Source of the DNA: Acidobacteriota bacterium
GTDB taxonomy: Bacteria; Acidobacteriota; Vicinamibacteria; Vicinamibacterales; UBA2999
Length of the DNA: 64,000 nt
NCBI GenBank assembly: GCA_030650395.1
Contig: JAUSDY010000074.1
Span: forward strand, 113,926-177,925
Direction: 5' to 3'
Shown: positions 1 through 64,000 of the stretch, one piece after another
Numbering within the stretch: the stretch's first letter is position 1
Layout: every line of letters starts with the position of its first letter
Program-made: the position numbers and the translations under genes
Notes under the pieces: model-generated
Database searches by the model: none
The model's input: only the letters and a program-made list of their open reading frames with translations
Told to the model about the DNA's origin: nothing

Positions 1-212
1 TCGGCGAGGGTGTCTGACACTTCTGCCTGATCGAACCGCGCCGACAGCTCGCGCGTCAGATCAGCCGCCGCGCGCGGACCGGCGCCGAGCTCTTTCATCA
101 CCGCTTCCGAGCAATCGTCGAGCGCGAAGACCGCCGCGCTCGGGACGAGGTACAAGAAGCGGCGGCCCGCCGCTTCGAACGAATGAAACTCGCGAAGGCC
201 AAGCAGGCTCAT
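1..212 (-). CDS. qhpD: Quinohemoprotein amine dehydrogenase maturation radical SAM protein QhpD, N-terminal part
   Basis: The reading frame starts at an ATG (212-210) that overlaps the TGA of qhpA in an ATGA, so the two are translationally coupled. It runs off the left edge after about 70 residues. The visible N-terminus (LREFHSFEAAGRRFLYLVPS, then an acidic LDD and a stretch of short helices) looks like the leader domain that precedes the radical SAM core in QhpD/PeaB. QhpD installs the Cys-to-Asp/Glu thioether cross-links in the small gamma subunit of quinohemoprotein amine dehydrogenase. The CxxxCxxC motif lies outside the window, so the family call rests on position after qhpA and on N-terminal resemblance. 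Confidence 0.6.
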   Translation of the reverse strand, partial: MSLLGLREFHSFEAAGRRFLYLVPSAAVFALDDCSEAVMKELGAGPRAAADLTRELSARFDQAEVSDTLA

Positions 213-1990
213 TGCTTGGCCCCGAGCGAGCGAGGCGAGTCGAGGGGGGCCGACCCCACGGTCGGATCGAAGCGCATGTAGAGCGGCACCGTCACCAGCA
301 GGTGCGCGCGCGCCCGGATCGTCGAGGCGGGCTTGCCTGCGGAATCGGGCGTGTATTTCGCCACGATCCATACGTCGCCGATGTTGTTGCGACTGCCCTT
401 GCGGCTTGGGTTTGGCCCGTCGACATTCGGCGTGAACCGCCCGGTTGCGGCGTCCAGCGTGCCCACGAACCTGGCGTCGTCATCATCGTAGGTGGCGGCG
501 TACTCTTCCATGCTCCACGACGCGTCCACGAGCCCGAGATTGATGTCGTCGGCCGTGTCGGCGCGGCCGTCAACGCCGTTGTGGAACGCCCACGCTTCGA
601 ACTGCGCCAGCATCTTCGGGAAGGTGGCCCCGCCGACGCGGGCCATCGCCCAGTCGGGCTTCACCTTGATGCTGTCGATGCGATCGAACACGGCCAGCGC
701 TTTTGGCCGTGACGCGCCCGCCACGAACAGATCACGGACGCCGACCGCGGCGCCGCTTGCCACATCCACGATAACGGTAGCGAGATCCGGGGTCACCGAC
801 GCAATCCGCGAGACCGTGAGGCCCGGACCCAGATCGATATCCGCTGGACGCAGCGCCGCTGGCAGGTTGGCGCCGTAGATCTTCAGCTCCTGCCCGGTGG
901 AGCCCGCACGGAGCGCGGCGCGATCGGTGCCAAGCAGCCGCGGCTCGGATCCGGCCCGTTCGAGCCGGATGTCGAGACCCACTTCGTCGTAGCCGCCCAT
1001 GAACCAGCGCCCTTCCATCTGGCGCCAGTCGCGATCGACGAACATCACTTCGCGCAGCGCCGTGTCCTGGCTGCCGCCGGCCGTGGAGCGCCCGCGCCAC
1101 TGGTATCCGGTATAGACGACCGAGCGGCCGGTGCGCGTGACGGTTTGCCCCGTGCGCGCGATGCGATAGGTCATGTTGGTCGTGAACTCGTCCGGCGCGC
1201 CTGTCACCGGCGCAATGACGACACTGCCGTAGATGGCGCCTTTGCCAAGGTCCCATCCACTGAGCGTCCACGTGCCTTCGAGCCGGGCGGGACGCATCGT
1301 CGCCGACCACGCCGTCCACTCCGGTGTCTTGAGCGGAAAAGTCCTGGCGAGGTGATCGACCGCCTTCTCAACCGGCTGGCGCAAGTCGGGAGGGCGTCCA
1401 TCAGACGCGGGATCGCGCGGCGGCGGGCCGTTGCGGCGGAACGCCTGATTGTCGACCAGCGGATACCAGCCGCGGTGCATCGCGATCAGCAGGTCCCATT
1501 CACTCTTGGTGCGGCGCTGCGAGATGACGCGGCCCATCGAGTGGCACTTGATGCACACCGCCTCGGTGTCGGCGCTCGCGGTGTACTTGTAGTCGATGCC
1601 GCGCCGTTCCACTTCCCACGCGGCGGGCTTGGCCTCTTCAGGCGCGAGCCCGAGATTGTTGGCCAGGTACTTGACCACTTCGCGCGCGGTCGCCGGATCG
1701 ATCTGCAAGCCGTTCAACGCCGCCATGCGCTGCACGGTCGACTGCCAGCCTTCGGGCGTTTGCCGCTGGAACGAGATCCGCGACATTTGACCTTTGTCGT
1801 CGGCGCGGTGGCACGACCCGCAGGCTTTCTGCACGGTTTGATTGGTGATCGGGATGCCGTCTTCCGGCTTCGCGGTTGGAGCCGCACCCGGGGCGGTCGG
1901 AGTTGCCGCCTGTTGGGTGGACACGGCATTGACGAGCAGTGTGACCAGCAGCAGCGTTATCCCGATGAGCGCACGGGTTGCAGTTATCAC
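209..1990 (-). CDS. qhpA: Quinohemoprotein amine dehydrogenase alpha subunit (diheme)
   Basis: A 593-residue exported protein with an N-terminal hydrophobic signal segment (residues 5-22). Two c-type heme sites are visible: CGSCH at 57-61 and CIKCH at 146-150. These match the diheme cytochrome domain of the QhpA/PeaA alpha subunit, followed by the beta-sandwich domains of that family. The C-terminal segment around WAFHNGVDGRADTADDI is typical of the subunit. In the periplasm it takes electrons from the cysteine tryptophylquinone gamma subunit during oxidative deamination of primary amines and passes them to a cytochrome or azurin. It lies between qhpG upstream (gap about 100 bp) and qhpD downstream (ATGA overlap). 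The gamma and beta subunit genes are not in the window and would be expected further left. Confidence 0.88.
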   Translation of the reverse strand: MITATRALIGITLLLVTLLVNAVSTQQAATPTAPGAAPTAKPEDGIPITNQTVQKACGSCHRADDKGQMSRISFQRQTPEGWQSTVQRMAALNGLQIDPATAREVVKYLANNLGLAPEEAKPAAWEVERRGIDYKYTASADTEAVCIKCHSMGRVISQRRTKSEWDLLIAMHRGWYPLVDNQAFRRNGPPPRDPASDGRPPDLRQPVEKAVDHLARTFPLKTPEWTAWSATMRPARLEGTWTLSGWDLGKGAIYGSVVIAPVTGAPDEFTTNMTYRIARTGQTVTRTGRSVVYTGYQWRGRSTAGGSQDTALREVMFVDRDWRQMEGRWFMGGYDEVGLDIRLERAGSEPRLLGTDRAALRAGSTGQELKIYGANLPAALRPADIDLGPGLTVSRIASVTPDLATVIVDVASGAAVGVRDLFVAGASRPKALAVFDRIDSIKVKPDWAMARVGGATFPKMLAQFEAWAFHNGVDGRADTADDINLGLVDASWSMEEYAATYDDDDARFVGTLDAATGRFTPNVDGPNPSRKGSRNNIGDVWIVAKYTPDSAGKPASTIRARAHLLVTVPLYMRFDPTVGSAPLDSPRSLGAKQ

Positions 1991-2094
1991 GGCTTCCTCT
2001 CAGGTCAGACCATCACCACATCACCTAGCGGAGCGTATCAACGATTTCGCGCGTACGACCATCGTCGCTCGGCCAACGTTTTGGATGGCGTGGG

Positions 2095-3579
2095 TCATTC
2101 TACGACAAGCCAGCGCCGTGCGACCGCCGTTGCAAGCGCGTACAGAAAGTCCGGTAACGCGACCGGGGACGAGCGCCGCAGATAGGCTTCGAACAGGTCG
2201 GGCACGTGGCTGTGCGACGGCGCCAGCTCCAGTAGCACGAGCAGATCGACGCCGCGCACGTGGCGGACGCCGGCAGACGGATCCGAATCCACGATTCGCT
2301 GTTCCATCACGATTTCCCGGCCGCTGACCGCCGGCCGGGGTTCTATTCGAATCGCCGGATTGGGACGGACGCTCAACGACGGCGCGCGCCGCAACTGCTC
2401 GAACGCCTCGCTCACCTGCGGCGTGTCGTCGGCATCCTTCACGCTCTCGTCGGCGCGCTCGCTCCAGAACGGGTGCGGATGGCTCGGCGCGGCCTCGGTG
2501 AGAAAATGGCGGCTGGTCCTGGCATGCGCAGCTTCGACTTCGGCTTCTCTGGCGGAGAAGAAATCGAGCGCGTGTTGACGCATGGCCGGTCGAACGAGGC
2601 ACGTATGCGTCACGATGGCAGCGAGCCAGCCCGAGGCGAGCGCTTTTTTCACGCCGGCCGACGACAACGGATCGATGAACGAGCCGGCGTCGCCGACCAG
2701 CAGCCAGCCGTCGCCGGCGTACTGATCGGATCGGTAGGTGGACGCGTCCCACCCCCACGGTCCGGCCTCGAACGATGCGGCCGCGATCAGTTCGCTGAAC
2801 ACGGCGGTCTTGGCGATCTCGGCCAGATAGACATCGCCTGCGGAACCGCCGCGTGCGAGATCCGAGCGTTGGGGATCAACCATCACCGCAATGTGACGAT
2901 CGAGGGCTTGAGGGCTCGAGGGCTTCCACCCCAGCGCGGCTACCGCGCTGGGGGCCCGGTCGAGGGCTTGAGCGGCCAGCACGGGGACCGACCATGCCCA
3001 GCCGGTTTCGTACGATTCGACGAGCGTGTGCGTCTCGTCGGGCACCGGCCACGGCTGGTCGCGGCGCCACGACGCCACCAGCGCAATCGTCCGCGGGCCA
3101 TCGTCGTACTTGCGCAGGCCTTTCGCGCGAGCGAGCACACCGGATCGCCCGGTGCAGTCGAGCACGAACGAATGTAGATGCGGGTCTTTCTCGTCCGCCG
3201 AAGCGCCTTGCGCGAAGGCGGAAGACCCGCCTTGACCACCCGCGACGCGTTCGATCGCAACCCCCGCGCGCGCGGCCTCGTCGAGCATGACCGCCTCGAG
3301 CACGTCCGTCTCGACTTGCCAGCCGCGCGCGCCGGAGGCGAACGCCTCGACACGCGGCTCCCGGCTGCCCCACCAGACGGTGTTGCCGGTGGAGCGCACG
3401 AACCCGGCGCGCTCGATCGCCGCGCTGACGCCGATGGCGTCGAACAGTTTGTGGCAACTCGGTGGAAGCGACACGGCGAGGCGCGCGTCTCCCGCGGGGC
3501 GCGTGATGAGGCGCACGGCGTGACCCCACGTCGCCAACAATCGGGCCGCGCTCGATCCGGCGGGTCCGCCGCCGATCAC
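2095..3579 (-). CDS. qhpG: FAD-dependent monooxygenase QhpG-like, tryptophylquinone biogenesis
   Basis: A flavoprotein with an N-terminal Rossmann dinucleotide site (VLVIGGGPAGSSAARLL) and a second FAD-contact region (GDAGSFIDPLSSAGVKKAL) typical of the tryptophan-halogenase/PHBH-like monooxygenases. In the quinohemoprotein amine dehydrogenase operon QhpG dihydroxylates the precursor tryptophan of the CTQ cofactor, and its position directly upstream of qhpA supports that role. The ORF-track start is a GTG inside the FAD motif; the frame is open to a TGA 36 nt upstream, and a CTG at 3597 would give LSAEVLVIGGG, so the true start may be slightly upstream. At 494 residues it is long for the family. 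Two palindromic repeats sit in frame inside it (SSAFAQGASADE and the GWKPSSPQALDR region), which explains part of the extra length. Confidence 0.75.
   Translation of the reverse strand: MIGGGPAGSSAARLLATWGHAVRLITRPAGDARLAVSLPPSCHKLFDAIGVSAAIERAGFVRSTGNTVWWGSREPRVEAFASGARGWQVETDVLEAVMLDEAARAGVAIERVAGGQGGSSAFAQGASADEKDPHLHSFVLDCTGRSGVLARAKGLRKYDDGPRTIALVASWRRDQPWPVPDETHTLVESYETGWAWSVPVLAAQALDRAPSAVAALGWKPSSPQALDRHIAVMVDPQRSDLARGGSAGDVYLAEIAKTAVFSELIAAASFEAGPWGWDASTYRSDQYAGDGWLLVGDAGSFIDPLSSAGVKKALASGWLAAIVTHTCLVRPAMRQHALDFFSAREAEVEAAHARTSRHFLTEAAPSHPHPFWSERADESVKDADDTPQVSEAFEQLRRAPSLSVRPNPAIRIEPRPAVSGREIVMEQRIVDSDPSAGVRHVRGVDLLVLLELAPSHSHVPDLFEAYLRRSSPVALPDFLYALATAVARRWLVVE
2929..2953. repeat. 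REP-like palindrome, CCCCAGCGCGG family, inside qhpG
   Basis: A perfect 11-bp inverted repeat, CCCCAGCGCGG and its complement, around a 3-nt CTA loop. It is preceded by TTCCA, as are the two copies in the PKS gene near 17.7 kb. Short direct repeats (CGAGGGCTTGAG) lie on both sides. It is in the coding frame of qhpG and does not interrupt it. Confidence 0.75.
3193..3221. repeat. REP-like palindrome, TCCGCC...GGCGGA family, inside qhpG
   Basis: TCCGCC(GAA)GCG and CGC(GAA)GGCGGA arms surround a short CTT-type loop. The core GAA does not pair, so this is an imperfect hairpin. It encodes SSAFAQGASADE in frame within qhpG. A related GAAGGCGG motif is found near 58.75 kb. Confidence 0.5.
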
Positions 3580-3681
3580 AAGGACTTCTGCGCTCAGGAT
3601 GGCGAGATTATTTCACGTCGTCCACGACGCCTGACCTTCGGCTTTGTGATCGGCGGCGTCGGCTGGCAGCTTTTGCGCGCC

Positions 3682-3718
3682 TGCCTGTGGACACACCCGG
3701 TGCTACACTTCCGTTGTG
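3682..3718 (+). promoter_or_regulatory. Extended -10 promoter giving a probably leaderless transcript
   Basis: TGCTACACT contains a TG extension plus TACACT (3704-3709), a good extended -10 hexamer. The GTG start of the 73-aa gene lies only 6 nt after it, so the predicted transcription start coincides with the start codon. A convincing -35 is not visible. It lies between the divergent qhpG and the plus-strand nucleotidyltransferase pair. Confidence 0.4.
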
Positions 3719-3937
3719 CGGAAGCGATCTCCCCGACGGCGATCCCGAGGTACCCCTGGCGTGCCGGCCGCGGCCCCGCGGTCGGCGGCTGCGCGCCTGG
3801 CCGAGGCGGAGCGCCTGTACCAAGACTTCGTTGAGCTGACACCCCACCCGCGCCCAAAACCCTTTGCACGGTCGTTCGTGTCATGGGCCGAGTACGAACG
3901 GTGGCGCGATGCCCAGACGAACCCCTGGCTCCGATAA
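3716..3937 (+). CDS. Small basic protein upstream of nucleotidyltransferase (possible toxin-antitoxin partner)
   Basis: 73 residues with GTG start. An Arg/Lys-rich N-terminus is followed by a helical segment (AEAERLYQDFVELT) and a Trp/Tyr-rich end (SWAEYERWRDAQTNPW). I know of no defined domain for it, but its end overlaps the start of the next gene by 29 bp, which argues for a coupled two-gene unit. The probable leaderless promoter immediately upstream fits a short regulated cassette. By analogy with MNT/AbiE-type modules it could be the antitoxin-like or RNA-binding partner; that is inference from order only. Confidence 0.55.
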   Translation: MRKRSPRRRSRGTPGVPAAAPRSAAARLAEAERLYQDFVELTPHPRPKPFARSFVSWAEYERWRDAQTNPWLR

Positions 3938-4376
3938 CCGTGTCCTGCTCGTCTGCCGGTTGCTGAATCGGCGGAGGGCTCGTTACCTCATCACCGGCGG
4001 CGTGGCGGCCAACCTGCATGGGTCGGTCAGAGCGACCAAAGACGTTGACCTCCTCATACCGAAGGACGCGGCCAACGCTCGGCGAGTGCTGGATGCCCTT
4101 GCAGATTTGCCCCTTGGCATCAGTCGTGAGCTTGATGCGGAGCAAGTCGCGTCCCGTCCATTCACCATCGTCGGGGACATGCCGCGGGTCAATCTCCTGA
4201 CCGTCGCGTGCACGGTCACGTTCGAGAAGGCGTGGCCAAATCGCATCGTCCGTCGCATCAACGGGATTCGCGTGAAGTACCTGGGTCGGGCCGATCTGAT
4301 CCGTTCGAAGCGGACAGGCAGGGCCTCCGATCGTGCCGACATCGAGGTCCTGTTGAGACTCAAGGGCGCCCCATGA
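3909..4376 (+). CDS. Nucleotidyltransferase, MNT/AbiEii-like
   Basis: About 155 residues from the ATG at 3909 (the ORF-track start at 3864 lies in the upstream gene). The segment ITGGVAANLHGSVRATKDVDLLI has the GG/S motif and the DxD metal site (KDVD) of polymerase-beta-type minimal nucleotidyltransferases. A later segment with Lys-Tyr-Leu and a Ser-Lys-Arg-Thr-Gly-Arg-x-x-D-x-x-D run (RSKRTGRASDRADIEVL) is typical of the UTase/AbiEii/HI0074 group. Such proteins transfer nucleotides to tRNA or to a partner protein and are often toxins of type II/IV/VII modules. It overlaps the 73-aa gene and is followed by gene debris. Confidence 0.7.
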   Translation: MPRRTPGSDNRVLLVCRLLNRRRARYLITGGVAANLHGSVRATKDVDLLIPKDAANARRVLDALADLPLGISRELDAEQVASRPFTIVGDMPRVNLLTVACTVTFEKAWPNRIVRRINGIRVKYLGRADLIRSKRTGRASDRADIEVLLRLKGAP

Positions 4377-4393
4377 AGGCGCGCCCGACGGCG

Positions 4394-4500
4394 CTACCGA
4401 GGGGGTTTCCGGTTGTAGTTCGGATACGCAGGCCGCTTTGGCTTCGGCGCCGGGTTCTTCGCAAGCTCCGCCAGCACAACCTCCACGGCCTTCTCGAGTC
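4394..4500 (-). pseudogene. 3' remnant of an unidentified minus-strand gene
   Basis: On the minus strand an open frame of 34 codons ending in TAG reads LEKAVEVVLAELAKNPAPKP then KRPAYPNYNRKPPR. An amphipathic helix followed by a Pro/Lys-rich basic tail looks like a natural C-terminus and not like antisense noise. Its 5' part is missing: at about 4500 it abuts the truncated histidine kinase on the other strand. The family is not recognised. Confidence 0.4.
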
Positions 4501-4875
4501 GGCATCACCATCGAAGCGTCCGAGGTCTCCTCGACGATCTGGGCCGACGCCGATCGGATCGTTCAGATCCTCGTCAATCTTCTGTCCAACGCCGTGAAGT
4601 TCTCACAGGCGGCTGGTCTGGTGACGATTGCGGTCCGGCCCGGCGAGAGCTGGGTCGAGTTCAGCGTCACGGACCACGGCCGAGGCGTGCCCGTGGCCTA
4701 CCGTCAGGCTATCTTCGAGCGATTCCGTCAGGTCGAGACGTCCGACGCGCGTGACAAGGGAGGCACCGGCCTGGGGCTCGCGATCTGCCGGTCGATCATC
4801 GATCAGCATGGCGGCACGATCGGCGTCGGGAGTGCGGCGCTGATTCGCGGCGCGGAAACCGTCACGCCATCATGA
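4495..4875 (+). pseudogene. Histidine kinase fragment, ATPase domain only
   Basis: The frame carries only the C-terminal HATPase_c domain of a sensor kinase: N-box (ADRIVQILVNLLSNAVKFS), G1 (VTDHGRGVP), F (FERFRQVETS) and G2 (GGTGLGLAI). The HisKA helix with the phospho-accepting His and any sensor region are absent; the sequence starts abruptly next to the 4394-4500 remnant. The final residues depart from the usual GSTFxFTLP ending. Its TGA overlaps the ATG of the response regulator, as in an intact two-component operon, so this is best read as the 3' end of a once complete kinase gene. Confidence 0.7.
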
Positions 4876-5249
4876 AGGTCTTGATCATCGACGACGACGC
4901 AGACATCCGGTCGATTGTGCGGCTGAGCCTCAGTCGCCTGGGCGGCATGGCGGTGGTCGAGGCCGCCAGCGGCGCCGAGGGTGTGCGCAAAGCCCGGGAC
5001 GAGAAGCCTGACGTGATCCTGCTCGACATGATGATGCCGGCGATGGACGGCTCTGCAACACTGGCGGCGCTCCGCTCGCAACCGGCCACCGCCACGACGC
5101 CGGTGATCTTCCTCACGGCCAAGGCCATGCGGACCGAGATCGAGCGCCTGATGGCTCTTGGAGCAACGGGCGTCTTGATCAAGCCCTTCGATCCCCGCAC
5201 GTTATCAACGGACGTGCGAGCCCTCATTAAACGGCCGCTCGACTCATGA
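4872..5249 (+). CDS. Response regulator, single receiver domain (CheY-like)
   Basis: 125 residues, one complete receiver domain. Acidic pocket D7/D8/D9 (IIDDDAD), phospho-acceptor D52 (ILLDMMMP), T82 and K104 (LIKPFDP) are all present. There is no output domain, so it would act through protein contacts or as part of a phosphorelay. It overlaps the truncated histidine kinase by ATGA and in turn overlaps the next fragment by ATGA, showing a former operon of kinase, regulator and a third signalling protein. Confidence 0.85.
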   Translation: MKVLIIDDDADIRSIVRLSLSRLGGMAVVEAASGAEGVRKARDEKPDVILLDMMMPAMDGSATLAALRSQPATATTPVIFLTAKAMRTEIERLMALGATGVLIKPFDPRTLSTDVRALIKRPLDS

Positions 5250-5425
5250 CGCGACATTGGTACACGACGGCCCTGGCCGCAACCCTGATCCTCGTCCTGA
5301 TTCCGCTCGTCGATTCGAGCTCCGCGATGGCGCCGATGATCAACAACTTCCGCGCGGCGCTGAATACTTTCATCGACACGCTGCCGGCGGAGCACGAGAT
5401 CACGAGCGACAACGGTGATTCGCGG
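5246..5425 (+). pseudogene. 5' fragment of a membrane sensor gene
   Basis: An ATG overlapping the response regulator stop (ATGA) begins a protein with a signal-anchor helix (TTALAATLILVLIPLV) and a probable periplasmic start (NNFRAALNTFIDTLPAEHE). It is natural-looking for about 55-60 residues, then loses protein character where the oppositely oriented vapC begins at 5438. The usual continuation (sensor domain, then kinase or cyclase output) is missing. It is probably the start of a membrane sensor kinase or GGDEF protein cut by the VapBC-containing segment. Confidence 0.45.
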
Positions 5426-5437
5426 TCAGACCTCACC

Positions 5438-5836
5438 TTAGTAACTCTCGACTTCCAGTCCGGGCACGCGCCGGAAGTGGTCGACGTCCTTCGTCACAAC
5501 CGACATCTGGTAGGCCAGCCCAGTCGCCGCGATCCAGAGGTCGTTCGCGCCGATGAGACGACCGTTGTCCTTGAGGTGGCGATAGGTTCGGCCGTAATGC
5601 CAACTCACCTCCGGCGTCGAAGCCAGCACGTAGAGCGGCGCGAGGAACGCCTCCCATTTGGTTCGCTCTCTCATGGAAGTGCCGGCGGCAAGCTCGCCGG
5701 CGACGACAAAAGGCAGATAGAGACGCGCCTCCTGATTCGCCTCGAGAAAGGCTACTGCCGGTCCAGGAGCGCCACGCTCCTGCTCACGCTCGAGATCGAT
5801 GAGGAAGGTGGTATCGAGAATCAGCTGCGTTCCCAC
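5438..5836 (-). CDS. vapC: VapC-type PIN-domain ribonuclease toxin
   Basis: 132 residues with the PIN-domain acidic set: D8 (LILDTTFLID), E48 (VVAGELAAG), D99 (GANDLWIAATG) and D117 (TKDVDHF). PIN toxins of this type cleave RNA, often tRNA or rRNA, and are inhibited by the co-encoded VapB. The gene overlaps vapB by 16 bp. All expected catalytic residues are present, so it appears functional. Confidence 0.88.
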   Translation of the reverse strand: MGTQLILDTTFLIDLEREQERGAPGPAVAFLEANQEARLYLPFVVAGELAAGTSMRERTKWEAFLAPLYVLASTPEVSWHYGRTYRHLKDNGRLIGANDLWIAATGLAYQMSVVTKDVDHFRRVPGLEVESY

Positions 5837-6069
5837 TTGTCCTCCGGCGGCAGGTCGCCCTGTGTCACCTCCTCAATTCGATCCAATTCGTGCGGCCGAA
5901 AATGCACTCGGCGTGAAGCGAGCAACGCGAGCAAGCCTCGCCCGGTAATCGTATCTTCCGGCCAGGTGGCGCGCAGAACAACCTCGCTGAATGACTCGTC
6001 CGGATACCGGCGGGCGGCCTTGAGGCGGTTGTAGGCTTCGTCCTTCAAGGAGATGGTCTTAGTGCCCAT
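5821..6069 (-). CDS. vapB: VapB-type antitoxin
   Basis: About 82 residues from the ATG at 6069 (MGTKTISLKDEAYNRLKAAR); the ORF-track start five codons upstream is also possible. The N-terminal beta-strand plus helix (TKTISLKDEAYNRLKAARRYPDESFSEVV) is the ribbon-helix-helix-like fold of the archaeal/bacterial VAPB_antitox family. The C-terminal half would bind and inhibit VapC and probably also autorepress the operon. No obvious Shine-Dalgarno is visible. Confidence 0.82.
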   Translation of the reverse strand: MGTKTISLKDEAYNRLKAARRYPDESFSEVVLRATWPEDTITGRGLLALLASRRVHFRPHELDRIEEVTQGDLPPEDKWERS

Positions 6070-6142
6070 GAACGTACTATGCACATTGCACAGATGGACG
6101 TCAAGGTGTTTGAATTCAGTGGCTTAGGACCAAGCGCACAGA

Positions 6143-7555
6143 CTACCTGATGTCGGCGTCGAAGACGGCGGTCTCGACACGACCGGCCCGCTTCACTTGC
6201 ACGAAAATCCGGTACGCACCCGCCTGAGGAAATCCGTACGGGAAAGTGACGGTCGACGGCGGCGCCGCTTCGTGGCTGGCGTGCGACGCGGCTTGGGGCA
6301 TCGCGATGTTCATCGCGGCCATCGGCGCGGAGCCGGACGGATGCACATGCGCGAATACTTTCAGGTCGCGCCGCACGACGATCGCGTGACCCGGCATCCC
6401 CATGTAGAGCTCGAGATCGCGCACCGGTTGCCCGCTCGCATCCTCCACTCGAAACGTCAAGATCGTCAGCCGCTTGGTGACGAGCGGTGTGTCGTCGCGC
6501 ACCCACACGATTTTTCCAACTTCAGCCGCCGCACCTTCGGCCCATGCGCTGTCGTCACCCGACAGCGGAGCGCCCTGAATCGCTGCGGTCTTGAGCTGAC
6601 CGGTGACCGTCTCCGAGACGCCTGTGGCATGCACGAGATCCGCGAACATCTCGTACTGACCCGCAGGCATCTCCGGCAATCGTTGTTCGAACGCCCCGGT
6701 CGCGGTTTCCGCGGGATGCAGATGCCAGAGGCGATCGAGCGCCGGCGATACTACGAACAGATGCATCGGGTGGCCGTGGTCGAGGACGAAGTCATCGAGA
6801 CGACGGCTGCCGATCCATCCGGGATCGCGCAGATCGAGCCTGAGGCGCGCGTCGGCCGTCACCGACGGCGTGGCGATGAGCGGCTTGTAAACGTAGCGCG
6901 CGTAACTCGATGCTTCCACTCCCCACCACATGTTGCCCAGGAACACGATCCCGCCGACAACGAGGGTCGCGACCGCACCGGCGATTCGTCCGCGCCACCG
7001 CGCGCGCCGATCGGTCGGCTCGCCGGCGCCAAGCCGCGCTTCGCGCGCCATTGCTGAAACGATGCCAACGAAGCCGGCAGCAAGGAGCAGCATCAGGGCG
7101 AACAGCGTTGCGCGAAGGCCGGTGCTCATCGCGAGCGTTGATTGCGGCAACGTGGGCACCGGCACAGACAACATGCCTTCGCCGCGATCGCCAGCGATCG
7201 TGACCCGCACCTGCCAGGCGCCCGCGCTCATCAGCCAGAGATGGCCGGTGAACAGCCGCGGATCCTCGGCGGATCGCTCGGCGCGATCCGCCACCGGCGC
7301 AAACTGCGCGCCGGGCCCCGTGAGCGGCAGCGGCACAATCCGCACCTCTCGAATGTCGTCGCTCGTCGTCAACACTTCGACGTCGGCGACGCCGGGAATG
7401 GCATGCGGTGGCCGTACTGTCACGAGCAGGCGATACGGTCCGGCGTGGCTTTCAACGAACACATCCGGGCTGCCGACGTGCGCGCTCGCACGCGGCTGCG
7501 GCGCGATGGCGGCAAGCAGCAGCGCAATCGCGATCCGCGATCGGCAAGACCTCAC
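6143..7555 (-). CDS. Envelope protein with His/Met-rich domains, possible copper handling
   Basis: About 470 residues using the GTG at 7555, which overlaps the upstream stop by GTGA; the ORF-track start 19 codons earlier lies within that gene. Signal peptide (RIAIALLLAAIAPQPRASA), an N-terminal beta domain, two transmembrane helices near residues 165-185 and 205-220, and a large C-terminal extracytoplasmic part. The latter is rich in ordered His and Met: DHGHPMHLFVV, RLWHLHP, YMGMPGHAIVV, FAHVHPSG. This pattern resembles FixH/YtkA-like beta-sandwich proteins associated with copper or heme-copper oxidase assembly. Coupling to the upstream multi-span protein suggests a shared complex. The precise function is unknown to me. 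Confidence 0.6.
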   Translation of the reverse strand: MRSCRSRIAIALLLAAIAPQPRASAHVGSPDVFVESHAGPYRLLVTVRPPHAIPGVADVEVLTTSDDIREVRIVPLPLTGPGAQFAPVADRAERSAEDPRLFTGHLWLMSAGAWQVRVTIAGDRGEGMLSVPVPTLPQSTLAMSTGLRATLFALMLLLAAGFVGIVSAMAREARLGAGEPTDRRARWRGRIAGAVATLVVGGIVFLGNMWWGVEASSYARYVYKPLIATPSVTADARLRLDLRDPGWIGSRRLDDFVLDHGHPMHLFVVSPALDRLWHLHPAETATGAFEQRLPEMPAGQYEMFADLVHATGVSETVTGQLKTAAIQGAPLSGDDSAWAEGAAAEVGKIVWVRDDTPLVTKRLTILTFRVEDASGQPVRDLELYMGMPGHAIVVRRDLKVFAHVHPSGSAPMAAMNIAMPQAASHASHEAAPPSTVTFPYGFPQAGAYRIFVQVKRAGRVETAVFDADIR

Positions 7556-8751
7556 CGGCGGACCTTTCGCATCGCGCGCCCGGCGTGCAACCCGATCCAC
7601 ATCATGAAGCACGACACTACGGCGGCGATCAGCATGCCGCGCCAGAACTGCGCCGCGTCCGCCTCACGGTACACAAACACGTTGCGGGCCAGCGCTGATC
7701 GGGCCGGCGTGCTGAAGTCGACGTAGCCGGAGCCGAAGAACCAGTTGCGCGCCGAGGGCGTCAGCATGAACGTGGCGAACGGCCATTGCACGGCAACAAA
7801 GACCGCCAAGAAGGCCAACCCGGCCACCAGCGCGCGGACGATCGGCCGCCATCCGCCGGTTCGCTGAAGAATCAAATCCGTCACGAATGCGGGAACGATG
7901 ATCAGCAGTGGGAATTCCCATGGAATGAAGTGGGTCACCTGTTGATGCACCGGACCGAGCTTTGGCGATGCCGGGAACAGCGGCAGGATCCACAGGAACG
8001 CGAGCGCGAACGCGCTATAGATGCCCGCCATGATCGTGCTCGCCCAGCGCCGCTCCGACGCGATGGTCAGCGCCGCCAGGATCGCCGGCGTCCCGATGGC
8101 GACGGCGATGAAGAAGCGCGCGTTGTGTTGATCCGACTTGCTGATGGATTCGAGCTTGATCAGCAGCGACTCGCAGAGCACGGTGCCGCCCACGTACAGA
8201 AACAGGCGTTCGAGCGCCGGTCGCAAGCGTGCCTGGGCGCGGTTCATGAACGCCGCCAGCAGCATCACCGTGCCGAGCTGGATGCCGAAGAACCCCGCGG
8301 TGAGCACCATGTGCGGCGGGCTGATGATCCGGACGTCGAGGCCATACGCGTTGTGCCACCAGTCGTCGAACGGCGCCGACGACAGCATGGCGACGCCGCC
8401 CCAGGCCGCGATGAACGCGCCCAGGGGACCCGACAGCCCCCAGATGCGCACGCTGACGTCTTTCAGCGGGGCCTTCCGGCCAAACGTGGTCGTGAAAATC
8501 AGGTAGCCGGAGGAGATGCCGGCGAGGATGCCGCAGGCATAGATCGCCATGTGCGGCGCCGACCAGAACGAGTCGCGGCCGATCGAGCGGTGCCACGAGA
8601 TGTCCCAGTAGCCGCCCACGTACGCGGAAGTGACGGCGAGGGCGGAGCACCAGAGGTACCACGGAACGCCCGCGCGACTTGTCTCGCCGTAGCCGGCCGG
8701 CGACGGCGGGGGCTCGGTCCCAGGATCAGCAGTCGCGGTGGCGAGGGACAT
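7552..8751 (-). CDS. Polytopic membrane protein with conserved His motifs, unknown function
   Basis: About 399 residues from the ATG at 8751 (MSLATATADPG); an ATG at 8766 is an alternative. Roughly ten hydrophobic segments. Polar motifs are recurrent: DISWHRSIGRDSFWSAPHM, DDWWHNAYGLDVRIISPPHM. The paired W-H-x(n)-P-P-H-M arrangement is suggestive of metal or heme ligation in the membrane. The gene is translationally coupled to the His-rich exported protein downstream. The first residues contain a REP-like repeat in frame (SPAGYGETSRAG). No named family is recognised. Confidence 0.6.
   Translation of the reverse strand: MSLATATADPGTEPPPSPAGYGETSRAGVPWYLWCSALAVTSAYVGGYWDISWHRSIGRDSFWSAPHMAIYACGILAGISSGYLIFTTTFGRKAPLKDVSVRIWGLSGPLGAFIAAWGGVAMLSSAPFDDWWHNAYGLDVRIISPPHMVLTAGFFGIQLGTVMLLAAFMNRAQARLRPALERLFLYVGGTVLCESLLIKLESISKSDQHNARFFIAVAIGTPAILAALTIASERRWASTIMAGIYSAFALAFLWILPLFPASPKLGPVHQQVTHFIPWEFPLLIIVPAFVTDLILQRTGGWRPIVRALVAGLAFLAVFVAVQWPFATFMLTPSARNWFFGSGYVDFSTPARSALARNVFVYREADAAQFWRGMLIAAVVSCFMMWIGLHAGRAMRKVRR
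8679..8711. repeat. REP-like repeat, GTCTCGCCGTAGC family
   Basis: CTTGTCTCGCCGTAGCCGGCCGGCGACGGCGGG contains the imperfect palindrome GCCGTAGCCGG/CCGGCGACGGC. The same AGCTACGGCGAGAC core occurs near 58.7 kb. It lies in frame near the N-terminus of the membrane protein gene. Confidence 0.5.
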
Positions 8752-8807
8752 GGGCAAGGCTACCATTGCCCCGGAGCCGATCGTCTTCTGGGTCCCAGGG
8801 GTGGTTG

Positions 8808-10076
8808 ATGTTGAGTATTCCCGAGCTGGTTGTGTTCGTCGTCCTGGCGTTCTTTCTGCTCTTGCCGATCTACTGGGACTGGCGCTTGATCCGCGTCCTC
8901 TGGCACCATTCCGTCCGCCCCATTGTGCTGCCAACGTATCTGCCACGTGCCACGGCTCTGCTCTCCCTCCGCGGCGCCGATCCTTCACTGATTGACTGCC
9001 TCAGCGGGTTGCTGAATCAGGATTATCCGCAGTATGCCGTCTGCATCATCGTCGATAGTGCAGCCGATCCTGCGTGGGAAGAGGTGCAACGCATCCTGGC
9101 GCGGGGACACCCCGCCAACGTGCAGGTTCGTGTCGCCGTGCTGGCCGAGCACCGGGAAACGTGCAGCCTGAAACTGAGCGGTACCCTTCAAGCCATCGCC
9201 GGCCTGGACGAACAGATCGAAGTGCTGGCGCTCATCGACGCCGATGTCATTCCGGCACGCAACTGGTTGCGCAGTCTGGTTGAGCCTCTGCACGATCCTT
9301 GCGTCGGGGCGACGACGAGCTTTCCTTGGTACGCGCCGACGGACACCAGTTGGGGCACCCTGGTGCGCTACGTCTGGATGGCCGCCGCCGTCACGCAAAT
9401 GTTCTCCTTCCGGATTGCCTGGGCCGGTTCGCTGGCGTTCCATGCCAGGGTGTTCCGTCACCCCAGGGCGCTGGAGCGCTGGTCGCACAGCTTTTCCGAG
9501 GATACGGGTACGTTCGGCCTGGTGCGCGAACTGGGTCTGGCGTTGCGTTTTGTGCCGGAGGTCATGGCAGTGAATCCGGAGAGCATCGATCTGCGGAGTT
9601 GTTATACCTTCATTCGCCGGCAATTATTCGTCACCCGCTTTCAGCATGTTTGGTGGACGCCTCTCTGGATGCTCAATGTTGGAATCATCGCTGCCTTCCT
9701 GGGCGCGTGCGGGCTCCTGGCGGCGGGACTGTGGGCCGAAGACTGGACCTGGGTCATTGGCGCCGCAAGCTTGCTGGGGGCATACTCGTTGGCGTGGCTG
9801 CTGGCCTTGTTAGGCGCGGACAAGTGCATTCGCCGGATCGTGCGCCGGCAGCGTGCGGACGTTCCGGCCTTTCCACTGTCCTGGAAGTGCTTGCTGGCAG
9901 GTCCGCTCACGCTGGGCATGCACTTCGGCTGCCTGATCGCGGCGCTACGGTTGAAGGAGATTGCCTGGCGCGGCATCAGGTATGACATCTACGGGCCACA
10001 TCAACTTCGGATGCTGGGATATCAGCCGTACCGGCCTGCTGATTCTGTCAGTCAGACGGGGCAATCCATCTTGTGA
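8808..10076 (+). CDS. Membrane-anchored family 2 glycosyltransferase
   Basis: About 422 residues from the ATG at 8808, which has a good AGGGG ribosome site; the ORF-track start at 8679 is too far upstream. An N-terminal helix (LVVFVVLAFFLLLPI) is followed by a GT-A fold: SLRGADPSLIDCLSGLLNQD, the DxD-type metal site LIDADVIPARNW, and an acidic/E-D region (SFSEDTGTFG). A late QLFVTRFQHVWW segment resembles the Q/RxxRW acceptor motif of processive or ceramide-type GT2 enzymes. Three C-terminal helices follow. It would transfer a sugar at the cytoplasmic face of the membrane. It is 63 bp upstream of the radical SAM gene and convergent with the PKS operon, so a glycosylated lipid or polyketide is a reasonable inference. 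Confidence 0.75.
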   Translation: MLSIPELVVFVVLAFFLLLPIYWDWRLIRVLWHHSVRPIVLPTYLPRATALLSLRGADPSLIDCLSGLLNQDYPQYAVCIIVDSAADPAWEEVQRILARGHPANVQVRVAVLAEHRETCSLKLSGTLQAIAGLDEQIEVLALIDADVIPARNWLRSLVEPLHDPCVGATTSFPWYAPTDTSWGTLVRYVWMAAAVTQMFSFRIAWAGSLAFHARVFRHPRALERWSHSFSEDTGTFGLVRELGLALRFVPEVMAVNPESIDLRSCYTFIRRQLFVTRFQHVWWTPLWMLNVGIIAAFLGACGLLAAGLWAEDWTWVIGAASLLGAYSLAWLLALLGADKCIRRIVRRQRADVPAFPLSWKCLLAGPLTLGMHFGCLIAALRLKEIAWRGIRYDIYGPHQLRMLGYQPYRPADSVSQTGQSIL

Positions 10077-10096
10077 GCCTTCCGCCAGATAGGGAA
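10060..10096. repeat. Cluster-end repeat A1 (end of glycosyltransferase gene)
   Basis: 37 nt spanning the last codons and stop of the glycosyltransferase gene. It matches 13125-13161 at 34 of 37 positions. See the paired repeat at 11691-11711/13185-13205. Confidence 0.8.
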
Positions 10097-10139
10097 CACT
10101 TGTGGTCTACTGAGCTCTCAGGGACAAAGGGAAAGGACC

Positions 10140-11684
10140 ATGCCTGCCAAGAAGCTAAGGGTCGTGCTGATCAAGCCCAGCAAGTACGAGCCCGCTCATC
10201 GAGGGGGGTACGTGCAGCGGTTTCGAAAAGGCTTCATGCCCAACAGCACGCTTCCTTTTATCCGAAGCATGACGCCCGACGAGTTTGACGGAATCCCGCT
10301 CGAGGTATTCGCGATCGACGAGTATGTGCAGACCGACCTTGACTACCTCGAGCTTCTGAAAAAGGCCGACTGTCCTGTGCTCCTGGCCCTGGTGGGCACG
10401 CAGAGCCACCAGTTCCAACGGGCGCTCGATCTCGCGCTCTTTGCGAAGAGCCGCGGCGTGGACCACTGCATCATCGGCGGCCCGCACCCCATGACCTGTG
10501 ACACGACACAGCTGCACGGGCGCGGCGTCAGCTTTGCGCTGGCCGAGGCGGAGCTGATCTGGCCCTCTATTCTCCACGATGCGGTGCAGGGCGAATTGCG
10601 GCCGGTCTATGGCCAGAGCGAGCGCTGGCAACGGGAGCTTGATTCACCGGTCCTGATTCCTCCCAGCCGCAGAGAGTTGCGCCGCCACGTGGTGCCCATG
10701 CTCGGGATCTATCCGGCTCGTGGCTGCCCGTACACCTGCAATTTCTGCTCGGTGATAAAAATTGCGGGGCACAAGGTCCGGAGCCAGACGATCGCGACCA
10801 CCATTGAAAGCCTGCGTGCGGCCAAGCAGGCAGGTGTGAAAATGATCATGTTCACCTCCGATAACTTCAACAAGTATCCGGAGGCGAAGGCGTTGCTTCA
10901 GGCGATGATTGACGAGAAGGTCCAGCTACCCTTCTTCGTACAATGCGACGTACAGATAACGAAAGACGAGGCGTTGGTTGAGCTTCTTGGAAGAGCGGGA
11001 TGCTTTCAGATATTCGTCGGGGTCGAGTCGTTCGATCGCGCGATCCTCAAAGCTGCGAAGAAATTTCAGAACAAGCCTGAAACGTACGGCGAGATCGTCA
11101 GACTCTGTGAGGCGCACGGCATCACGTCGCATTTTTCGAACATCATCGGGTTTCCTGAACAGGACGAAGCCATGATCCTGGAGCATCTCAGCGTCCTCCG
11201 CAAGATGCGGCCGCTGTTTGCCTCCTTCTATATACTCGGGCCGATTCCGGGCTCTGAGCAGTACGATGACTTCTTGCGTGAGGGACTGATCACGGAAAAC
11301 AATCTGGACCGTTTTGATACCGTGTCCTGCGTGTGGCGGCATCCCCGGCTCAGTGAATCAGAGCTGGAGGATCTCTGGCGCCGGTGCTATCGGGAATTCT
11401 TTACCGTGCGGGACATCGCGAGCAAGCACCTCAACCCCGCATGGCGGCATCTATCGTTATTCCTTCACATGATCGATATCGGGGCGAGTATCTTTTCACG
11501 CTTCAGCGCCAGGCGGGGGATCCATCCCATGTCGGGTGGGATCGGCCAAGTGGGTGTCGATGCTGTGTCCGATTACATCGGGTTGCGGAGGGCGTTCTGC
11601 GGCAGTGACCTGCTCCCCCTGCCGGCGAGCCTCTCTCTCTCGCAGGCCGACGAAGCGTTCAATCGGCAAGCCAGAGCACACTGA
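10140..11684 (+). CDS. B12-binding-type radical SAM enzyme
   Basis: 514 residues; start has AAAGGA three bases upstream. The N-terminal region (about 1-180) has a Rossmann-like segment with DLDYLELLKKADCPVLLALVG and IIGGPHP, as in the cobalamin-binding domains of class B radical SAM enzymes. The radical SAM core follows, with CPYTCNFC binding the 4Fe-4S cluster and a TIM-barrel rest (GVESFDRAILKAAKKF, NIIGFPEQDEAMI). Family members catalyse C-methylation or other C-H chemistry on lipids and natural products. It is downstream of the membrane glycosyltransferase and near the PKS, so a tailoring role is likely but the substrate is unknown. Confidence 0.8.
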   Translation: MPAKKLRVVLIKPSKYEPAHRGGYVQRFRKGFMPNSTLPFIRSMTPDEFDGIPLEVFAIDEYVQTDLDYLELLKKADCPVLLALVGTQSHQFQRALDLALFAKSRGVDHCIIGGPHPMTCDTTQLHGRGVSFALAEAELIWPSILHDAVQGELRPVYGQSERWQRELDSPVLIPPSRRELRRHVVPMLGIYPARGCPYTCNFCSVIKIAGHKVRSQTIATTIESLRAAKQAGVKMIMFTSDNFNKYPEAKALLQAMIDEKVQLPFFVQCDVQITKDEALVELLGRAGCFQIFVGVESFDRAILKAAKKFQNKPETYGEIVRLCEAHGITSHFSNIIGFPEQDEAMILEHLSVLRKMRPLFASFYILGPIPGSEQYDDFLREGLITENNLDRFDTVSCVWRHPRLSESELEDLWRRCYREFFTVRDIASKHLNPAWRHLSLFLHMIDIGASIFSRFSARRGIHPMSGGIGQVGVDAVSDYIGLRRAFCGSDLLPLPASLSLSQADEAFNRQARAH

Positions 11685-11690
11685 CGTTAG

Positions 11691-11711
11691 GGTTGCAGTC
11701 CCTCTTGCCAG
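11691..11711. repeat. Cluster-end repeat A2 (remnant of methyltransferase 3' end)
   Basis: 21 nt matching 13185-13205 at 20 positions. On the minus strand it reads WQEGLQP then a stop, closely like the WREGLQP end of the methyltransferase at 13181. It therefore looks like the last codons of a second, otherwise lost methyltransferase copy. Confidence 0.7.
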
Positions 11712-11761
11712 GCTATTAACCGAGCGGTTCAGGCCCGAATAGCAGGCGCGTCTGGGCATCC

Positions 11762-12379
11762 TTAGGGATGCCAGCCATAGCGAATGTCGCGACGGACGTT
11801 GGACACCGCCTGTTCGGCGTTGAAGGTCCAGTACTTGTCACCATGACGCCGAATCACATCTCGTGCCGCGAGCGCCAGAGGCAGCGCGCGCTTCGGCCGC
11901 CGAAGTTCGCGAAGGACAATCGCCATATTCACCTGCAATCGCGCTGCCCAAAGCGGATCTCCGTTCATCTCGAACGCTCGGCTGGCCTCGCGGTACGCGC
12001 GAAGTGCCAGCGGATTACGGCCCGTCATACCGAGGAGCGAACCGTAGTTCAGCAGAGTCTTTGCTAGGGCAGCAAGGTTGCCCTGTTTGCGCAAAGCCCT
12101 GAGAGCCTTCTCGTAGAGGGGTTCCGCTACCTTGTATCGTCCACGCTTTTGCAAGACGACGGCTCGGTTCATCTGAGCCAGTGCCTCGTTCTCGCGATCG
12201 CCAATGCTCGTTGAGAGCGCCTCCGCGCGCCGTAGTGCATCCTCCGCCTCTTGGCTAAGTCTAGTTGCTCTCTTGCGCAGCAAAGCGGCGTGCAATCGTT
12301 CTATGGTGGCCCGATCTCCTGGCGACAGAGTACGTACTGGTGCCGCGGTACGGACCATTCCTCGATAGAGATGCTCCAT
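11762..12379 (-). CDS. TPR-repeat protein, probably truncated at the 5' end
   Basis: 205 residues made of tetratricopeptide repeats: EALAQMNRAVVLQKRGRYKVAEPLYEKAL, LAALAKTLLNYGSLLGMTGRNPLALRAYREA and LWAARLQVNMAIVLRELRRPKRALPLA. These form a helical protein-interaction scaffold. The frame stays open and protein-like for about 19 codons upstream of the ATG (GDKWELQRMEHLYRG), then hits a TGA, so the original N-terminus may be lost to a frameshift. GC content is lower than in the neighbours. No partner domain is visible. Confidence 0.6.
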   Translation of the reverse strand: MEHLYRGMVRTAAPVRTLSPGDRATIERLHAALLRKRATRLSQEAEDALRRAEALSTSIGDRENEALAQMNRAVVLQKRGRYKVAEPLYEKALRALRKQGNLAALAKTLLNYGSLLGMTGRNPLALRAYREASRAFEMNGDPLWAARLQVNMAIVLRELRRPKRALPLALAARDVIRRHGDKYWTFNAEQAVSNVRRDIRYGWHP

Positions 12380-13124
12380 TCTCTGGAGTTCCCACTTGTC
12401 GCCAAGCAGCCGAATGCGTCGGCTACCAGACGGTGCTCAAGCGTCAGGAAACCGCGAAGTTCTGGGCGATAGCATCCCGAGTGCAGGCTTTCGTCTCCTC
12501 CAAGGACGACCGTTTGCGCGTCGTCGTTCCCACAAGGAAAGAAGGCGAGCTTCTTCTCGAGCTGCTGTCCCAGGTCGTCGACAAGTTGGACCAGGCGATC
12601 GAGGAAGGCCGGCTGGAGATCGTCACCCGTTCGACGGAAGCAAGACTGGTCGCAGAAGGGCAGGTTGCTCCCACAATTCTTCCCGGCCCAAGAACCAACA
12701 GGGACAGACATCTCGACGTGTTTGCATCGAAACGGATTGACGAGTTTGCGTATCCATACGAGGCTCAGGTCGAGATCGCAGCGCAGGGGCGACTGTATGA
12801 GCGTTGGTCAAGAACCGTCACCGACGACAACCGCGTGAGGTTTCTCGCCCCACTTGGCTTCGCTCCGTCGCCTTCGGCGACCTCGCGGGACTGCGAGACG
12901 CGCCCTCGTATTGCCGTAGAAACAACGGAGGGTCACGCTGTAAAGCTGGTGCGCGAGTCTGAAACGTCGAGCGACCTCGACATTGATTCGCTCGCCGATG
13001 GCGTCGGGGCACGGGACTCTGAGGAGGAATCGTCATTCCGTGAGGCCGGCTCGAACCTGGACATCGGTAGTCGTCAGCGTCTGCAGGCCAACCTGAATAA
13101 TCTCGTGCAACCCCTTCCTGGCGC
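12380..13124. other. Stretch without a confident gene; lower GC
   Basis: Two mirror-image open frames cover most of this stretch: a plus frame (part of the 386-aa ORF; for example DDRLRVVVPTRKEGELLLELL) and an opposing minus frame (LDRLVQLVDDLGQQLEKKLAFF). Rough codon-position GC does not separate them, and neither has a recognised motif or convincing start. The plus frame reads through into the 3' part of the methyltransferase locus, so its end at 13425 is not natural. The short palindrome GTCGCCTTCGGCGAC is near 12870. The segment is probably an inserted or degraded block between the two halves of the biosynthetic locus. Confidence 0.4.
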
Positions 13125-13205
13125 GGCAATCCATCTTGTGAGCCTTCCGCATGATAGAGAAAATTGGCGGCTGCACCGCGTCATGGTTGCAGTCCCTCTC
13201 GCCAG
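13125..13205. repeat. Cluster-end repeat copy B (glycosyltransferase end plus methyltransferase end)
   Basis: 13125-13161 matches 10060-10096 (34/37) and reads ARQSIL-stop in the glycosyltransferase frame, against TGQSIL-stop in the intact gene. 13185-13205 matches 11691-11711 (20/21). In copy B only 23 nt separate the two parts, whereas in copy A they are separated by the radical SAM gene. Confidence 0.75.
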
Positions 13206-14119
13206 CGGCGATCGGGCGGGGTCAGAAGGCCAGCCAGAATGGTGTAAGGTTTGCTCCAGAAGCGTCCGCCCCAAAACACCATGCCAGCACCGCGCAACAT
13301 GGTCTGCCACGGCCAGCGGTTTCGCGTGCGTGCGGCGTCGGGACTGGTTTTCGCCAGCACCAGCGGGTCCCAGCACAGCCGGCCGTCCTCGAGTACGAAC
13401 CCATGCCGTCCGTACAGCCGCTTGATGGCCCCACTGTATTTCTTCCGATTGCTGTTCAGGTGCGTCACAAAGCGGCCCGCGGTCAGGTAAAACGGCGCAT
13501 GCACCACGAGTTTCCCTGCCGGCCGCAAATAGCTGGCGAACTGGGCAACCATCTCCTCCGGGGCATGGACATGCTCCAGAACATCCAGGCAAACCACGGC
13601 ATCGAATTGTCCAGGTGTCAGCTCGCGGGCATCCTGGATCATGCGCACCGGACATTGCAGATGCTCAAAGACGCGCCGGGCAAATGCACAGTTCAGTTCC
13701 GAGACCTCGAAATAGGTGACATCGAAACCGCGCTGCGCCAGGAACACGCTATCGAAGCCGGGGCCGTCTCCGAAGGTCAGAATGGTCCGCGGCCGATCCG
13801 GGCACCGGTCGAGGTAATCGCCCACCCATTGACGCATCGCAAGTTTCTTTGGGTTCCGGTTCCAGACAACTGAATCGTAAAGAAACGAGTCGGTCTGCTC
13901 ATAGAACCGCATCAACGCCTCGTTCCATTCGTTGCGAATGATGCCGGACTGGCGAACCTCCTGGTCCACGTTATGGCCCAGGCGCAGCTCCTCGTGATAG
14001 AGGCGCTGACGTACCTTCTCGACCGGTTGGCGGGTGACCTCGGCAATGAGGTCCACCAACTGGCGGTTGTCTCCGAGCGGATGGACCAGCGGAGATTGAG
14101 GAGACATCCCGTGCGTCAT
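13181..14119 (-). CDS. Class I SAM-dependent methyltransferase
   Basis: About 312 residues from the ATG at 14119, 14 bp after the stop of the reductase gene; ATG 14107 is an alternative. Motif I is TILTFGDGPGFDSVFLAQRG (degenerate but recognisable GxGxG), then TYFEVSE as the acidic end of strand 2, and FDAVVCLDVLEHVHAPEEMV, typical of UbiG/methyltransf_11/23 enzymes. It is the last gene of the PKS operon and would methylate an oxygen or carbon of the product. The C-terminal codons are the sequence duplicated at 11691. Confidence 0.75.
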   Translation of the reverse strand: MTHGMSPQSPLVHPLGDNRQLVDLIAEVTRQPVEKVRQRLYHEELRLGHNVDQEVRQSGIIRNEWNEALMRFYEQTDSFLYDSVVWNRNPKKLAMRQWVGDYLDRCPDRPRTILTFGDGPGFDSVFLAQRGFDVTYFEVSELNCAFARRVFEHLQCPVRMIQDARELTPGQFDAVVCLDVLEHVHAPEEMVAQFASYLRPAGKLVVHAPFYLTAGRFVTHLNSNRKKYSGAIKRLYGRHGFVLEDGRLCWDPLVLAKTSPDAARTRNRWPWQTMLRGAGMVFWGGRFWSKPYTILAGLLTPPDRRWREGLQP

Positions 14120-14133
14120 GGTTTGGAAGCTAG

Positions 14134-15282
14134 CTAGCTCTTCACGATCTCCTGTAGCACGTCGCCGCCGATACTGCCCGTCCTGCCCCAGTTGTCGCGG
14201 ATCGCAAAATCGATGAGCCGGTGCATGCACTCACGGTCGATCGTGGGGCAGGGCAAGTCCGGGACGGCCGCGAGGGTGTTGGTGCAATCGAAGCGTGGCT
14301 CCTCGGCCCAGTAAGGCTGATAGCGCGATACATACGCGTAGAACATCTTTTCCAGCGTGTTCAGTTCGCCTTGCTTGAGAGCATCCGGTCCGGCAAATGT
14401 GGGACCGGAGTAGTTGAGGTAGTCGGAGACGACGTCCTCGATTTCTCGTGCGGTCACGCAGTGTTTGGGGGCGAGATGGTAGGTTCGTCCGTGCAGCTCG
14501 GGGTTAAGGAAAATGCGCGCCATCACTGCGGACACCCAGTCCACGGGGACGAAATTGCGCGGCTCATCACCGGTGAGATTGATGCGCATTGGCTCGTACA
14601 TGCTGCCATCGGGTTGGAGCTTCAGGTGCTGGCGGAACAGCCAGATAAACTGGAGGTAGGTGTACAGTCCGTGATAGCTCACGGTATATCCCGTGCGCGA
14701 ATCGCCGACGATGATCGCCGGCCGGTACACGGTCACGCGGTCGAGAAAGGGCGCCGACCGCACCAGCTTCTCCGCCTCACATTTACTGTGTTCGTAGTCG
14801 TTGCGAAACTCCTGGCCGCGGTCCAGCTCCTGCTCACGGACGAGACCTGCGCGTTGGCCACAGACATAAGCCGTTGACACGTGGTGGAAGTCGCGGAGGC
14901 CGACCGCCTTGCAAAACTCGACGAGGTTGCATGTGCCCGTGAAGTTCGAGAGCCAGGGTTCGCCGGCTCGGTCGGCTCCGACGAAGGTCAAACTGGCCGC
15001 ATTGTGAAGCACGCTGCCGCAGTTCTGCGCCACCCAGTTACGTGCCTCCTCGTTGAGGCCAAGCCCTTCCTGGGTGAGATCGCCTTCAAGACACACGGGA
15101 CGGGCCAGCGGTTGCCCCAGTTCGCGCTCCCAATGTGCGAGGATACGTGCCAGCCGTTGCCGTCCGGATTCTCCGCCGTGAGGACGGATCACGACCACGA
15201 GCCTGGTTCCAGCCTGAAGCAAGTCGCGCACCAGGTACTGCCCGACCAGACCGGTCGCACCGGTTAGCAAAACACGCTTCAA
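14134..15282 (-). CDS. Thioester-reductase-like SDR (NAD(P)-binding, male-sterility family)
   Basis: 382 residues with a TTG start preceded by a good AGGTGATGGA ribosome site, 20 bp after the PKS stop. N-terminal VLLTGATGLVGQYLVRDLL is the extended-SDR nucleotide site. The catalytic residues HVSTAYVCG and YEHSKCEAEKLV give the Tyr-x3-Lys (YEHSK) pair, and VYRPAIIVGDSRTG is typical of the NAD_binding_4/Lys2-type reductase family. Such enzymes release acyl chains from carrier proteins as aldehydes or alcohols or reduce fatty acyl thioesters. The PKS lacks a thioesterase, so this enzyme is the natural candidate for reductive release. Confidence 0.8.
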   Translation of the reverse strand: MKRVLLTGATGLVGQYLVRDLLQAGTRLVVVIRPHGGESGRQRLARILAHWERELGQPLARPVCLEGDLTQEGLGLNEEARNWVAQNCGSVLHNAASLTFVGADRAGEPWLSNFTGTCNLVEFCKAVGLRDFHHVSTAYVCGQRAGLVREQELDRGQEFRNDYEHSKCEAEKLVRSAPFLDRVTVYRPAIIVGDSRTGYTVSYHGLYTYLQFIWLFRQHLKLQPDGSMYEPMRINLTGDEPRNFVPVDWVSAVMARIFLNPELHGRTYHLAPKHCVTAREIEDVVSDYLNYSGPTFAGPDALKQGELNTLEKMFYAYVSRYQPYWAEEPRFDCTNTLAAVPDLPCPTIDRECMHRLIDFAIRDNWGRTGSIGGDVLQEIVKS

Positions 15283-15302
15283 TCCATCACCTCGAGGTTC
15301 TG

Positions 15303-18300
15303 TTACGGCTGTCCCACCGTTTGCGTCGCCAGTTCGCGGCCGACTGCCTCGGCCGGGATGTGCGTCGCGGCGTTTTCCTGCGGCAAGAGCAGATCCAGGA
15401 GCGATGTTGTTAACTGGTCAATGCTTGGCCCACGCATGAAGGTCATCGTTGGTATGTCGATGTGCAGTTCCTTTTTGATGCATATCGCCAGTTCGACCGC
15501 CATCAGCGAGTCCATCCCGAGGTTGGTCAGCGGTCTATCGGTCTCGAGCTTGGAAGGCGTCGTGCCCAGCACCCGAGCGACCACCTCGCAGACCTTCCCC
15601 TGCAGTTTTCCGTGGCGCTGGTCCGGCGGCGTGCTCCGCAGCAGTTTCTGCAGGGACTCGCCTTCGGTCAGCTCGGTGGCGCTGCCCTCCCCGCTGCCAC
15701 GGGATTGCAACAGGCTCAGGCGCGGCGACTCCTTCAGAACGGGGAAGCTCTTGCGGACCAGCGACCAGTCAGCGCGGAGCACCGTACTTTGTACGGTATC
15801 GGTCTGGAGCAGCACACCCAGGGCATCGAGCATTTCGCGTGCGGGCAGGGGCGTCATGCCGATGTTTTCGAGGTGCCGAGCCAGTGCCGTCCGCGCTGCC
15901 ACGACACCGACGTCGCGGACGACGCCCCAATCCACCGCCAGCGCCGGCAGGCCTTGCGCCCGGCGATGGTGGGCCAGCATATCGAGGAACAGATTGGCGG
16001 CCACATAGTTGCCCTGCGCGGGATTGCCGATGACGGCCGCGCACGAAGAGAACATGACGAAGTGCTCCACCGGATCGTTGCGCGTCAGCGTGTGCAAGTT
16101 CCAGGCTCCGGCCACCTTGGGCGCGAGCACGCGCTGGAACCGTTGGGGCGTCAGCTCCAGCAGCGGTGCATCGTCCAGCACCATGGCGGCGTGGAAAACT
16201 CCTCGAATCGGCGGGAGTGTCTGTCGCGCCTCCGCCAGGACGCGAGCCACATCGTCGGTGGCCGCGACGTCTGCCTGTGCCACGGTCACCGTGGCGCCGG
16301 CCTGCTGAAGCTGTGCGACTGCCTCCTGAGCCGCCGCAGACGCTGCCCCGCTTCGCCCCAGCAGCAACAGGTGTTTGACACCGCGCTCGACCAGCCAGTG
16401 CGCCGCCGCCAACCCAAAGCCGCCGAGCCCGCCGGTAATGAGATAGGTTCCATCGGGACCGAGCACGGGTTGCGCCGGCAGTGCGGGTACGACCGCGACG
16501 TGCGCTTCCTGCATCGAGACCACGACCTTGCCGATGTGCCTGGCCTTGAGGAGCGTGCGAAAGGCTTCCCGCACCCGACCGACCGGATACACCACGTGCG
16601 GCAACGGGCCAAACTTGCGCTGTTCGACGAGCTGCATGACCTCGCGGAATAGCTTCGTGGCTAGGTCCGGGCGAGAAGCGACGAGGCGATCGAGATCGAC
16701 GGCGAAGAATGAAAGTTGCTTGAGGAACGGCCTGAGCCCCACCTTGGTGTTGAACTCCAGGTCGCGTTTGCCCAGCTCCACAAATCGGCCGCACTCGCGC
16801 AACAGCGACAGGCTGCGCACCAGCGTTTCGCCGCCGAGCGAGTTGAGGACGACATCGACGCCCTCGCCACCGGTGCGGGCAAGAACTGCATCGACGAAGT
16901 CGAGGGAGCGGGAATCCATGACGTGCTGGACTCCGAGCGATTTCAGGAAGTCGCGCTTCTCCGGGCTGCCCGCCGTGGCGTAAATTTCCGCGCCCAGCAA
17001 CTGGGCGAGCTGAATGGCTGCCAGTCCGACCCCGCCGGACGCCGCATGAATCAGGACGCGTTCACCGGGCTGCAGCCGCGCCAGGTGGTGCAGGCCATAG
17101 TAGACGGTCAAAAATACGACGGGCAGCGTCGCAGCTTCCTCAAAGGTCAGATGCGAGGGCTTGCGTGCCACGGCGCGAACATCGGCAAGCACATGGGAGG
17201 CAAAACTCCTCGGTGCCAGGCAAACCACGTCGTCGCCGATGCACAGCCCTTCCACTCCCGCGCCGATGGACACGATGCGCCCGGCGCATTCGAGGCCCAG
17301 GTGTGATCCCGAAAAAGTGCCCTCGAGACTCGCCTCTCCCAGCAGGTGCATCGCCTTGGCCACATCCTTGAAATTGAGCGGCGTGGCCATGACCTCGATT
17401 TCCACCTGGGGCGGACCCGGAAGGGAACGGGCGAAAACGCGGAGACTCAGATCGTCCACAAGGCCGGAGTGGCTCGCTTCCAGGCGGAAGGGAAGCGCCA
17501 CACGCGACCGACTGCCAGGCGGGGCCATGGCGTTCACCGGCGCCGCAAGGTCGAGCGGCACAAGTCGATGGACGTAGCGGTCCTGGCCGCGGAGCGCCAC
17601 CTCCGCCTCGCGGCCGTCGGCCAACAACTCCCGGGCCAGTGCCTGGATCTCGTCGCGGGCGCAAGCCGGGGTCCCCGGCGCGCGTTTTGTGCGCGCTGGG
17701 GTGGAAGCCGGGCTGAGGTCCAGCAACGCGCACCGCAATTGAGGATGCTCATTCGCCAGGACGCGGCCGATACCCCACATGACCGCTTGGGCGGGAGCCG
17801 CATCCGGGGTCCCCGGCGCGCGTTTTGTGCGCGCTGGGGTGGAATCGCCGGCCACGGCCTGTGCTCCGCGTGTAATGAGCCATAACCGCGGCTCACTCCG
17901 GCCGGATTCCGTGCAAACACGGGCCAGTTCCACCACCGACGCACCGAGCCGCGCTTGTTGCTCGACCAGGTCGGAAAGCTCCGCTGTCTCGATGGCCGGC
18001 AGGTCGAGCGACCAGAACGAGGCGATTCCAGCCAGGGGCGCTGTGCCGGCGAACTCGTCGAGCAGCAGCCGTTCCAGGTCCGCGCCCTGCCAGGCCAACA
18101 CCGTGCGAGCGCCCAATTCCTTGAGTGCCGCGGCGAGTCGTTCGCCTTGCCCCGCGCGGTCGGCGAGGATGAGCCAGTCTCCCGGCGTCCGCGCGGGCAG
18201 GGTGTCTTCGGTTGCTGGAGAGAGCGTTGGTCCCCGAGCCAGGATGACGGCGTGCGCCGACAGCGCTTCTATTGCCGCGAAGCCGCCGTCCCGCAGCATT

Positions 18301-21300
18301 TCCGTCCAGCGCGGCACCGGCAGCATGAAATCGTCGTAAGGCTCCACGGCAATCAGCAGACCATCCGAGGCAAGCAGCTTCTTCACCGAAGCGATCGTGC
18401 CGGCGCTCGTCGCCGCCCCGTGCGGCGCATGGCCGGCGATGATGATGTCAAAGGAGTTCGCCTCGAATCCCTGAGCGAGAGGGTCCTCGTCCAGGTCGAG
18501 CACCTGGGACTTGAGGAAGGCATGACCGGCGAAGCGCTCCTGGGCCTTGGCGGTGTTTTCCTCATTCGGATCGGTGAACACATAGCTGGTTCGCTGGCGC
18601 GGCAGCAACGGCAGCACCTGGGAAGTCAGGCTGCCCATCGTGCCGTCGATTTCCAGAATGCGAAGCTGCCTTTCAGCGGGTGCATGATCGACAATCGCCA
18701 TGAGAAGTTGCTGAACCAGGGTGTTGCACATGCGCAGGGCGGGATCGCTCTGATAGAGGTTAGTCAGGGTCGTCTGCGAGCTTGGCGTGGACCGCAGGTG
18801 TCGTGGATCGACCTCGCCGCGCAGGATCTCCGCGAGATTGGAGCCGAACGCTTGCAGCAGCTGAAGCCGGGGCAGATAGGCCGGCAATTCGCGCAGGCAT
18901 GTCCGCCACAACTCGGTGACGTTGCTGCCCTCGGAGTTGCGAATGACCTCCCACCGCCCTGCCACCTCGCGAATGATGCCGGCTTCCTGAAACAGGTCCA
19001 GAATGCGATGGAACAGGCGTTGTTGAGCGACGGCAATGTGCAATTGCTCCGTCAGCGAATTGCTGGTTTGCCTCGTCGTGCTACTGATGTCCCAGCCCAG
19101 ACGCCGACAGGCATCGATGCAGAACGCGATCGACAGGTTCTTGAGTTGTGCTTCAGCCTTCTTCTGCCGTTGGGGCAGGTCCGTCTCGTTCGCCAGGGTG
19201 GCGATCGACAATCGGATTGAATGTGCCAGGTCTCGAGGATGCGGCAGGGCCCACGCCGCGGTACCCGGATGATCCTGACCGGGTAGTGTTTGCAACAGCC
19301 AGATTTCATGGTGCAGGCAATCCTCGAGTTGAAGACCGTTGTCGGCCCGCTGAGCGAGCGCCCGGCAGAGCAGAGCCTGCACCTCGACAAGGACATTGCC
19401 CTGGTCATCCAGGATGGTGATATCGCCTTCCAGCCGTGCATCATCCTGGTGGACCAGACGGGCATGACTCCAGAAGCTTCGTGTTGACCCTTCAGCCTGG
19501 TCAAGCCGGCGATGCACGCGGATCGCCCCGATGCGCGCGGGCAGGTACAAGCGCGGCCGGGCTGAGGCCATCGTGCCCAGCAGCGACTGGAATGCCGCGT
19601 CCAGCACGCCCGGGAACACCACGAAATCCCCGACCTGTCCGCTCACGGCCTCGGCCACGGTAATGCGTGCCACTGCCTCGCGGTCGCCGGTCCAGAGTTG
19701 CTCGATCCCCGCAAAGACCGGTCCGTATTCCAGACCGACGCTCTTGAACATTTCGTAGCAGGCCGGTTTCGCGATGATGTGCGGACACCGTGCCACCACT
19801 TGCTGCACGTCCACCCGCGGAGGAGTACGCCCGGCGGCAAGCTTGTCGAGCTTGCCGGACGAATAGCGAACCCAGGGACCGTCACTCTGCTTGCCGTGGA
19901 GTGTGAAGGTCTTCTGCGAGCGATCGATCAGAAGTTGAACGGGCTGCGGCGTTGTGCTGTTGAGAAACAGCGGTCGATCCAACTCGAGTGCCGCCAGAGC
20001 GGCGTGTTCCGCGCCGAACAGTTGCGTCGCCGCCGCCAGCGCCATTTCGACGTGTCCGGCCGCCGGGAACACGATGGTGCCCTGGACCTTGTGGTCGGCC
20101 AGCCAGCCGTGATGGCGCTGGACTTCCAGCTCGGTGTCCCATGCGGCCTCGGTATGGGCCGTGACAAGGGCATGGCCGAGCAGCGGATGGACGGTCGGAC
20201 CGAAATGCCCAAGGGCGCTCCAGCCGGCGTCGCCGGTGCGGAGATCGCGGCTCAGATCAGATTCACGCCAGAAGCGTTCGCGTTGCCAGGGATAGGTGGG
20301 CAGCGACACCAGCCGGCCGGCGTGCGGATGGAAGCGTTGCCAGTCGATGTCGAGGCCTGTCGTGTACATCCGGCCCAGTGCCGCCAGCATGGTTGCGCGC
20401 TCCGGCTCCTTGCGGCGCAGGGTGGCCAGTACCTGTACCGGCGTGTTGGTCGCCAAGGCGCACTCCTGGATGGAAGCCGACAGCACGGGATGAGGGCCGA
20501 CTTCCAGGAACAATCCATGTCCTGTTTCGAGCAACCTGTCGACGACACTCGCGAACTGCACCGGTTCGCGGACGTTGCGCCACCAGTACTCCGCGTTCAT
20601 GCCGGTCTCGTCGAGGAACGCGCCTGTCACCGTCGAGTACAGCGGGATTTCCGGACAGCGCGGCGACAGAGATGACAAAACCTCCAACAATTCCTCGCGC
20701 AGCGGGTCCATCTTTGGGCTGTGATAGGGAACGTCCACCTGCAGAATGCGGGAAAACGTACCTTCCACGCTGAGTTCCTCGTGGATGCCCGCGAGAGCGT
20801 CGGCGTCGCCCGAAAGCGTCACGGCCTGCGGCCCGTTGATCGCGGCAATGGACACCTGGCCATCGTGTGGCAGCAGAAGACGCCGGGCTTCTTGCAGCGA
20901 GAGACCGACGGCGAGCACCTTACCCTCGCCGCGCGTGCGGTGCTGCAAGCGGCTGCGGTGGTAGCTGACGTGGACCGCATCCTCCAGACTCAGGGCCCCC
21001 GACACGTAGGCCGCCGCCACCTCACCGGCACTGTGGCCGATGATCATGTCCGGCTTGATGCCCCACGCTTCCCACAGTGCCGCCAGGCCGACCTGCAGAG
21101 TGAAGATGCCCATCTGGGCAAAGCGATCGTCGTCAATGCGCGAACGGTCCTCGGGTGCCGACATTTCTTTCAGAATGGAATCGCGCATGTGGCCGCGGAA
21201 AAGGCGATCGCACCGCTCTACCGCCTTGCGGAATACCGGCTCGTCGTGCAGCAACTGCTGCCCCATCGCCCACCACTGCGGTCCCATGCCGGTAAAGACG

Positions 21301-22973
21301 AACACCAGCGGCGGCCTGCTCCCCGACACGGTCTTGCCGGCCGACAGTCCGGCAACCTTGTCGCCTGCCAGGAGCGCATCGAGCTGCTTGGTCAGTGCTG
21401 TCGTCGAGTCGGCCACCAGCGCGAGGCGATGGGCGTGATGCGTGCGCCGCACCCCGGCCGAATAGACCAGGTCCACCAGCGCGGCATCTGCTCCGGCTCC
21501 GCTGGTGAGGAAGTCGCGGTAGGACAATGCCATGGCCTCGATCGCTTCCTTGCTGCGCGCCGACAGCGGCAGCAACCAGGCTTTGCCGGAGGCCGGGACG
21601 CTGCCGTTGCGAACGGTGGACCTGTCCCTGGGCGTTTCCCCCAGCAGGACATGGGCGTTGGTGCCGCCGAACCCGAAAGAGTTGACGCCGGCCAGCCTGG
21701 TCGCGCCGTTGGTTTCCGGCCAGGGCTCGAGCTCGGTCGGCACGCGCAGGCACAGCCTGTCCATGTCGATCTGCGGATTGGGCGACTGGAAATGGAGATT
21801 GGGCGGGATGGCACGGTGGAACAGGGACAGGGCCACTTTCATGACGCCCGCAATTCCAGCGCCTGCTTCGAGGTGGCCGATGTTCGATTTCACCGAGCCC
21901 AGGATGCAGGGCGCGTTCGCGGGCCGGCCCTCGCCCACAACGCCGCCCAGAGCGGTTGCTTCGATGGGGTCGCCCACGGGAGTGCCGGTGCCGTGCGCCT
22001 CTATGAATTGTACGTCGCGCGGCCGGATGCCAGCTTTGGCGCAGGCCTCGCGCACCAGGGCCGCCTGGGATTCGCCGTTGGGTACGCTGATGCCGGGGGT
22101 CTGTCCGTCTTGATTGATGGCCGTGGCGAGGATGACCGAGTAAATGCGGTCGCCGTCCCGCCGAGCGGCGGCAAGAGGCTTCAGCAGGAGCATGCCCGCG
22201 CCCTCGGCGCGGACGTAGCCGTTGGCCCGGGCGTCGAAGCTCTTGCAGCGGCCGTCCGGCGAGAGCATGTTGGCACTGCTGAATCCCAGTGTCATCTCCG
22301 GCTTGAGAATGGCATTGGAACCGCCGACCAGCGCCGTGGCCGATTCGCCATTCCAGATGCTTTCGGACGCCAGGTGCAGCGCGACCAGAGACGAGGAGCA
22401 GGCAGTATCCACAGCGAAACTGGGCCCGCGTAGATCGAAACAGTAGGAGATGCGATTGGCAGCGATGCACAATGCCGAGCCGAGTGCCAGATACGGATTC
22501 AAACCGACCTTACGTTCGGTCACCACCGACATCAAGTCGCCGTAATCGTGTGTGGAGATGCCGATAAACACGCCGGTCCGGGAACCCGCCAGTTGCGCGG
22601 GAACCTGTCCCGCGTCTTCGAGCGCTTCCCAAGCCGTTTCCAGCAACAGGCGCTGCTGTGGATCCATCGCCTGAGCTTCTCGGGGCGAGATGCCGAAGAA
22701 GTGCGGATCGAACTGGTCGATTCTGTTAATCAGCCCAGCGTGGCGAGTGTAGGTTTTGCCGGACTTCCCCGGTTCGGGATCGTGAATCGCGCGCAAGGAC
22801 CAGCGGTCCGGCGTGATTTCTCGAATGCAGTCGCGTCCTTCGCAGAGCATCTGCCAGAAGGCCGTCGGAGTATCGGCGTCGCCTGGATACCGGCAGCCCA
22901 TGCCGACGATCGCGATCGGCTCACGCGGCTGGTCGCGCCATCCCTGCGCTGGTAGAGAGCTGGCTCTGACCAT
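15303..22973 (-). CDS. Type I polyketide synthase, KS-AT-DH-MT-ER-KR-ACP, fully reducing
   Basis: About 2556 residues from the ATG at 22973. Domains in order (approximate residues): KS 20-450 with DTACSSSLVAL, EAHGTGTPVGD and KSNIGHLEAGAG (Cys-His-His complete); AT 560-870 with IIGHSAGEVAAAYV and YHSPKMD; DH 940-1220 with DHKVQGTIVFP (HxxxGxxxxP); a C-methyltransferase-like region about 1430-1620 whose motif I is LEIDGTMGS, a departure from the usual GxGxG; ER about 1880-2190 with AASGGVGLAAIQLAQ; KR about 2200-2420 with TGGLGGFGLAAAHWL and the SSCAAV...NYVAAN active site; ACP with LGMDSLMAVEL. One module with all reducing domains and no loading or TE domain suggests iterative use and a saturated, possibly branched chain released by the adjacent reductase. 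Two identical REP-like repeats lie in frame between MT and ER. Confidence 0.9.
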   Translation of the reverse strand: MVRASSLPAQGWRDQPREPIAIVGMGCRYPGDADTPTAFWQMLCEGRDCIREITPDRWSLRAIHDPEPGKSGKTYTRHAGLINRIDQFDPHFFGISPREAQAMDPQQRLLLETAWEALEDAGQVPAQLAGSRTGVFIGISTHDYGDLMSVVTERKVGLNPYLALGSALCIAANRISYCFDLRGPSFAVDTACSSSLVALHLASESIWNGESATALVGGSNAILKPEMTLGFSSANMLSPDGRCKSFDARANGYVRAEGAGMLLLKPLAAARRDGDRIYSVILATAINQDGQTPGISVPNGESQAALVREACAKAGIRPRDVQFIEAHGTGTPVGDPIEATALGGVVGEGRPANAPCILGSVKSNIGHLEAGAGIAGVMKVALSLFHRAIPPNLHFQSPNPQIDMDRLCLRVPTELEPWPETNGATRLAGVNSFGFGGTNAHVLLGETPRDRSTVRNGSVPASGKAWLLPLSARSKEAIEAMALSYRDFLTSGAGADAALVDLVYSAGVRRTHHAHRLALVADSTTALTKQLDALLAGDKVAGLSAGKTVSGSRPPLVFVFTGMGPQWWAMGQQLLHDEPVFRKAVERCDRLFRGHMRDSILKEMSAPEDRSRIDDDRFAQMGIFTLQVGLAALWEAWGIKPDMIIGHSAGEVAAAYVSGALSLEDAVHVSYHRSRLQHRTRGEGKVLAVGLSLQEARRLLLPHDGQVSIAAINGPQAVTLSGDADALAGIHEELSVEGTFSRILQVDVPYHSPKMDPLREELLEVLSSLSPRCPEIPLYSTVTGAFLDETGMNAEYWWRNVREPVQFASVVDRLLETGHGLFLEVGPHPVLSASIQECALATNTPVQVLATLRRKEPERATMLAALGRMYTTGLDIDWQRFHPHAGRLVSLPTYPWQRERFWRESDLSRDLRTGDAGWSALGHFGPTVHPLLGHALVTAHTEAAWDTELEVQRHHGWLADHKVQGTIVFPAAGHVEMALAAATQLFGAEHAALAALELDRPLFLNSTTPQPVQLLIDRSQKTFTLHGKQSDGPWVRYSSGKLDKLAAGRTPPRVDVQQVVARCPHIIAKPACYEMFKSVGLEYGPVFAGIEQLWTGDREAVARITVAEAVSGQVGDFVVFPGVLDAAFQSLLGTMASARPRLYLPARIGAIRVHRRLDQAEGSTRSFWSHARLVHQDDARLEGDITILDDQGNVLVEVQALLCRALAQRADNGLQLEDCLHHEIWLLQTLPGQDHPGTAAWALPHPRDLAHSIRLSIATLANETDLPQRQKKAEAQLKNLSIAFCIDACRRLGWDISSTTRQTSNSLTEQLHIAVAQQRLFHRILDLFQEAGIIREVAGRWEVIRNSEGSNVTELWRTCLRELPAYLPRLQLLQAFGSNLAEILRGEVDPRHLRSTPSSQTTLTNLYQSDPALRMCNTLVQQLLMAIVDHAPAERQLRILEIDGTMGSLTSQVLPLLPRQRTSYVFTDPNEENTAKAQERFAGHAFLKSQVLDLDEDPLAQGFEANSFDIIIAGHAPHGAATSAGTIASVKKLLASDGLLIAVEPYDDFMLPVPRWTEMLRDGGFAAIEALSAHAVILARGPTLSPATEDTLPARTPGDWLILADRAGQGERLAAALKELGARTVLAWQGADLERLLLDEFAGTAPLAGIASFWSLDLPAIETAELSDLVEQQARLGASVVELARVCTESGRSEPRLWLITRGAQAVAGDSTPARTKRAPGTPDAAPAQAVMWGIGRVLANEHPQLRCALLDLSPASTPARTKRAPGTPACARDEIQALARELLADGREAEVALRGQDRYVHRLVPLDLAAPVNAMAPPGSRSRVALPFRLEASHSGLVDDLSLRVFARSLPGPPQVEIEVMATPLNFKDVAKAMHLLGEASLEGTFSGSHLGLECAGRIVSIGAGVEGLCIGDDVVCLAPRSFASHVLADVRAVARKPSHLTFEEAATLPVVFLTVYYGLHHLARLQPGERVLIHAASGGVGLAAIQLAQLLGAEIYATAGSPEKRDFLKSLGVQHVMDSRSLDFVDAVLARTGGEGVDVVLNSLGGETLVRSLSLLRECGRFVELGKRDLEFNTKVGLRPFLKQLSFFAVDLDRLVASRPDLATKLFREVMQLVEQRKFGPLPHVVYPVGRVREAFRTLLKARHIGKVVVSMQEAHVAVVPALPAQPVLGPDGTYLITGGLGGFGLAAAHWLVERGVKHLLLLGRSGAASAAAQEAVAQLQQAGATVTVAQADVAATDDVARVLAEARQTLPPIRGVFHAAMVLDDAPLLELTPQRFQRVLAPKVAGAWNLHTLTRNDPVEHFVMFSSCAAVIGNPAQGNYVAANLFLDMLAHHRRAQGLPALAVDWGVVRDVGVVAARTALARHLENIGMTPLPAREMLDALGVLLQTDTVQSTVLRADWSLVRKSFPVLKESPRLSLLQSRGSGEGSATELTEGESLQKLLRSTPPDQRHGKLQGKVCEVVARVLGTTPSKLETDRPLTNLGMDSLMAVELAICIKKELHIDIPTMTFMRGPSIDQLTTSLLDLLLPQENAATHIPAEAVGRELATQTVGQP
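17666..17706. repeat. REP-like palindrome in PKS, copy 1
   Basis: 41 nt identical to 17804-17844. On the minus strand TTCCACCCCAGCGCGC then ACAAAAC then GCGCGCCGGGG forms a hairpin with one mismatch. It encodes a PARTKRAPGTPA-type insert. It belongs with the element at 2929 (shared TTCCACCCCAGCGCG). Confidence 0.85.
17804..17844. repeat. REP-like palindrome in PKS, copy 2
   Basis: Second identical 41-nt copy, 138 bp from the first (a multiple of three), so both are read in the same frame and give the same ARTKRAPGTP peptide in the linker region between MT and ER. Confidence 0.85.
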
Positions 22974-23022
22974 TGTCGCGAGAATACCAGATGGGAGGGC
23001 CCCTAAGCGCACACCCTTGCTC

Positions 23023-23047
23023 GGCCCGCGCCGGGGAGGCGCGGGCC
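23023..23047. terminator. Strong GC hairpin between PQQ dehydrogenase and PKS genes
   Basis: Perfect 10-bp stem GGCCCGCGCC/GGCGCGGGCC with a GGGGA loop, 20 bp after the stop of the PQQ dehydrogenase gene and 50 bp before the PKS start. No U-tract follows, so it would be a non-canonical terminator, or a repeat element acting as a transcript-end stabiliser. Confidence 0.5.
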
Positions 23048-23066
23048 CATTCGTTCGCGACGAAGC

Positions 23067-25148
23067 TCAGGGCAGCGCGAGCGTCGTGTAGCCGCCGTTG
23101 CCCGGCAACACGATGTACTGCTTGCCCTGGTGCAGGTAGGTCATCAAACCGTACTGTCCCTGCCGGCGCGTCGCCACCTGGCCCACGCGCTTGCCGGTCT
23201 TCTTGTCGATGGCGAAGATGTGGGGCCTGTTGTCGGCCGTCTGGCCCGCGGACAGCAGCAGCGTTGACGTCGCCGCGAGTGCGGCGGTGCCTCTGCGGCC
23301 CCAGTTGGTGTCGACGTTCACACCTTTCAGAAGCGGGTTGTTCCGGAACGCTTCCTGCTGCGCGGTCGGCGAGTCGCCGTGCGGGATCATCCACAGATGC
23401 TCGCCCGTGTTCATGTCGATGGCCGTGATACGGCCGAGCGGGCCCTTGAACAGATCCGGGAAGCCGGCCAGGGGGTCGTTCGGGATGGGTTTCGACGGCG
23501 GCGGCTTCTCGCCCCGGGCCACGGCCCACGGCGACAGGGTCGTCCCGGTCATCTTGTCGTTGTCGCGCTCTTTAGCGGGAGCCAGCAGCGTCGGCGAGCA
23601 CCCGCTGGTGGACGCGACGAAGATAATGCCTGACGCGGGATCGGCGGCTGGCGGTCCGGTGATATTCGCGCCGCCACCACCGCCCGGGCAGATGTTCGCG
23701 GGGCCCTTGCCTTCAGGGTTGCCGCGATGCGTCGGCGGGGCGAAGAGCGGCGCGAGCAAATCGCGCTCGCGGGCGCGCTCGAGCGCCAGCTTCTTGATCT
23801 CCGGCGTGTAGTCGATCAGATGCGCTTCGGTGCGCCCCTGCAAGTCGTACGCGGCCGGCTTGGTCACGTGCGGCTGCGTCGCAGCCAGCTTTTCGCCGGG
23901 CACTTTCGATTGCGGCGCGGGACGATCGACCATCGGCCAGATCGGCGCCCCGGTATGGCGATTGTAGGAATACACCCACGATTGCTTCGTGATCTGAAAC
24001 ACGCCGGGGATGCGGCTGCCGTTGACGTTGACGTCCAATAAGACCGGCGCTGTCGGCGTGTCGTAGTTCCAGATGTCGTGTTTCACGAGCTGCTGATGCC
24101 AAACGCGTTTTCCTGTTTTCACGTCGAGCGCAATCAGGCTCGTACTAAACAGGTTGTCGCCTGGACGGAATCCACCGTAGTAGTCGATGGTCGCGCCGTT
24201 GGTCGGAATATAGACGAGTCCGCGTGACGGGTCCGCCGACATCGGCGCCCACGACGACACGTCGCCCGTCCACTTCCACGCGTCGTTCTCCCACGTGTCG
24301 TGGCCGAACTCACCGGGCCGCGGAATGATGTGGAATTTCCACATGAACTTTCCGGTCTTGGCATCGTAGGCGAGGATGTCGCCGGGCACATTTTCGACGC
24401 GGGTCTGGTTGTAGCCCTGCTCGGCCGAGTTGCCCACGATCAGCACGTCGTTGACGACGATGGGCGGCGATGAGGTGGTGATGTAGCCGAGCGAGAGGGG
24501 AAGGCCCTGCGCCGCGTCGTAGGGCAGCTTGGCGTCGAGCCACGGACCCCAGTCGGCGATAAGGTCCTTGAGCATGTCCACGGTTCCGGTCTTCGGGAAG
24601 CCGCGCACCGGCACGGCCCCGCCCCAGCCTTCGAGCGGCTGCCCGGTCTTGGCGTCGAGCGCATGCAGGAAGAAGCCCGGGCTCGTCATGAACACGATGC
24701 CGCGGCCGTTGATCCTCGAGTACGCGACACCTTTGCCGTGGTTCGACCGCATCGAGTAGGCGTGACGCGGTGTTTCAGGTTCCTGGAACGTCCACAGAGT
24801 CTTGCCCGTGGCCGGATCCAGCGAGATCACGGTTCGTCGTGGACCCGAGGTGGTGAGGAGCATGCCGTCCACATAGATCGGCAGCGACCGGCCGTTGATG
24901 TCGCCGATGTCGACACCGGGAGCCGATTCAGGGCCCCACTCCCAGGCCACCTTGAGCGAATTGAAATTCGACGCGTTGATCTGGTCGAGCGGTGAGTATC
25001 GGGTCGAGGTATCACCCCCCGTGATGCCCGGCCACTCGCCCTTCTGTTGCGCGTCTCCCGCCAGGCCGGAGGCAACGAAGGCTATGACCACAACCAGCCC
25101 ACCGATCAATGTGTGGGGCATCCAGCGTCGAGCAGATCCATTCATCAT
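23067..25148 (-). CDS. PQQ-dependent quinoprotein dehydrogenase (glucose/alcohol type)
   Basis: About 693 residues from the ATG at 25148 (AGGAG upstream); an ATG directly after it is equivalent. Signal sequence ([18 protein letters not shown]), then the eight-bladed PQQ propeller: [23 protein letters not shown] at the start, repeated W-motifs ([48 protein letters not shown]) and a typical C-terminus ([19 protein letters not shown]). No heme c motif, so electrons would go to quinone or a separate cytochrome. It oxidises a sugar or alcohol in the periplasm. It is divergent from the RnfD-like gene. Confidence 0.85.
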
Positions 25149-25291
25149 GGCCCTTGGGCTCCTTAAACGCGCGGCGAACACACGGCTTCGAACCGCGCCA
25201 AGGATGCTGCGGGGGACGGTGCGCTGTCAACTGGCCAATTCGCGGCGGTTGCGGGGAGGGTCCCGGTGGTGTACAAGACTCTGGTTCCGCT

Positions 25292-26884
25292 TTGAGTCCC
25301 TCAAAACCACCGGCACGGCAGCAGCAGCGCCGCCAAGAGAAACCGCCAGGATTGAAAGTCTTCGCCGCGCCCGTGGCGCTGACCGCGGGTCTGCTGGCGA
25401 TCAGCCTGTTGCCACGCGTGCAGGGGAATGTGGCGCTAACCAGGTCGTTCTGGGGCGCCGCGGCGCTGCTGTTGGCTTGGACGGTGGTGCTCGCCGTCAG
25501 TGCCCGAAAGTGGAACTGGAAGCCGTCGCTGGTCCTGGCGCCGCCACGGGCCCAGCACTACATCCAGAGCCTCTGCCACCTCACCATTTACGCGTACTGG
25601 GGCTGGTACTGGCGCCCGGTATACGACTTCGCTCCGCTGATCGTGGCCCAGCTCCTGTTCGCGTATGCGTTCGACATGCTGTTGTCGTGGTCGCGTCGCG
25701 AGGCCTATGTGCTCGGCTTCGGTCCGTTCCCGATCATCTTCAGCACCAACCTGTTCCTGTGGTTCAAGGACGACTGGTTCAGCCTCCAGTTCCTGCTCGT
25801 CGCCGTAGGGTTCGCCGGCAAGGCCTTCGTGCGCTGGGAGCGTGACGGGAAGCGCGTGCACATCTTCAACCCGTCCGCGTTCACGCTCGCGCTGTTCGCG
25901 CTGGTGCTGCTCGCGACCGGCACCACCAGCATCACGTGGGGCCAGGAGATTGCCACCACCTTCGGCCTTGGCCCGAGAATTTATGCGGTGCTGTTTCTCA
26001 CCGGCCTGGTGGTGATGTACTTCTTCGCGATCACGCCAGTCACGGTGGCGGCCGCCGCGACGCTGTTCGGCGCGAGCGCGCTTTACGCCGCCGTCACGGG
26101 CGTGCCGTATTTCGTCGATTCGGAAATTCCGTCAGCGGTGTTCCTCGGCCTTCATCTGCTGGTGACCGATCCGTCGACCTCGCCGCGCACGCCCTTCGGG
26201 CGCGCGATCTTCGGCGTGCTGTACGGCCTCGGCGTCTTCGCGCTCTACGCGATCCTCGGCGCGCTCGGGCTGCCAACCTTCTACGACAAGCTGCTGTGCG
26301 TACCGCTGCTCAACCTCGCGGTCCCCGGCATCGACCGTTGGGTGCGGGCGATCGGCGATCGGCCTATCCTGAAGCGCCTGGCGCTCAACGGCCCGCTTGG
26401 CCGCGGCAACCTCGCGCACATGACAGCCTGGGTCATCCTGTTCGGCGCCATGACCACGCTCGGCGCCACCGATGGCCGGCATCGGGGCGACGCGCTGCCG
26501 TTTTGGGAAGAAGCCTGCGCCGCCAACCGTCCGCGCGCATGCGAGCGCCTGCTCAGAATCGAAGCCTCGTACTGCGCCGACAACGCCGGGTGGGCGTGCA
26601 ACGAGCTCGGACGGCACTACGTCGAAGGCCGACTCGTGCCCGCGGACGAGGCGCGCGCGTTCGGCTACTTCGCGCGAGCGTGCGAGGGACGATTCCAGGC
26701 CGGCTGCGTCAACCTGCTCGATTCGGCCACGCCGAGCGTGGCCAATCCGCGGGCGATCGATCTCCGGTTGCTGGTGCGTGAAGGAGGGCCCAACCTCCTC
26801 GAGATGCCCGAGCCGGAGTTGTACGCCCGCGCGTGCAGCCATGGATGGAGCTTCGCATGTGGGAAGGCATCGGCCTCCCGGTGA
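25292..26884 (+). CDS. RnfD/NqrB-like (UnbU-type) membrane protein with Cys-rich Sel1-like tail
   Basis: About 530 residues; the start is uncertain. The ORF-track ATG at 25109 lies in the divergent gene, and a TTG at 25292 gives LSPSKPPARQQQ. About nine to ten membrane helices. VHIFNPSAFTLALFAL and LLVTDPSTSPRTPFGRAIFG match the RnfD/NqrB-related proteins known from UnbU-like families, which hold flavin in ion-pumping or electron-transfer complexes. The periplasmic C-terminus (about 120 residues) has paired cysteines in a Sel1-like pattern: EEACAANRPRACERLL, SYCADNAGWACNELG, ACEGRFQAGCVNL, ACSHGWSFACG. Fusion of these two parts is unusual. The end overlaps the SUMF1 gene by GTGA, so the two proteins are probably made together. 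Confidence 0.65.
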   Translation: MSPSKPPARQQQRRQEKPPGLKVFAAPVALTAGLLAISLLPRVQGNVALTRSFWGAAALLLAWTVVLAVSARKWNWKPSLVLAPPRAQHYIQSLCHLTIYAYWGWYWRPVYDFAPLIVAQLLFAYAFDMLLSWSRREAYVLGFGPFPIIFSTNLFLWFKDDWFSLQFLLVAVGFAGKAFVRWERDGKRVHIFNPSAFTLALFALVLLATGTTSITWGQEIATTFGLGPRIYAVLFLTGLVVMYFFAITPVTVAAAATLFGASALYAAVTGVPYFVDSEIPSAVFLGLHLLVTDPSTSPRTPFGRAIFGVLYGLGVFALYAILGALGLPTFYDKLLCVPLLNLAVPGIDRWVRAIGDRPILKRLALNGPLGRGNLAHMTAWVILFGAMTTLGATDGRHRGDALPFWEEACAANRPRACERLLRIEASYCADNAGWACNELGRHYVEGRLVPADEARAFGYFARACEGRFQAGCVNLLDSATPSVANPRAIDLRLLVREGGPNLLEMPEPELYARACSHGWSFACGKASASR

Positions 26885-27732
26885 GAGCCCTGACGTGGAT
26901 CGGGACGGCGATGGTCGTGGTATCGCTCACCGCGTGGCCGGCGATCGGACAGGGCGGGGCAGGCTCGCTGCCGGATCTGGTCGAGATTCCCGGCGGGCCA
27001 TTCGTGATGGGCGCGGATGCGGCTCGCGATCCTCTGGCTTACGACAACGAGCGGTGGTCGCGCGCCGCGGGTGAAGCAGCGGTCGACGTGCCGCTCTTCT
27101 ACATCGCGCGGCACGAAGTCACGGTCGCACAGTTTTCTGCGTTCGTTCGCGCCACCAGCTGGAAGGCCGATCCGCAAGCGGCCGCCGGACCGCCCAGCCA
27201 CCCGGTAACCTTCGTCACCTGGCCCGATGCCCTTGCGTATTGTCGTTGGCTCGAAGCGATGCTCAACGGCTCTCCGGACACGCCGCCCCAGCTACGCCAA
27301 CGCCTGAAGGAAGGCTGGCGTGTCAGCCTGCCGACGGAGGCCGAGTGGGAGAAGGCCGCGCGCGGAACGGATCGACGGACCTATCCCTGGGGTAACGAGC
27401 CCAGACGCGACCGGGCGAACTACGAAAATACCGCCACGACGCCAGTGGGACAGTTCGCGTGCCCGGAATGTCCCTATGGGCTCGCCGACATGAGCGGCAA
27501 CGTGTGGGAGTGGACCAGCAGCCCTTCTCAACCCTACCCGTACGATCTGAGTGATGACCGCGCAAACCTGGACGCCGATGCGCTCTGGGTGATGCGTGGT
27601 GGCCACTACGGCGACGGCCCCCGCAACGTGCGCACCACGACGCGAGGGGCCGCGGACCCGGGTGCGCGCCGGGCGTTCATCGGCTTTCGCGTCGCCGTGC
27701 ACCTTACGGCGTCGCCGGCTTCCAGTCGGTGA
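26881..27732 (+). CDS. Formylglycine-generating-enzyme-like (SUMF1) exported protein
   Basis: About 283 residues from the GTG at 26881, which overlaps the previous stop (GTGA) and begins directly with a signal peptide (RALTWIGTAMVVVSLTAWPAIGQG); upstream ATGs at 26833 and 26845 lie inside the preceding gene. FGE-sulfatase fold: LVEIPGGPFVMGAD, HEVTVAQFSAF, WRVSLPTEAEWEKAARG, TYPWGNEP, GLADMSGNVWEWTSS, VMRGGHY, FIGFRVA. True formylglycine enzymes have two copper-binding Cys near the C-terminus; here the only Cys pair is CPEC upstream of GLADMSGN, so catalytic activity of the aerobic type is doubtful. It is coupled to the RnfD-like protein and may serve as its periplasmic partner. Confidence 0.8.
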   Translation: MRALTWIGTAMVVVSLTAWPAIGQGGAGSLPDLVEIPGGPFVMGADAARDPLAYDNERWSRAAGEAAVDVPLFYIARHEVTVAQFSAFVRATSWKADPQAAAGPPSHPVTFVTWPDALAYCRWLEAMLNGSPDTPPQLRQRLKEGWRVSLPTEAEWEKAARGTDRRTYPWGNEPRRDRANYENTATTPVGQFACPECPYGLADMSGNVWEWTSSPSQPYPYDLSDDRANLDADALWVMRGGHYGDGPRNVRTTTRGAADPGARRAFIGFRVAVHLTASPASSR

Positions 27733-28633
27733 TCGCCTTGGTGATGGCGTCGGCGGAAATCTTGGCTCGGTAGTCGAGCAGCTTCTTTCCGTTTTCCAGC
27801 ATCTTGGCCACCGAGCCAATCTCGACGTTGTTGATGCTGAACTTCTTCGCCTTGATGCGTTGCTCGGCGCGAATCAGTTTGGGATCGGTCAGCGCCACCA
27901 GCGATTCGTAATGGTAATCGTCGTGGATGTCCCAGCGCGTTGCCGATCGCACGTCGGGCAGCTGCAGGATGCCAAGCGTCTTCAGATAGTCGTAACTCCA
28001 GATGTCCTGCGTGTAGTACTCGGTGACGTAATAGGCGCGCGCCGGGTTGCCGTTCCACTTCGCATTGAGCTCTTTCGCGACGTCCGTCATGCCGGTCACG
28101 TTGCCGCCGCTGTCGGCGATCATGACGATGTCCTTGAAGCCCATGGTCTTCAGGCTGGTGCTCATGTCGCGCAGAACGGCCCTGAACGTGTCTTGCGTAA
28201 TGAAGACTGCGCCAGGCGTGATGTTGGGGTTCTCCGGGTTGCCCGGCTCCATCGTGACGATCGGCGCGCACAGCGCATTACCGAGCTTCCGCGCTATCGC
28301 GGGGCACGTCGAACGCAGCACGTAGTTGTGCTTGCCGTTCGCATTGTAGGGGCCGTTCTTTTCGAGCCCGCCGCTGCCGATGATCGCCGTGGTCTTGCCG
28401 GCCTTGATGGCGTCGCGCGTTTCCATCCACGTTTGTTCTTCGATCCAGACGGTATCGAGCGCCTCGATCGGCCGCACGCCGTCGGCCACTGCCTGCGCGG
28501 CGCGCTGTTTCTCGCGCTGGGCGAGTTGTTCCGGCGTGAGGTTGGCGTCGCCGCGTCCGCCAGGCTGCTGCGCGGCCACCGTCACGGCGCAAGCGAGTAC
28601 CAGGAAAGCCACCAACACTCTTGTACGGTTCAT
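27704..28633 (-). CDS. Creatininase-family exported protein with altered metal site
   Basis: 309 residues from the ATG at 28633 (GGAGG six bases upstream), with signal peptide (VLVAFLVLACAVTVAAQ). Creatininase/MftE-type core: TTAIIGSGGLEKNGPYNANGKHNYVL corresponds to the PxGSxEQHGPHLPxxTD metal-binding segment and MIADSGGNVTG to the usual GHGGN. His residues expected at both sites are replaced (K-N-G, S-G-G-N), although an E, an H (GKHN) and distal D/H residues (DIHDDYHYES) remain. It may bind a different metal or be non-hydrolytic. Its end overlaps the convergent SUMF1 gene by 29 bp. Confidence 0.7.
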   Translation of the reverse strand: MNRTRVLVAFLVLACAVTVAAQQPGGRGDANLTPEQLAQREKQRAAQAVADGVRPIEALDTVWIEEQTWMETRDAIKAGKTTAIIGSGGLEKNGPYNANGKHNYVLRSTCPAIARKLGNALCAPIVTMEPGNPENPNITPGAVFITQDTFRAVLRDMSTSLKTMGFKDIVMIADSGGNVTGMTDVAKELNAKWNGNPARAYYVTEYYTQDIWSYDYLKTLGILQLPDVRSATRWDIHDDYHYESLVALTDPKLIRAEQRIKAKKFSINNVEIGSVAKMLENGKKLLDYRAKISADAITKAITDWKPATP

Positions 28634-28682
28634 ACGGTCCTCCGAGATCATGGCGAGTGCCGCCATTCTAGCCCGTGCGGGG

Positions 28683-30356
28683 CTAGAGCGCCGGATGCTT
28701 CAGATGGTGATCGGTCCTGGACTGGAACGCATGCGCCAGGAGCAGCAATTCAGGCTCGCCAAACAGCTTTCCAGTGAGCTGCAGCCCTGTGGGGGATCCC
28801 TCGAAGAATCCGCTCGGCAGGCTGATCACGGGATGGCCGGTGCGATTGGTGAGAAGCAGGTTCGCGCCGATGAAGAGGTCGAGTCCAGACATGGCCTCGT
28901 CCATCTGCTCCATGACCCGCATGCGATACCGGTTTGCCTGGATGTACTCGACGGCTGGAATGAAGCGGGCCGGCCGAATCTCGGCGGGACGGGCGCTCTG
29001 CTCGGGACCGCGTTCCACTTCGCGGAGCCTGCCGCTGCGAGTAAGGTCGTCGAACGCGGCGGCCATTTCCGCGTACCTGATGAAGTCGATGGCCTCGATC
29101 GCGACGTCAGGAAGATCGAATGGGACCACTTGAACACCGAGGCTGCGGATCACACTCAGGGCGTCCTCGTGGTTGCGGCCTGCAGCACCCTCAAACGCGG
29201 AACGCAAGTAGCCCACGCGCAGTTTCGCGACATCCGCGCTTGCGTCCCAACCGAACGGCACATCAAGGACGCTGTTGTCTTTCCCGTCGGGTCCGCAGAT
29301 GGCATTGAAGACAAGCGCACAATCCTCGGCTGAACGGCACATCGGGCCGACTGTGTCCTGGGTCCACGCCAGCGTCATCGCCCCATAGCGGCTGACTCGC
29401 CCGAACGTGGGCCGCATGCCGGTAAGCCCGTTTCGCGCCGACGGCTGAATGATCGATCCGCCCGTGTCGCTGCCGATGGAAAAGCCCACGAGTCCCGCCG
29501 CTGTGGCGGAGCCGGGGCCCGCAGACGAGCCGGAGGCATCCTGCCGGGTGTTCCATGGGTTGCGCGTCAGGCCGCCGAACCATTGCGCCGACAACGCCAG
29601 CGCGCCCGTCGAGAGCTTCGCCACCAAAATGGCGCCCGCTTCCCTCAGCTTCGTGTACACCGTGGCATCGGTATCGATGACTTGATCTTTGTAGGGAGAG
29701 GCGCCCCAGGTCGTCTTCGTCCCTCGGACCGCGAACAGGTCTTTCAATCCAAAGGGGATGCCGTGCAACGGGCCTCGGTACTTGCCGGCGGCGATCTCGG
29801 CATCTGCCTGCTTCGCCTGGGCCCGCGCCAGCTCCGGCGTGAGGCTGACCACGCAGTGGAGCATGGGATCGTATCTGGTCAATCGCGAGAGATAGAGCTC
29901 GGTCAGCTCGGAAGGCGTGACCTGCCGTGTCTCGACCAGCCTGGCTAGGTGCGTCACGGGAAGAAACGCGAGAGCTTCGTCGGTCGATGGCCGCGACACC
30001 ACCGGCACTCGGCGCCTAAGAAAGCGGGGCCCAACGGGCAACGACTTGCCCGGGGGGACGGGGTTGAACACGATGGCGGGCTGCGTGCTGTTGCCGAGGC
30101 CGGCTGTGCGAAGAAACTCGAACCCCGCCATGTAGCCGCGAGGAGCGTTCAACCGGGTCACGATCGAGTCCTGTTCCTCACGGGTGAAGGAGACGCCCGC
30201 GATCTTCTGCGCCGTCTCGATCATCTGGACCGTGACGATCGCGGAATCCTGAGCCGCGATCGTGAGCGCATCGGGCATGAGGGTCGATCCGAGACCCAGG
30301 GCTGTGAGGCACTCGAAGAACCGCCGGCGGTTGAATGCGAGTTGTTCTTCATTCAT
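28683..30356 (-). CDS. Amidase signature family protein, exported
   Basis: About 557 residues from the ATG at 30356 (MNEEQLAFNRRRFFECLTAL), with a Tat-like RRRFF and hydrophobic N-terminus. The amidase signature is complete: Lys in GIPFGLKDLF, the Gly/Ser-rich DASGSSAGPGSATAAGL and the nucleophile region SIGSDTGGSI. It hydrolyses carboxamides; substrate unknown. The C-terminal FFEGSPTGLQLTGKLFGEPELL is typical. It is divergent from a BamB-like gene with only 42 bp between the starts, so both promoters must overlap. Confidence 0.85.
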   Translation of the reverse strand: MNEEQLAFNRRRFFECLTALGLGSTLMPDALTIAAQDSAIVTVQMIETAQKIAGVSFTREEQDSIVTRLNAPRGYMAGFEFLRTAGLGNSTQPAIVFNPVPPGKSLPVGPRFLRRRVPVVSRPSTDEALAFLPVTHLARLVETRQVTPSELTELYLSRLTRYDPMLHCVVSLTPELARAQAKQADAEIAAGKYRGPLHGIPFGLKDLFAVRGTKTTWGASPYKDQVIDTDATVYTKLREAGAILVAKLSTGALALSAQWFGGLTRNPWNTRQDASGSSAGPGSATAAGLVGFSIGSDTGGSIIQPSARNGLTGMRPTFGRVSRYGAMTLAWTQDTVGPMCRSAEDCALVFNAICGPDGKDNSVLDVPFGWDASADVAKLRVGYLRSAFEGAAGRNHEDALSVIRSLGVQVVPFDLPDVAIEAIDFIRYAEMAAAFDDLTRSGRLREVERGPEQSARPAEIRPARFIPAVEYIQANRYRMRVMEQMDEAMSGLDLFIGANLLLTNRTGHPVISLPSGFFEGSPTGLQLTGKLFGEPELLLLAHAFQSRTDHHLKHPAL

Positions 30357-30398
30357 GGGCCAAAGACTACCAAAGGTTCCAGCGTTTGCTGAGGTACG

Positions 30399-31799
30399 AT
30401 GAACGGGATGTCGCTCGTGTCGCGGCGCGCCATCCTGAAGGGCCTGACAGGCACCGTGCTCGGCGCGCGTTCGGCCGTTGCGCAAACCCGCCGATTCTCA
30501 AGACCAAAACCGCTGGCCAAGGACGCCGTCACCCATGACTGGACGGCCTATCTCGGGCCGACGCACAACGCGGTTTCGACCGAGACGAGGCTGAGCCGGA
30601 AACCGCAGCCGCCCCTGGTTTGGGAGTTCACCAAGGGCACAGGCTACGCGTCGCCGGCGATCGCCGGCGAGCGGCTCGTGTTTCTCCATCGATTGCGCGA
30701 CGAAGAGATCGTCGAGTGCCTGAACTCGGAGACAGGCTCGACGAATTGGCAATTCCGGTACCCGACCGATTTCGAAGATCGGTATGGATACAACGACGGC
30801 CCGCGATCGAGTCCGGTCATCGACGCCGCGCGAGCGTACACGGTGGGCGCGCAGGGGCAACTGCATTGCCTCGACCTGGAAACTGGCCGAATGATCTGGA
30901 AGCGCGACCTGGACAAGGAGTACCGCGTCCCTCAGGATTTCTTCGGGCGATCGTCGACGCCCCTGATTGAAGGCCCACACCTGATCGTGAATGTCGGCGC
31001 GCCTGGCGGTCCGTGCGTCGTCGGATTCGACAAGATCACGGGACGCGAAGTCTGGCGGGCCGGTACGCAGTGGGGGGCCAGCTACGCGTCGCCGGTTCCG
31101 GCAGTGGTCCACGGGCAGCGGCGCGTCTTCGTGTTTGCCGGAGGCGAGTCCCAACCGCCAACCGGCGGGCTGATGTCCATCAATCCGACAAACGGTCGGG
31201 TCGATTTTTCATTTGCATTTCGAAGCCGGGTGTACGAGTCGGTCAACGCCTCGTGTCCGGTCGTCTTCGACAACAAGGTGTTCGTTTCGGCGAGCTATCG
31301 GGCAGGAGGCGCGCTGATCGAGATTCGACCGGATTTCACTCACAGGCTGGTGTGGACCACGCAGGAGTTTGGGCTGCATTTCAACACGCCCATTCACAAG
31401 AATGGCTACTTATACGGATTCGATGGACGCAACGAGTCCGACGCGTCGCTCGCGTGCGTTGATGTGTCGAGCGGCAAAGTCGTGTGGCGCAACGCGCCCG
31501 AATGGGCTGAACTGATCCAGGTCGGTGGTCAGCCCCAACGGCAGCTGGTCGGGACTTATCGGGGATCGTTACTGGCCGTCGATGGGCAGTTCCTGTGCCT
31601 GGGCGAGCTCGGGCATTTGTTATGGATGGACCTCACGCCGAAGGGATACCAGGAGGTCTCGCGCACGCGGCTGTTCGTGGCGCGCGAGTCGTGGACGCTG
31701 CCAGTGCTGAGCCGCGGGCTGCTCTACGTCGTGCAGAACACGCGGGATTTCATGTCGGGCGCCCGCCCGCGGCTGCTCTGTTACGACCTCCGGGCGTGA
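30399..31799 (+). CDS. PQQ-like beta-propeller (BamB-like) exported protein
   Basis: 466 residues with a Tat-type N-terminus (SLVSRRAILKGLTGTVLGARSAVA). Repeated propeller blades are seen: GYASPAIAGERLVFLHR, LDLETGRMIWKRDLD, FDKITGREVWRAG, VSSGKVVWRNAP and a closing RPRLLCYDLRA. These are PQQ_2/BamB-like repeats found in outer-membrane assembly factors and in many acidobacterial exported proteins with no known cofactor. Function beyond a scaffold or quinoprotein-like enzyme cannot be stated. Confidence 0.75.
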   Translation: MNGMSLVSRRAILKGLTGTVLGARSAVAQTRRFSRPKPLAKDAVTHDWTAYLGPTHNAVSTETRLSRKPQPPLVWEFTKGTGYASPAIAGERLVFLHRLRDEEIVECLNSETGSTNWQFRYPTDFEDRYGYNDGPRSSPVIDAARAYTVGAQGQLHCLDLETGRMIWKRDLDKEYRVPQDFFGRSSTPLIEGPHLIVNVGAPGGPCVVGFDKITGREVWRAGTQWGASYASPVPAVVHGQRRVFVFAGGESQPPTGGLMSINPTNGRVDFSFAFRSRVYESVNASCPVVFDNKVFVSASYRAGGALIEIRPDFTHRLVWTTQEFGLHFNTPIHKNGYLYGFDGRNESDASLACVDVSSGKVVWRNAPEWAELIQVGGQPQRQLVGTYRGSLLAVDGQFLCLGELGHLLWMDLTPKGYQEVSRTRLFVARESWTLPVLSRGLLYVVQNTRDFMSGARPRLLCYDLRA

Positions 31800-31854
31800 G
31801 GCCCGCTACTTCTTTTGCTCCACTTCCGAGGTGATGCGTCCGTGGCGCGCGCGA

Positions 31855-32922
31855 TTACCGCGGCGTCAGCGGAATCGCCCGCGGCGGCGGCTGGTCCACG
31901 CACAACTCGCAGACGCGCTGGAACACGCGGAACCCGACGATCGTGACGTCTGGCGAAAGATAGCCTTCACGAACCGGCTCCGGGCGCAGCAGGTCCGTGC
32001 TCAAGTACTTCTTGTTGCTGTCGGCGAAGACGGTCACCACGACCGACGTGGGGCCGAGGGCGTTCTGGACGTGCAGCGCGCCGAGGAAGTTGGCTCCCGA
32101 CGAAATGCCCACCGCCAGCCCGCAGTGCGCGAGCTGCTGGGCCAGGAGAATCGCGTCGCCGTCGTGAACGGCCACCACCGAATCGAGTTCCTCGAGCTTG
32201 AGGATGGGCGGGATGAATTCGTCCGAGATGCCCTGAATGCGATGCTGGCCGACCTTGCGCCCGGTCGACAGGGTGGGCGACTCCGCCGGCTCGAGCGGGT
32301 GCACCCGCACCGACGGCTGGCGCGTGCGCAAATAGCGGCCGGCACCCATCACGGTGCCGCCCGTGCCCACGCCGGCGACGAAGGCGTCCACGCCCAGTCC
32401 CGCCTGCTGCAGCTGCAGCCAAATCTCGGGGCCGGTGGTGTCGAAGTGCGCCTGCACGTTGGCCTCGTTCGAGAACTGACACGGCAGGAACACGCGCGGG
32501 TCTCTGGCGGCGAACGCTTCGGAGAGGCGGATGCTCCCGAGAAAACCGCCCTCCGCCCGGCTCACCGGCACGATCGACGCCCCGAAGCTGGCAATCAGCG
32601 ACATGCGCTCGGGGCTCATCCAGTCCGGCATGAAGACCGTCACCGGGTGGCCGAGCGCGCGCCCGATGGCCGAGAACGAGATGCCGGTATTGCCGCTGGT
32701 GGCCTCGGCGATCGGATCGCCGGGCCGGATCCGGCCGTCCCGATAGCCGTGCTCCAGGATGTGCAGGGCCATCCGGTCCTTGATGCTGCCGGTGAGATTC
32801 AACGACTCCTGTTTCGCGTAGATCACCCGCGGCTCGCCGCGCCAGGCGAAGTCGACGGCGAGGAGCGGTGTATTGCCCACCAGCCGGTGAAGCGAGCGGA
32901 ATCGCTCGGCGGCACTAGTCAT
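31855..32922 (-). CDS. Cysteine-synthase-family PLP enzyme
   Basis: 355 residues from the ATG at 32922, which overlaps the stop of a 49-aa ORF (ATGA). PLP-binding Lys in [15 protein letters not shown], the substrate loop [10 protein letters not shown] and the phosphate-binding [10 protein letters not shown] are all present. The core is that of O-acetylserine sulfhydrylase or cystathionine beta-synthase. A short C-terminal extension contains [10 protein letters not shown], which is not usual in CysK. Likely role: cysteine or a related amino acid formation, or a diaminoacid-forming variant. Confidence 0.8.
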
Positions 32923-33068
32923 GGCCGGCCTTCCGGTATCGAATTGGCCGGTACGGGCTCTTCGCGCTCGGCCAGCGTGAACGGCTCGCGGAGCACCGCC
33001 TCGCCGCGCATGTCGACCGCGATGTACTCCTCGCCTGTGACGCTGTCGTGTTCCGTCGACCACTCCAT
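32919..33068 (-). CDS. Small acidic protein coupled to the cysteine-synthase-like gene
   Basis: A 49-residue ORF too short for the track. ATG at 33068 with GGGG seven bases upstream; TGA overlaps the next ATG as ATGA. Sequence: [20 protein letters not shown], then [20 protein letters not shown] and ANSIPEGRP. Acidic, with two beta-strand-like stretches. No family is recognised. Coupling and composition argue that it is expressed; it may be a leader or partner of the PLP enzyme. Confidence 0.45.
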
Positions 33069-33149
33069 GATCCCCGTCCGATTCGGCTAAAGATCGCGCC
33101 GTCTCGAGCACGGTCTCCCGCGGTCGTGGACGACATCGAGCGTCGTTTG

Positions 33150-33719
33150 CACATTGAGTCTATCGCGATACCCGCGGCATCTTCCCCGGGGTACACGGGG
33201 AAATCCGCGAATCCCACCCTTAACCTGCTCTACGCGTTCGATCGCATCACGGGCGAGCCGATCTGGCCGATGCCGGAGAAGGCGGTCCCGCAGTCCGACG
33301 TGCCGGGGGAGAAGACCTCGCCGACACAGCCCTTCCCGTCCAAGCCGCCGGTCTATTCGCGCAACCACCTGGCGGCCGACGACGTGATCGATTTCACGCC
33401 GGAGTTACGCGCCCAGGCGCTGTTGAACCTGAAGAAGTTCCGGTGGGAGCAGACGCCGTTTGTCCCCTATTCGGTGCCGAACGACACGGTACTCGGCAGC
33501 GTCCAGGTCGGCAACACGATGGGCGGCGTCAACTGGCCGGGCTCGTCGTTCAACCCCGAAACGGGCATCTTCTTTACCCAGGCGGAGATGCCGAGCCAGA
33601 GTATGGCGCTCAAGATGATCAAGTACGTCGCGGACAAGCCATCGGCCGAGGGGCCGCCGCAGGGCGACACTCGCGCGGGTTTTCAAGCAACGCTGCGCAT
33701 TTTCCCCCACCTCGAATGA
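33150..33719 (+). pseudogene. PQQ-dependent dehydrogenase fragment
   Basis: The frame from about codon 35 of the 223-aa ORF reads LLYAFDRITGEPIWPMPEKA, VPGEKTSPTQPFPSKPP and DDVIDFTPELRAQALLNLKKF, then GSVQVGNTMGGVNWPGSSFN. It is the central third of a quinoprotein glucose-dehydrogenase-like propeller and is homologous to part of the 23-25 kb gene. The signal peptide and first blades, and the last two to three blades, are missing. It is cut at both ends, with ill-fitting residues at the start and end. Confidence 0.75.
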
Positions 33720-33834
33720 GGAACCACGTGTCCCACGCCGGTATTCCGGCGCAAGCGGCGCCTCTACCCGGTTCTTGGCTTGGCGCCAACTGGTGCGCAA
33801 CTTGCACCGCCCAGCCTCAAAAGCGGGTGCTGCC

Positions 33835-34032
33835 ATGGACGAACGTTCCAGCGTGGAATCGTGCCGGTGGGCGAGACTGACCGTCCGCCTGCCATACCCT
33901 TTGTGGCTGGAATGCGAAGACAAGCCTTGGTCGTGCCTTCGCGATCCCGAGCCGCGTCCTCTTGAAAGCACTGACGTCTGCCACGGGTGCCTTCGGTGGC
34001 AACCGCGCCGCCTCCACGTGAGCGCGAACTGA
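33835..34032 (+). CDS. Small Cys-containing protein upstream of the oxoacid oxidoreductase operon
   Basis: 65 residues from the ATG at 33835 (within a longer track ORF). ESCRWARLTVRLPYPLWLEC, then WSCLRDPEPRPLESTDVC and HGCLRWQPRR. Five Cys, four of them arranged as C-x(n)-C and CHGC, suggest a small zinc- or iron-binding knuckle. It ends 12 bp before the GTG of the gamma-delta subunit, whose ribosome site (AAAGGA) overlaps its stop. I believe it is a real small gene and possibly part of the operon; function unknown. Confidence 0.5.
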   Translation: MDERSSVESCRWARLTVRLPYPLWLECEDKPWSCLRDPEPRPLESTDVCHGCLRWQPRRLHVSAN

Positions 34033-34043
34033 AAGGACCCGCT

Positions 34044-35027
34044 GTGTCCTTACCCACCGAAGGCTTCTTCGAGTTGCGATTCGAGTCGATTGGCGGCCTG
34101 GGCGCTCATGGCGCGGGCCAGATCCTCGCCACCGCCGCCGTGCTGCACATGGGTCTCAACGGCGCGCAGTTCTCGTCGTATGGATCGGAAAAGAAGGGCT
34201 CGCTCGTGCGAACGTTCGTGCGCCTGGGGCCGGCCGGACGCCCCGTCCGCACCAGTGCCCCGGTCGAGGCGCCCAACGCCATCGTCGTCTTCCACGCCGC
34301 GCTGCTGCGCAACCCCGCGACCTTTGGCGGCCTCAGGAACGACGGCTTGCTGATCTACAACTCGCCGCCGGGCCCCGTGCCCGAAGCCCTGGCGGCGCTG
34401 CCCCGTACCGCCCTGGCGATTCGCGTGGACGCGCTTGGGATTGCCGTCGCGGAGAAGTCGCGGCCGAACGCAGTGCTGCTCGGCACGCTGTGCGCGGTGG
34501 TCCCGTTCCTCGACTCCGCTCACGTGCGCGGGGCGCTCGCGGAAGAGTTCGCCGGCAAGCACCCCGAGGCGGTGGCGTCGAACGATCGGGCGTTCCGACG
34601 GGGCGCGACCGAGTTCGAGGTGCACGAGGGCGTGGGCCTGGCCGAGGGCGATCTGCCCATCGTCCGGCCCGAGCCGGTCTGGGGCTACGAGACGCAGCCC
34701 GTGGGCGGGATCATCGCGGAGCCCGGTAACACAGCCTGGAACGACCTCTCGCTGTCGCGGACCGGGTGGATGCCGGTGTTGCATCACGACAAGTGCATTC
34801 ACTGCGGCACCTGCGATCTCGTGTGCCCGGATCTCTGCCTCGTCTGGCGCGACGGCGGCCCGGACAGCACCTTCGAGCGCGAGCTCATGGGCGTCGACTA
34901 TCGCTACTGCAAGGGCTGCATGCGCTGCGTGGAGTCGTGTCCGACGTCTGCCCTCGTGCGCGAGGCCGAGACACCCGGGTTGGCCGACCAGCTGCGGGTG
35001 CCGCAGTTTCCAGGTTTCATCAGCTAG
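34044..35027 (+). CDS. 2-oxoacid:ferredoxin oxidoreductase, gamma-delta fusion subunit
   Basis: About 327 residues; GTG at 34044 has AAAGGA seven bases upstream, better than the ORF-track ATG at 33987. N-terminal gamma domain (residues 1-190): FESIGGLGAHGAGQILATAA, SSYGSEKKGSLVRTFVRL. C-terminal delta domain with two 4Fe-4S motifs: CIHCGTCDLVCPDLC and YCKGCMRCVESCP. It carries electrons from the TPP enzyme to ferredoxin. It precedes the alpha-beta fusion by 12 bp. Confidence 0.85.
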   Translation: MSLPTEGFFELRFESIGGLGAHGAGQILATAAVLHMGLNGAQFSSYGSEKKGSLVRTFVRLGPAGRPVRTSAPVEAPNAIVVFHAALLRNPATFGGLRNDGLLIYNSPPGPVPEALAALPRTALAIRVDALGIAVAEKSRPNAVLLGTLCAVVPFLDSAHVRGALAEEFAGKHPEAVASNDRAFRRGATEFEVHEGVGLAEGDLPIVRPEPVWGYETQPVGGIIAEPGNTAWNDLSLSRTGWMPVLHHDKCIHCGTCDLVCPDLCLVWRDGGPDSTFERELMGVDYRYCKGCMRCVESCPTSALVREAETPGLADQLRVPQFPGFIS

Positions 35028-35039
35028 GTGAGTGAACGC

Positions 35040-37343
35040 ATGGCGACCGAGATCCTGACGCCGCCGTTGACCGGCACCCGCGCTGCCGGCACCGCGCAAC
35101 AGAAGGTGGACTTCAAGAGTGGCAACGAAGCCGCCGCCCTGGCCGCGCGTGACATCGGGTTTCACGTGATGGGGTACTTCCCGATCACGCCGTCCACCGA
35201 GGTCGCCGAGAACCTGTCGAAGATGCAGGCCGACGGCGAGCACGAGATCGTGATGATCGCCGGCGACGGCGAGCACGGGGCCGCGGGCATCTGCTACGGC
35301 GCGGCCCTCGGCGGCGGCCGCGTGCTGAATGCCACGAGCGCCAATGGACTGCTCTTCTCGCTCGAGCAGCTGCCGGTGCAGGCGGGCACGCGCGTGCCGA
35401 TGGTGCTCAACGTGGCGGCGCGGGCGGTGTCGGGACCGCTCGACATCCGCGGCGATCATTCCGACATCTACTTCGCGCTCAACACTGGTTGGATCATGCT
35501 GTGCGCGCGGGACCCCCAGGCCGTCTACGACCTGAACTTCGCGGCCGTGCGGATCGGCGAGCATCCCGACGTCCGGCTGCCGGTGATCGTGTGCTACGAC
35601 GGCTTCGTCACGAGCCACCAGAAGCGCCGCATCGAGGTGTTCGACGACGCGGACGCCGTGCGCGGGTTCCTCGGCACGCGGCCGGAGTATCCGACGCCGC
35701 TCGACCTCGAGCATCCGAAGACCTTCGGGCCGTACATGAACGACCCGGACCTGATCAACAACAAGGTCCAGCTCTCGCGGGCGATGGACGCCGCGCGCAC
35801 CCTGATTCCCGCCGTGTTCGCGGAACTCGAAGCTCTGACCGGCCGCGCCTATCCGGTGCTCGATGCCTATCGCATGCGCGATGCGGATGCGGCCGTCGTG
35901 CTGCTGAATTCGGCGGCCGAGACGGCGAAGGAAACCGCCGACGAACGGCGGGCGCTCGGCGAGCGCGTCGGCGTGCTCTCGCCGAACGTCTTGCGGCCGT
36001 TCCCGACGGAGGCGTTCCGCCAGGCGCTGGCGTCGGTGGACGCGGTGACCATCGGCGACCGCGCCGACTCGTACGGCGCCGACGGCGGCAACCTGTCGCT
36101 CGAGGTGCGGGCGGCGCTGCAAGTCGATCGCCATAACGACACGCTGGTCGTCTCACGAATCTACGGCCTGGGCGGCAAAGACTTCGACGCCGCCGATGCG
36201 CGCACGTTCTTCGCCGAGGCGGTGGCCGCGGGGCGCAGCCGGACCGTCGACACGCCGTTTGCCTATCACGGCGCCACGCCCGGACGGCCCGATCGCGCTC
36301 CGCGTCCAGGCCTGCCGCCAATCCCGCTCGACGCGACGCGCGGCATGGCGCACGTGCAGCGTGACAAGAGCACCGGCAAGCTGCGCGTGGAACTCGAGCC
36401 GATCTGGAAGATGACCTCGGTGCCCAGCCGCATCGCACCGGGCCACGGCGCCTGCCCGGGCTGCGGGTACTTCCCGACCTTCCATCAGATCAGCCGCGTC
36501 CTCGAGGGCGACATCGTCGTCCTCTACCAGACCGGCTGCGCGATGGTGGTGACGACGGGGTACCCGTCGACGGCGCACCGCGTCAACTACGTCCACAACC
36601 TGTTCCAGAACGGCGCCGCGACGCTCTCGGGGCTCGTGGAGATGTATCACGAGCGCGTGCGCCGCAAGGAGCTTCCAGAGGGGAAGGACGTCACCTTCGT
36701 GATGATCTCGGGCGACGGCGGCATGGACATCGGCATGGGGCCGGCGCTCGGCGCTGCGCACCGCAACCACCGGATGATGATTCTCGAATACGACAACCAG
36801 GGCTACATGAACACGGGCGCGCAGTTGTCGTACTCGACGCCGTTCGGCCACCGCACGTCGACGAGCGAGGTGGGGACGGCGGCGGCGGGCAAGCGCTACC
36901 ACCACAAGGACACCGCCCAGATCTTCGCCGCGTGCCACCTGCCGTATGTGTTCACCGCGAGTGAAGGCTACCCCGAGGACTTGATGCGCAAGGTCGCCAA
37001 GGCACAGTGGTACGCGAAGCACGAGGGTCTCGTCTACGGCAAGATCCTGTCGTTCTGCCCGCTCAACTGGAAGACCACGGACGACGCCGCTGAACCGGTG
37101 CTGCAGGCCGCCATCGACACCTGCTTCTTCCCGCTATACGAGGTCGAGCACGGGCACACCGCGCTGACCTACGACCCCGAGGCCGCCGGCCGCCGCCAGG
37201 CAGTCACCGAGTGGTTGAAGCTCATGGGCAAGACCCGGCACCTGCTGAAGTCCGACCACGCGGAGGCGGTCACCGGCATCCAGGCCGAAGTGGACCGCCG
37301 ATGGCGCCGGCTCAAGGCGATGCACGAGCACCCGGAGTTGTAG
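35040..37343 (+). CDS. 2-oxoacid:ferredoxin oxidoreductase, alpha-beta fusion subunit
   Basis: About 767 residues; I use the ATG at 35040, with AGGTGAG upstream, instead of the GTG four codons earlier. Alpha domain first: FKSGNEAAALAARDIGFHVMGYFPITPSTEVAE, with the PITPST motif of pyruvate/ketoacid oxidoreductases. The beta domain follows with GHGACPGCGYFPTFHQ (4Fe-4S and TPP), SGDGGMDIGMG (TPP-Mg, GDG) and MNTGAQLSYSTP. Fusion of alpha and beta in one chain is a variant of the usual separate subunits. The enzyme interconverts an acyl-CoA plus CO2 and a 2-oxoacid, with ferredoxin; substrate (pyruvate, 2-oxoglutarate or branched) is not decided by sequence. Confidence 0.88.
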   Translation: MATEILTPPLTGTRAAGTAQQKVDFKSGNEAAALAARDIGFHVMGYFPITPSTEVAENLSKMQADGEHEIVMIAGDGEHGAAGICYGAALGGGRVLNATSANGLLFSLEQLPVQAGTRVPMVLNVAARAVSGPLDIRGDHSDIYFALNTGWIMLCARDPQAVYDLNFAAVRIGEHPDVRLPVIVCYDGFVTSHQKRRIEVFDDADAVRGFLGTRPEYPTPLDLEHPKTFGPYMNDPDLINNKVQLSRAMDAARTLIPAVFAELEALTGRAYPVLDAYRMRDADAAVVLLNSAAETAKETADERRALGERVGVLSPNVLRPFPTEAFRQALASVDAVTIGDRADSYGADGGNLSLEVRAALQVDRHNDTLVVSRIYGLGGKDFDAADARTFFAEAVAAGRSRTVDTPFAYHGATPGRPDRAPRPGLPPIPLDATRGMAHVQRDKSTGKLRVELEPIWKMTSVPSRIAPGHGACPGCGYFPTFHQISRVLEGDIVVLYQTGCAMVVTTGYPSTAHRVNYVHNLFQNGAATLSGLVEMYHERVRRKELPEGKDVTFVMISGDGGMDIGMGPALGAAHRNHRMMILEYDNQGYMNTGAQLSYSTPFGHRTSTSEVGTAAAGKRYHHKDTAQIFAACHLPYVFTASEGYPEDLMRKVAKAQWYAKHEGLVYGKILSFCPLNWKTTDDAAEPVLQAAIDTCFFPLYEVEHGHTALTYDPEAAGRRQAVTEWLKLMGKTRHLLKSDHAEAVTGIQAEVDRRWRRLKAMHEHPEL

Positions 37344-37356
37344 GAGAGGGAGCCGC

Positions 37357-38223
37357 ATGACACGCATCCTCGACGCTCGCCAGCTGACGCCGGTCACGAA
37401 GCTCTTCCGGCTCGAGGCGCCGCTGATTGCCGCGTCGGCCCGGCCGGGTCAGTTCGTGATGCTGCGCGTCCGCGAGGGCGGCGAGCGGATCCCGATCACC
37501 ATCGCCGACTACGATCGCGCGGCCGGCACGATCACGATCGTCGTGCAGGAGGCCGGCGCGACCACGCGGCGCGTCTGCGCGCTCGAGTCCGGCGATTCGC
37601 TGCTCGACGTCGCCGGCCCGCTCGGCAGCGAGATCGACCTTCCGCCGGTCGGTCACATTTGCGGCGTCGGCGGGGGGTTTGGATCCGCGGCGCTGCTGTG
37701 CTTCATGCGCGAGCGCAGCGCCCTCGGCGACAAGACGACGACCATTCTCGGCGCCCGCACCAGGGAGCTGATTATTCTCGCCGACGAACTGGCGCGCGTG
37801 TCGGGGGCGGTCGAGATTTGCACGGACGACGGATCCGCCGGTTTCCGCGGGCTGGTCACCGGGCGGCTGGCCCGGTTGATTGCCGGCGAGGGCTCCGGCC
37901 GGCCGGACGCGGTCGTGGCGATTGGGCCGATGGCGATGATGCGGGCGGTCGCCGAGACCACCCGCCCTCATGGCATCAGGACGCTCGTCTCGATGGATCC
38001 GCTGATGGTCGACGGCACCGGCATGTGCGGCGGGTGCCGCGTCACGGTGGGAGGGCAGGCGCGGTTTGCCTGCGTGGACGGCCCGTGCTTCGACGCCCAC
38101 GAGGTGGACTTCGACACGGCGATGCGACGCAGCAAGGCCTACGTGCGCGAGGAGAAGATCGCCTCCGACCGCGCCGGCTGCGCTTCGGGAAGGAGCGGGG
38201 GTCATGCCAGTCAGGCGCACTGA
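37357..38223 (+). CDS. NfnA/SudB-like ferredoxin-NAD(P) reductase subunit
   Basis: 288 residues. FAD-binding barrel (PGQFVMLRV, RIPITIADYD), an NAD-binding domain beginning CGVGGGFGSAALLCF, and a C-terminal 2Fe-2S site DGTGMCGGCRVTVGG...RFACVDGPCFDAHEVDF. This is the small subunit of NADH-dependent ferredoxin:NADP oxidoreductase or sulfide dehydrogenase. It is 13 bp after the alpha-beta subunit and overlaps the next gene by 20 bp, so ferredoxin reduced by the oxoacid enzyme can be used to make NAD(P)H. Confidence 0.88.
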   Translation: MTRILDARQLTPVTKLFRLEAPLIAASARPGQFVMLRVREGGERIPITIADYDRAAGTITIVVQEAGATTRRVCALESGDSLLDVAGPLGSEIDLPPVGHICGVGGGFGSAALLCFMRERSALGDKTTTILGARTRELIILADELARVSGAVEICTDDGSAGFRGLVTGRLARLIAGEGSGRPDAVVAIGPMAMMRAVAETTRPHGIRTLVSMDPLMVDGTGMCGGCRVTVGGQARFACVDGPCFDAHEVDFDTAMRRSKAYVREEKIASDRAGCASGRSGGHASQAH

Positions 38224-39628
38224 CAAGACACCGATGCCCGTGCAGGGCGCGCAGGCGCGCGCCCATAACTTCCTCGAAGTGAACGACGGCTATTCGATCG
38301 CGCACGCCGCATTCGAGGCCGAGCGCTGCCTGCGCTGCCAGCATCCCGTGTGCGTCGACGGCTGTCCGGTCCACATTCCCATTCGCGACTTCATTCACGA
38401 GGTGGCGGCCGGCCACATGGCCGGCGCCGCGCGGATCCTGCGATCGGCGAACCCGCTCCCCGCGATCTGCGGACGCGTCTGCCCGCAGGAGTCGCAGTGC
38501 GAAGCCGAGTGCAGCATGGGCGGGCGTTTCGATCCGGTGGCCATCGGCCATCTCGAGCGTTACGTCGCCGACTGGGAGCGCACCCAGCCGCTGGCGATTG
38601 AGTCCGCAATCACAGAGACGCAGAAGATCGCGATCATCGGCGCCGGACCATCCGGACTCGTGTGCGCGGGCGAGCTGGCGCGGCTCGGCTATCCGGTGAC
38701 GATCTACGAGGCGCTGCACGCGCCCGGCGGCGTGCTCCGCTACGGTATCCCGGAGTTCCGGCTGCCCAAGGCGATCCTGGATTGGGAGATCGACATCCTC
38801 AAGGCCAAGGGAGTCGAGATCGTCTGTAACGTGATCATCGGCAAGACGCTCACGCTCGACGATCTCACCGGGAAGCTGGGCTACGCCGCGGTCTTCATCG
38901 GTACCGGCGCGGGGCTCCCGCAGTTCCTCGGTATTCCCGGGGAGAACCTGAACGGCGTGTATTCGGCCAATGAGTTCCTCACGCGCATCAACCTGATGCG
39001 GGCCTACGACTTTCCCAACACCGACACGCCCGTGCGAGTCGGCAAGCGCGTCGCCGTGATCGGCGCGGGCAACACCGCCATGGATGCCGTGCGGACCGCA
39101 CTCCGCATGGGCGCAGACGAGGCGATGATCGTCTACCGCCGCAGCGACGAAGAGATGAGCGCGCGCGTCGAGGAATACCACCACGCCATCGAGGAAGGCG
39201 TCACGTTCCATTGGCTCACCAGCCCGCTCGAAGTGATCGACGACGGCGGCGGATGGGCAGCGGGGCTGAGGTGCCAGCGGATGCAGCTCGGCGAGCCGGA
39301 CGCCTCCGGCCGGCGGCGGCCGGTCCCGATTCCGGACTCGGAGTTCGTGCTGCCCGTGGACAACGTCGTGCTCGCGATCGGCACCACCCCGAACCCGCTC
39401 CTCACGCGCACAACCTCTGGCCTTGCCACCACCGCGAAGGGGTGCCTGCTGGCGGACGACGCCACCGGCCTCACGTCGAAGACCATGGTCTTCGCGGGCG
39501 GCGACGCAGTCACGGGCGCCGCAACGGTGATCCTCGCGGCGGGCGCAGGCAAGCGAGCCGCGCATGCGATCGACGCGGCGCTGAGAGCGAACGGCCGGGA
39601 TTATTCCACGACTGAGGCCTCGTTCTGA
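38204..39628 (+). CDS. NfnB/GltD-like NADPH-dependent flavoprotein (glutamate synthase small-chain family)
   Basis: 474 residues from the ATG at 38204 (AGGAG upstream); the ORF-track start 46 codons earlier lies in the previous gene. N-terminal Fe-S domain: AERCLRCQHPVCVDGCPVHI and PAICGRVCPQESQCEAEC. Then FAD (IAIIGAGPSGLVCAGELARLGY) and NADP (VAVIGAGNTAMDAVRTALRMG) sites, with GGVLRYGIPEFRLPK typical of GltD/NfnB. As the large Nfn subunit it carries the bifurcating flavin. The gene ends the operon and overlaps the convergent spermidine-synthase-like gene by 28 bp. Confidence 0.9.
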   Translation: MPVRRTDKTPMPVQGAQARAHNFLEVNDGYSIAHAAFEAERCLRCQHPVCVDGCPVHIPIRDFIHEVAAGHMAGAARILRSANPLPAICGRVCPQESQCEAECSMGGRFDPVAIGHLERYVADWERTQPLAIESAITETQKIAIIGAGPSGLVCAGELARLGYPVTIYEALHAPGGVLRYGIPEFRLPKAILDWEIDILKAKGVEIVCNVIIGKTLTLDDLTGKLGYAAVFIGTGAGLPQFLGIPGENLNGVYSANEFLTRINLMRAYDFPNTDTPVRVGKRVAVIGAGNTAMDAVRTALRMGADEAMIVYRRSDEEMSARVEEYHHAIEEGVTFHWLTSPLEVIDDGGGWAAGLRCQRMQLGEPDASGRRRPVPIPDSEFVLPVDNVVLAIGTTPNPLLTRTTSGLATTAKGCLLADDATGLTSKTMVFAGGDAVTGAATVILAAGAGKRAAHAIDAALRANGRDYSTTEASF

Positions 39629-41781
39629 CGTGCGGCCAACGCGGCCAGATAACAGATCGCAATCACGATGAGCAGCGCGCGGAAGCCGGTGACGAGCGAC
39701 AGGTACTCACCCACACCACCGACCATCGCCCCGAGCAGGTTCGTGCCGTAGTCGCGCGCGACGGACGTGGACCGCTTGATCGCCGATCCGAACAGTAGTC
39801 CGGCGCACAGGATCGGGCTGAACATCAAGGCCGCATAGAACAGCGACTCGGCGGTCCGGCTGTCGAACGCGATGCGTCCAACTGGGATTAGAAAATTCAC
39901 CACCAGCAACGCCACCAGCGCCCCGCCGACGAGCCACGGCTTTGTGATCTCAACCCGCGACACCACGTAATTGGCGGCCAGCGCCATCGTCAGCACCGAG
40001 GCGATGGCGAGCGACGCGACGACCCACGTTGATCCCCACAGTAGCGCGAACTGCGTGATCGATCGCGTCTCGAGCAGCATGAATCCCGCGCCCAGGAGAA
40101 AGAACTGCCAGGCCGGGGAATTCAGGGCCTGCCCTGCCCGCCCTGAGCGAGGCGACGAAGACGCGTCCTCGTCGCCGAGTCGAAGGGAGCGAGGCGGCGG
40201 CGACGTGTCGTCGCCGCCGAGTCGAAGGGCCACAGCAACCGAGACGACCGACACGAATAGAACCAGCGCGAGCGCCGCGAGATAGTGGTTCGGAATGTGA
40301 CGATCGCGCAAATAGAGAAACGGCCAGTCATCGGTCGCCGGTTCGATCGACGGGTCACGCTTGTGCCAGCGCGCAGGAGCAGGCTCGTGCGATTGGCCGA
40401 ACGCCGTGACGCGCTCGGGCACGACAGGGTCGCCGCCGAGCGTCGCCAGACGCGGCCCGGCCATCAGCACTCCGAGAAAGGCGCGCGCCTCATGCACGTG
40501 CACGCGTGGTTCCTGGCCAAACGCAGCCGCAGCCGTATTGGCGAGGCGATCGACCAGCCATGGCTCGCGGAAATAGTTGTAGACCACGAGCAGGCCGTCC
40601 GGCTTCAGCCGATCGCGCACCGCGCGGAATGATTCCTCGGTGAACATGTAGCTTTCGAGCCGCACGCCGGAAAAACTCGACTGCATAGTGAGCGAATCGA
40701 TCAGCGCGAACACCACCAGGTCGTACTTCTTCTCCGTCGTCCGCAAGAAATGCCGCGCATCGTCGTTGATCATCGTGACGCGCGGATCCAAATAAGGCTT
40801 ATCGGGATGAAGCTGGCGTCCCAGCCGCTGGATCGCCGGATCGATCTCCACCGCATCGACATGGCGCACGCCGTGCGCAAGCGCCGCGGCCACGTCGGTG
40901 CCCGATCCCGCTCCCAGAATCAGCACATCCTGAAACGGTCCGCCGCCTGCCCTGAGCGAAGTCGAGTCCGCTTGCGGACTCGGCTGAGTCGAAGGGAAGG
41001 TCGAGTACGGCCACTCGTAGAAGTACTCCTTGTGCGCGAGCGGCGCCATCGACTGGTGAAAGATGTTGTTGACGTCAACGACCGTGTCGTTGCCTTCCTG
41101 GCGCACGTCGATCCGGTAGTACGGCGACCACAACGTTCCGCGCGCCATCACGTGGATCATCCCGAGCGACACCGCAAGCAGCACGACATTCGCGACGAAA
41201 TGGCTTGGCCGGGACTGAAGTCCCGGCCCTACGGCCGAAGGCGCCAGCAGCGGAATGGCCGTGGCACAGGCGAGAGCGAACCACACCACCGGCGGCCACT
41301 CCATCCACGACATCAGCGCGAATGCCGCGACGCCCGCGAGGCTGCCGGCCAGGTTGATCGTGTAAGCCCGTAACGGTGGCAGCGCGGCCATCTCGCGCGC
41401 CATCCGCTGCGCGAGCGCCGCAAAGAGCGCCGCCACGATCACGAACACGATCGGCAGCAACATGGTGCTTTCGACCGTGACTTTCGGGTCGACGGATCCG
41501 CTCGTGAAGTAGATGCTGCCCGATTCCGGAACTGCGATCTCGAGCCTGACGAAGTACACCGCCGCGACGACGGCGGTCAGCACCAGCGGGAACCAGGCGA
41601 AGAGCGAGCGGCGTACCGGCGCCAGCAGGCAGCCGATGCCAATCCCGAGAAAGCTCGCCAGCAGGATGAAATTCGAGAAGTACGCGAGCAGCCGGACGTA
41701 CGCCGGCATCCAGCGGATCAGGGCGACTTCGAGGAAGAGAACGAGGAACGATGCGAGAAAGGTGCGGACGCCTGGTGTCAT
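39601..41781 (-). CDS. Membrane-bound spermidine-synthase-like methyltransferase-fold protein
   Basis: 726 residues. Six N-terminal membrane helices (FLASFLVLFLEVALIRWMPA onward), a central class I Rossmann domain, then further helices. The Rossmann domain has VLILGAGSGTDVAAALAHG, HVDAVEIDPAIQRLGR and VTMINDDARHFLRTTEKKYDLVVFALIDS, the signature of spermine/spermidine synthase relatives. It has a paralog at 52972-55203. No substrate is known for these membrane fusions. It ends an operon behind the GMC oxidoreductase and its small subunit (ATGA overlap). At least three REP-type repeats are in frame inside it, in loops between helices or strands. Confidence 0.8.
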   Translation of the reverse strand: MTPGVRTFLASFLVLFLEVALIRWMPAYVRLLAYFSNFILLASFLGIGIGCLLAPVRRSLFAWFPLVLTAVVAAVYFVRLEIAVPESGSIYFTSGSVDPKVTVESTMLLPIVFVIVAALFAALAQRMAREMAALPPLRAYTINLAGSLAGVAAFALMSWMEWPPVVWFALACATAIPLLAPSAVGPGLQSRPSHFVANVVLLAVSLGMIHVMARGTLWSPYYRIDVRQEGNDTVVDVNNIFHQSMAPLAHKEYFYEWPYSTFPSTQPSPQADSTSLRAGGGPFQDVLILGAGSGTDVAAALAHGVRHVDAVEIDPAIQRLGRQLHPDKPYLDPRVTMINDDARHFLRTTEKKYDLVVFALIDSLTMQSSFSGVRLESYMFTEESFRAVRDRLKPDGLLVVYNYFREPWLVDRLANTAAAAFGQEPRVHVHEARAFLGVLMAGPRLATLGGDPVVPERVTAFGQSHEPAPARWHKRDPSIEPATDDWPFLYLRDRHIPNHYLAALALVLFVSVVSVAVALRLGGDDTSPPPRSLRLGDEDASSSPRSGRAGQALNSPAWQFFLLGAGFMLLETRSITQFALLWGSTWVVASLAIASVLTMALAANYVVSRVEITKPWLVGGALVALLVVNFLIPVGRIAFDSRTAESLFYAALMFSPILCAGLLFGSAIKRSTSVARDYGTNLLGAMVGGVGEYLSLVTGFRALLIVIAICYLAALAARQNEASVVE
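40141..40230. repeat. Two tandem CCCTGAGCGA...GAGTCGAAGGG REP elements
   Basis: Two adjacent palindrome-like units, CCCTGAGCGAGGCGACGAAGACG...CGTCGCCGAGTCGAAGGG and GGGAGCGAGGCGGCGGCGACG...CGTCGCCGCCGAGTCGAAGGG, share their ends. They are translated in frame as a polar loop (GGDDTSPPPRSLRLGDEDAS) between the membrane helices of the host protein. Confidence 0.75.
40950..40996. repeat. CCCTGAGCGAAGTCGA...GTCGAAGGG REP element
   Basis: CCCTGAGCGAAGTCGAGTCCG CTTG CGGACTCGGCTGAGTCGAAGGG forms a hairpin with a CTTG-type loop. In the host protein it encodes STQPSPQADSTSLRAG, inserted just before the nucleotide-binding strand. Confidence 0.75.
41207..41228. repeat. GGCCGGGACT/AGTCCCGGCC palindrome
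   Basis: Perfect 10-bp inverted repeat with a 2-nt GA loop, followed by CTACGGC. It encodes VGPGLQSRPS in frame, in a loop between two membrane helices. Confidence 0.8.
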
Positions 41782-42500
41782 TCGCGCCCGTAGCTCACGC
41801 CGAGCTTCTTGAGCGCTTCATCCGGGCAGCCGCGCCACTGCGCCACCGAGCGGTTGCCCAGGTACCGCAGGTCATCAATCCCCATCCGCGTGGTCCAGAA
41901 TCCGCTGGCGGTGAGGTCGCGGAAGCTGCTGAAGAACGCGACACCATGCGCCAAACCTCCAGGCACCTGCCCTGAGCCTGTCGCCCCTCGACTGGGCTCG
42001 GGGCGACCCTGAGGCTCTCGAAGGGTCGAAGGGCGTGACGGCCACGCGATGTCGTCGAGCACCGTCGTCCGCTCGGCCGGCACGCAGTTGAGGAAGGTCT
42101 TGTCGAACCGCTTCTGGCATTCGACATCCAGCCAGGCCAGCCCGCCGCGCATCGCGACCTGGCGCGCCGGCTGGTCGATCATCATGAAGTCCATGAACTC
42201 GGGCACGCCCGCATCGGTGGCGCTGCCCGATCGTTCGTCTTTCGGAATGACGATGTCGGCGAGAACGTTGACCAGGCGGAACTCCGAGGCCGTGAAGAAC
42301 TTCGGCACGAAGGGATTGGCGGTTGCGGCCGCGCGCGCGGTCTGCGCCGCCGTCGCGGCCTGCATCGCCTCGGCGTCGGTCCAGGCAAAGCCCGCCGCCG
42401 GCGCCGCGAGCAACAGCTTCAGGACGTCGCGGCGACTTGTCCGCCGACTTGTCCACCGTAGCCTTGGCGAAGGTGGAAGCTTCAGCGAAGGCGGATTCAT
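41778..42500 (-). CDS. Gluconate 2-dehydrogenase subunit 3-like protein (Tat-exported)
   Basis: 240 residues from the ATG at 42500, overlapping the GMC gene stop (ATGA). Tat signal SRRDVLKLLLAAPAAGFAW. Core: FFTASEFRLVNVLADIVIPKDERSGSATDAGVPEFMDFM and FNKTF-like KRFDKTFLNC, typical of the Gluconate_2-dh3 family, the small subunit of membrane GMC dehydrogenases. It carries the redox partner FAD enzyme across the membrane through its Tat signal. A REP repeat is in frame (TLREPQGRPEPSRGATGS). Confidence 0.8.
   Translation of the reverse strand: MNPPSLKLPPSPRLRWTSRRTSRRDVLKLLLAAPAAGFAWTDAEAMQAATAAQTARAAATANPFVPKFFTASEFRLVNVLADIVIPKDERSGSATDAGVPEFMDFMMIDQPARQVAMRGGLAWLDVECQKRFDKTFLNCVPAERTTVLDDIAWPSRPSTLREPQGRPEPSRGATGSGQVPGGLAHGVAFFSSFRDLTASGFWTTRMGIDDLRYLGNRSVAQWRGCPDEALKKLGVSYGRE
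41970..42033. repeat. CCCTGAGCCTGTCG...GGGTCGAAGGG REP element in subunit 3 gene
   Basis: Contains CCCTGAGCCTGTCGCCCC, GGGGCGACCCTGAGG and CTCGAAGGGTCGAAGGG, i.e. nested inverted arms of the family also present at 40141 and 40950. It is read in frame within the gluconate dehydrogenase subunit 3 gene. Confidence 0.7.
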
Positions 42501-44218
42501 ATGCTGCCCGCCTTTCGCTGATCGGCGATGTATTCGCTCGTGCGCATCGCCAGCGCCAGGATGGTCCACGTGACGTTCTTGTCCGGGTTGGTCACAAACG
42601 GCCCGCCGTCGGTCACGAACAGGTTCTTGCAGTCGTGCGCCTGGCAGTTGCTGTTCAGCACTGCCTTCTTCGGATCGTGGCCCATGCGGACGCAGCCCAC
42701 TTCGTGGATGATGCGGCCGCCTGGCTCAATGCCGTAGTCCTGCTGCGCCGTCGGCATCGGTGACAGCGGCGTGCCGCCCATCTCGTGAATGATGGAGCGG
42801 AAGGTCTCCTGCATGTGCTTGACCTGTTTGAGCTCGTAGTCACTCCAATTCCAGTGGAACCGCAGTACGGGGATGCCCCAGCGGTCCACCACCGTCGGGT
42901 CAATCTCGCAGAAGGAGTTCTCGTTCGGGATCATTTCGCCGCGGCCGGCAAAGCCCACGGTGGCGCCGTAGAAGCGGCGGTAGTCGTCTTTCAACTGCTT
43001 CCCGTAACCGCCGCCCGAAATCAGCCCACCGCCCACCTCGGTGCCATTGAAGCGATGGACGCCGCTCAGCGTGCCGAAGCCGGGCATGCGCCGCCCGCCG
43101 CCGAGCTCGATGTGGTAGCCGCGGGGAAAATCGAGTTTCTTGTTGTCGCCCCACCACGGCATGAAGAGATGCGAGCCGCTGGCGCCGTCTTCGTTGTGCG
43201 GCACGCTGTTCATCATCTTCGGGATGAAGCCGCTGACGCTGGTGCCGGTGGTGTCGGTGAGGTATTTGCCCACCACGCCGCTCGAGTTGCCGAGACCCTG
43301 CGGAAAGCGCGGCGACTTCGAGTTGAGCAACAGCCGCGCGGTTTCGCACGCGCTTGCCGCCATCACGACAATCCGGGCGCGCGCGTGGTTCTCGCGGCCG
43401 GTGGTCTTATCGATGTAGCTCACCCCCGTCGCCAGCCCGTCGTCGCCGACCGTGACCTCGCGCGCCATCGCATTGGCGACGATCGTGAGACGGTTGGTGG
43501 CAAGCGCCGGCGGCAGCAGCACCGAGGGCGACGAGAAGTTGGCGTGGGCCGCGCACCCCCGCCCGCACTGGCCGCAGTAATGGCACGCCGGGCGGCCGTT
43601 CAAAGGCTGCGTGAGAATCGAAAGCCGAATCGGAATGCACCGAATATTCAGCTTCTCCGAGGCCTGCTTGATGAGCAGCTCATAACATCGTGGCCGCGGC
43701 GGCGGTTGGAAGATGCCGTCCGGATCGTTCGGCAGCCCTTCCTTCGACCCGAACAGGCCGATGAACGTGTCGATGCGATCGTAGTACGGCTTCAGGTCGT
43801 CGTAGCTGATCGGCCAGTCGTCGCCGAGGCCGTCGAGGCTCTTGCGGCGGAAGTCGTCGGGGCCAAACCTCAGCGAGATGCGGCCCCAGTGATTCGTCCG
43901 TCCACCCAGCATGCGGGTGCGAAACCAGTCAAATCGATCGCCCGGGGCGGAAGTGTAGGGCTCGCCCTCGAGCGTCCAACCACCCCAGCCCGCGTCGAAC
44001 TCGCCGAACTGACGCTCCGGAATCGGCAAGCCCCGCCTGGGGGACTGATAGGGCCACGCCATCATCTTCGAATCGCGACGCGTGTCGAACATCGGCCCCG
44101 CTTCGAGCATCAGGACGTTCGCGCCCGCCTCGGTCAGGACCTTGGCGGCCATGCCGCCGCCGGCCCCGGAGCCGATAATTACCACGTCGTGGATGGTCCG
44201 GTTGCGTATGATCTGCAA
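42497..44218 (-). CDS. GMC-family FAD oxidoreductase (gluconate 2-dehydrogenase alpha-like)
   Basis: About 573 residues. VVIIGSGAGGGMAAKVLTEAGANVLMLEAGP is the FAD site, followed by GGRTNHWGRISLRF and CGQCGRGCAAHANFSS and a C-terminal GGPFVTNPDKNVTWTILALA, all typical of membrane GMC dehydrogenases. The ORF-track start lies in a repeat (MPFAFCLLPSAL comes from GCCTTTTGCC repeats) and is not believable; a TTG at 44218 just before the FAD strand is my choice. It oxidises a sugar or polyol in the periplasm with the Tat-exported subunit 3 encoded next. Confidence 0.85.
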   Translation of the reverse strand: MQIIRNRTIHDVVIIGSGAGGGMAAKVLTEAGANVLMLEAGPMFDTRRDSKMMAWPYQSPRRGLPIPERQFGEFDAGWGGWTLEGEPYTSAPGDRFDWFRTRMLGGRTNHWGRISLRFGPDDFRRKSLDGLGDDWPISYDDLKPYYDRIDTFIGLFGSKEGLPNDPDGIFQPPPRPRCYELLIKQASEKLNIRCIPIRLSILTQPLNGRPACHYCGQCGRGCAAHANFSSPSVLLPPALATNRLTIVANAMAREVTVGDDGLATGVSYIDKTTGRENHARARIVVMAASACETARLLLNSKSPRFPQGLGNSSGVVGKYLTDTTGTSVSGFIPKMMNSVPHNEDGASGSHLFMPWWGDNKKLDFPRGYHIELGGGRRMPGFGTLSGVHRFNGTEVGGGLISGGGYGKQLKDDYRRFYGATVGFAGRGEMIPNENSFCEIDPTVVDRWGIPVLRFHWNWSDYELKQVKHMQETFRSIIHEMGGTPLSPMPTAQQDYGIEPGGRIIHEVGCVRMGHDPKKAVLNSNCQAHDCKNLFVTDGGPFVTNPDKNVTWTILALAMRTSEYIADQRKAGSI

Positions 44219-44252
44219 GCGGCGATTGTAGTAGCATCCGGGCCATCGGGCC

Positions 44253-44296
44253 AAGGCGGAAGGCAGAAGGCAAAAGGCAAAAGGCAAAAAGGACGG
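44253..44296. repeat. AAGGCAGAAGGCAAAAGGC short tandem repeat
   Basis: Six to seven 7-nt units of the type AAGGCAG/AAAAGGC, between divergent genes. It underlies the false N-terminus of the GMC ORF. The same repeat is at 48704-48764. Confidence 0.8.
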
Positions 44297-44301
44297 AGAC
44301 G

Positions 44302-45816
<1,515 letters not shown>

Positions 45817-45819
45817 AAA

Positions 45820-45905
45820 GGAAGCCACGAAGACCACGAAGAACGCGAAGGATTTAGATCACATTCTTCGTGGTTTTCTTCGTGAACTTCGTGGTTTCTT
45901 TTCTC
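45820..45905. repeat. CCACGAAG inverted repeat
   Basis: GAAGCCACGAAGACCACGAAGAACGCGAAGG and TTCTTCGTGGTTTTCTTCGTGAACTTCGTGGTTTC are imperfect inverted copies around an ATTTAGATCACA centre. It could fold into a long hairpin and terminate the oxidoreductase transcript. It also looks like the widespread CACGAAGGACACGAAG intergenic repeats of metagenomes. Confidence 0.7.
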
Positions 45906-45951
45906 AGAGGCACAAGAGGCGACGGATATAATGGGGGGGGGAGGGATCAAG

Positions 45952-46275
45952 GTGAACCGGGCCGATACCACCGAGCGAGTCCCAGTCCATACCGACGCCG
46001 ACGGTGTCATCCGCGTAGGCGGCACTCGTGTCAGCCTGGACACGCTGGTCGCCGCTTTTGACGTTGGCGCGACAGCGGAAAAAATTGTCCAGCAGTATCC
46101 GTCGGTTGCCTTGGCCGATGCCTACTCGGTGATTGCTTACTACCTGCGTCACCAGTCCGAGATCCGGGCGTACATCACGCGACGCCAGCAGCAAGCCGCG
46201 GGGGTCCGCGAGGAGAACGAGCGGCGCTTCGATCCCTCCGGCGTACGCGACCGCCTCATGGCCCGCCGTCGATAA
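45952..46275 (+). CDS. DUF433 family antitoxin
   Basis: About 107 residues from the GTG at 45952 with GGAGGG nine bases upstream; the track ATG seven codons earlier is a run of Gly codons. DUF433 helix-turn-helix segment: VIRVGGTRVSLDTLVAAFDVGATAEKIVQQYPSVALADAYSVIAYYLRH. DUF433 proteins pair with DUF5615 PIN-like toxins. The toxin frame starts immediately downstream (46289) but is broken after about 14 codons, so this antitoxin is an orphan. Confidence 0.8.
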   Translation: MNRADTTERVPVHTDADGVIRVGGTRVSLDTLVAAFDVGATAEKIVQQYPSVALADAYSVIAYYLRHQSEIRAYITRRQQQAAGVREENERRFDPSGVRDRLMARRR

Positions 46276-46288
46276 CCGCGAGTGCGTT

Positions 46289-46330
46289 GTGCTGCGACTG
46301 GCGGCGGACGAAAACTTCACCAACGACATC
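46289..46330 (+). pseudogene. DUF5615 PIN-like toxin, 5' fragment
   Basis: GTG at 46289 gives VLRLAADENFTNDI, the canonical first strand of DUF5615 (PIN-like) toxins with its catalytic Asp. It then changes to unrelated sequence (GGGVIREGCRDAS) at the point where an inverted toxin fragment begins. Confidence 0.6.
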
Positions 46331-46399
46331 GGCGGCGGAGTGATCCGGGAGGGCTGCCGCGACGCCTCTCGGCGTTCCGTTGTCGAAGAGGATCCGCAT
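46328..46399 (-). pseudogene. Second PIN-like toxin 5' fragment, inverted
   Basis: ATG at 46399 on the minus strand gives MRILFDNGTPRGVAAALPDH, another characteristic DUF5615-like start (D at position 6). It stops after about 22 codons, head-to-head against the 46289 fragment. The rest of the toxin is absent. Confidence 0.55.
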
Positions 46400-46517
46400 C
46401 AGCGCCCGGATTCCGGCGTTCTCGGACGACCATCCGATCTTCCGTCTCGTCGGCGCGGGGCGCGGTGGCGGACAGGCGCCCGGCGCACGCGACAAGCACG
46501 CGATTCTCGACACGTGA
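46395..46517 (+). pseudogene. Antitoxin-like C-terminal fragment
   Basis: Plus frame ending TGA at 46517 reads AFSDDHPIFRLVGAGRGGGQ then APGARDKHAILDT. The DHPIF-LVGAG-DKHA-pattern is like the toxin-binding tail of VapB/AbrB-type antitoxins. The N-terminal DNA-binding part is missing. Confidence 0.4.
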
Positions 46518-46528
46518 CCCGGCGCAGC

Positions 46529-47986
46529 TCACGGAATCTCTTTCGTGAGCGCCAACGCCTTCCGGATCGTCGCGAGGTGTGCCGACAAGCCCTCACGTCC
46601 GTCCACTGCGTCGCGATCGAAATCGGCGAGTAGGGCCTCCAGCCGCTCGCGGCCCCGGGCCGTGCGAGCGGCCTGGCGCGGCGTCTTGTTTCCCAGCGCC
46701 GGGACACGAGTGTCGAGCCACGCTTCCCAGTGCTTGCGATTCATCTCCGCTTGAATCGCCTCGAGTTCGGGGGATGACTCTGGCGTTGCCTCATCGATCG
46801 GCTCTCCCGCCGCGCGCCGGCGAGCGCGTTCCTCGATCGCGTCCGACGGATCGACCACCTTGGTATCAATGAGCACGGCGGTCCGGCCCAGGCGTTTGGC
46901 GATCTCGCGCTTCAGCCGATCAGCGCGACGGGCCGAGTTCACGTCGGCCACCAAGCTGCCCGCCATGAGCCGGATGTTTCCCAGGACGGTATTGGTCCAA
47001 TCCTTGTGCTGCCGGTTTCCGGCCTTGACCCAGCTCAGCGTGGCGCTCGACACCGCACCGGACGCGTCGCGAACGACCTCGTCACTATGGTCTTCGTCGT
47101 GCACCATCGCGAGCGAAGCCAGCTTCTCGAACGCAGCACCGACCGGCGTCTTCAGCCCGTAGGTCAACGTCGTCAACGCGACCGGATCGCCGTCGGTGTT
47201 GCACAACTGCGGCGGCGTCGGATCGAGCAATTCGGCGGCAATGTCGAAATACAGCTCGCGGATCTCGATGTCGAAGTCAGCGAGATCGTGCCGGGTCAAC
47301 AACCGCCTTCGGAACACGCGCTCGCGCCAGTCGATGATGCGCGTGTGCCAGCGCGGCGGCACAACGAAGGGCGCCGCACCAAACATGAGGCTGACGCCGT
47401 CCATGGTCACGACCCGCGTGAAGATCAGATCGGCCAGTCGCAAGTTTCGCGATGCGCCCTGCTCGAGAACGTGGAACCGCCGCCCGGTCAGCACGTCCTT
47501 GAGGTCGAGGCTCCGGCCCGGAATCACCCGCTCGACCGCGAAGACGCTCATCGGACTCCGGCACGCAGTTTCGATGTAGGCGCGGTCAAGGTCCGGCACC
47601 TCGGCATCGGTCGTCGCCAGCCAGGCAAGGCCGATCGGCTCGGTAGGCCAGGTGGCGTCGGCCTCGTCAGCCTCCTGGTCTGGCACGAAGCCCAACACGA
47701 GCCACGGCACGAACATCGGATCGAACTCGGGCGTCGTCACCATGTCTTCGGGAACGTCGTCGTAGATCCAGAAGTCTTCCCACGCATGAACGATGAACGG
47801 CTCGCCCCATGTGGCGTCGATGACCCGGAGAAGTCCGTCCACGACGCGCCCTTCGGCGGTCCGAAGCCGCAGGCGCGCGGCGTCCTCCGCACTCCTCGCC
47901 GGCAGGCAGCAATGTTTGAACTTGCGACCACTGCCGCACGGGCAAGGATCGTTGCGACCGGCAGCTTGGTAACTGTTAACTGGCAA
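46529..47986 (-). CDS. SEC-C zinc-finger protein of unknown function
   Basis: About 485 residues with a SEC-C zinc knuckle at the start: GRNDPCPCGSGRKFKHCC. The rest is a mixed alpha/beta protein (EDFWIYDDVPEDM, PPRWHTRIIDWRERVFRRRLL) with a C-terminal DUF2384-like helix-rich segment (LGNKTPRQAARTARGRERLEALLADFD). SEC-C proteins of this type often bind nucleic acid or ribosomal partners. The start is a TTG inside a GTTAACT repeat; the first eight residues come from the repeat, so the original start codon appears to have been replaced. Confidence 0.7.
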   Translation of the reverse strand: MPVNSYQAAGRNDPCPCGSGRKFKHCCLPARSAEDAARLRLRTAEGRVVDGLLRVIDATWGEPFIVHAWEDFWIYDDVPEDMVTTPEFDPMFVPWLVLGFVPDQEADEADATWPTEPIGLAWLATTDAEVPDLDRAYIETACRSPMSVFAVERVIPGRSLDLKDVLTGRRFHVLEQGASRNLRLADLIFTRVVTMDGVSLMFGAAPFVVPPRWHTRIIDWRERVFRRRLLTRHDLADFDIEIRELYFDIAAELLDPTPPQLCNTDGDPVALTTLTYGLKTPVGAAFEKLASLAMVHDEDHSDEVVRDASGAVSSATLSWVKAGNRQHKDWTNTVLGNIRLMAGSLVADVNSARRADRLKREIAKRLGRTAVLIDTKVVDPSDAIEERARRRAAGEPIDEATPESSPELEAIQAEMNRKHWEAWLDTRVPALGNKTPRQAARTARGRERLEALLADFDRDAVDGREGLSAHLATIRKALALTKEIP

Positions 47987-48006
47987 CTGTTAACTGTTAA
48001 CTGTTA
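47970..48006. repeat. AACTGTTAACTG tandem repeat
   Basis: About four units of (AACTGTT)-type sequence, AACTGTTAACTGGCAACTGTTAACTGTTAACTGTTA, spanning the 5' end of the SEC-C gene and the 3' end of the DUF1080 gene. Confidence 0.8.
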
Positions 48007-48687
48007 CAGCGTCTTGATCTTGACGTTCCGGTAGGTGACCAGGTTGCCGTGGTCCTGCAGGGCGATGTGTCCTCGCATGATGCGGCCGTAGCCGGGCATC
48101 TTGCCGAACTTGCTGGCCTTGACGCGCGCTTCCCAGTCGGGGCTGAAGAACTCGTACTCGAGCAGCTTCTCTCCGTTCATCCAATGTTCGACGTGGGTGC
48201 CCTTCACGATCAGGCGGATGTCGTTCCACTCGCCGACCGGCTTGGTGACGTCCTTCACCGGCGGATGCATCGCGTAGTTCGAACCGGCTGACGTGATCGC
48301 GTTTGCGCCGTCCTTGTGACCGGCGTTGTGCAGCACCTGGAACTCCGGACCGGTCGAATAGGGAAACTCACCGTCCTTGCCGACGTGGAACATGATCCCG
48401 CTGTTGCCGTTCTGCGAGATCTTCCATTCGAGTCGCAGCTCGAAATCGCTGTACTCCTCCACCGTCATCAGGTCGCCGCCGTCGGCATCGCGGACCAGCT
48501 CGCCGTTCACCGCTTTCCATCCGGCCGGCGGTGTCATCGCCTTGTAAGCGCGCCACCCCGACAACGACTGGCCATCGAACAACAGCTTCCAGCCGTCAGC
48601 TTGTTCCGCCGCGGTCAGCGCACCGGAATGCTGTTCGAGTGGGCTCATGGCCAAGGCGAGGCTGCAGACGAGAAGCATTCGAAACAT
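48004..48687 (-). CDS. DUF1080 (3-keto-disaccharide hydrolase-like) exported protein
   Basis: 227 residues with signal peptide (MLLVCSLALAMSPLEQ). LLFDGQSLSGWRAYK, GNSGIMFHVGKDGEFPYSTGPEFQVLHN and HVEHWMNGEKLLEYEFFSPDWEARV are standard DUF1080 landmarks. The family has a lectin-like beta-sandwich fold; some members cleave 3-keto glycosides. It lies close to two Gfo/Idh/MocA enzymes and a TIM-barrel isomerase, which is a common set for stepwise oxidation, elimination and hydrolysis of sugars. Confidence 0.85.
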   Translation of the reverse strand: MFRMLLVCSLALAMSPLEQHSGALTAAEQADGWKLLFDGQSLSGWRAYKAMTPPAGWKAVNGELVRDADGGDLMTVEEYSDFELRLEWKISQNGNSGIMFHVGKDGEFPYSTGPEFQVLHNAGHKDGANAITSAGSNYAMHPPVKDVTKPVGEWNDIRLIVKGTHVEHWMNGEKLLEYEFFSPDWEARVKASKFGKMPGYGRIMRGHIALQDHGNLVTYRNVKIKTL

Positions 48688-48703
48688 GGTTAGCCGATTA
48701 TAG

Positions 48704-48764
48704 AAGGCAAAAGGCGACCCGGAAAGGCAAAAGGCACAAGGCAGAAGGCAGAAGGCAGAAACGC
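48704..48764. repeat. GAAGGCAAAAGGC / AGAAGGCAGAAGGCA short tandem repeat
   Basis: Second copy of the 7-nt-unit repeat array also found at 44253. It occupies the gap between the TIM-barrel and DUF1080 genes. Confidence 0.8.
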
Positions 48765-48765
48765 A

Positions 48766-49593
48766 TCACGCCTCCAGCGCGCGGCGGCAGTAGTCGAGGC
48801 ACTTGCCGACTTCTTCCACCGAGTCGCCGCCTTCATATTCGTATTCGATGTTCGCCGGAATGCCCCAGTCGTTCGCTTGCAACAGCTTCAAGACCGGAAT
48901 AATCGGCGTATCACCCTCACCGAACGGTACGTTGGGACCTTGATCGCGCTTGCGGTCCTTGAGGTGCAGCGTGACGATGCGGTCGTGATGTTGCCGGAGA
49001 AACGCGACGGCATCTTCGTTGGCCGCGGTGAAATGGCCGATGTCGAGATTGATCGCGATGAACGGGCCCTGGCGGAGCGCCTCGGTCAGGCTTTGCGCCG
49101 AGGCGAATTCATTCGGATCGATCTGCGAATGGTTGTGCATGCCGACCAGCATCTTCTGCCGAGCGGCAACCGGCGCGATTCGCGTCACGGTCTTCACGTT
49201 TGAGGACGACGTGATCACGGGGGCGCCGAGCGCTTTCGCCATCTCGAAGCCGCGCTCGATCTCGATGTCGGAATAGTCATCCTTGAAGCTGATGTTGTAG
49301 GCCGACAAGGCGATCGAGGCCCTGGCGAACTTCTCGCGGACGCGATGAAACATGTCGAGCTCGATGGTTTCGCGCCAGCGCCGCATCTTGTCGCGCGGGA
49401 TGTTTCTCGGCTCGATGTGCGATTGCCACAGCTCGCAGCTCTTCAGGCCGACCTTCTGCATGCCGGCAATCGCATCGTCCAGCGGGCGATCGCGAAAGCT
49501 GTAGCTTTGAACGCCAAATGTGACACCAGGGGCCTTGCTGCACGCAGCGAAAATGCCGGCCGCGGCTGTCACGACGAAGGTGCGGCGGGTCAG
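48766..49593 (-). CDS. Sugar phosphate isomerase/epimerase-type TIM-barrel protein (exported)
   Basis: About 275 residues. The frame overlaps the Gfo/Idh stop: CTGACCCGCCGC gives LTRRTFVVTAAAGIFAACSK, a Tat-like/lipoprotein signal with FAAC. No ATG or GTG precedes it, so a CTG start (overlapping TGA) or an upstream start is needed. AP-endonuclease-2/xylose-isomerase-like barrel: VQSYSFRDRPLDDAIAGMQKVGLKSCELW, MHNHSQIDPNEF, INLDIGHFTAANEDAVAFL, HLKDRKRDQGPNVPFGEGDTPI with the metal-binding E/D/H residues. It acts on sugars or cyclitols together with the neighbouring oxidoreductase. Confidence 0.8.
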   Translation of the reverse strand: MTRRTFVVTAAAGIFAACSKAPGVTFGVQSYSFRDRPLDDAIAGMQKVGLKSCELWQSHIEPRNIPRDKMRRWRETIELDMFHRVREKFARASIALSAYNISFKDDYSDIEIERGFEMAKALGAPVITSSSNVKTVTRIAPVAARQKMLVGMHNHSQIDPNEFASAQSLTEALRQGPFIAINLDIGHFTAANEDAVAFLRQHHDRIVTLHLKDRKRDQGPNVPFGEGDTPIIPVLKLLQANDWGIPANIEYEYEGGDSVEEVGKCLDYCRRALEA

Positions 49594-50816
49594 CGCCGCG
49601 CCGGCACCGGCACGTAAGTCTGGAGGTTGTCCGGTTTCCATTCGATCACCCGTTCCTGTTCTGCGCTCATGTAGCACGTCATCAGCAGGTCGGTGACGTC
49701 CCGGCCCGCGTGAAAGCCCAACTCGGGCTGAACGCCGTCGAGAAAGGCGCGCACGAACGCGCGGTTCTCGTTCTCGTAGCCGTACTCGGCCGCTTCGTTG
49801 CCCACGATCGGCATCAGTCCCTGCTCGGCGTTCTGCTTCTCGATCAGGTCCTCGCCGGCCTGCTGTTCCTGGAGACGCCGCGAGAAGAAGACCTTGGTGC
49901 CGCCGTCGAGCGTGTTGACCGACATCGAGTATTCGGGGCCGAGCAGCTCCATCGACAACTTGAGTCCGGCGCCCACGTAACTCCACGACGTCGTCGCCTC
50001 GACAATCAGCGGCGTGCCGGCGTCATCGGCGTAGGTGACACTGGCGCGCGCGAAATCTTCGGCCGGCTGCTTCGCATAGTCGACCTTATCGGTCATGGTA
50101 CCGCGCAGCAGCTTCACGTATTCAGGACGCGACCATTTGAGCGAGGCAATCTGGGCCGACACTTTGAGGGGGCGGATGCTCGTGCGCGGGGCCCCGGGCG
50201 CGGTCAGCAGGTAGCGCCCAACTTCGAGGCTGTGGCACATCATGTCGTTGAGCACGCCGCCGCCCTGGAGATCGCCCTGCCAGAACCAGGGCATGTGCGG
50301 GCCGCCGTGCTCTTCCGCCGCCCGCGCCAGGTACGGGCGGCCTGCGGCCGCGGCGCCGCGCGCCCACACGATCTGCTTGGCGCGCTCGAGATTGGGCTGG
50401 AACAGCTGGTTCTCCAGGTAGCCGTGCAGCACGCCAGTCTGCTCGATCAGTTCCACCATGCGCTGGGCCTCGGCGGAGTTGCGGCCGAGCGGCTTTTCGC
50501 AGGCGATGCCGCGGAGCTTCGCGCCTTTGGCGATCGCGCCGGCGATCGCCTCCATGTTCGGGACGCGGGCGAAGTTCGGACCGCAAATCCAGATGCAGTC
50601 GATCGCCTCGTCGGCGACCATCGCGTCGATCGAGTCGAAGGCGCGGGCGTCGCCGACGCGAAGCGATCGGGCCAGCGCCGCGGCGTCTTCCGCATTGGCG
50701 CGGCTGGGACTCCAGATGCCGCGGATGTCGGCGTCGCGCACCGCTTCCCACGACCGAATATGGAAGCGGGTCATGAAACCGCTGCCGATGAACCCCACGC
50801 CCAGCCTGCTCGCCAT
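49590..50816 (-). CDS. Gfo/Idh/MocA-family oxidoreductase
   Basis: 408 residues, no signal peptide. Rossmann start GVGFIGSGFMTRFHIRSWEAV, ICGPNFARVPNMEAI and IACEKPLGRNSAEAQRMV with the catalytic EKP Lys. C-terminal domain GGPHMPWFWQGDLQGGGVLNDMMCHSLEVGRYLL. Cytoplasmic NAD(P)-dependent sugar or inositol-type dehydrogenase. It precedes the TIM-barrel gene with a short overlap and is divergent from a nucleoside-type transporter, suggesting uptake and catabolism of one substrate. Confidence 0.88.
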   Translation of the reverse strand: MASRLGVGFIGSGFMTRFHIRSWEAVRDADIRGIWSPSRANAEDAAALARSLRVGDARAFDSIDAMVADEAIDCIWICGPNFARVPNMEAIAGAIAKGAKLRGIACEKPLGRNSAEAQRMVELIEQTGVLHGYLENQLFQPNLERAKQIVWARGAAAAGRPYLARAAEEHGGPHMPWFWQGDLQGGGVLNDMMCHSLEVGRYLLTAPGAPRTSIRPLKVSAQIASLKWSRPEYVKLLRGTMTDKVDYAKQPAEDFARASVTYADDAGTPLIVEATTSWSYVGAGLKLSMELLGPEYSMSVNTLDGGTKVFFSRRLQEQQAGEDLIEKQNAEQGLMPIVGNEAAEYGYENENRAFVRAFLDGVQPELGFHAGRDVTDLLMTCYMSAEQERVIEWKPDNLQTYVPVPARR

Positions 50817-50831
50817 CCGTCACTCCTCCGC

Positions 50832-50860
50832 TGTTATTCGTGCGCGGGTCACACTATAGT
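50832..50860 (+). promoter_or_regulatory. Candidate promoter of the MFS transporter gene
   Basis: TGTTAT, 17-bp spacer, TATAGT (50855-50860). The ATG follows 11 nt later, so the leader would be very short. The hexamers are acceptable for sigma-70; no operator is obvious. Confidence 0.35.
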
Positions 50861-50871
50861 TCAGCTCGATC

Positions 50872-52071
50872 ATGACCGCTGCCTCCACCCGCCTCGCCGT
50901 GATGATGTTCCTCGAGTACCTGATCTGGGGATCCTGGCTGCCGCTGCTGGCGCTTTACCTGAGCGACGTGCTCGGCTTCACCGGTGGGCAGATCGGCTGG
51001 ATCTTCGCCACGCAGGCCATCGCCTGCATCGCCGGACTCTACTTCGGCGGGCAGCTCGCCGATCGCATGCTGTCGACCGAAAAGCTGCTCGCGGTTCTGC
51101 ACCTCGTTGGCGGCGCCGCGATGTTCGCGCTCGCCTATCAGACAACGTTCTGGTCGTTCTTCGCCGTGATGCTGGTCTACCAGCTCGCCTACATGCCGAC
51201 GATGTCGCTGACCAATGCGATTTGTTTTCATCACGTCGCCGACGCGCAGCGCGATTTCGGGCGGGTGCGCCTGTGGGGCACGATCGGCTGGATTGCCGCA
51301 AGCTGGCCGTTCGTGTTCATTCTTGCCGGCAAGACCGGCCCCGACCTGCACGCGGCGCTGTCGAGCATCTTCACGGTGGCCGGCGTGGCCTCGATCGCCC
51401 TCGCCGCCTTCTCGCTGACACTGCCGGCCACGCCGCCGGCGAAGGGCACCGGCGGGCTCAGCGCGCCGATGCAGGCGATTCAACTGCTGCGCGATCCGAT
51501 CATGTTCGTGCTGTTTGTCGCCACGCTGATGGACGCGCTGGTGCACCAGGCGTACTTCCAGTGGACCAGCCCGTTCCTTCAGGCGGCCGGGTTGGCGGAG
51601 AACTGGATCATGCCGGCGATGAGCGTCGGCCAGATCGCCGAGATCGCCTCGATGGCGGTGCTCGGCGCCGCGCTGGCGAAAATGGGATGGCGATGGACGA
51701 TGACGCTCGGCGTGCTCGCGCATGCCGTCCGCTTCCTCGTGTTCGCGATCGGCGACCCGCTGTGGCTGATGGTCGCGATCAACGCCGTCCACGGCATGTG
51801 CTACGCGTTCTTCTTCGCGGCGGTCTATATCTTCGTCGACGAGCGCTGCCCGCGCGATGCCCGCGCCAGCGCGCAAGGCCTGTTCAACCTGGTGATCCTC
51901 GGCGTCGGCCCGTTCGCGGGAAGCCTGCTGTGGGGATGGCTGGGCGACGTCTTCCGCACGCCAGAGGGAATGGTCGATTTCTCACGGCTGTTCCTGGCGC
52001 CGGCGAGCCTGGCCTTAGCGGCAGCGTTGCTACTCGTCGTTGCATTCCGGCCGCAAGCGAGGCCTGCATAG
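50872..52071 (+). CDS. MFS transporter, nucleoside:H+ symporter type
   Basis: 399 residues, twelve predicted membrane helices. MFLEYLIWGSWLPLLALYLS, GWIFATQAIACIAGLYFGGQLADR and FGRVRLWGTIGWIAASWPFVF match the NupG/XapB-like nucleoside transporter subfamily. In Acidobacteriota and Planctomycetota such proteins are often found beside Gfo/Idh and TIM-barrel genes and probably carry sugars or nucleosides. Confidence 0.82.
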   Translation: MTAASTRLAVMMFLEYLIWGSWLPLLALYLSDVLGFTGGQIGWIFATQAIACIAGLYFGGQLADRMLSTEKLLAVLHLVGGAAMFALAYQTTFWSFFAVMLVYQLAYMPTMSLTNAICFHHVADAQRDFGRVRLWGTIGWIAASWPFVFILAGKTGPDLHAALSSIFTVAGVASIALAAFSLTLPATPPAKGTGGLSAPMQAIQLLRDPIMFVLFVATLMDALVHQAYFQWTSPFLQAAGLAENWIMPAMSVGQIAEIASMAVLGAALAKMGWRWTMTLGVLAHAVRFLVFAIGDPLWLMVAINAVHGMCYAFFFAAVYIFVDERCPRDARASAQGLFNLVILGVGPFAGSLLWGWLGDVFRTPEGMVDFSRLFLAPASLALAAALLLVVAFRPQARPA

Positions 52072-52127
52072 GCTTCAGCGTTCAGAGCTTCAGCCGGCCG
52101 AATACCCAGCGCTCTGCGGGCGGTGCC

Positions 52128-53027
52128 CTACGGACGGCGCGGACGGCAGGCGCCGCGCAACGGACATTGCGAGTCACCAGACTTCTTGCCGAACCCGCAA
52201 GCGTTCATCATGCCGAGATGGCAGATCGAAAAATCGAACTTCACAGGATCAAGCGGATCCAGCTTCCGTAACGATGCCGTAATGTCGGCGGCCATCTTCC
52301 AGCCGGGGCTCTTGTAACGCGTCAGCCGCAGGCACTGCCCTACCCGGATCACGTGTGTATCGAGCGGCACGATCAATTGACCGGGTCGCACCCGGCTCCA
52401 CACCCCGAGGTCGACGCGGTCGTGGCGGACCATCCATCGCAGGAACAGGTTGAGACGTTTGCACGCGCCGCCCGAGGATGGCCGCGAAAAGAAGTACGCG
52501 ACCCCCGGCTTCGGCTTCGTCCGCCCATAGACAGCCTTTTGATCGAGGGCGAGTGCGCGGGTCGACAACGACTGCAGCGCGTCCGACACATCGACGGCAT
52601 CGGGTGACAGACCCTCGGCGAAGAAGCCCTCGATCGAGCCGCTCGTCGCCATCATCTGGTGGAGCACCCACACGAGCGCGGCCATGTCGGCGCCGCGCGT
52701 CCAGCGGTGCACCAGGTGATCGAAGGCGCGCCGATCGCGCGCGGGATCGAACGCGCGCACGAACGCCGCCGGCGACGGCCCCATCACGGCCAGCATGCCC
52801 TCGATCGAATTCAGCACGCTCTGCACCCGGCCGAAGGCGAGCGCCGCCGCGATGAAGCCGGCGACTTCACGATCGGCGGGCCGCTCGTAGCGCCGGACGA
52901 TCCAGATCGGATCGGCGGCCGAGTGCTCGACGTTGAAATCAGCGTAAAGTGTGTCGAGCGCCGAGCGAAGGATGAAAGACTTATTCGTAATCAGTTTGCT
53001 GACCCTGTTCCTCGAGCTGGCCTGCAT
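52128..53027 (-). CDS. TIGR02757 (DUF2400) family protein
   Basis: Up to 299 residues. LDTLYADFNVEHSAADPIWIVRRYERPADREVAGFIAAALAFGRV at the start and a C-terminal four-Cys motif (SICHLGMMNACGFGKKSGDSQCPLRGACRP) identify the family, which has the helix-hairpin-helix architecture of DNA glycosylases with a possible Fe-S cluster. The ATG at 53027 overlaps the start of the divergent gene by 56 bp. Conserved sequence begins only at about residue 20, and no ATG, GTG or TTG lies in between, so the start is uncertain. Confidence 0.75.
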   Translation of the reverse strand: MQASSRNRVSKLITNKSFILRSALDTLYADFNVEHSAADPIWIVRRYERPADREVAGFIAAALAFGRVQSVLNSIEGMLAVMGPSPAAFVRAFDPARDRRAFDHLVHRWTRGADMAALVWVLHQMMATSGSIEGFFAEGLSPDAVDVSDALQSLSTRALALDQKAVYGRTKPKPGVAYFFSRPSSGGACKRLNLFLRWMVRHDRVDLGVWSRVRPGQLIVPLDTHVIRVGQCLRLTRYKSPGWKMAADITASLRKLDPLDPVKFDFSICHLGMMNACGFGKKSGDSQCPLRGACRPRRP

Positions 53028-55203
53028 TCGCTGGTTTCCCAGTCACGTCCTCTTTCTCACATTCTTTACCAATACCGTCTTGCTGGCGTGCATGTTAGGC
53101 ATCTCGGTGGGTTGCCTGGCCGCCAACCGTAAACAGAACTTTCTCGCGTGGACGCCGTTCGTGCTGATCGCCGGCCTGGGCAGCGCTCATCTCGTGGAGT
53201 GGCAGCGGCGGCTCTCGAACAGCGTGATCGACGTCGGCAACCAGGCCTCGCCCCAGATGGTGTTCTTCGGCGTCGAGTACCAGGCGCGCGACATCTCGAG
53301 CTTCGTCATCCCGATCGAAGTGCTGTGCGGATACTTCTTCCTGATGATCGCGCTCGTCATGGTCGGGCCCGGGCAACAACTTGGCCGCTCATTGGCACGA
53401 ATACCCAATCGGCTCGAAGGCTACACCATCGACATTCTCGGCAGCCTGACCGGTGTCGCCCTGTTTGCCGCGTGCTCGTTCTTCGAGCTGTCGCCGCTCT
53501 GGTGGTTCGGCTTCGTGACCGCCGGCTTTGCGTACTTCCTGCTCCGCGCGAATCTCGCCCGCCGGCTCGCCTTCGCCGCAGCGTCAGCCGTCGTCCTCGT
53601 GCTGTCGATCCTGCCGCTGCTCATACCGTCGGGCAACGCGCGCGAGATCTGGTCGCCGTACTATCGGATCGACTACCAGCCCGACCCGAAGCTGATCACC
53701 GTCAACTTGATTGGCCACCAGCAGATGCAGTCGCACCAGTCGCCGTTTCCGGCCTACGCGCTGCCGCACTTGATCAACCGGGACGCCGGCCAGAAACCCT
53801 TCGAAGACGTGCTGATCATCGGCGCCGGCTCGGGCAACGACGTCAGCCGCGCGCTGGCGTGGGGCGCCAGACATGTCGATGCGGTGGAAATCGATCCGGT
53901 CATTCAGCGCCTCGGCAAGCAGGACCACCCCGACCACCCCTACGATGACCCGCGCGTGTCGGTGCATCTCAACGACGGCCGCAACTTTCTCAGGAAGAGC
54001 ACCAGGCAATACGACCTGATCGTCTACGCGCTGGTCGATTCGCTCGTGCTGCACAGCAGCCACAGCAACATCCGGCTCGAAAGCTATCTCTTCACCAGGC
54101 AGGCCATGGACGACGTGCGGATGCGGTTGAAGCCGAACGGCGTGTTCGTCATGTACAACTACTTCCGCCAGGGCTGGATCGTGTCGCGCCTGCAGAACGC
54201 CGTGCGGGCCGCCTTCGGCGCAGACGCGCTGGTGCTGAACCTGCCGAGCCGCAACACGCTCGGACCCGACGAGAGCCTCGGCGGCGATTTCACGATGCTG
54301 ATTGCCGGCGCCAACGGAGCGATTCGCGAAGCCTTCGATCAAGAACCCGAGTACTGGCTGCGCGGCGGGCGGCAGCTCGATTCGCAAACCTTGAACGGTT
54401 TTCGCTATCCGTTGCCCGAAGAACGAGCGGCGTGGCGCGCCATACCTCCCGAACAGCGACCGGCCGGTGAGTGGCAACAGTTCCGCCCGACGAGGGTGAC
54501 CGTCGGGAGAGAGACGCTGCGGCTGGCCACGGATGACTGGCCGATGCTGTACCTGCGCGAGCCCTCTATCCCGGGCCTGAGCCTGCGAGGCGGCGGGGTC
54601 ATGGCCGCGATCGCGCTGTTCCTACTCCTGCCGTTCTTGCGTCGAAGCGCAGCGGCGGTCGGCGCCAGCGACAGCACCGGTGCGCTGGTGCAAATGTTCT
54701 TCCTCGGCGCGGGCTTCATGCTGGTCGAAACCAAGGCCGTGGTGCACATGGCGCTGCTCTTCGGCGGCACGTGGATCGTGAACTCGGTGGTGATCTTCGC
54801 GGTGCTGGTGATGATCCTCATCGCCAACCTGTTCGTGTTCGCGGTGACACCAGTGCGGCTCGGGCCGTATTACGCGGGACTTTTCCTCTCGCTGACGATC
54901 AGCGCGCTGGTACCGATGGAGTACTTCCTCGGCATGGAGCGAGCGGTGCAGATCGCAGGGGCATCGGCGCTGGCGTTTGTGCCGATCCTGTTCGCCGGGG
55001 TGATCTTCGCGGTGTCGTTCTCGCGGGTGGCAGAAGCGGACCGCGCGTTCGGGTTCAACATCGCCGGCGCGATGGTCGGCGGGCTGGCCGAGTACAGCTC
55101 GATGGTGTTGGGATTCAGATACTTGCTGTTCGTGGCGATCGGACTCTATGCGGCTTCGCTCGTCGGAATGCTGTACGCGGAAACACGTCGAGAACTGCTG
55201 TAA
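52972..55203 (+). CDS. Membrane-bound spermidine-synthase-like protein, paralog
   Basis: 743 residues from the ATG at 52972 (MKDLFVISLLTLFLELACIRW); the ORF-track start seven codons earlier is possible. Same architecture as 39601-41781: N-terminal helices, a Rossmann domain (VLIIGAGSGNDVSRALAWG, HVDAVEIDPVIQRLGKQDHP, VHLNDGRNFLRKSTRQYDLIVYALVDS) and C-terminal helices (FLGAGFMLVETKAVVHMALLFGG). No REP insertions are present here, so comparison with the other copy shows where the repeats were added. Confidence 0.82.
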   Translation: MKDLFVISLLTLFLELACIRWFPSHVLFLTFFTNTVLLACMLGISVGCLAANRKQNFLAWTPFVLIAGLGSAHLVEWQRRLSNSVIDVGNQASPQMVFFGVEYQARDISSFVIPIEVLCGYFFLMIALVMVGPGQQLGRSLARIPNRLEGYTIDILGSLTGVALFAACSFFELSPLWWFGFVTAGFAYFLLRANLARRLAFAAASAVVLVLSILPLLIPSGNAREIWSPYYRIDYQPDPKLITVNLIGHQQMQSHQSPFPAYALPHLINRDAGQKPFEDVLIIGAGSGNDVSRALAWGARHVDAVEIDPVIQRLGKQDHPDHPYDDPRVSVHLNDGRNFLRKSTRQYDLIVYALVDSLVLHSSHSNIRLESYLFTRQAMDDVRMRLKPNGVFVMYNYFRQGWIVSRLQNAVRAAFGADALVLNLPSRNTLGPDESLGGDFTMLIAGANGAIREAFDQEPEYWLRGGRQLDSQTLNGFRYPLPEERAAWRAIPPEQRPAGEWQQFRPTRVTVGRETLRLATDDWPMLYLREPSIPGLSLRGGGVMAAIALFLLLPFLRRSAAAVGASDSTGALVQMFFLGAGFMLVETKAVVHMALLFGGTWIVNSVVIFAVLVMILIANLFVFAVTPVRLGPYYAGLFLSLTISALVPMEYFLGMERAVQIAGASALAFVPILFAGVIFAVSFSRVAEADRAFGFNIAGAMVGGLAEYSSMVLGFRYLLFVAIGLYAASLVGMLYAETRRELL

Positions 55204-55252
55204 CCCGCGGCCACTGCTCCGGCGACACCGCCATGACTGTTTAGGCCTAATC

Positions 55253-55893
55253 TTAGAACCACAGTTCGACCGGTGTCGTGCGGCCGCTGCCTTGTGTGAG
55301 CACGGTTTCGCGCGCCACAATCGATCCGGCCTGCGGGTTGCTGCGTTTGATCACCTGAATGTGGTGCAGTCCCATGGGCACGACATCGAACACGAACGGC
55401 GAGACCGCATCACTGAGCGAGGTCTCGGTGCCGCCATTCGAGTAGTAGAGCGTCACGTCGTAGCCGGCCGGGTCGACGACCGTCTTGTTCGACACGATCG
55501 TCTTCACCGTGACAATCACGCGGCCGGTGATGAGCGGCGGCGATGGCGGATACACCACGTCGTCGGCTGTGCCGGCGGCGCCATCCGGCCCGGCGCTGCG
55601 GACCTGTCCCGTCGACGCGCCCGTATACGCCCGTCCAAATTCATCGGACAGGTAATCGGTCTGGGATCGGCCGACGTTGACATACGGGCCTCTCCACCCC
55701 ATGCCCACCTGGCCCTGCGTATTGGTGGTGTAGAGGGGCAGACCTCCGGGTTGGACCAGAGCGGCAAAGGTATCTGGGAGGCGCCCCATGCCGGCGCCAG
55801 AGCGGTGGCCAGCACGGCGAGGACCGCAATGATGATGATCAGTTCGATCAGCGTGAAACCGCCGCGCGAGTTGCGTTGTTGCCGCTTGATCAT
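55253..55893 (-). pseudogene. GspG-like pseudopilin with internal deletion and frameshift
   Basis: The ATG at 55893 overlaps the GspF stop (ATGA) and gives a good prepilin start, RGGFTLIELIIIIAVLAVLATALAPAW. The frame then fails; a second frame from 55789 continues as MGRLPDTFAALV, GWRGPYVNVGRSQTDYLSDEFG and GPDGAAGTADDVVYPPSPP plus a beta-rich tail (VTLYYSNGGTETSLSDAVSP). Comparison with the intact paralogs on the plus strand shows that the roughly 40 residues between the hydrophobic helix and GRLPxxxxxLV are missing. It is the fourth member of the same pseudopilin family. Confidence 0.75.
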
Positions 55894-56746
55894 CGGATCC
55901 CCCTCAGCAGACCGAACATCGGCAGGTAGAAGGCGAGCGCCATCACGACAAAGACACCGGCGAGCACGACCAGCATGATCGGCCCGAACAGCGTCAACGC
56001 CTGCTTGATCGTCCGATCGACCTCGCGATCGAAATAGCGGCTCACGTTCGCGAGCGACTGGCTCATGCGGCCGGTCCGTTCGCCGAGCGCAATCATGTTG
56101 ATCACCACGGGCGGGAACTCGCCGACGCGCTGAAGCGCGCTCGACAGCGAGTCGCCGGCCATCACGCGGTCGACCGCGCGGCGGAACTGTTGCGACAAAT
56201 ACGCGTTGCCGAACAGCCGTTCCATCAGCGCGAGCGACGGCGCCACCTCGAGGCCCGCCTCGTGCAGCGTGCCGAAAAAATGCGCGAACCGCGAGAATGC
56301 CACCTTCCGCAGCAGCTCTCCGACCACCGGCAGGTGCAACAGCCATCGGTCGCTGCGAATCGCACCGGCGGGCTTCTGCCGGTACAACCGGACACCAACG
56401 ACGGTCGTGATCAGTGCGGCGATCCCGACGTCCCAATAGTTGCGAATGACGCTCGACACGACCATCAGGGCACGCGTCGGCAGCGGCAACACGACGGTAC
56501 TGCCGAGACGCTCGTAGATCTGCAGGAATTTCGGAATCGTGAAGCCGACCAGGACCACCGCGAGCGCACTCAGCACGAGCACCACGAGGATTGGATACGT
56601 CGCCGCGTCGCGGATGCGGCTGGCGAGCTCCTCCTGCCACTCGAGTTGTCGGGCCAGATCCTCGAGCGTGGCGTCGAGTTTGCCGCTGGCTTCGCCCGCC
56701 TTGACGATGTTGACGTACAGGTCGTTGAACGCCTTGGGGTGGCGCA
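55890..56746 (-). pseudogene. GspF/PulF inner-membrane platform protein, N-terminally truncated
   Basis: The frame reads RHPKAFNDLYVNIVKAGEAS, ATLEDLARQLEWQEELASRIRDAATYPILVVLVLSALAVVLVGFTIPKF, and continues to YLPMFGLLRGIR. These are the second half of the first GspF domain and the whole second domain (FSRFAHFFGTLHEAGLEVAPSL...GERTGRMSQSLANV). About 110 N-terminal residues are absent, and upstream the frame joins directly to the GspE fragment with a frame change. It overlaps the pseudopilin by ATGA. Confidence 0.75.
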
Positions 56747-57730
56747 GAGAGCGGCGCGCAGGGCCAGCTGCGCCGTTTCCGCATCGCGGATCTCGCCCAC
56801 CATGATCACGTCGGGATCCTGGCGCAGCAACGAGCGAATCGCGGCGGCGAAGGTGAACCCGGCCTTGGGCCTGATCTGCGTCTGGCGAATCGACGGCAGA
56901 TGGTATTCGACCGGATCCTCGACCGTCAGAATGTTCTTCTCGCGGGTCGCCAGATAGGCGAGCGCCGAATAGAGCGTGGTCGTTTTGCCGGCGCCGGTCG
57001 GGCCGGTCACCAGGATGATGCCGCGTGATTTCGCCAGCAGATCACGGAACGTGGCGTAGTGCGCCGGGTTGAACCCGAGCTCTTCCAGGCCGCGAATCAG
57101 CGTGTCGATGGCCAGCACGCGGATCGCCACCTTCTCACCGAACGTGGTGGGGAAGGTCGCGATTCGCAGATCGACCCGCCGTTCGCCGATCTCCTGCGTG
57201 ATGCGGCCATCCTGCGGCATGCGCTGCTCCGAGATGTCGAGGCCCGCCATCACTTTCAGACGGCTGATCAGCGCCGCGTGCAGTTCCTTGGGAAAGGTCT
57301 CCCCCGCAGTCAGCACGCCGTCGATGCGGTAGCGCAGCCGCACCAGCCGCTCCTCGGGTTCGATGTGCAGGTCGGTGGCGCCGCGCGCGATCGCGTCGTT
57401 CAGCAGCAGCTCGATCAACTTCACCACCGGCGATTCGGCGACGGCGCCGTCGGTCAGCGGCTGATCGAGTGACGCGAGGCCGGCCTGCACCAGCGCGTCG
57501 ACCTCGCCGCGATCGAGGTAGGAGCGTTTGAGCAGATTCAGGACGTCCGACCGCGTCGCGCACTCCACCTCGATGTCGCGGCCGGTGAGGCGCTGCAGCT
57601 CGTCGATCGCGATGACGTCGAAGGGGTTCGACTGGATGATGCGCAGCGCCGAGTCGGTCAGCGCCACGGGCGCGATCAGATGCTGGCGCGCAAACGCCTC
57701 CGGCACCAGCGCGATGGCATGCGGACGCGT
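56747..57730 (-). pseudogene. GspE/PulE-type secretion ATPase, truncated at both ends
   Basis: About 325 residues. N-terminal MshEN/GspE-N2-like part ALVPEAFARQHLIAPVALTD, then SSE-type core: LIELLLNDAIARGATDLHIEPEERLVRLRYRIDGVL, Walker A VTGPTGAGKTTTLYSAL, Asp box TVEDPVEYHLPSI and the Walker B region DPDVIMVGEIRDAETAQLALRAAL. It stops exactly there: the His box and C-terminal third are missing, and the start is joined to the histidine kinase fragment. Confidence 0.78.
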
Positions 57731-58065
57731 TGGTGTGTGGCTGAGGTGCGGGGAGCACGAGGGTGAATGTGGTACCCGTCGCCGGGTCGCTCGCGACCTC
57801 GATCTGCCCGCCCTGCGCGTTGATGATGTGTCTGGCAATCGCGAGCCCCAGGCCGGTGCCCCCGGCCTTGGTCGTGTAGAACGGCACAAACAGCTGTTCC
57901 CGCTGTTCAGGGGGAATATAGGAACCGGCTGGCGGACGAAGGAGACCGTCTCGGCCGCAAGGACGGCGAGATCGACGTCCTCGAGAACCGACGCCGCGGG
58001 CGATGACAAGAGCAGCAGATCCTCGACCAGTCGATTCAGCCGATCGATGGCGGTGAGCATGGCAC
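57731..58065 (-). pseudogene. Histidine kinase, two joined fragments
   Basis: Reading on the minus strand from 58065: AMLTAIDRLNRLVEDLLLLSSPAAS and VDLAVLAAETVSFV is the end of a HisKA domain. After a frame change near 57925 comes SYIPPEQREQLFVPFYTTKA, GGTGLGLAIARHIINAQGGQIEV and GTTFTLVLPA, the end of the HATPase domain. The N-box between them and everything upstream are lost. Confidence 0.7.
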
Positions 58066-59603
58066 AGTCGGCGTCCCACGCGAACGGCACGCGCGCCGTC
58101 ATCTCGTCGGCCGCCTGCCACGGGTGCAACTCGAGCTTCTGGCCGTTGCCGAACAGCACGAGACCGTAGCGTTCGTTGATGAGGCCCACGTCACCACGCT
58201 GGCGGCGCTGCTCGCGGCCGCGGACATCGGCTTCGACGGTGTAGCCCGACAGGTTCGGCGCGCCAAAAAACACCTTGGCGCGGCGGCCCACGGTTTCGTC
58301 GCGGGGACGCACCAGGACCTTGCCGACGCCTTCGACGGTTCGCTGAAAGACCTTACCGGGTGCGCCGGTCCACCACGTCGGGGGCGCCTCCGCGGCGGCC
58401 GACTCGAAGTCCCACGCCCACGGCAGCGCTTCAATCACGCGGACGCGCGCCGTGCCGCTGAGCGCGCCGACGGTGGCCTTGACCATGCCGGCCGAGGAGC
58501 CGGCCTTGGCGGCGCTGTAGGTCCCTTTGGTATCGACGGCGCCCGTCAACTGCTCGACGGTCCACTGTGCTGCGGGTTCTTCGCGAATGAAGTTGCCCTT
58601 CGCATCGAACAGGCGCGCCGTGAGCGCCACCGTCTGCCCCGGAGAAATCAGCGATTCATACGGGAACACCTGCACAAACGCAGGTGCGTCCGCCTCCGCT
58701 CGCGCAGATTCCGGCGAGCTACGGCGAGACCTCGCCGAAGCGGCCTCCGGCCGCGAAGGCGGGGCGGGTCTCCGCTTGCCGATCGCATACAGCGCCTCCA
58801 TGCTCGTCACGTAGATCCGGCCGTCGGCCACGATCGGCGATGCGACAATCGGCTCCGGCGCCTGCGCCGTGCCGAGCAGATCCTCATCCAGCACCTCCGC
58901 GCCGGTCGCCGTCGGACGCAGGATGAAAAACTTGCCGTTCTCCGTACCGACATAGAGCTTGCCGTCGGCCAGCACCGGCGAGCCCTTCTGCAACGTACCC
59001 AGCGTCTTCTCCCACAGCCGCGCGCCGGTCTTGAGGTCGAACGCGCCGACGATGGCGCTGTTGTCGAGGGTGTAGAGGCGCTCGGCGTCCGCCACCGGCG
59101 ATGCATAACTGGGGAGGAAACCGCGCGTCCGCCACTTGAAGGCATCCGGCGTGAGCACGCCGGTCCTGGTGGCGTCGACCGCCGCGATCATCCCCATTTC
59201 GGTGGTGTCCATGTTCTCTTCGCCGTGGGTGATGTAGGCCACGTTGTCGCGAAAGAGCGGGCTGTTGAGGATGGCGCGCTTGCTCACCTCGATCGACCAC
59301 AGGCGCTCGCCGGTATTCAGCTTCATCGCATGATAGGCGCCGTCGGTGCCGCCGACGATCAGGGCGCGCGTGCCGTCGATGGTGCTGACGATCGGCGTCG
59401 AGTAGTTGGTGTCGTAGTGGCGCGTCTGCGGCGATGCGATCCAGATGGTCTGCCCGGTCTTCTTGTCGAAGGCGAAGTAGCGGTTGCCCGTGCGGTTGAG
59501 ATCGCCCCAGGCCAGAATCAACGCGTTCAGGATGACCTTGTCGCCCTCGATGATCGGCGAGGTGGTGCGGCCGCCATGCCGGCCCGGCGCAGAATTGATG
59601 GTC
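58066..59603 (-). pseudogene. BamB/PQQ-like propeller protein, truncated at both ends
   Basis: About 510 residues. Blades: GDLNRTGNRYFAFDKKTGQTIWIAS, MKLNTGERLWSIEVSKRAILNSPLFRDNVAY, FDLKTGARLWEKTLGTLQKGSPVLADGKLYVGTENG, then an Ig-like domain (VTARLFDAKGNFIREEPA) and a lectin-like domain (FESAAAEAPPTWWTGAPGKV...GNGQKLELHPWQAADEM). It ends abruptly at PFAWDAD, where the expected adhesin/concanavalin fold should continue. The N-terminal signal peptide and first blades are also missing. A REP-like repeat is in frame near 58.72 kb. Confidence 0.72.
58717..58762. repeat. REP-like repeat AGCTACGGCGAGAC...GAAGGCGG
   Basis: GCGAGCTACGGCGAGACCTCGCCGAAGC followed by GGCCTCCGGCCGCGAAGGCGG. It shares the CTACGGCGAGAC core with the element at 8679. 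It gives a polar Ala/Ser/Arg-rich insert (EAASARSRRSSPESARAEAD) in the propeller protein. Confidence 0.5.
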
Positions 59604-60026
59604 ATGGCGGAATTGGAGTCGAACGCGAACGGAGAATATTCGTTTCTGGAGGTGGAGCCTGGCACCTACGTCGTGGAAATGTTCATTGACGGCCGCTACA
59701 TCGTCGCCTTGAGTAACGCGGGGGCCGTCAGCCGGAACGAAACGTTGCAGACTTCGGTTCAGTTGCAGGGACGCTGGGATCTTGCCACGCAGACCGTGGT
59801 CGTCCCTCAGAATGCCTTTGACTTCGTCGGCCTGAGCGCGGCCACCACGATGGCTGGGGCCACCATGACCGCGGCAACGACCGAGAGCATTACCCCGACC
59901 GCGCCGGGTGTCCAATTGTCGCCTTCGCAGACCTCCGTAAAGCGAGCCACAACGACAGACGGCGGTCTGCACCCCGAGATCCCCAAAACCGTTAGGCACC
60001 CTTCGCGTACGGCGTTGCGTTGTTGA
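59604..60026 (+). pseudogene. Carboxypeptidase-regulatory-like domain protein, 3' part
   Basis: Plus frame reading ANGEYSFLEVEPGTYVVEMF, IDGRYIVALSNAGAVSRNET and GRWDLATQTVVVPQNAFDFVGLSAATTMAGATMTAATTES. The xxGxYSFxxVxPGTYxVE motif is the CarboxypepD_reg-like/SdrD-B-like Ig fold, and the Ala/Thr-rich hydrophobic stretch after it is common in acidobacterial surface proteins. The beginning is missing: at about 59604 it abuts the truncated propeller on the opposite strand. Confidence 0.5.
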
Positions 60027-60052
60027 CCATTAAGAGGTCTTTATGGTATTGT
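60023..60052 (+). promoter_or_regulatory. Sigma-70-like promoter of the pseudopilin genes
   Basis: TTGACC (60023-60028), 18-bp spacer, TATTGT (60047-60052). The region is clearly more AT-rich than its surroundings. The first pseudopilin ATG is at 60098, 45 bp downstream. It would drive the four-gene pseudopilin array. Confidence 0.5.
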
Positions 60053-60097
60053 AGCTCGTTTATCAAAATCGGACAAAAAGTTGCCCTTCGTCTGGGT

Positions 60098-60790
60098 ATG
60101 ATCAGCCGGAGCCCTAAAGTGTTCTCACACAAGAACGCGCAACAGCGCCGACAACGCGGCTTCACGCTGATGGAAGTCGTCATCGTGCTCGCGGTGATCG
60201 GGGCCTTGTCGGCCGCCCTCGCGCCGATGGCCTTCAGCTATCTGGCGGACGCGAAGAAAACGCAGGCGCAGAACGACGCGAACCGCATCGCCGAAGCGAT
60301 CGGCAAGTTTCTCCAGGACGTCGCGCTCCCGCCCTACAAGAACAACACGAGCAGCACGAAAAGTCAGGTCAAACAGTCAGGCGACTTCGACTGCCTCTAC
60401 AGTCTGCTCGGGAACGACTACACGATCGCCACCGACGCGACGACGGGCGCCTCGTGGACAACCAGCGCGGGAGTCCAATGCCAGGCGGGAAGCGCGACGC
60501 GCGACACGCTCGAAAACCATCTGATCAACAATACGCCAGCCGGCGCGTCCGCCAACGCGTATGTCACCACGGGCAAGATCGCGTGGAAGGGGCCCTACCT
60601 GCCCTCGCTCCCCGCCGACCCGTGGGGCAACAAGTACGTCGTCAACATCGGCAAGTCGGACCCCGGCGCAAGCAAGGCGGTCTGGGTGATCTCCGCCGGC
60701 TCTAACGGCAACATCGAGACCGCCGCGGACGCAAGCGCCAGGTCTTCGATCGACCCAAGCGGCGACGACATCATCGCGCGTGTAAAATAG
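60098..60790 (+). CDS. Type II secretion/type IV pilus pseudopilin (GspG-like)
   Basis: 230 residues from the ATG at 60098 (the track start at 60020 lies in the promoter). Prepilin cleavage motif RG/FTLMEVVIVLAVIGALSAALAPM with Glu at mature position 5. The rest is an extended helix (AKKTQAQNDANRIAEAIGKFLQD) and a C-terminal beta region with WKGPYLPSLPADPWGNKYVVNIG, as in GspG major pseudopilins. The final loop (SDDIIARVK-like SIDPSGDDIIARV) could bind calcium. First gene of the array, 15 bp before the next. Confidence 0.82.
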   Translation: MISRSPKVFSHKNAQQRRQRGFTLMEVVIVLAVIGALSAALAPMAFSYLADAKKTQAQNDANRIAEAIGKFLQDVALPPYKNNTSSTKSQVKQSGDFDCLYSLLGNDYTIATDATTGASWTTSAGVQCQAGSATRDTLENHLINNTPAGASANAYVTTGKIAWKGPYLPSLPADPWGNKYVVNIGKSDPGASKAVWVISAGSNGNIETAADASARSSIDPSGDDIIARVK

Positions 60791-60805
60791 CGGGAGCCAC
60801 ATCGC

Positions 60806-61684
60806 ATGGAGTCCACGGGCCGCCGCGGCGCTCACGTTGCCTCGAGTGACGGTTTTGCGTTGATCGCGCTCGTCATGGTGCTCGGCGCGCTCATCGCGAT
60901 CGTCCTCGTCGTGAGCCCGCAAATCCTTCTCGGCATCACGGTGTCCAAGGAGGACGAGACACGCCGGCAGCTCGCGCTGCTCGTGCGGGCCATCGCCGGC
61001 ATTCCCGGCAACCCGGGCGGGTTCGTCAGCGACCTGGGCCGGCTGCCGAAGAGTCTCGAGGAGGTGAACAGCACGTCGGGTACGCAGACGCTCTGCGATG
61101 CCGCGTTCAATCCGAGCGCCGTCAACTACCACCGCGTCGATGGCGCGACCGAGCATCGCGGCTACGTGTCGATGGGGTGGAACGGGCCATACCTCAAGGA
61201 GATCTTCGCCGCCGGCGATTTCCTCCTTGACGCGTGGGGACAGAAGCTCCAGTACACTTGTCCGCAGACGACGAAGCCCGCGACAGACCCGACCACGAAC
61301 GGCCGGGCGCTCACGCTCCGCACCGGCCTGATCACGAGCGCGGGCGCCGACGGCGCCTTTGGCACCCAGGACGACATCCTGTCGGACACGTTCAACGACA
61401 ACGGACACATCTTCCTCACCGTGACAATCGGCCAGAGTCAGGCAACGCCGATTAGCGTCACGGTGTCGCTGTTCTATCCGCTCAACGGCGAGCAGACCAG
61501 CCTGTCGAGCGCTCCAACTACGCTCGATACCGCCGAGGGTAGCCAACAGCTCGTGGTCTTCCAATCGGTTCCTGCCGGAATTCGCTTCATCGAAATCTAC
61601 ATGGGTAACTTTAGCGAGTCGGTTCACCTTGGGTACAATGCGAACGTCGCGAACGCGGCGTCGTACATCCTGCCGATCCGTTGA
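60806..61684 (+). CDS. Pseudopilin-like protein with C-terminal beta domain (lacks Glu5)
   Basis: 292 residues. SDG/FALIALVMVLGALIAIVLVVS is a prepilin-like N-terminus but position 5 is Ala instead of Glu, as in minor tip pseudopilins. Then helix (SKEDETRRQLALLVRAIAG), the family landmark FVSDLGRLPKSLEEVN, GWNGPYLKEIF, DAWGQKLQYT and SAGADGAFGTQDDILSD (GspG-like Ca site). A C-terminal domain of about 100 residues (VTVSLFYPLNGEQTSLSSAP, FQSVPAGIRFIEIYMG) has a beta-sandwich look. Paralog of the two genes that follow. Confidence 0.75.
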   Translation: MESTGRRGAHVASSDGFALIALVMVLGALIAIVLVVSPQILLGITVSKEDETRRQLALLVRAIAGIPGNPGGFVSDLGRLPKSLEEVNSTSGTQTLCDAAFNPSAVNYHRVDGATEHRGYVSMGWNGPYLKEIFAAGDFLLDAWGQKLQYTCPQTTKPATDPTTNGRALTLRTGLITSAGADGAFGTQDDILSDTFNDNGHIFLTVTIGQSQATPISVTVSLFYPLNGEQTSLSSAPTTLDTAEGSQQLVVFQSVPAGIRFIEIYMGNFSESVHLGYNANVANAASYILPIR

Positions 61685-61687
61685 GTC

Positions 61688-62575
61688 ATGAGTCACGTGT
61701 TGATGCAGAACGGTCGTGACCGCGAGCGATCGGGAAGCGGCCGGGGATTCGGCCTCCTCGAAACGGTGGTGGCTCTCGCCATCGTCGCCGCTGCCGTGGC
61801 GCTCGTCGCGCCGGCTCTCGCGGGGATGACGCGGCGGAGCACCGAGACGTCGACGCAACAGCAGGAGCAAGATCTCAACACCGCGATCTTCGGCGCTCCG
61901 TGGGGCGGGACCTTCGGCTTCACCGGCGACGTGGGCCGGCTCCCGACGAGTCTCACCGAGCTGGTGAGCCAGGAGAGCCTCCCGGCGTTCCACACCGCCG
62001 ACGGCGCGACCGCTCACATCGGGAACGTCGGCTACGGCTGGAACGGCCCGTACCTCGGCGGGCTCTTTTCGAACGCGAATCTGGTCACCGACCCGTGGGG
62101 TCAGGCGTTTTCGTACGCCGGGACTGGCGCCAGCGCGGGTCGAGTCATCAGCGGAGGCGCCGACGGTACCGTTGGGACAACCGACGACGTCGCGTTTCCG
62201 TTTTATGCGCCCGCCACGACGGGGACGCTCTTCGTCGTCGTGGTCGTTAACGGCATCGCCAACCCGCTCGGAGTCGCGGCGAAGGTGTACTACCCGGTCA
62301 ACGGTGAGCAGGCGGTCACGGCGACGCAAAAGTTCGACCCCAACGCTCCCAATTCCACGTTCGACGGCTTCGCGTTCACCAGCGTGGTGCCCGGCGTCCG
62401 TGTTGTCGTCGCCACGCATACGGACGTCGGTGGTGGTGGCGGCAGTTGCTCCACGACTTCGCGGACCGTGCCCATTTCGATCATCCCAGGCCAGACCAAT
62501 ATCGTCCAGATCGCGATCACCACGATGGCCCAGGCGAGAGTGCTTGGGGCCTACCAGTGCACGATCCCGGATTGA
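61688..62575 (+). CDS. Pseudopilin-like protein with C-terminal beta domain
   Basis: 295 residues, starting 3 bp after the previous stop. RGFG-type cleavage: G/FGLLETVVALAIVAAAVALV with Glu5. Landmarks: TGDVGRLPTSLTELVS, GYGWNGPYLGG, TDPWGQAFSYAG, SGGADGTVGTTDDVAFP, then a C-terminal domain VKVYYPVNGEQAVTATQKFD-like, ending GGGGGSCSTTSRTVPISIIPG. Same order of landmarks as its neighbours, so it is a tandem duplicate that has diverged. Confidence 0.78.
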   Translation: MSHVLMQNGRDRERSGSGRGFGLLETVVALAIVAAAVALVAPALAGMTRRSTETSTQQQEQDLNTAIFGAPWGGTFGFTGDVGRLPTSLTELVSQESLPAFHTADGATAHIGNVGYGWNGPYLGGLFSNANLVTDPWGQAFSYAGTGASAGRVISGGADGTVGTTDDVAFPFYAPATTGTLFVVVVVNGIANPLGVAAKVYYPVNGEQAVTATQKFDPNAPNSTFDGFAFTSVVPGVRVVVATHTDVGGGGGSCSTTSRTVPISIIPGQTNIVQIAITTMAQARVLGAYQCTIPD

Positions 62576-62585
62576 GTCAATTCCT

Positions 62586-63398
62586 ATGAGCCCTCGGCTG
62601 GCGGCGCGGTACGAACATGGATTCACCCTCATCGAGATCGTGATCTCGCTCGGCGTCGCCGCGGCGCTGGCCGCGCTCCTCGGCGTCGCCGTCTCGCGGG
62701 CGCTGCAGTCGGTGAAGGAAACGCAGACGCAGCAACAGGTGCAGCAGACCTTCAACGCGATCGTCGGCAGCAATCCGGCGCAGGGCAACTTCGGCTTCCT
62801 CGGCGACATGGGCCGGCTGCCGGCCACTCTGACAGAGCTGGTGACGCAGGGGGCGCAGGTGGCCTATCACACCACCGGCAACATCGGTAACGTGGGAACG
62901 GGCTGGCGGGGCCCCTATCTGACTGCGCCGTACGCCACGATCGACATCTTCAAGGACTCCTGGGGCCAGTCGCTTACGTATACCAACACCGGCATCAGCG
63001 CTGGCCAGATTGTGAGTGGCGGTGCCGACGGTGCCGACGGCGTGGTCGGCAACGCGGACGACGCGGACAACATCATCTTTCCGGTTCAGCTTCCGGTCAA
63101 GACCACCGGGACGCTCAACGTCACGGTCGTCGTCAACACGATCGCCCAACCGACGGGACTCAGCGTCAGCGTCTACTCCACCAGCGACGGTAATCAGGGC
63201 ACCGCCGTGACGCAGACGAGGGCGGCGGCGGGCCCGGTGCCGTTCATGTTCACCGTGCCCCACGGCGTCACCGTCATCGTGGCCACGCACACAGCGGGCA
63301 CCATCACGGTCACGCGGACGGTCACGGTCCAAGTGGCGGCTGGCACTCAGATCGCGACCACGATTCAGATGTCGACCAGCGCGACGGTGACGATGTGA
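62586..63398 (+). CDS. Pseudopilin-like protein with C-terminal beta domain
   Basis: 270 residues from the ATG at 62586 (the track start at 62172 is in the previous gene). HG/FTLIEIVISLGVAAALAALLG with Glu5. Landmarks: LGDMGRLPATLTELVTQ, GTGWRGPYLTAP, DSWGQSLTYTNTG, SGGADGADGVVGNADDADN and a Thr/Val-rich beta domain (VTVVVNTIAQPTGLSVSVYS...TVTRTVTVQVAAG). Last gene of the array. Confidence 0.8.
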   Translation: MSPRLAARYEHGFTLIEIVISLGVAAALAALLGVAVSRALQSVKETQTQQQVQQTFNAIVGSNPAQGNFGFLGDMGRLPATLTELVTQGAQVAYHTTGNIGNVGTGWRGPYLTAPYATIDIFKDSWGQSLTYTNTGISAGQIVSGGADGADGVVGNADDADNIIFPVQLPVKTTGTLNVTVVVNTIAQPTGLSVSVYSTSDGNQGTAVTQTRAAAGPVPFMFTVPHGVTVIVATHTAGTITVTRTVTVQVAAGTQIATTIQMSTSATVTM

Positions 63399-63696
63399 TC
63401 GGCGCCAACCGCGCGACGGTCTGACCGCCCTCCACGCACCTCGAGTCGTCCGGCGACCTCCGGGCCTGAAATCCCACCGATTTTGGCCGGTTTCGATTAC
63501 AATATACTGAATCGCATCAACGACTTAGCCAGACATCTTCTAAGGCCGGCATTGTGGCAGATGAAGCAAGTTTCTGTGGGTGGGCCTTAGATTAGAAGCT
63601 GTCTGTGAAATTCTGGCCTCGGCCCTACTGCCGGGCGCACGAAATGACGAAATAGTGTCCGTGCAAGGTTGTGAAGGAAGAAAAAGGGTCTGACCC
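63399..63696. other. Intergenic region upstream of the GspE/PilB gene
   Basis: No ORF with protein character. A TTTTGG, 16-nt spacer, TATACT pair lies near 63484-63511 (low confidence). AT content is higher than in flanking genes. No palindrome or terminator with U-tract is clear after the pseudopilin array. Confidence 0.4.
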
Positions 63697-64000
63697 ATGT
63701 CGGTAATGGTCGGTCGGCTCCTGGGCGAGTGTCTCGTCGCCGGAGGTGTCTTCACCCAGGATCAGCTCGAGCGCGCGTTGCGCGAGGCCAAAACGTCCGG
63801 CGAGCTGCTCGGCCAGACGTTGATCAGGCTCAAGTTGGCGACCTCTGACGACATCCTGTACGCCCTCTCCCGGCAGGCCGGCGTCGAGGTCGTGGACCTC
63901 GACACGATTCAAGTGGACCCCGCGGTGGCTCGCAGTTTTCCGGAGGCGTTTCTTCGCAAGGAGCGGCTGCTCCCGCTCAAGCGTGACGGCGGCTCGCTCA
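63697..64000 (+). CDS. GspE/PilB-type assembly ATPase, N-terminal domain (partial)
   Basis: 101 residues from the ATG at 63697, running off the window. RLLGECLVAGGVFTQDQLER, ALREAKTSGELLGQTLIRLK and DDILYALSRQAGVEVVDLDT is the MshEN/T2SSE_N domain of GspE, PilB and MshE ATPases; in MshE it can bind cyclic di-GMP. The catalytic ATPase lies beyond the right edge. With the pseudopilins it indicates an intact assembly locus next to the broken minus-strand one. Confidence 0.8.
   Translation, partial: MSVMVGRLLGECLVAGGVFTQDQLERALREAKTSGELLGQTLIRLKLATSDDILYALSRQAGVEVVDLDTIQVDPAVARSFPEAFLRKERLLPLKRDGGSL

What the first reader, a model, noticed from the sequence alone, without database searches (positions are those of the whole stretch)
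60806..61684. One array member lacks the conserved Glu5
Seen: mature N-terminus reads FALIA instead of FTLIE/FGLLE, whereas the neighbours keep Glu. Known: Glu5 is conserved in most pilins but absent in GspK-type tip subunits. Inference: this paralog may be the initiating or tip subunit within the family.
Basis: partly seen in the sequence, partly recalled or inferred. Interest (0 to 1): 0.5.

Follow-up and report, generated by a model that had tools for sequence, protein, structure and literature searches.

The report
Pilin lacking the Glu5 assembly residue
One of four neighbouring pilus-subunit genes in a Vicinamibacterales-type bacterium has lost two polar residues that subunits normally use to dock onto the filament above them; the same loss recurs in related gene clusters, which suggests that this subunit is the first one, at the filament's tip.

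Summary
Confirmed. The gene at 60806-61684 (g2) encodes a prepilin whose predicted mature start is FALIA: Ala at position 5, and also Ala at position 2. Its co-directional neighbours g1, g3 and g4 keep Glu5 (FTLME, FGLLE, FTLIE). It is not a private mutation: the only clear ortholog found (53% identity, a Vicinamibacterales MAG) reads FALVG. In the wider GspG-type family, 8 of 11 genomes or clusters with two or more "long" members have a Glu5-less one, against 0 of 19 single-copy genes. A tree of the globular domains places the Glu5-less members separately, each next to a Glu5-bearing paralogue, so Glu5 was lost several times or the heads were homogenised by gene conversion. Contig overlap puts the array upstream of an MSHA-like machine (MshEN-type ATPase, PilN/O-like proteins, MshL-like secretin). 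Best explanation: g2 is the first (cap) subunit, working like GspK/PilX without belonging to that family. Against: g2 is neither the last gene nor the largest, three clusters keep Glu5, and the genome encodes ordinary PilX-type caps elsewhere. The tip role is inferred, not shown.

The parts
60098..60790 (+). g1: short GspG-type prepilin, mature N-terminus FTLME (Glu5 kept); likely major-subunit type
   Evidence: Pfam T2SSG 3.1e-08 and N_methyl 5.9e-08; NCBIfam GspG 4.2e-16; orthologue in G036 array. Start chosen at ATG 60098; the ORF opens at TTG 60020
60806..61684 (+). g2: the finding; GspG-derived prepilin FALIA lacking Thr2 and Glu5; C-terminal beta-sandwich-like extension
   Evidence: ortholog FALVG 53% identity; Pfam T2SSG only E=0.052, no N_methyl match
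60854..60868 (+). codons of mature residues 1-5 (F A L I A); Ala2 60857-60859, Ala5 60866-60868
   Evidence: sequence
61688..62575 (+). g3: long GspG-type prepilin FGLLE (Glu5 kept)
   Evidence: Pfam T2SSG 6.9e-06; sister of g4 in tree
62586..63398 (+). g4: long GspG-type prepilin FTLIE (Glu5 kept)
   Evidence: Pfam N_methyl 5.1e-05, T2SSG 6.7e-05
63697..64000 (+). N-terminus of the GspE/MshE-type assembly ATPase; continues on contig C142 (79-bp exact overlap with the window end)
   Evidence: Pfam MshEN 4.3e-11; overlap and continued ORF; GspE 5.5e-157 on C142

Best explanation
g2 is the first (cap/initiating) subunit of the type IV filament assembled by an MSHA-like machine encoded immediately downstream. 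It is made as a class III prepilin and cut after Gly16 (inferred). Lacking Glu5 and Thr2, it cannot neutralise or grip the N-terminal amine of a subunit above it, so it can only be the subunit with none above. Its free N-terminus can still accept Glu5 of the next subunit (g3, g4 or g1), so it seeds polymerisation and stays at the tip. It thus works like GspK/PilX/ComGG, but it comes from a duplicated GspG-type pilin, not from the K family. Shown: residues, conservation in the ortholog, recurrence, genomic context. Inferred: processing, position in the filament, seeding role.
For: Ala2 and Ala5 in g2, Ala2 and Gly5 in its ortholog. 8 of 11 tandem clusters or genomes have a Glu5-less member versus 0 of 19 single-copy long genes (Fisher p 2.8e-05, not corrected for kinship). 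In 6 of the 8 it is the last pilin gene of its run (G036 twice, G303, G211, G614, Omnitrophota L073). L073 is a GspE-GspF-PilMNO operon with no H/I/J/K-type pilins recognised in it. Ala2 accompanies loss of Glu5 in 5 of 8 long members, against 2 of 103 Glu5 pilins; PilX-type caps of the same order also have Ala2 (29 of 30 loci; the script looked for Ala2, so this is a recovery rate). Own genome: the C34, C107 and C171 pilus clusters each also contain one Glu5-less prepilin (VALIL, VALIV, YAMAA). Literature: the subunit without Glu5 caps the tip (PMC10191384, PMC9934059, PMC10628169, PMC10790768); a Glu5-substituted TcpB still starts pili but no longer supports retraction (PMC5207764).
Against: In the window g2 is not the 3'-terminal gene and is no larger than g3 (276 against 275 mature residues), unlike the published signature of first subunits. 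G415, G287 and G610 keep Glu5 in both long members. The G036 C57 pair sits close to an H-I-J-K-like set that has its own Glu5-less K, and the G036 C18 array holds a second Glu5-less member (LINTT), so 'exactly one per cluster' fails. Canonical PilX-type genes exist elsewhere in this genome and in most relatives, so a cap may already be available. Only one ortholog, from one MAG. The structure model is too weak to use (mean pLDDT 56.6).
Confidence: 0.55

Rival explanations
1. g2 is a duplicated pilin that no longer enters filaments: it stays in the inner membrane as a regulator or accessory of the machine, with constraint on Glu5 relaxed.
For: The alpha1 segment is the least conserved part of g2 against its ortholog, while the globular domain is more alike. 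Some family members have no prepilin motif at all (L012:6724-7665), showing the head can exist off the filament. Canonical PilX-type genes are present elsewhere.
Against: The prepilin cleavage site and hydrophobic helix are intact in both orthologs; loss recurs in unrelated lineages and tends to go with Ala2, which is not what random decay would give.
Confidence: 0.25
2. g2 is an ordinary shaft or near-tip minor pilin in which Glu5 is simply dispensable.
For: Residues 6-25 of g2 still look like Glu5-type GspG pilins, not like PilX/K caps (log-odds -25); Pro22 is kept; the head is of the same family as g3 and g4.
Against: 96 of 106 family members keep Glu5, so the residue is under strong constraint in this very family; Glu5 of the shaft subunit TcpA is needed for efficient assembly (cited in PMC5207764).
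Confidence: 0.12
3. On the evolutionary side: the Glu5-less alpha1 is an old, single invention, and gene conversion has since homogenised the globular heads within each cluster, giving a false picture of repeated loss. (Compatible with the cap role.)
For: Heads of each Glu5-less member are closest to the paralogue beside it, which concerted evolution would also produce; FAL-x-small is shared by the window, G172 and G036 genes.
Against: G303 (IVLLQ), G211 (ITLIG), G614 (VSLLS) and L073 (YAFIL) share little beyond lacking Glu5; alpha1 is too short (about 25 residues) to test.
Confidence: 0.2

Closest known systems
GspK / PilX / PilK (K-type cap of the H-I-J-K tip complex)
   Same: Lacks Glu5, has Ala2, one per gene cluster as a rule, inferred first subunit
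   Different: No GspK or PilX_N match; globular head is GspG-type with a C-terminal extension; residues 6-25 score as Glu5-type pilins
GspG major pseudopilin / T2SSG family
   Same: Head motifs MGWNGPY, D-x-WG, SAGADG...DD; profile of the family finds solved GspG structures (5wda, 1t92)
   Different: Glu5 and Thr2 lost; much longer C-terminus; below the Pfam cut-off on its own
Streptococcus sanguinis PilA
   Same: A pilin without Glu5 placed at the pilus apex (PMC9934059, PMC10628169): an independent example of the same solution
   Different: Small pilin without known homologues; monoderm system
MSHA-type (MSH) pilus system
   Same: Machine downstream: MshEN ATPase, PilN/O-like proteins, MshL-like secretin (TIGR02519 1.4e-67), AAA ATPase, TPR protein, GspF
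   Different: An NtrC-type response regulator and a sensor kinase are in the locus; an array of GspG-type pilins stands where the msh pilin genes would be

Membership tests
Type IV prepilin (class III signal peptide) | Short leader ending in Gly, then a hydrophobic helix | tested here: met
   MESTGRRGAHVASSDG|FALIALVMVLGALIAIVL; cleavage itself not shown
Type IV prepilin (class III signal peptide) | Glu5 | tested here: not met
   Ala5; no Pfam N_methyl match
GspG / T2SSG | T2SSG globular core | tested here: inconclusive
   Pfam E=0.052, 14.1 bits against a cut-off of 21; but grouped with g3/g4, which pass, with 99/96 support
GspK family | No Glu5 | tested here: met
GspK family | GspK/PilX sequence family | tested here: not met
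   No NCBIfam family matches g2; PilX_N finds only the C107 and C34 genes in this genome
GspK family | Larger than its partners and encoded at the 3' end of the pilin cluster (signature in PMC5207764) | tested here: not met
   276 mature residues against 275 for g3; second of four genes. The 3'-end position is met in six related clusters
GspK family | Located at the filament tip | not testable with these tools
   needs filaments; no complex modelling available
MSH system | mshE, mshG, mshL, mshM (mandatory with mshA, PMC6668835) | tested here: inconclusive
   Homologues on C1, C142 and C112: ATPase, MshL-like secretin (below full-length cut-off, split by a frameshift), AAA ATPase cut by the contig end (best match XrtA/PEP-CTERM-associated ATPase), GspF. 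C142-C112 join rests on gene order in G020, not on overlap

The most novel reading that the evidence does not exclude
In these bacteria the cap subunit of type IV filaments has been re-invented several times by converting a duplicated GspG-type pilin, through parallel loss of Thr2 and Glu5, into a first subunit that does the work of the H-I-J-K tip complex for MSHA-like machines.
Probability: 0.3. Interest if true: 0.65.

Novelty: new variant of a known kind. Interest (0 to 1): 0.45.

Why it matters
How filaments of this superfamily start, and why one subunit lacks Glu5, is known from a few systems, mostly with K-type caps. A family where closely related paralogues with and without Glu5 sit side by side offers natural matched pairs to test whether loss of Glu5 (and Thr2) is what makes a pilin a first subunit. 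It also gives a simple sequence rule for finding cap subunits in systems that lack a recognisable GspK.

Tried and rejected
Private mutation or sequencing error: rejected by the ortholog. N-terminus borrowed from a PilX/K gene: rejected, residues 6-25 score as Glu5-type. Glu5-less members as one clade by their heads: rejected (AU p 7.9e-40; the group was named after the tree was seen, and gene conversion is not excluded). Glu5-less GspG-type genes replacing a missing K: not supported, PilX_N is found in 15 of 17 genomes of both kinds; T2SSK hits are mostly small ORFs and uninformative. AlphaFold2 model of mature g2: mean pLDDT 56.6, only the helix (1-40) and parts of the C-terminal beta-rich domain are fair; Foldseek gave no hit at or below 0.001, so it is not used. 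One search was wasted: the classes of G415 and G303 are the same. Phage, plasmid and viral collections were not searched, being off the question.

Full report
OBSERVATION. The ORF at 60806-61684 (+) is 292 aa from ATG. It reads MESTGRRGAHVASSDG|FALIALVMVLGALIAIVLVVSPQ; with Gly16 at -1 the mature protein starts F1 A2 L3 I4 A5. The three co-directional neighbours read FTLME (g1), FGLLE (g3) and FTLIE (g4). The spacing of 15, 3 and 10 nt suggests one transcript. It missed that Thr2, the other conserved polar residue of the pilin N-terminus, is also Ala.

NOT A PRIVATE MUTATION. A protein search of 43 genomes of the family found no full-length ortholog, but a profile search of 193 genomes of the class and a scan of public genomes found one in a Vicinamibacterales MAG (Arabian11_MAG_46, contig JASLOY010000103.1, handle G172). 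It is 53% identical over the whole length and starts FALVG. A second copy in the same MAG (contig JASLOY010000402.1) has no readable pilin N-terminus because the assembly joins it, with a frame change, to a PilO-like start.

THE FAMILY. g1, g3 and g4 match Pfam T2SSG (3.1e-08, 6.9e-06, 6.7e-05), g2 only at 0.052. A profile of the g2 group finds solved GspG/PulG structures (5wda, 1t92, 2kep). Long members share the MGWNGPY and SAGADG...DD motifs and a C-terminal extension, which the weak model draws as beta-rich. In a tree of the globular heads without the N-terminal helix (34 rows), g2 plus its ortholog (100/100) group with g3 and g4 (99/96).

RECURRENCE. I read the N-termini of all long members in the loci fetched. 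Single-copy long genes: 19 of 19 have Glu5 (G035, G099, G121, G129, G130, G131, G133, G193, G208, G221, G365, G299, G443, G530, G555 twice on separate contigs, G621, L070, L072). Clusters or genomes with two or more long genes: 8 of 11 contain a Glu5-less one (window FALIA; G172 FALVG; G036 twice FALFG; G303 IVLLQ; G211 ITLIG; G614 VSLLS; Omnitrophota L073 YAFIL); G415, G287 and G610 do not (FALIE, LALIE, LALIE, where Thr2 but not Glu5 is gone). Fisher p is 2.8e-05, without correction for kinship. In six of the eight the Glu5-less gene is the last of the run; in the window it is the second of four. An independent count by a head-domain HMM, not by motif, gives 96 Glu5 and 10 Glu5-less among 106 readable members. 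Three of those ten are a further conserved Glu5-less type, LINTT, in G036, G107 and G020.

ONE ORIGIN OR SEVERAL. In the head tree the Glu5-less members do not group; each is near a Glu5-bearing paralogue of its own genome, and one clade is rejected (difference 236 log units, p-AU 7.9e-40). This means either repeated loss or gene conversion of the heads. The helix is too short to decide.

THE N-TERMINUS. Ala2 is seen in 5 of 8 long Glu5-less members and in 2 of 103 distinct Glu5 pilins of the same loci. PilX-type caps from the same order have Ala2 in 29 of 30 loci; the script looked for Ala2, so this is a recovery rate, not an unbiased frequency. Residues 6-25 of g2 score strongly on the Glu5-pilin side (log-odds -25), so the helix was not taken from a PilX gene; the resemblance to K-type starts is confined to positions 2 and 5. 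Thr2, Glu5 and Arg41 form a charged path in the core of a solved pilus (PMC10628169).

CONTEXT. The window ends inside a MshEN-type ATPase gene. Its last 79 bases equal the start of the reverse complement of contig C142, where the ORF continues. C142 then has a PilM/N-like and a PilO-like protein (by position and topology; no Pfam match), a GspC/PilP-like protein, a secretin best matched by MshL (1.4e-67, split by a frameshift) and the start of an AAA ATPase. C112 carries a TPR protein, an NtrC-type regulator, GspF and a sensor. The same order, ATPase - PilN - secretin - AAA - TPR - regulator - GspF - kinase - pilins, is seen in relative G020, which supports, but does not prove, the C142-C112 join. 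The system is therefore MSHA-like (PMC6668835 defines MSH by mshA, E, G, L, M).

OTHER GLU5-LESS PREPILINS OF THIS GENOME. C34 (PilX-like, VALIL), C107 (K-like, VALIV, after H, I, J-like genes) and C171 (YAMAA, after YTFVE and FTMIE genes behind a secretin) each have one. So every intact pilus cluster seen in this genome has one subunit without Glu5.

MECHANISM. Published work: Glu5 of an incoming subunit pairs with the N-terminal amine of the subunit above; only the first subunit can lack it; the capping K subunit, ComGG and S. sanguinis PilA lack it. TcpB with Glu5 replaced still starts pili but does not support retraction, read as failure to enter the growing pilus. g2 fits this. I put 0.55 on a cap or initiator role. 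The main doubts: gene order and size do not fit the published signature; some tandem clusters keep Glu5; one G036 cluster lies near its own K-like gene and the other G036 array has two Glu5-less members; ordinary PilX-type genes occur in the same genomes.

NOVELTY. Loss of Glu5 in a cap subunit is known, and an unrelated pilin doing the same is known (S. sanguinis PilA). What I did not find described in the papers searched is its repeated appearance within GspG-type arrays, beside Glu5-bearing sisters. This is a new variant of a known kind.

Noticed in passing
window 55253-58000 (-): A GspE-GspF-pilin module on the opposite strand looks decayed: the pilin's helix (FTLIE) and head lie in different frames with about 45 residues missing, GspF lacks part of its first domain, and GspE leaves its frame after the Walker B region. 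Intact versions exist in G035 and G099.
   Followed up: partly
L055 (G172:C336) 302-1605 (-): A second g2 paralogue is joined to a PilO-like N-terminus with a frame change, in a contig of about 3x coverage; gene fusion, pseudogene or assembly chimera.
   Followed up: partly
L013:2661-3500, L050:9688-10614, L065:1077-1901 (-): A conserved array member with the start GLINTTDLLVATAATVVLA: no Glu5, Asp at mature position 6, in three genomes; its role is unexplained.
   Followed up: partly
L015:8871-10169 (G000:C171) and L067:698-1795 (-): A conserved Glu5-less prepilin GYAMAALLV downstream of a secretin and Glu5 prepilins; no Pfam family.
   Followed up: partly
L012:6724-7665 (+): A long-type family head with a non-prepilin hydrophobic N-terminus (MAPRRLILAPLTVAIALTVAVLG), beside an array: the head used outside a filament?
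   Followed up: no
L163 (G000:C142) 374-2043 (-): The MshL-like secretin is split in two frames at a Gly-rich stretch; sequencing error or real break unknown.
   Followed up: no
L016 (G000:C112): An NtrC-type sigma-54 regulator and a PAS/HAMP sensor flank GspF, so the MSHA-like pilus may be under its own two-component control.
   Followed up: no
L048 and L049: Arrays of eight or more GspG-type prepilins in a row (FTLIE, MSLVE, VSLIE, ITLVE, ITIIE), all with Glu5: very large pilin repertoires.
   Followed up: no
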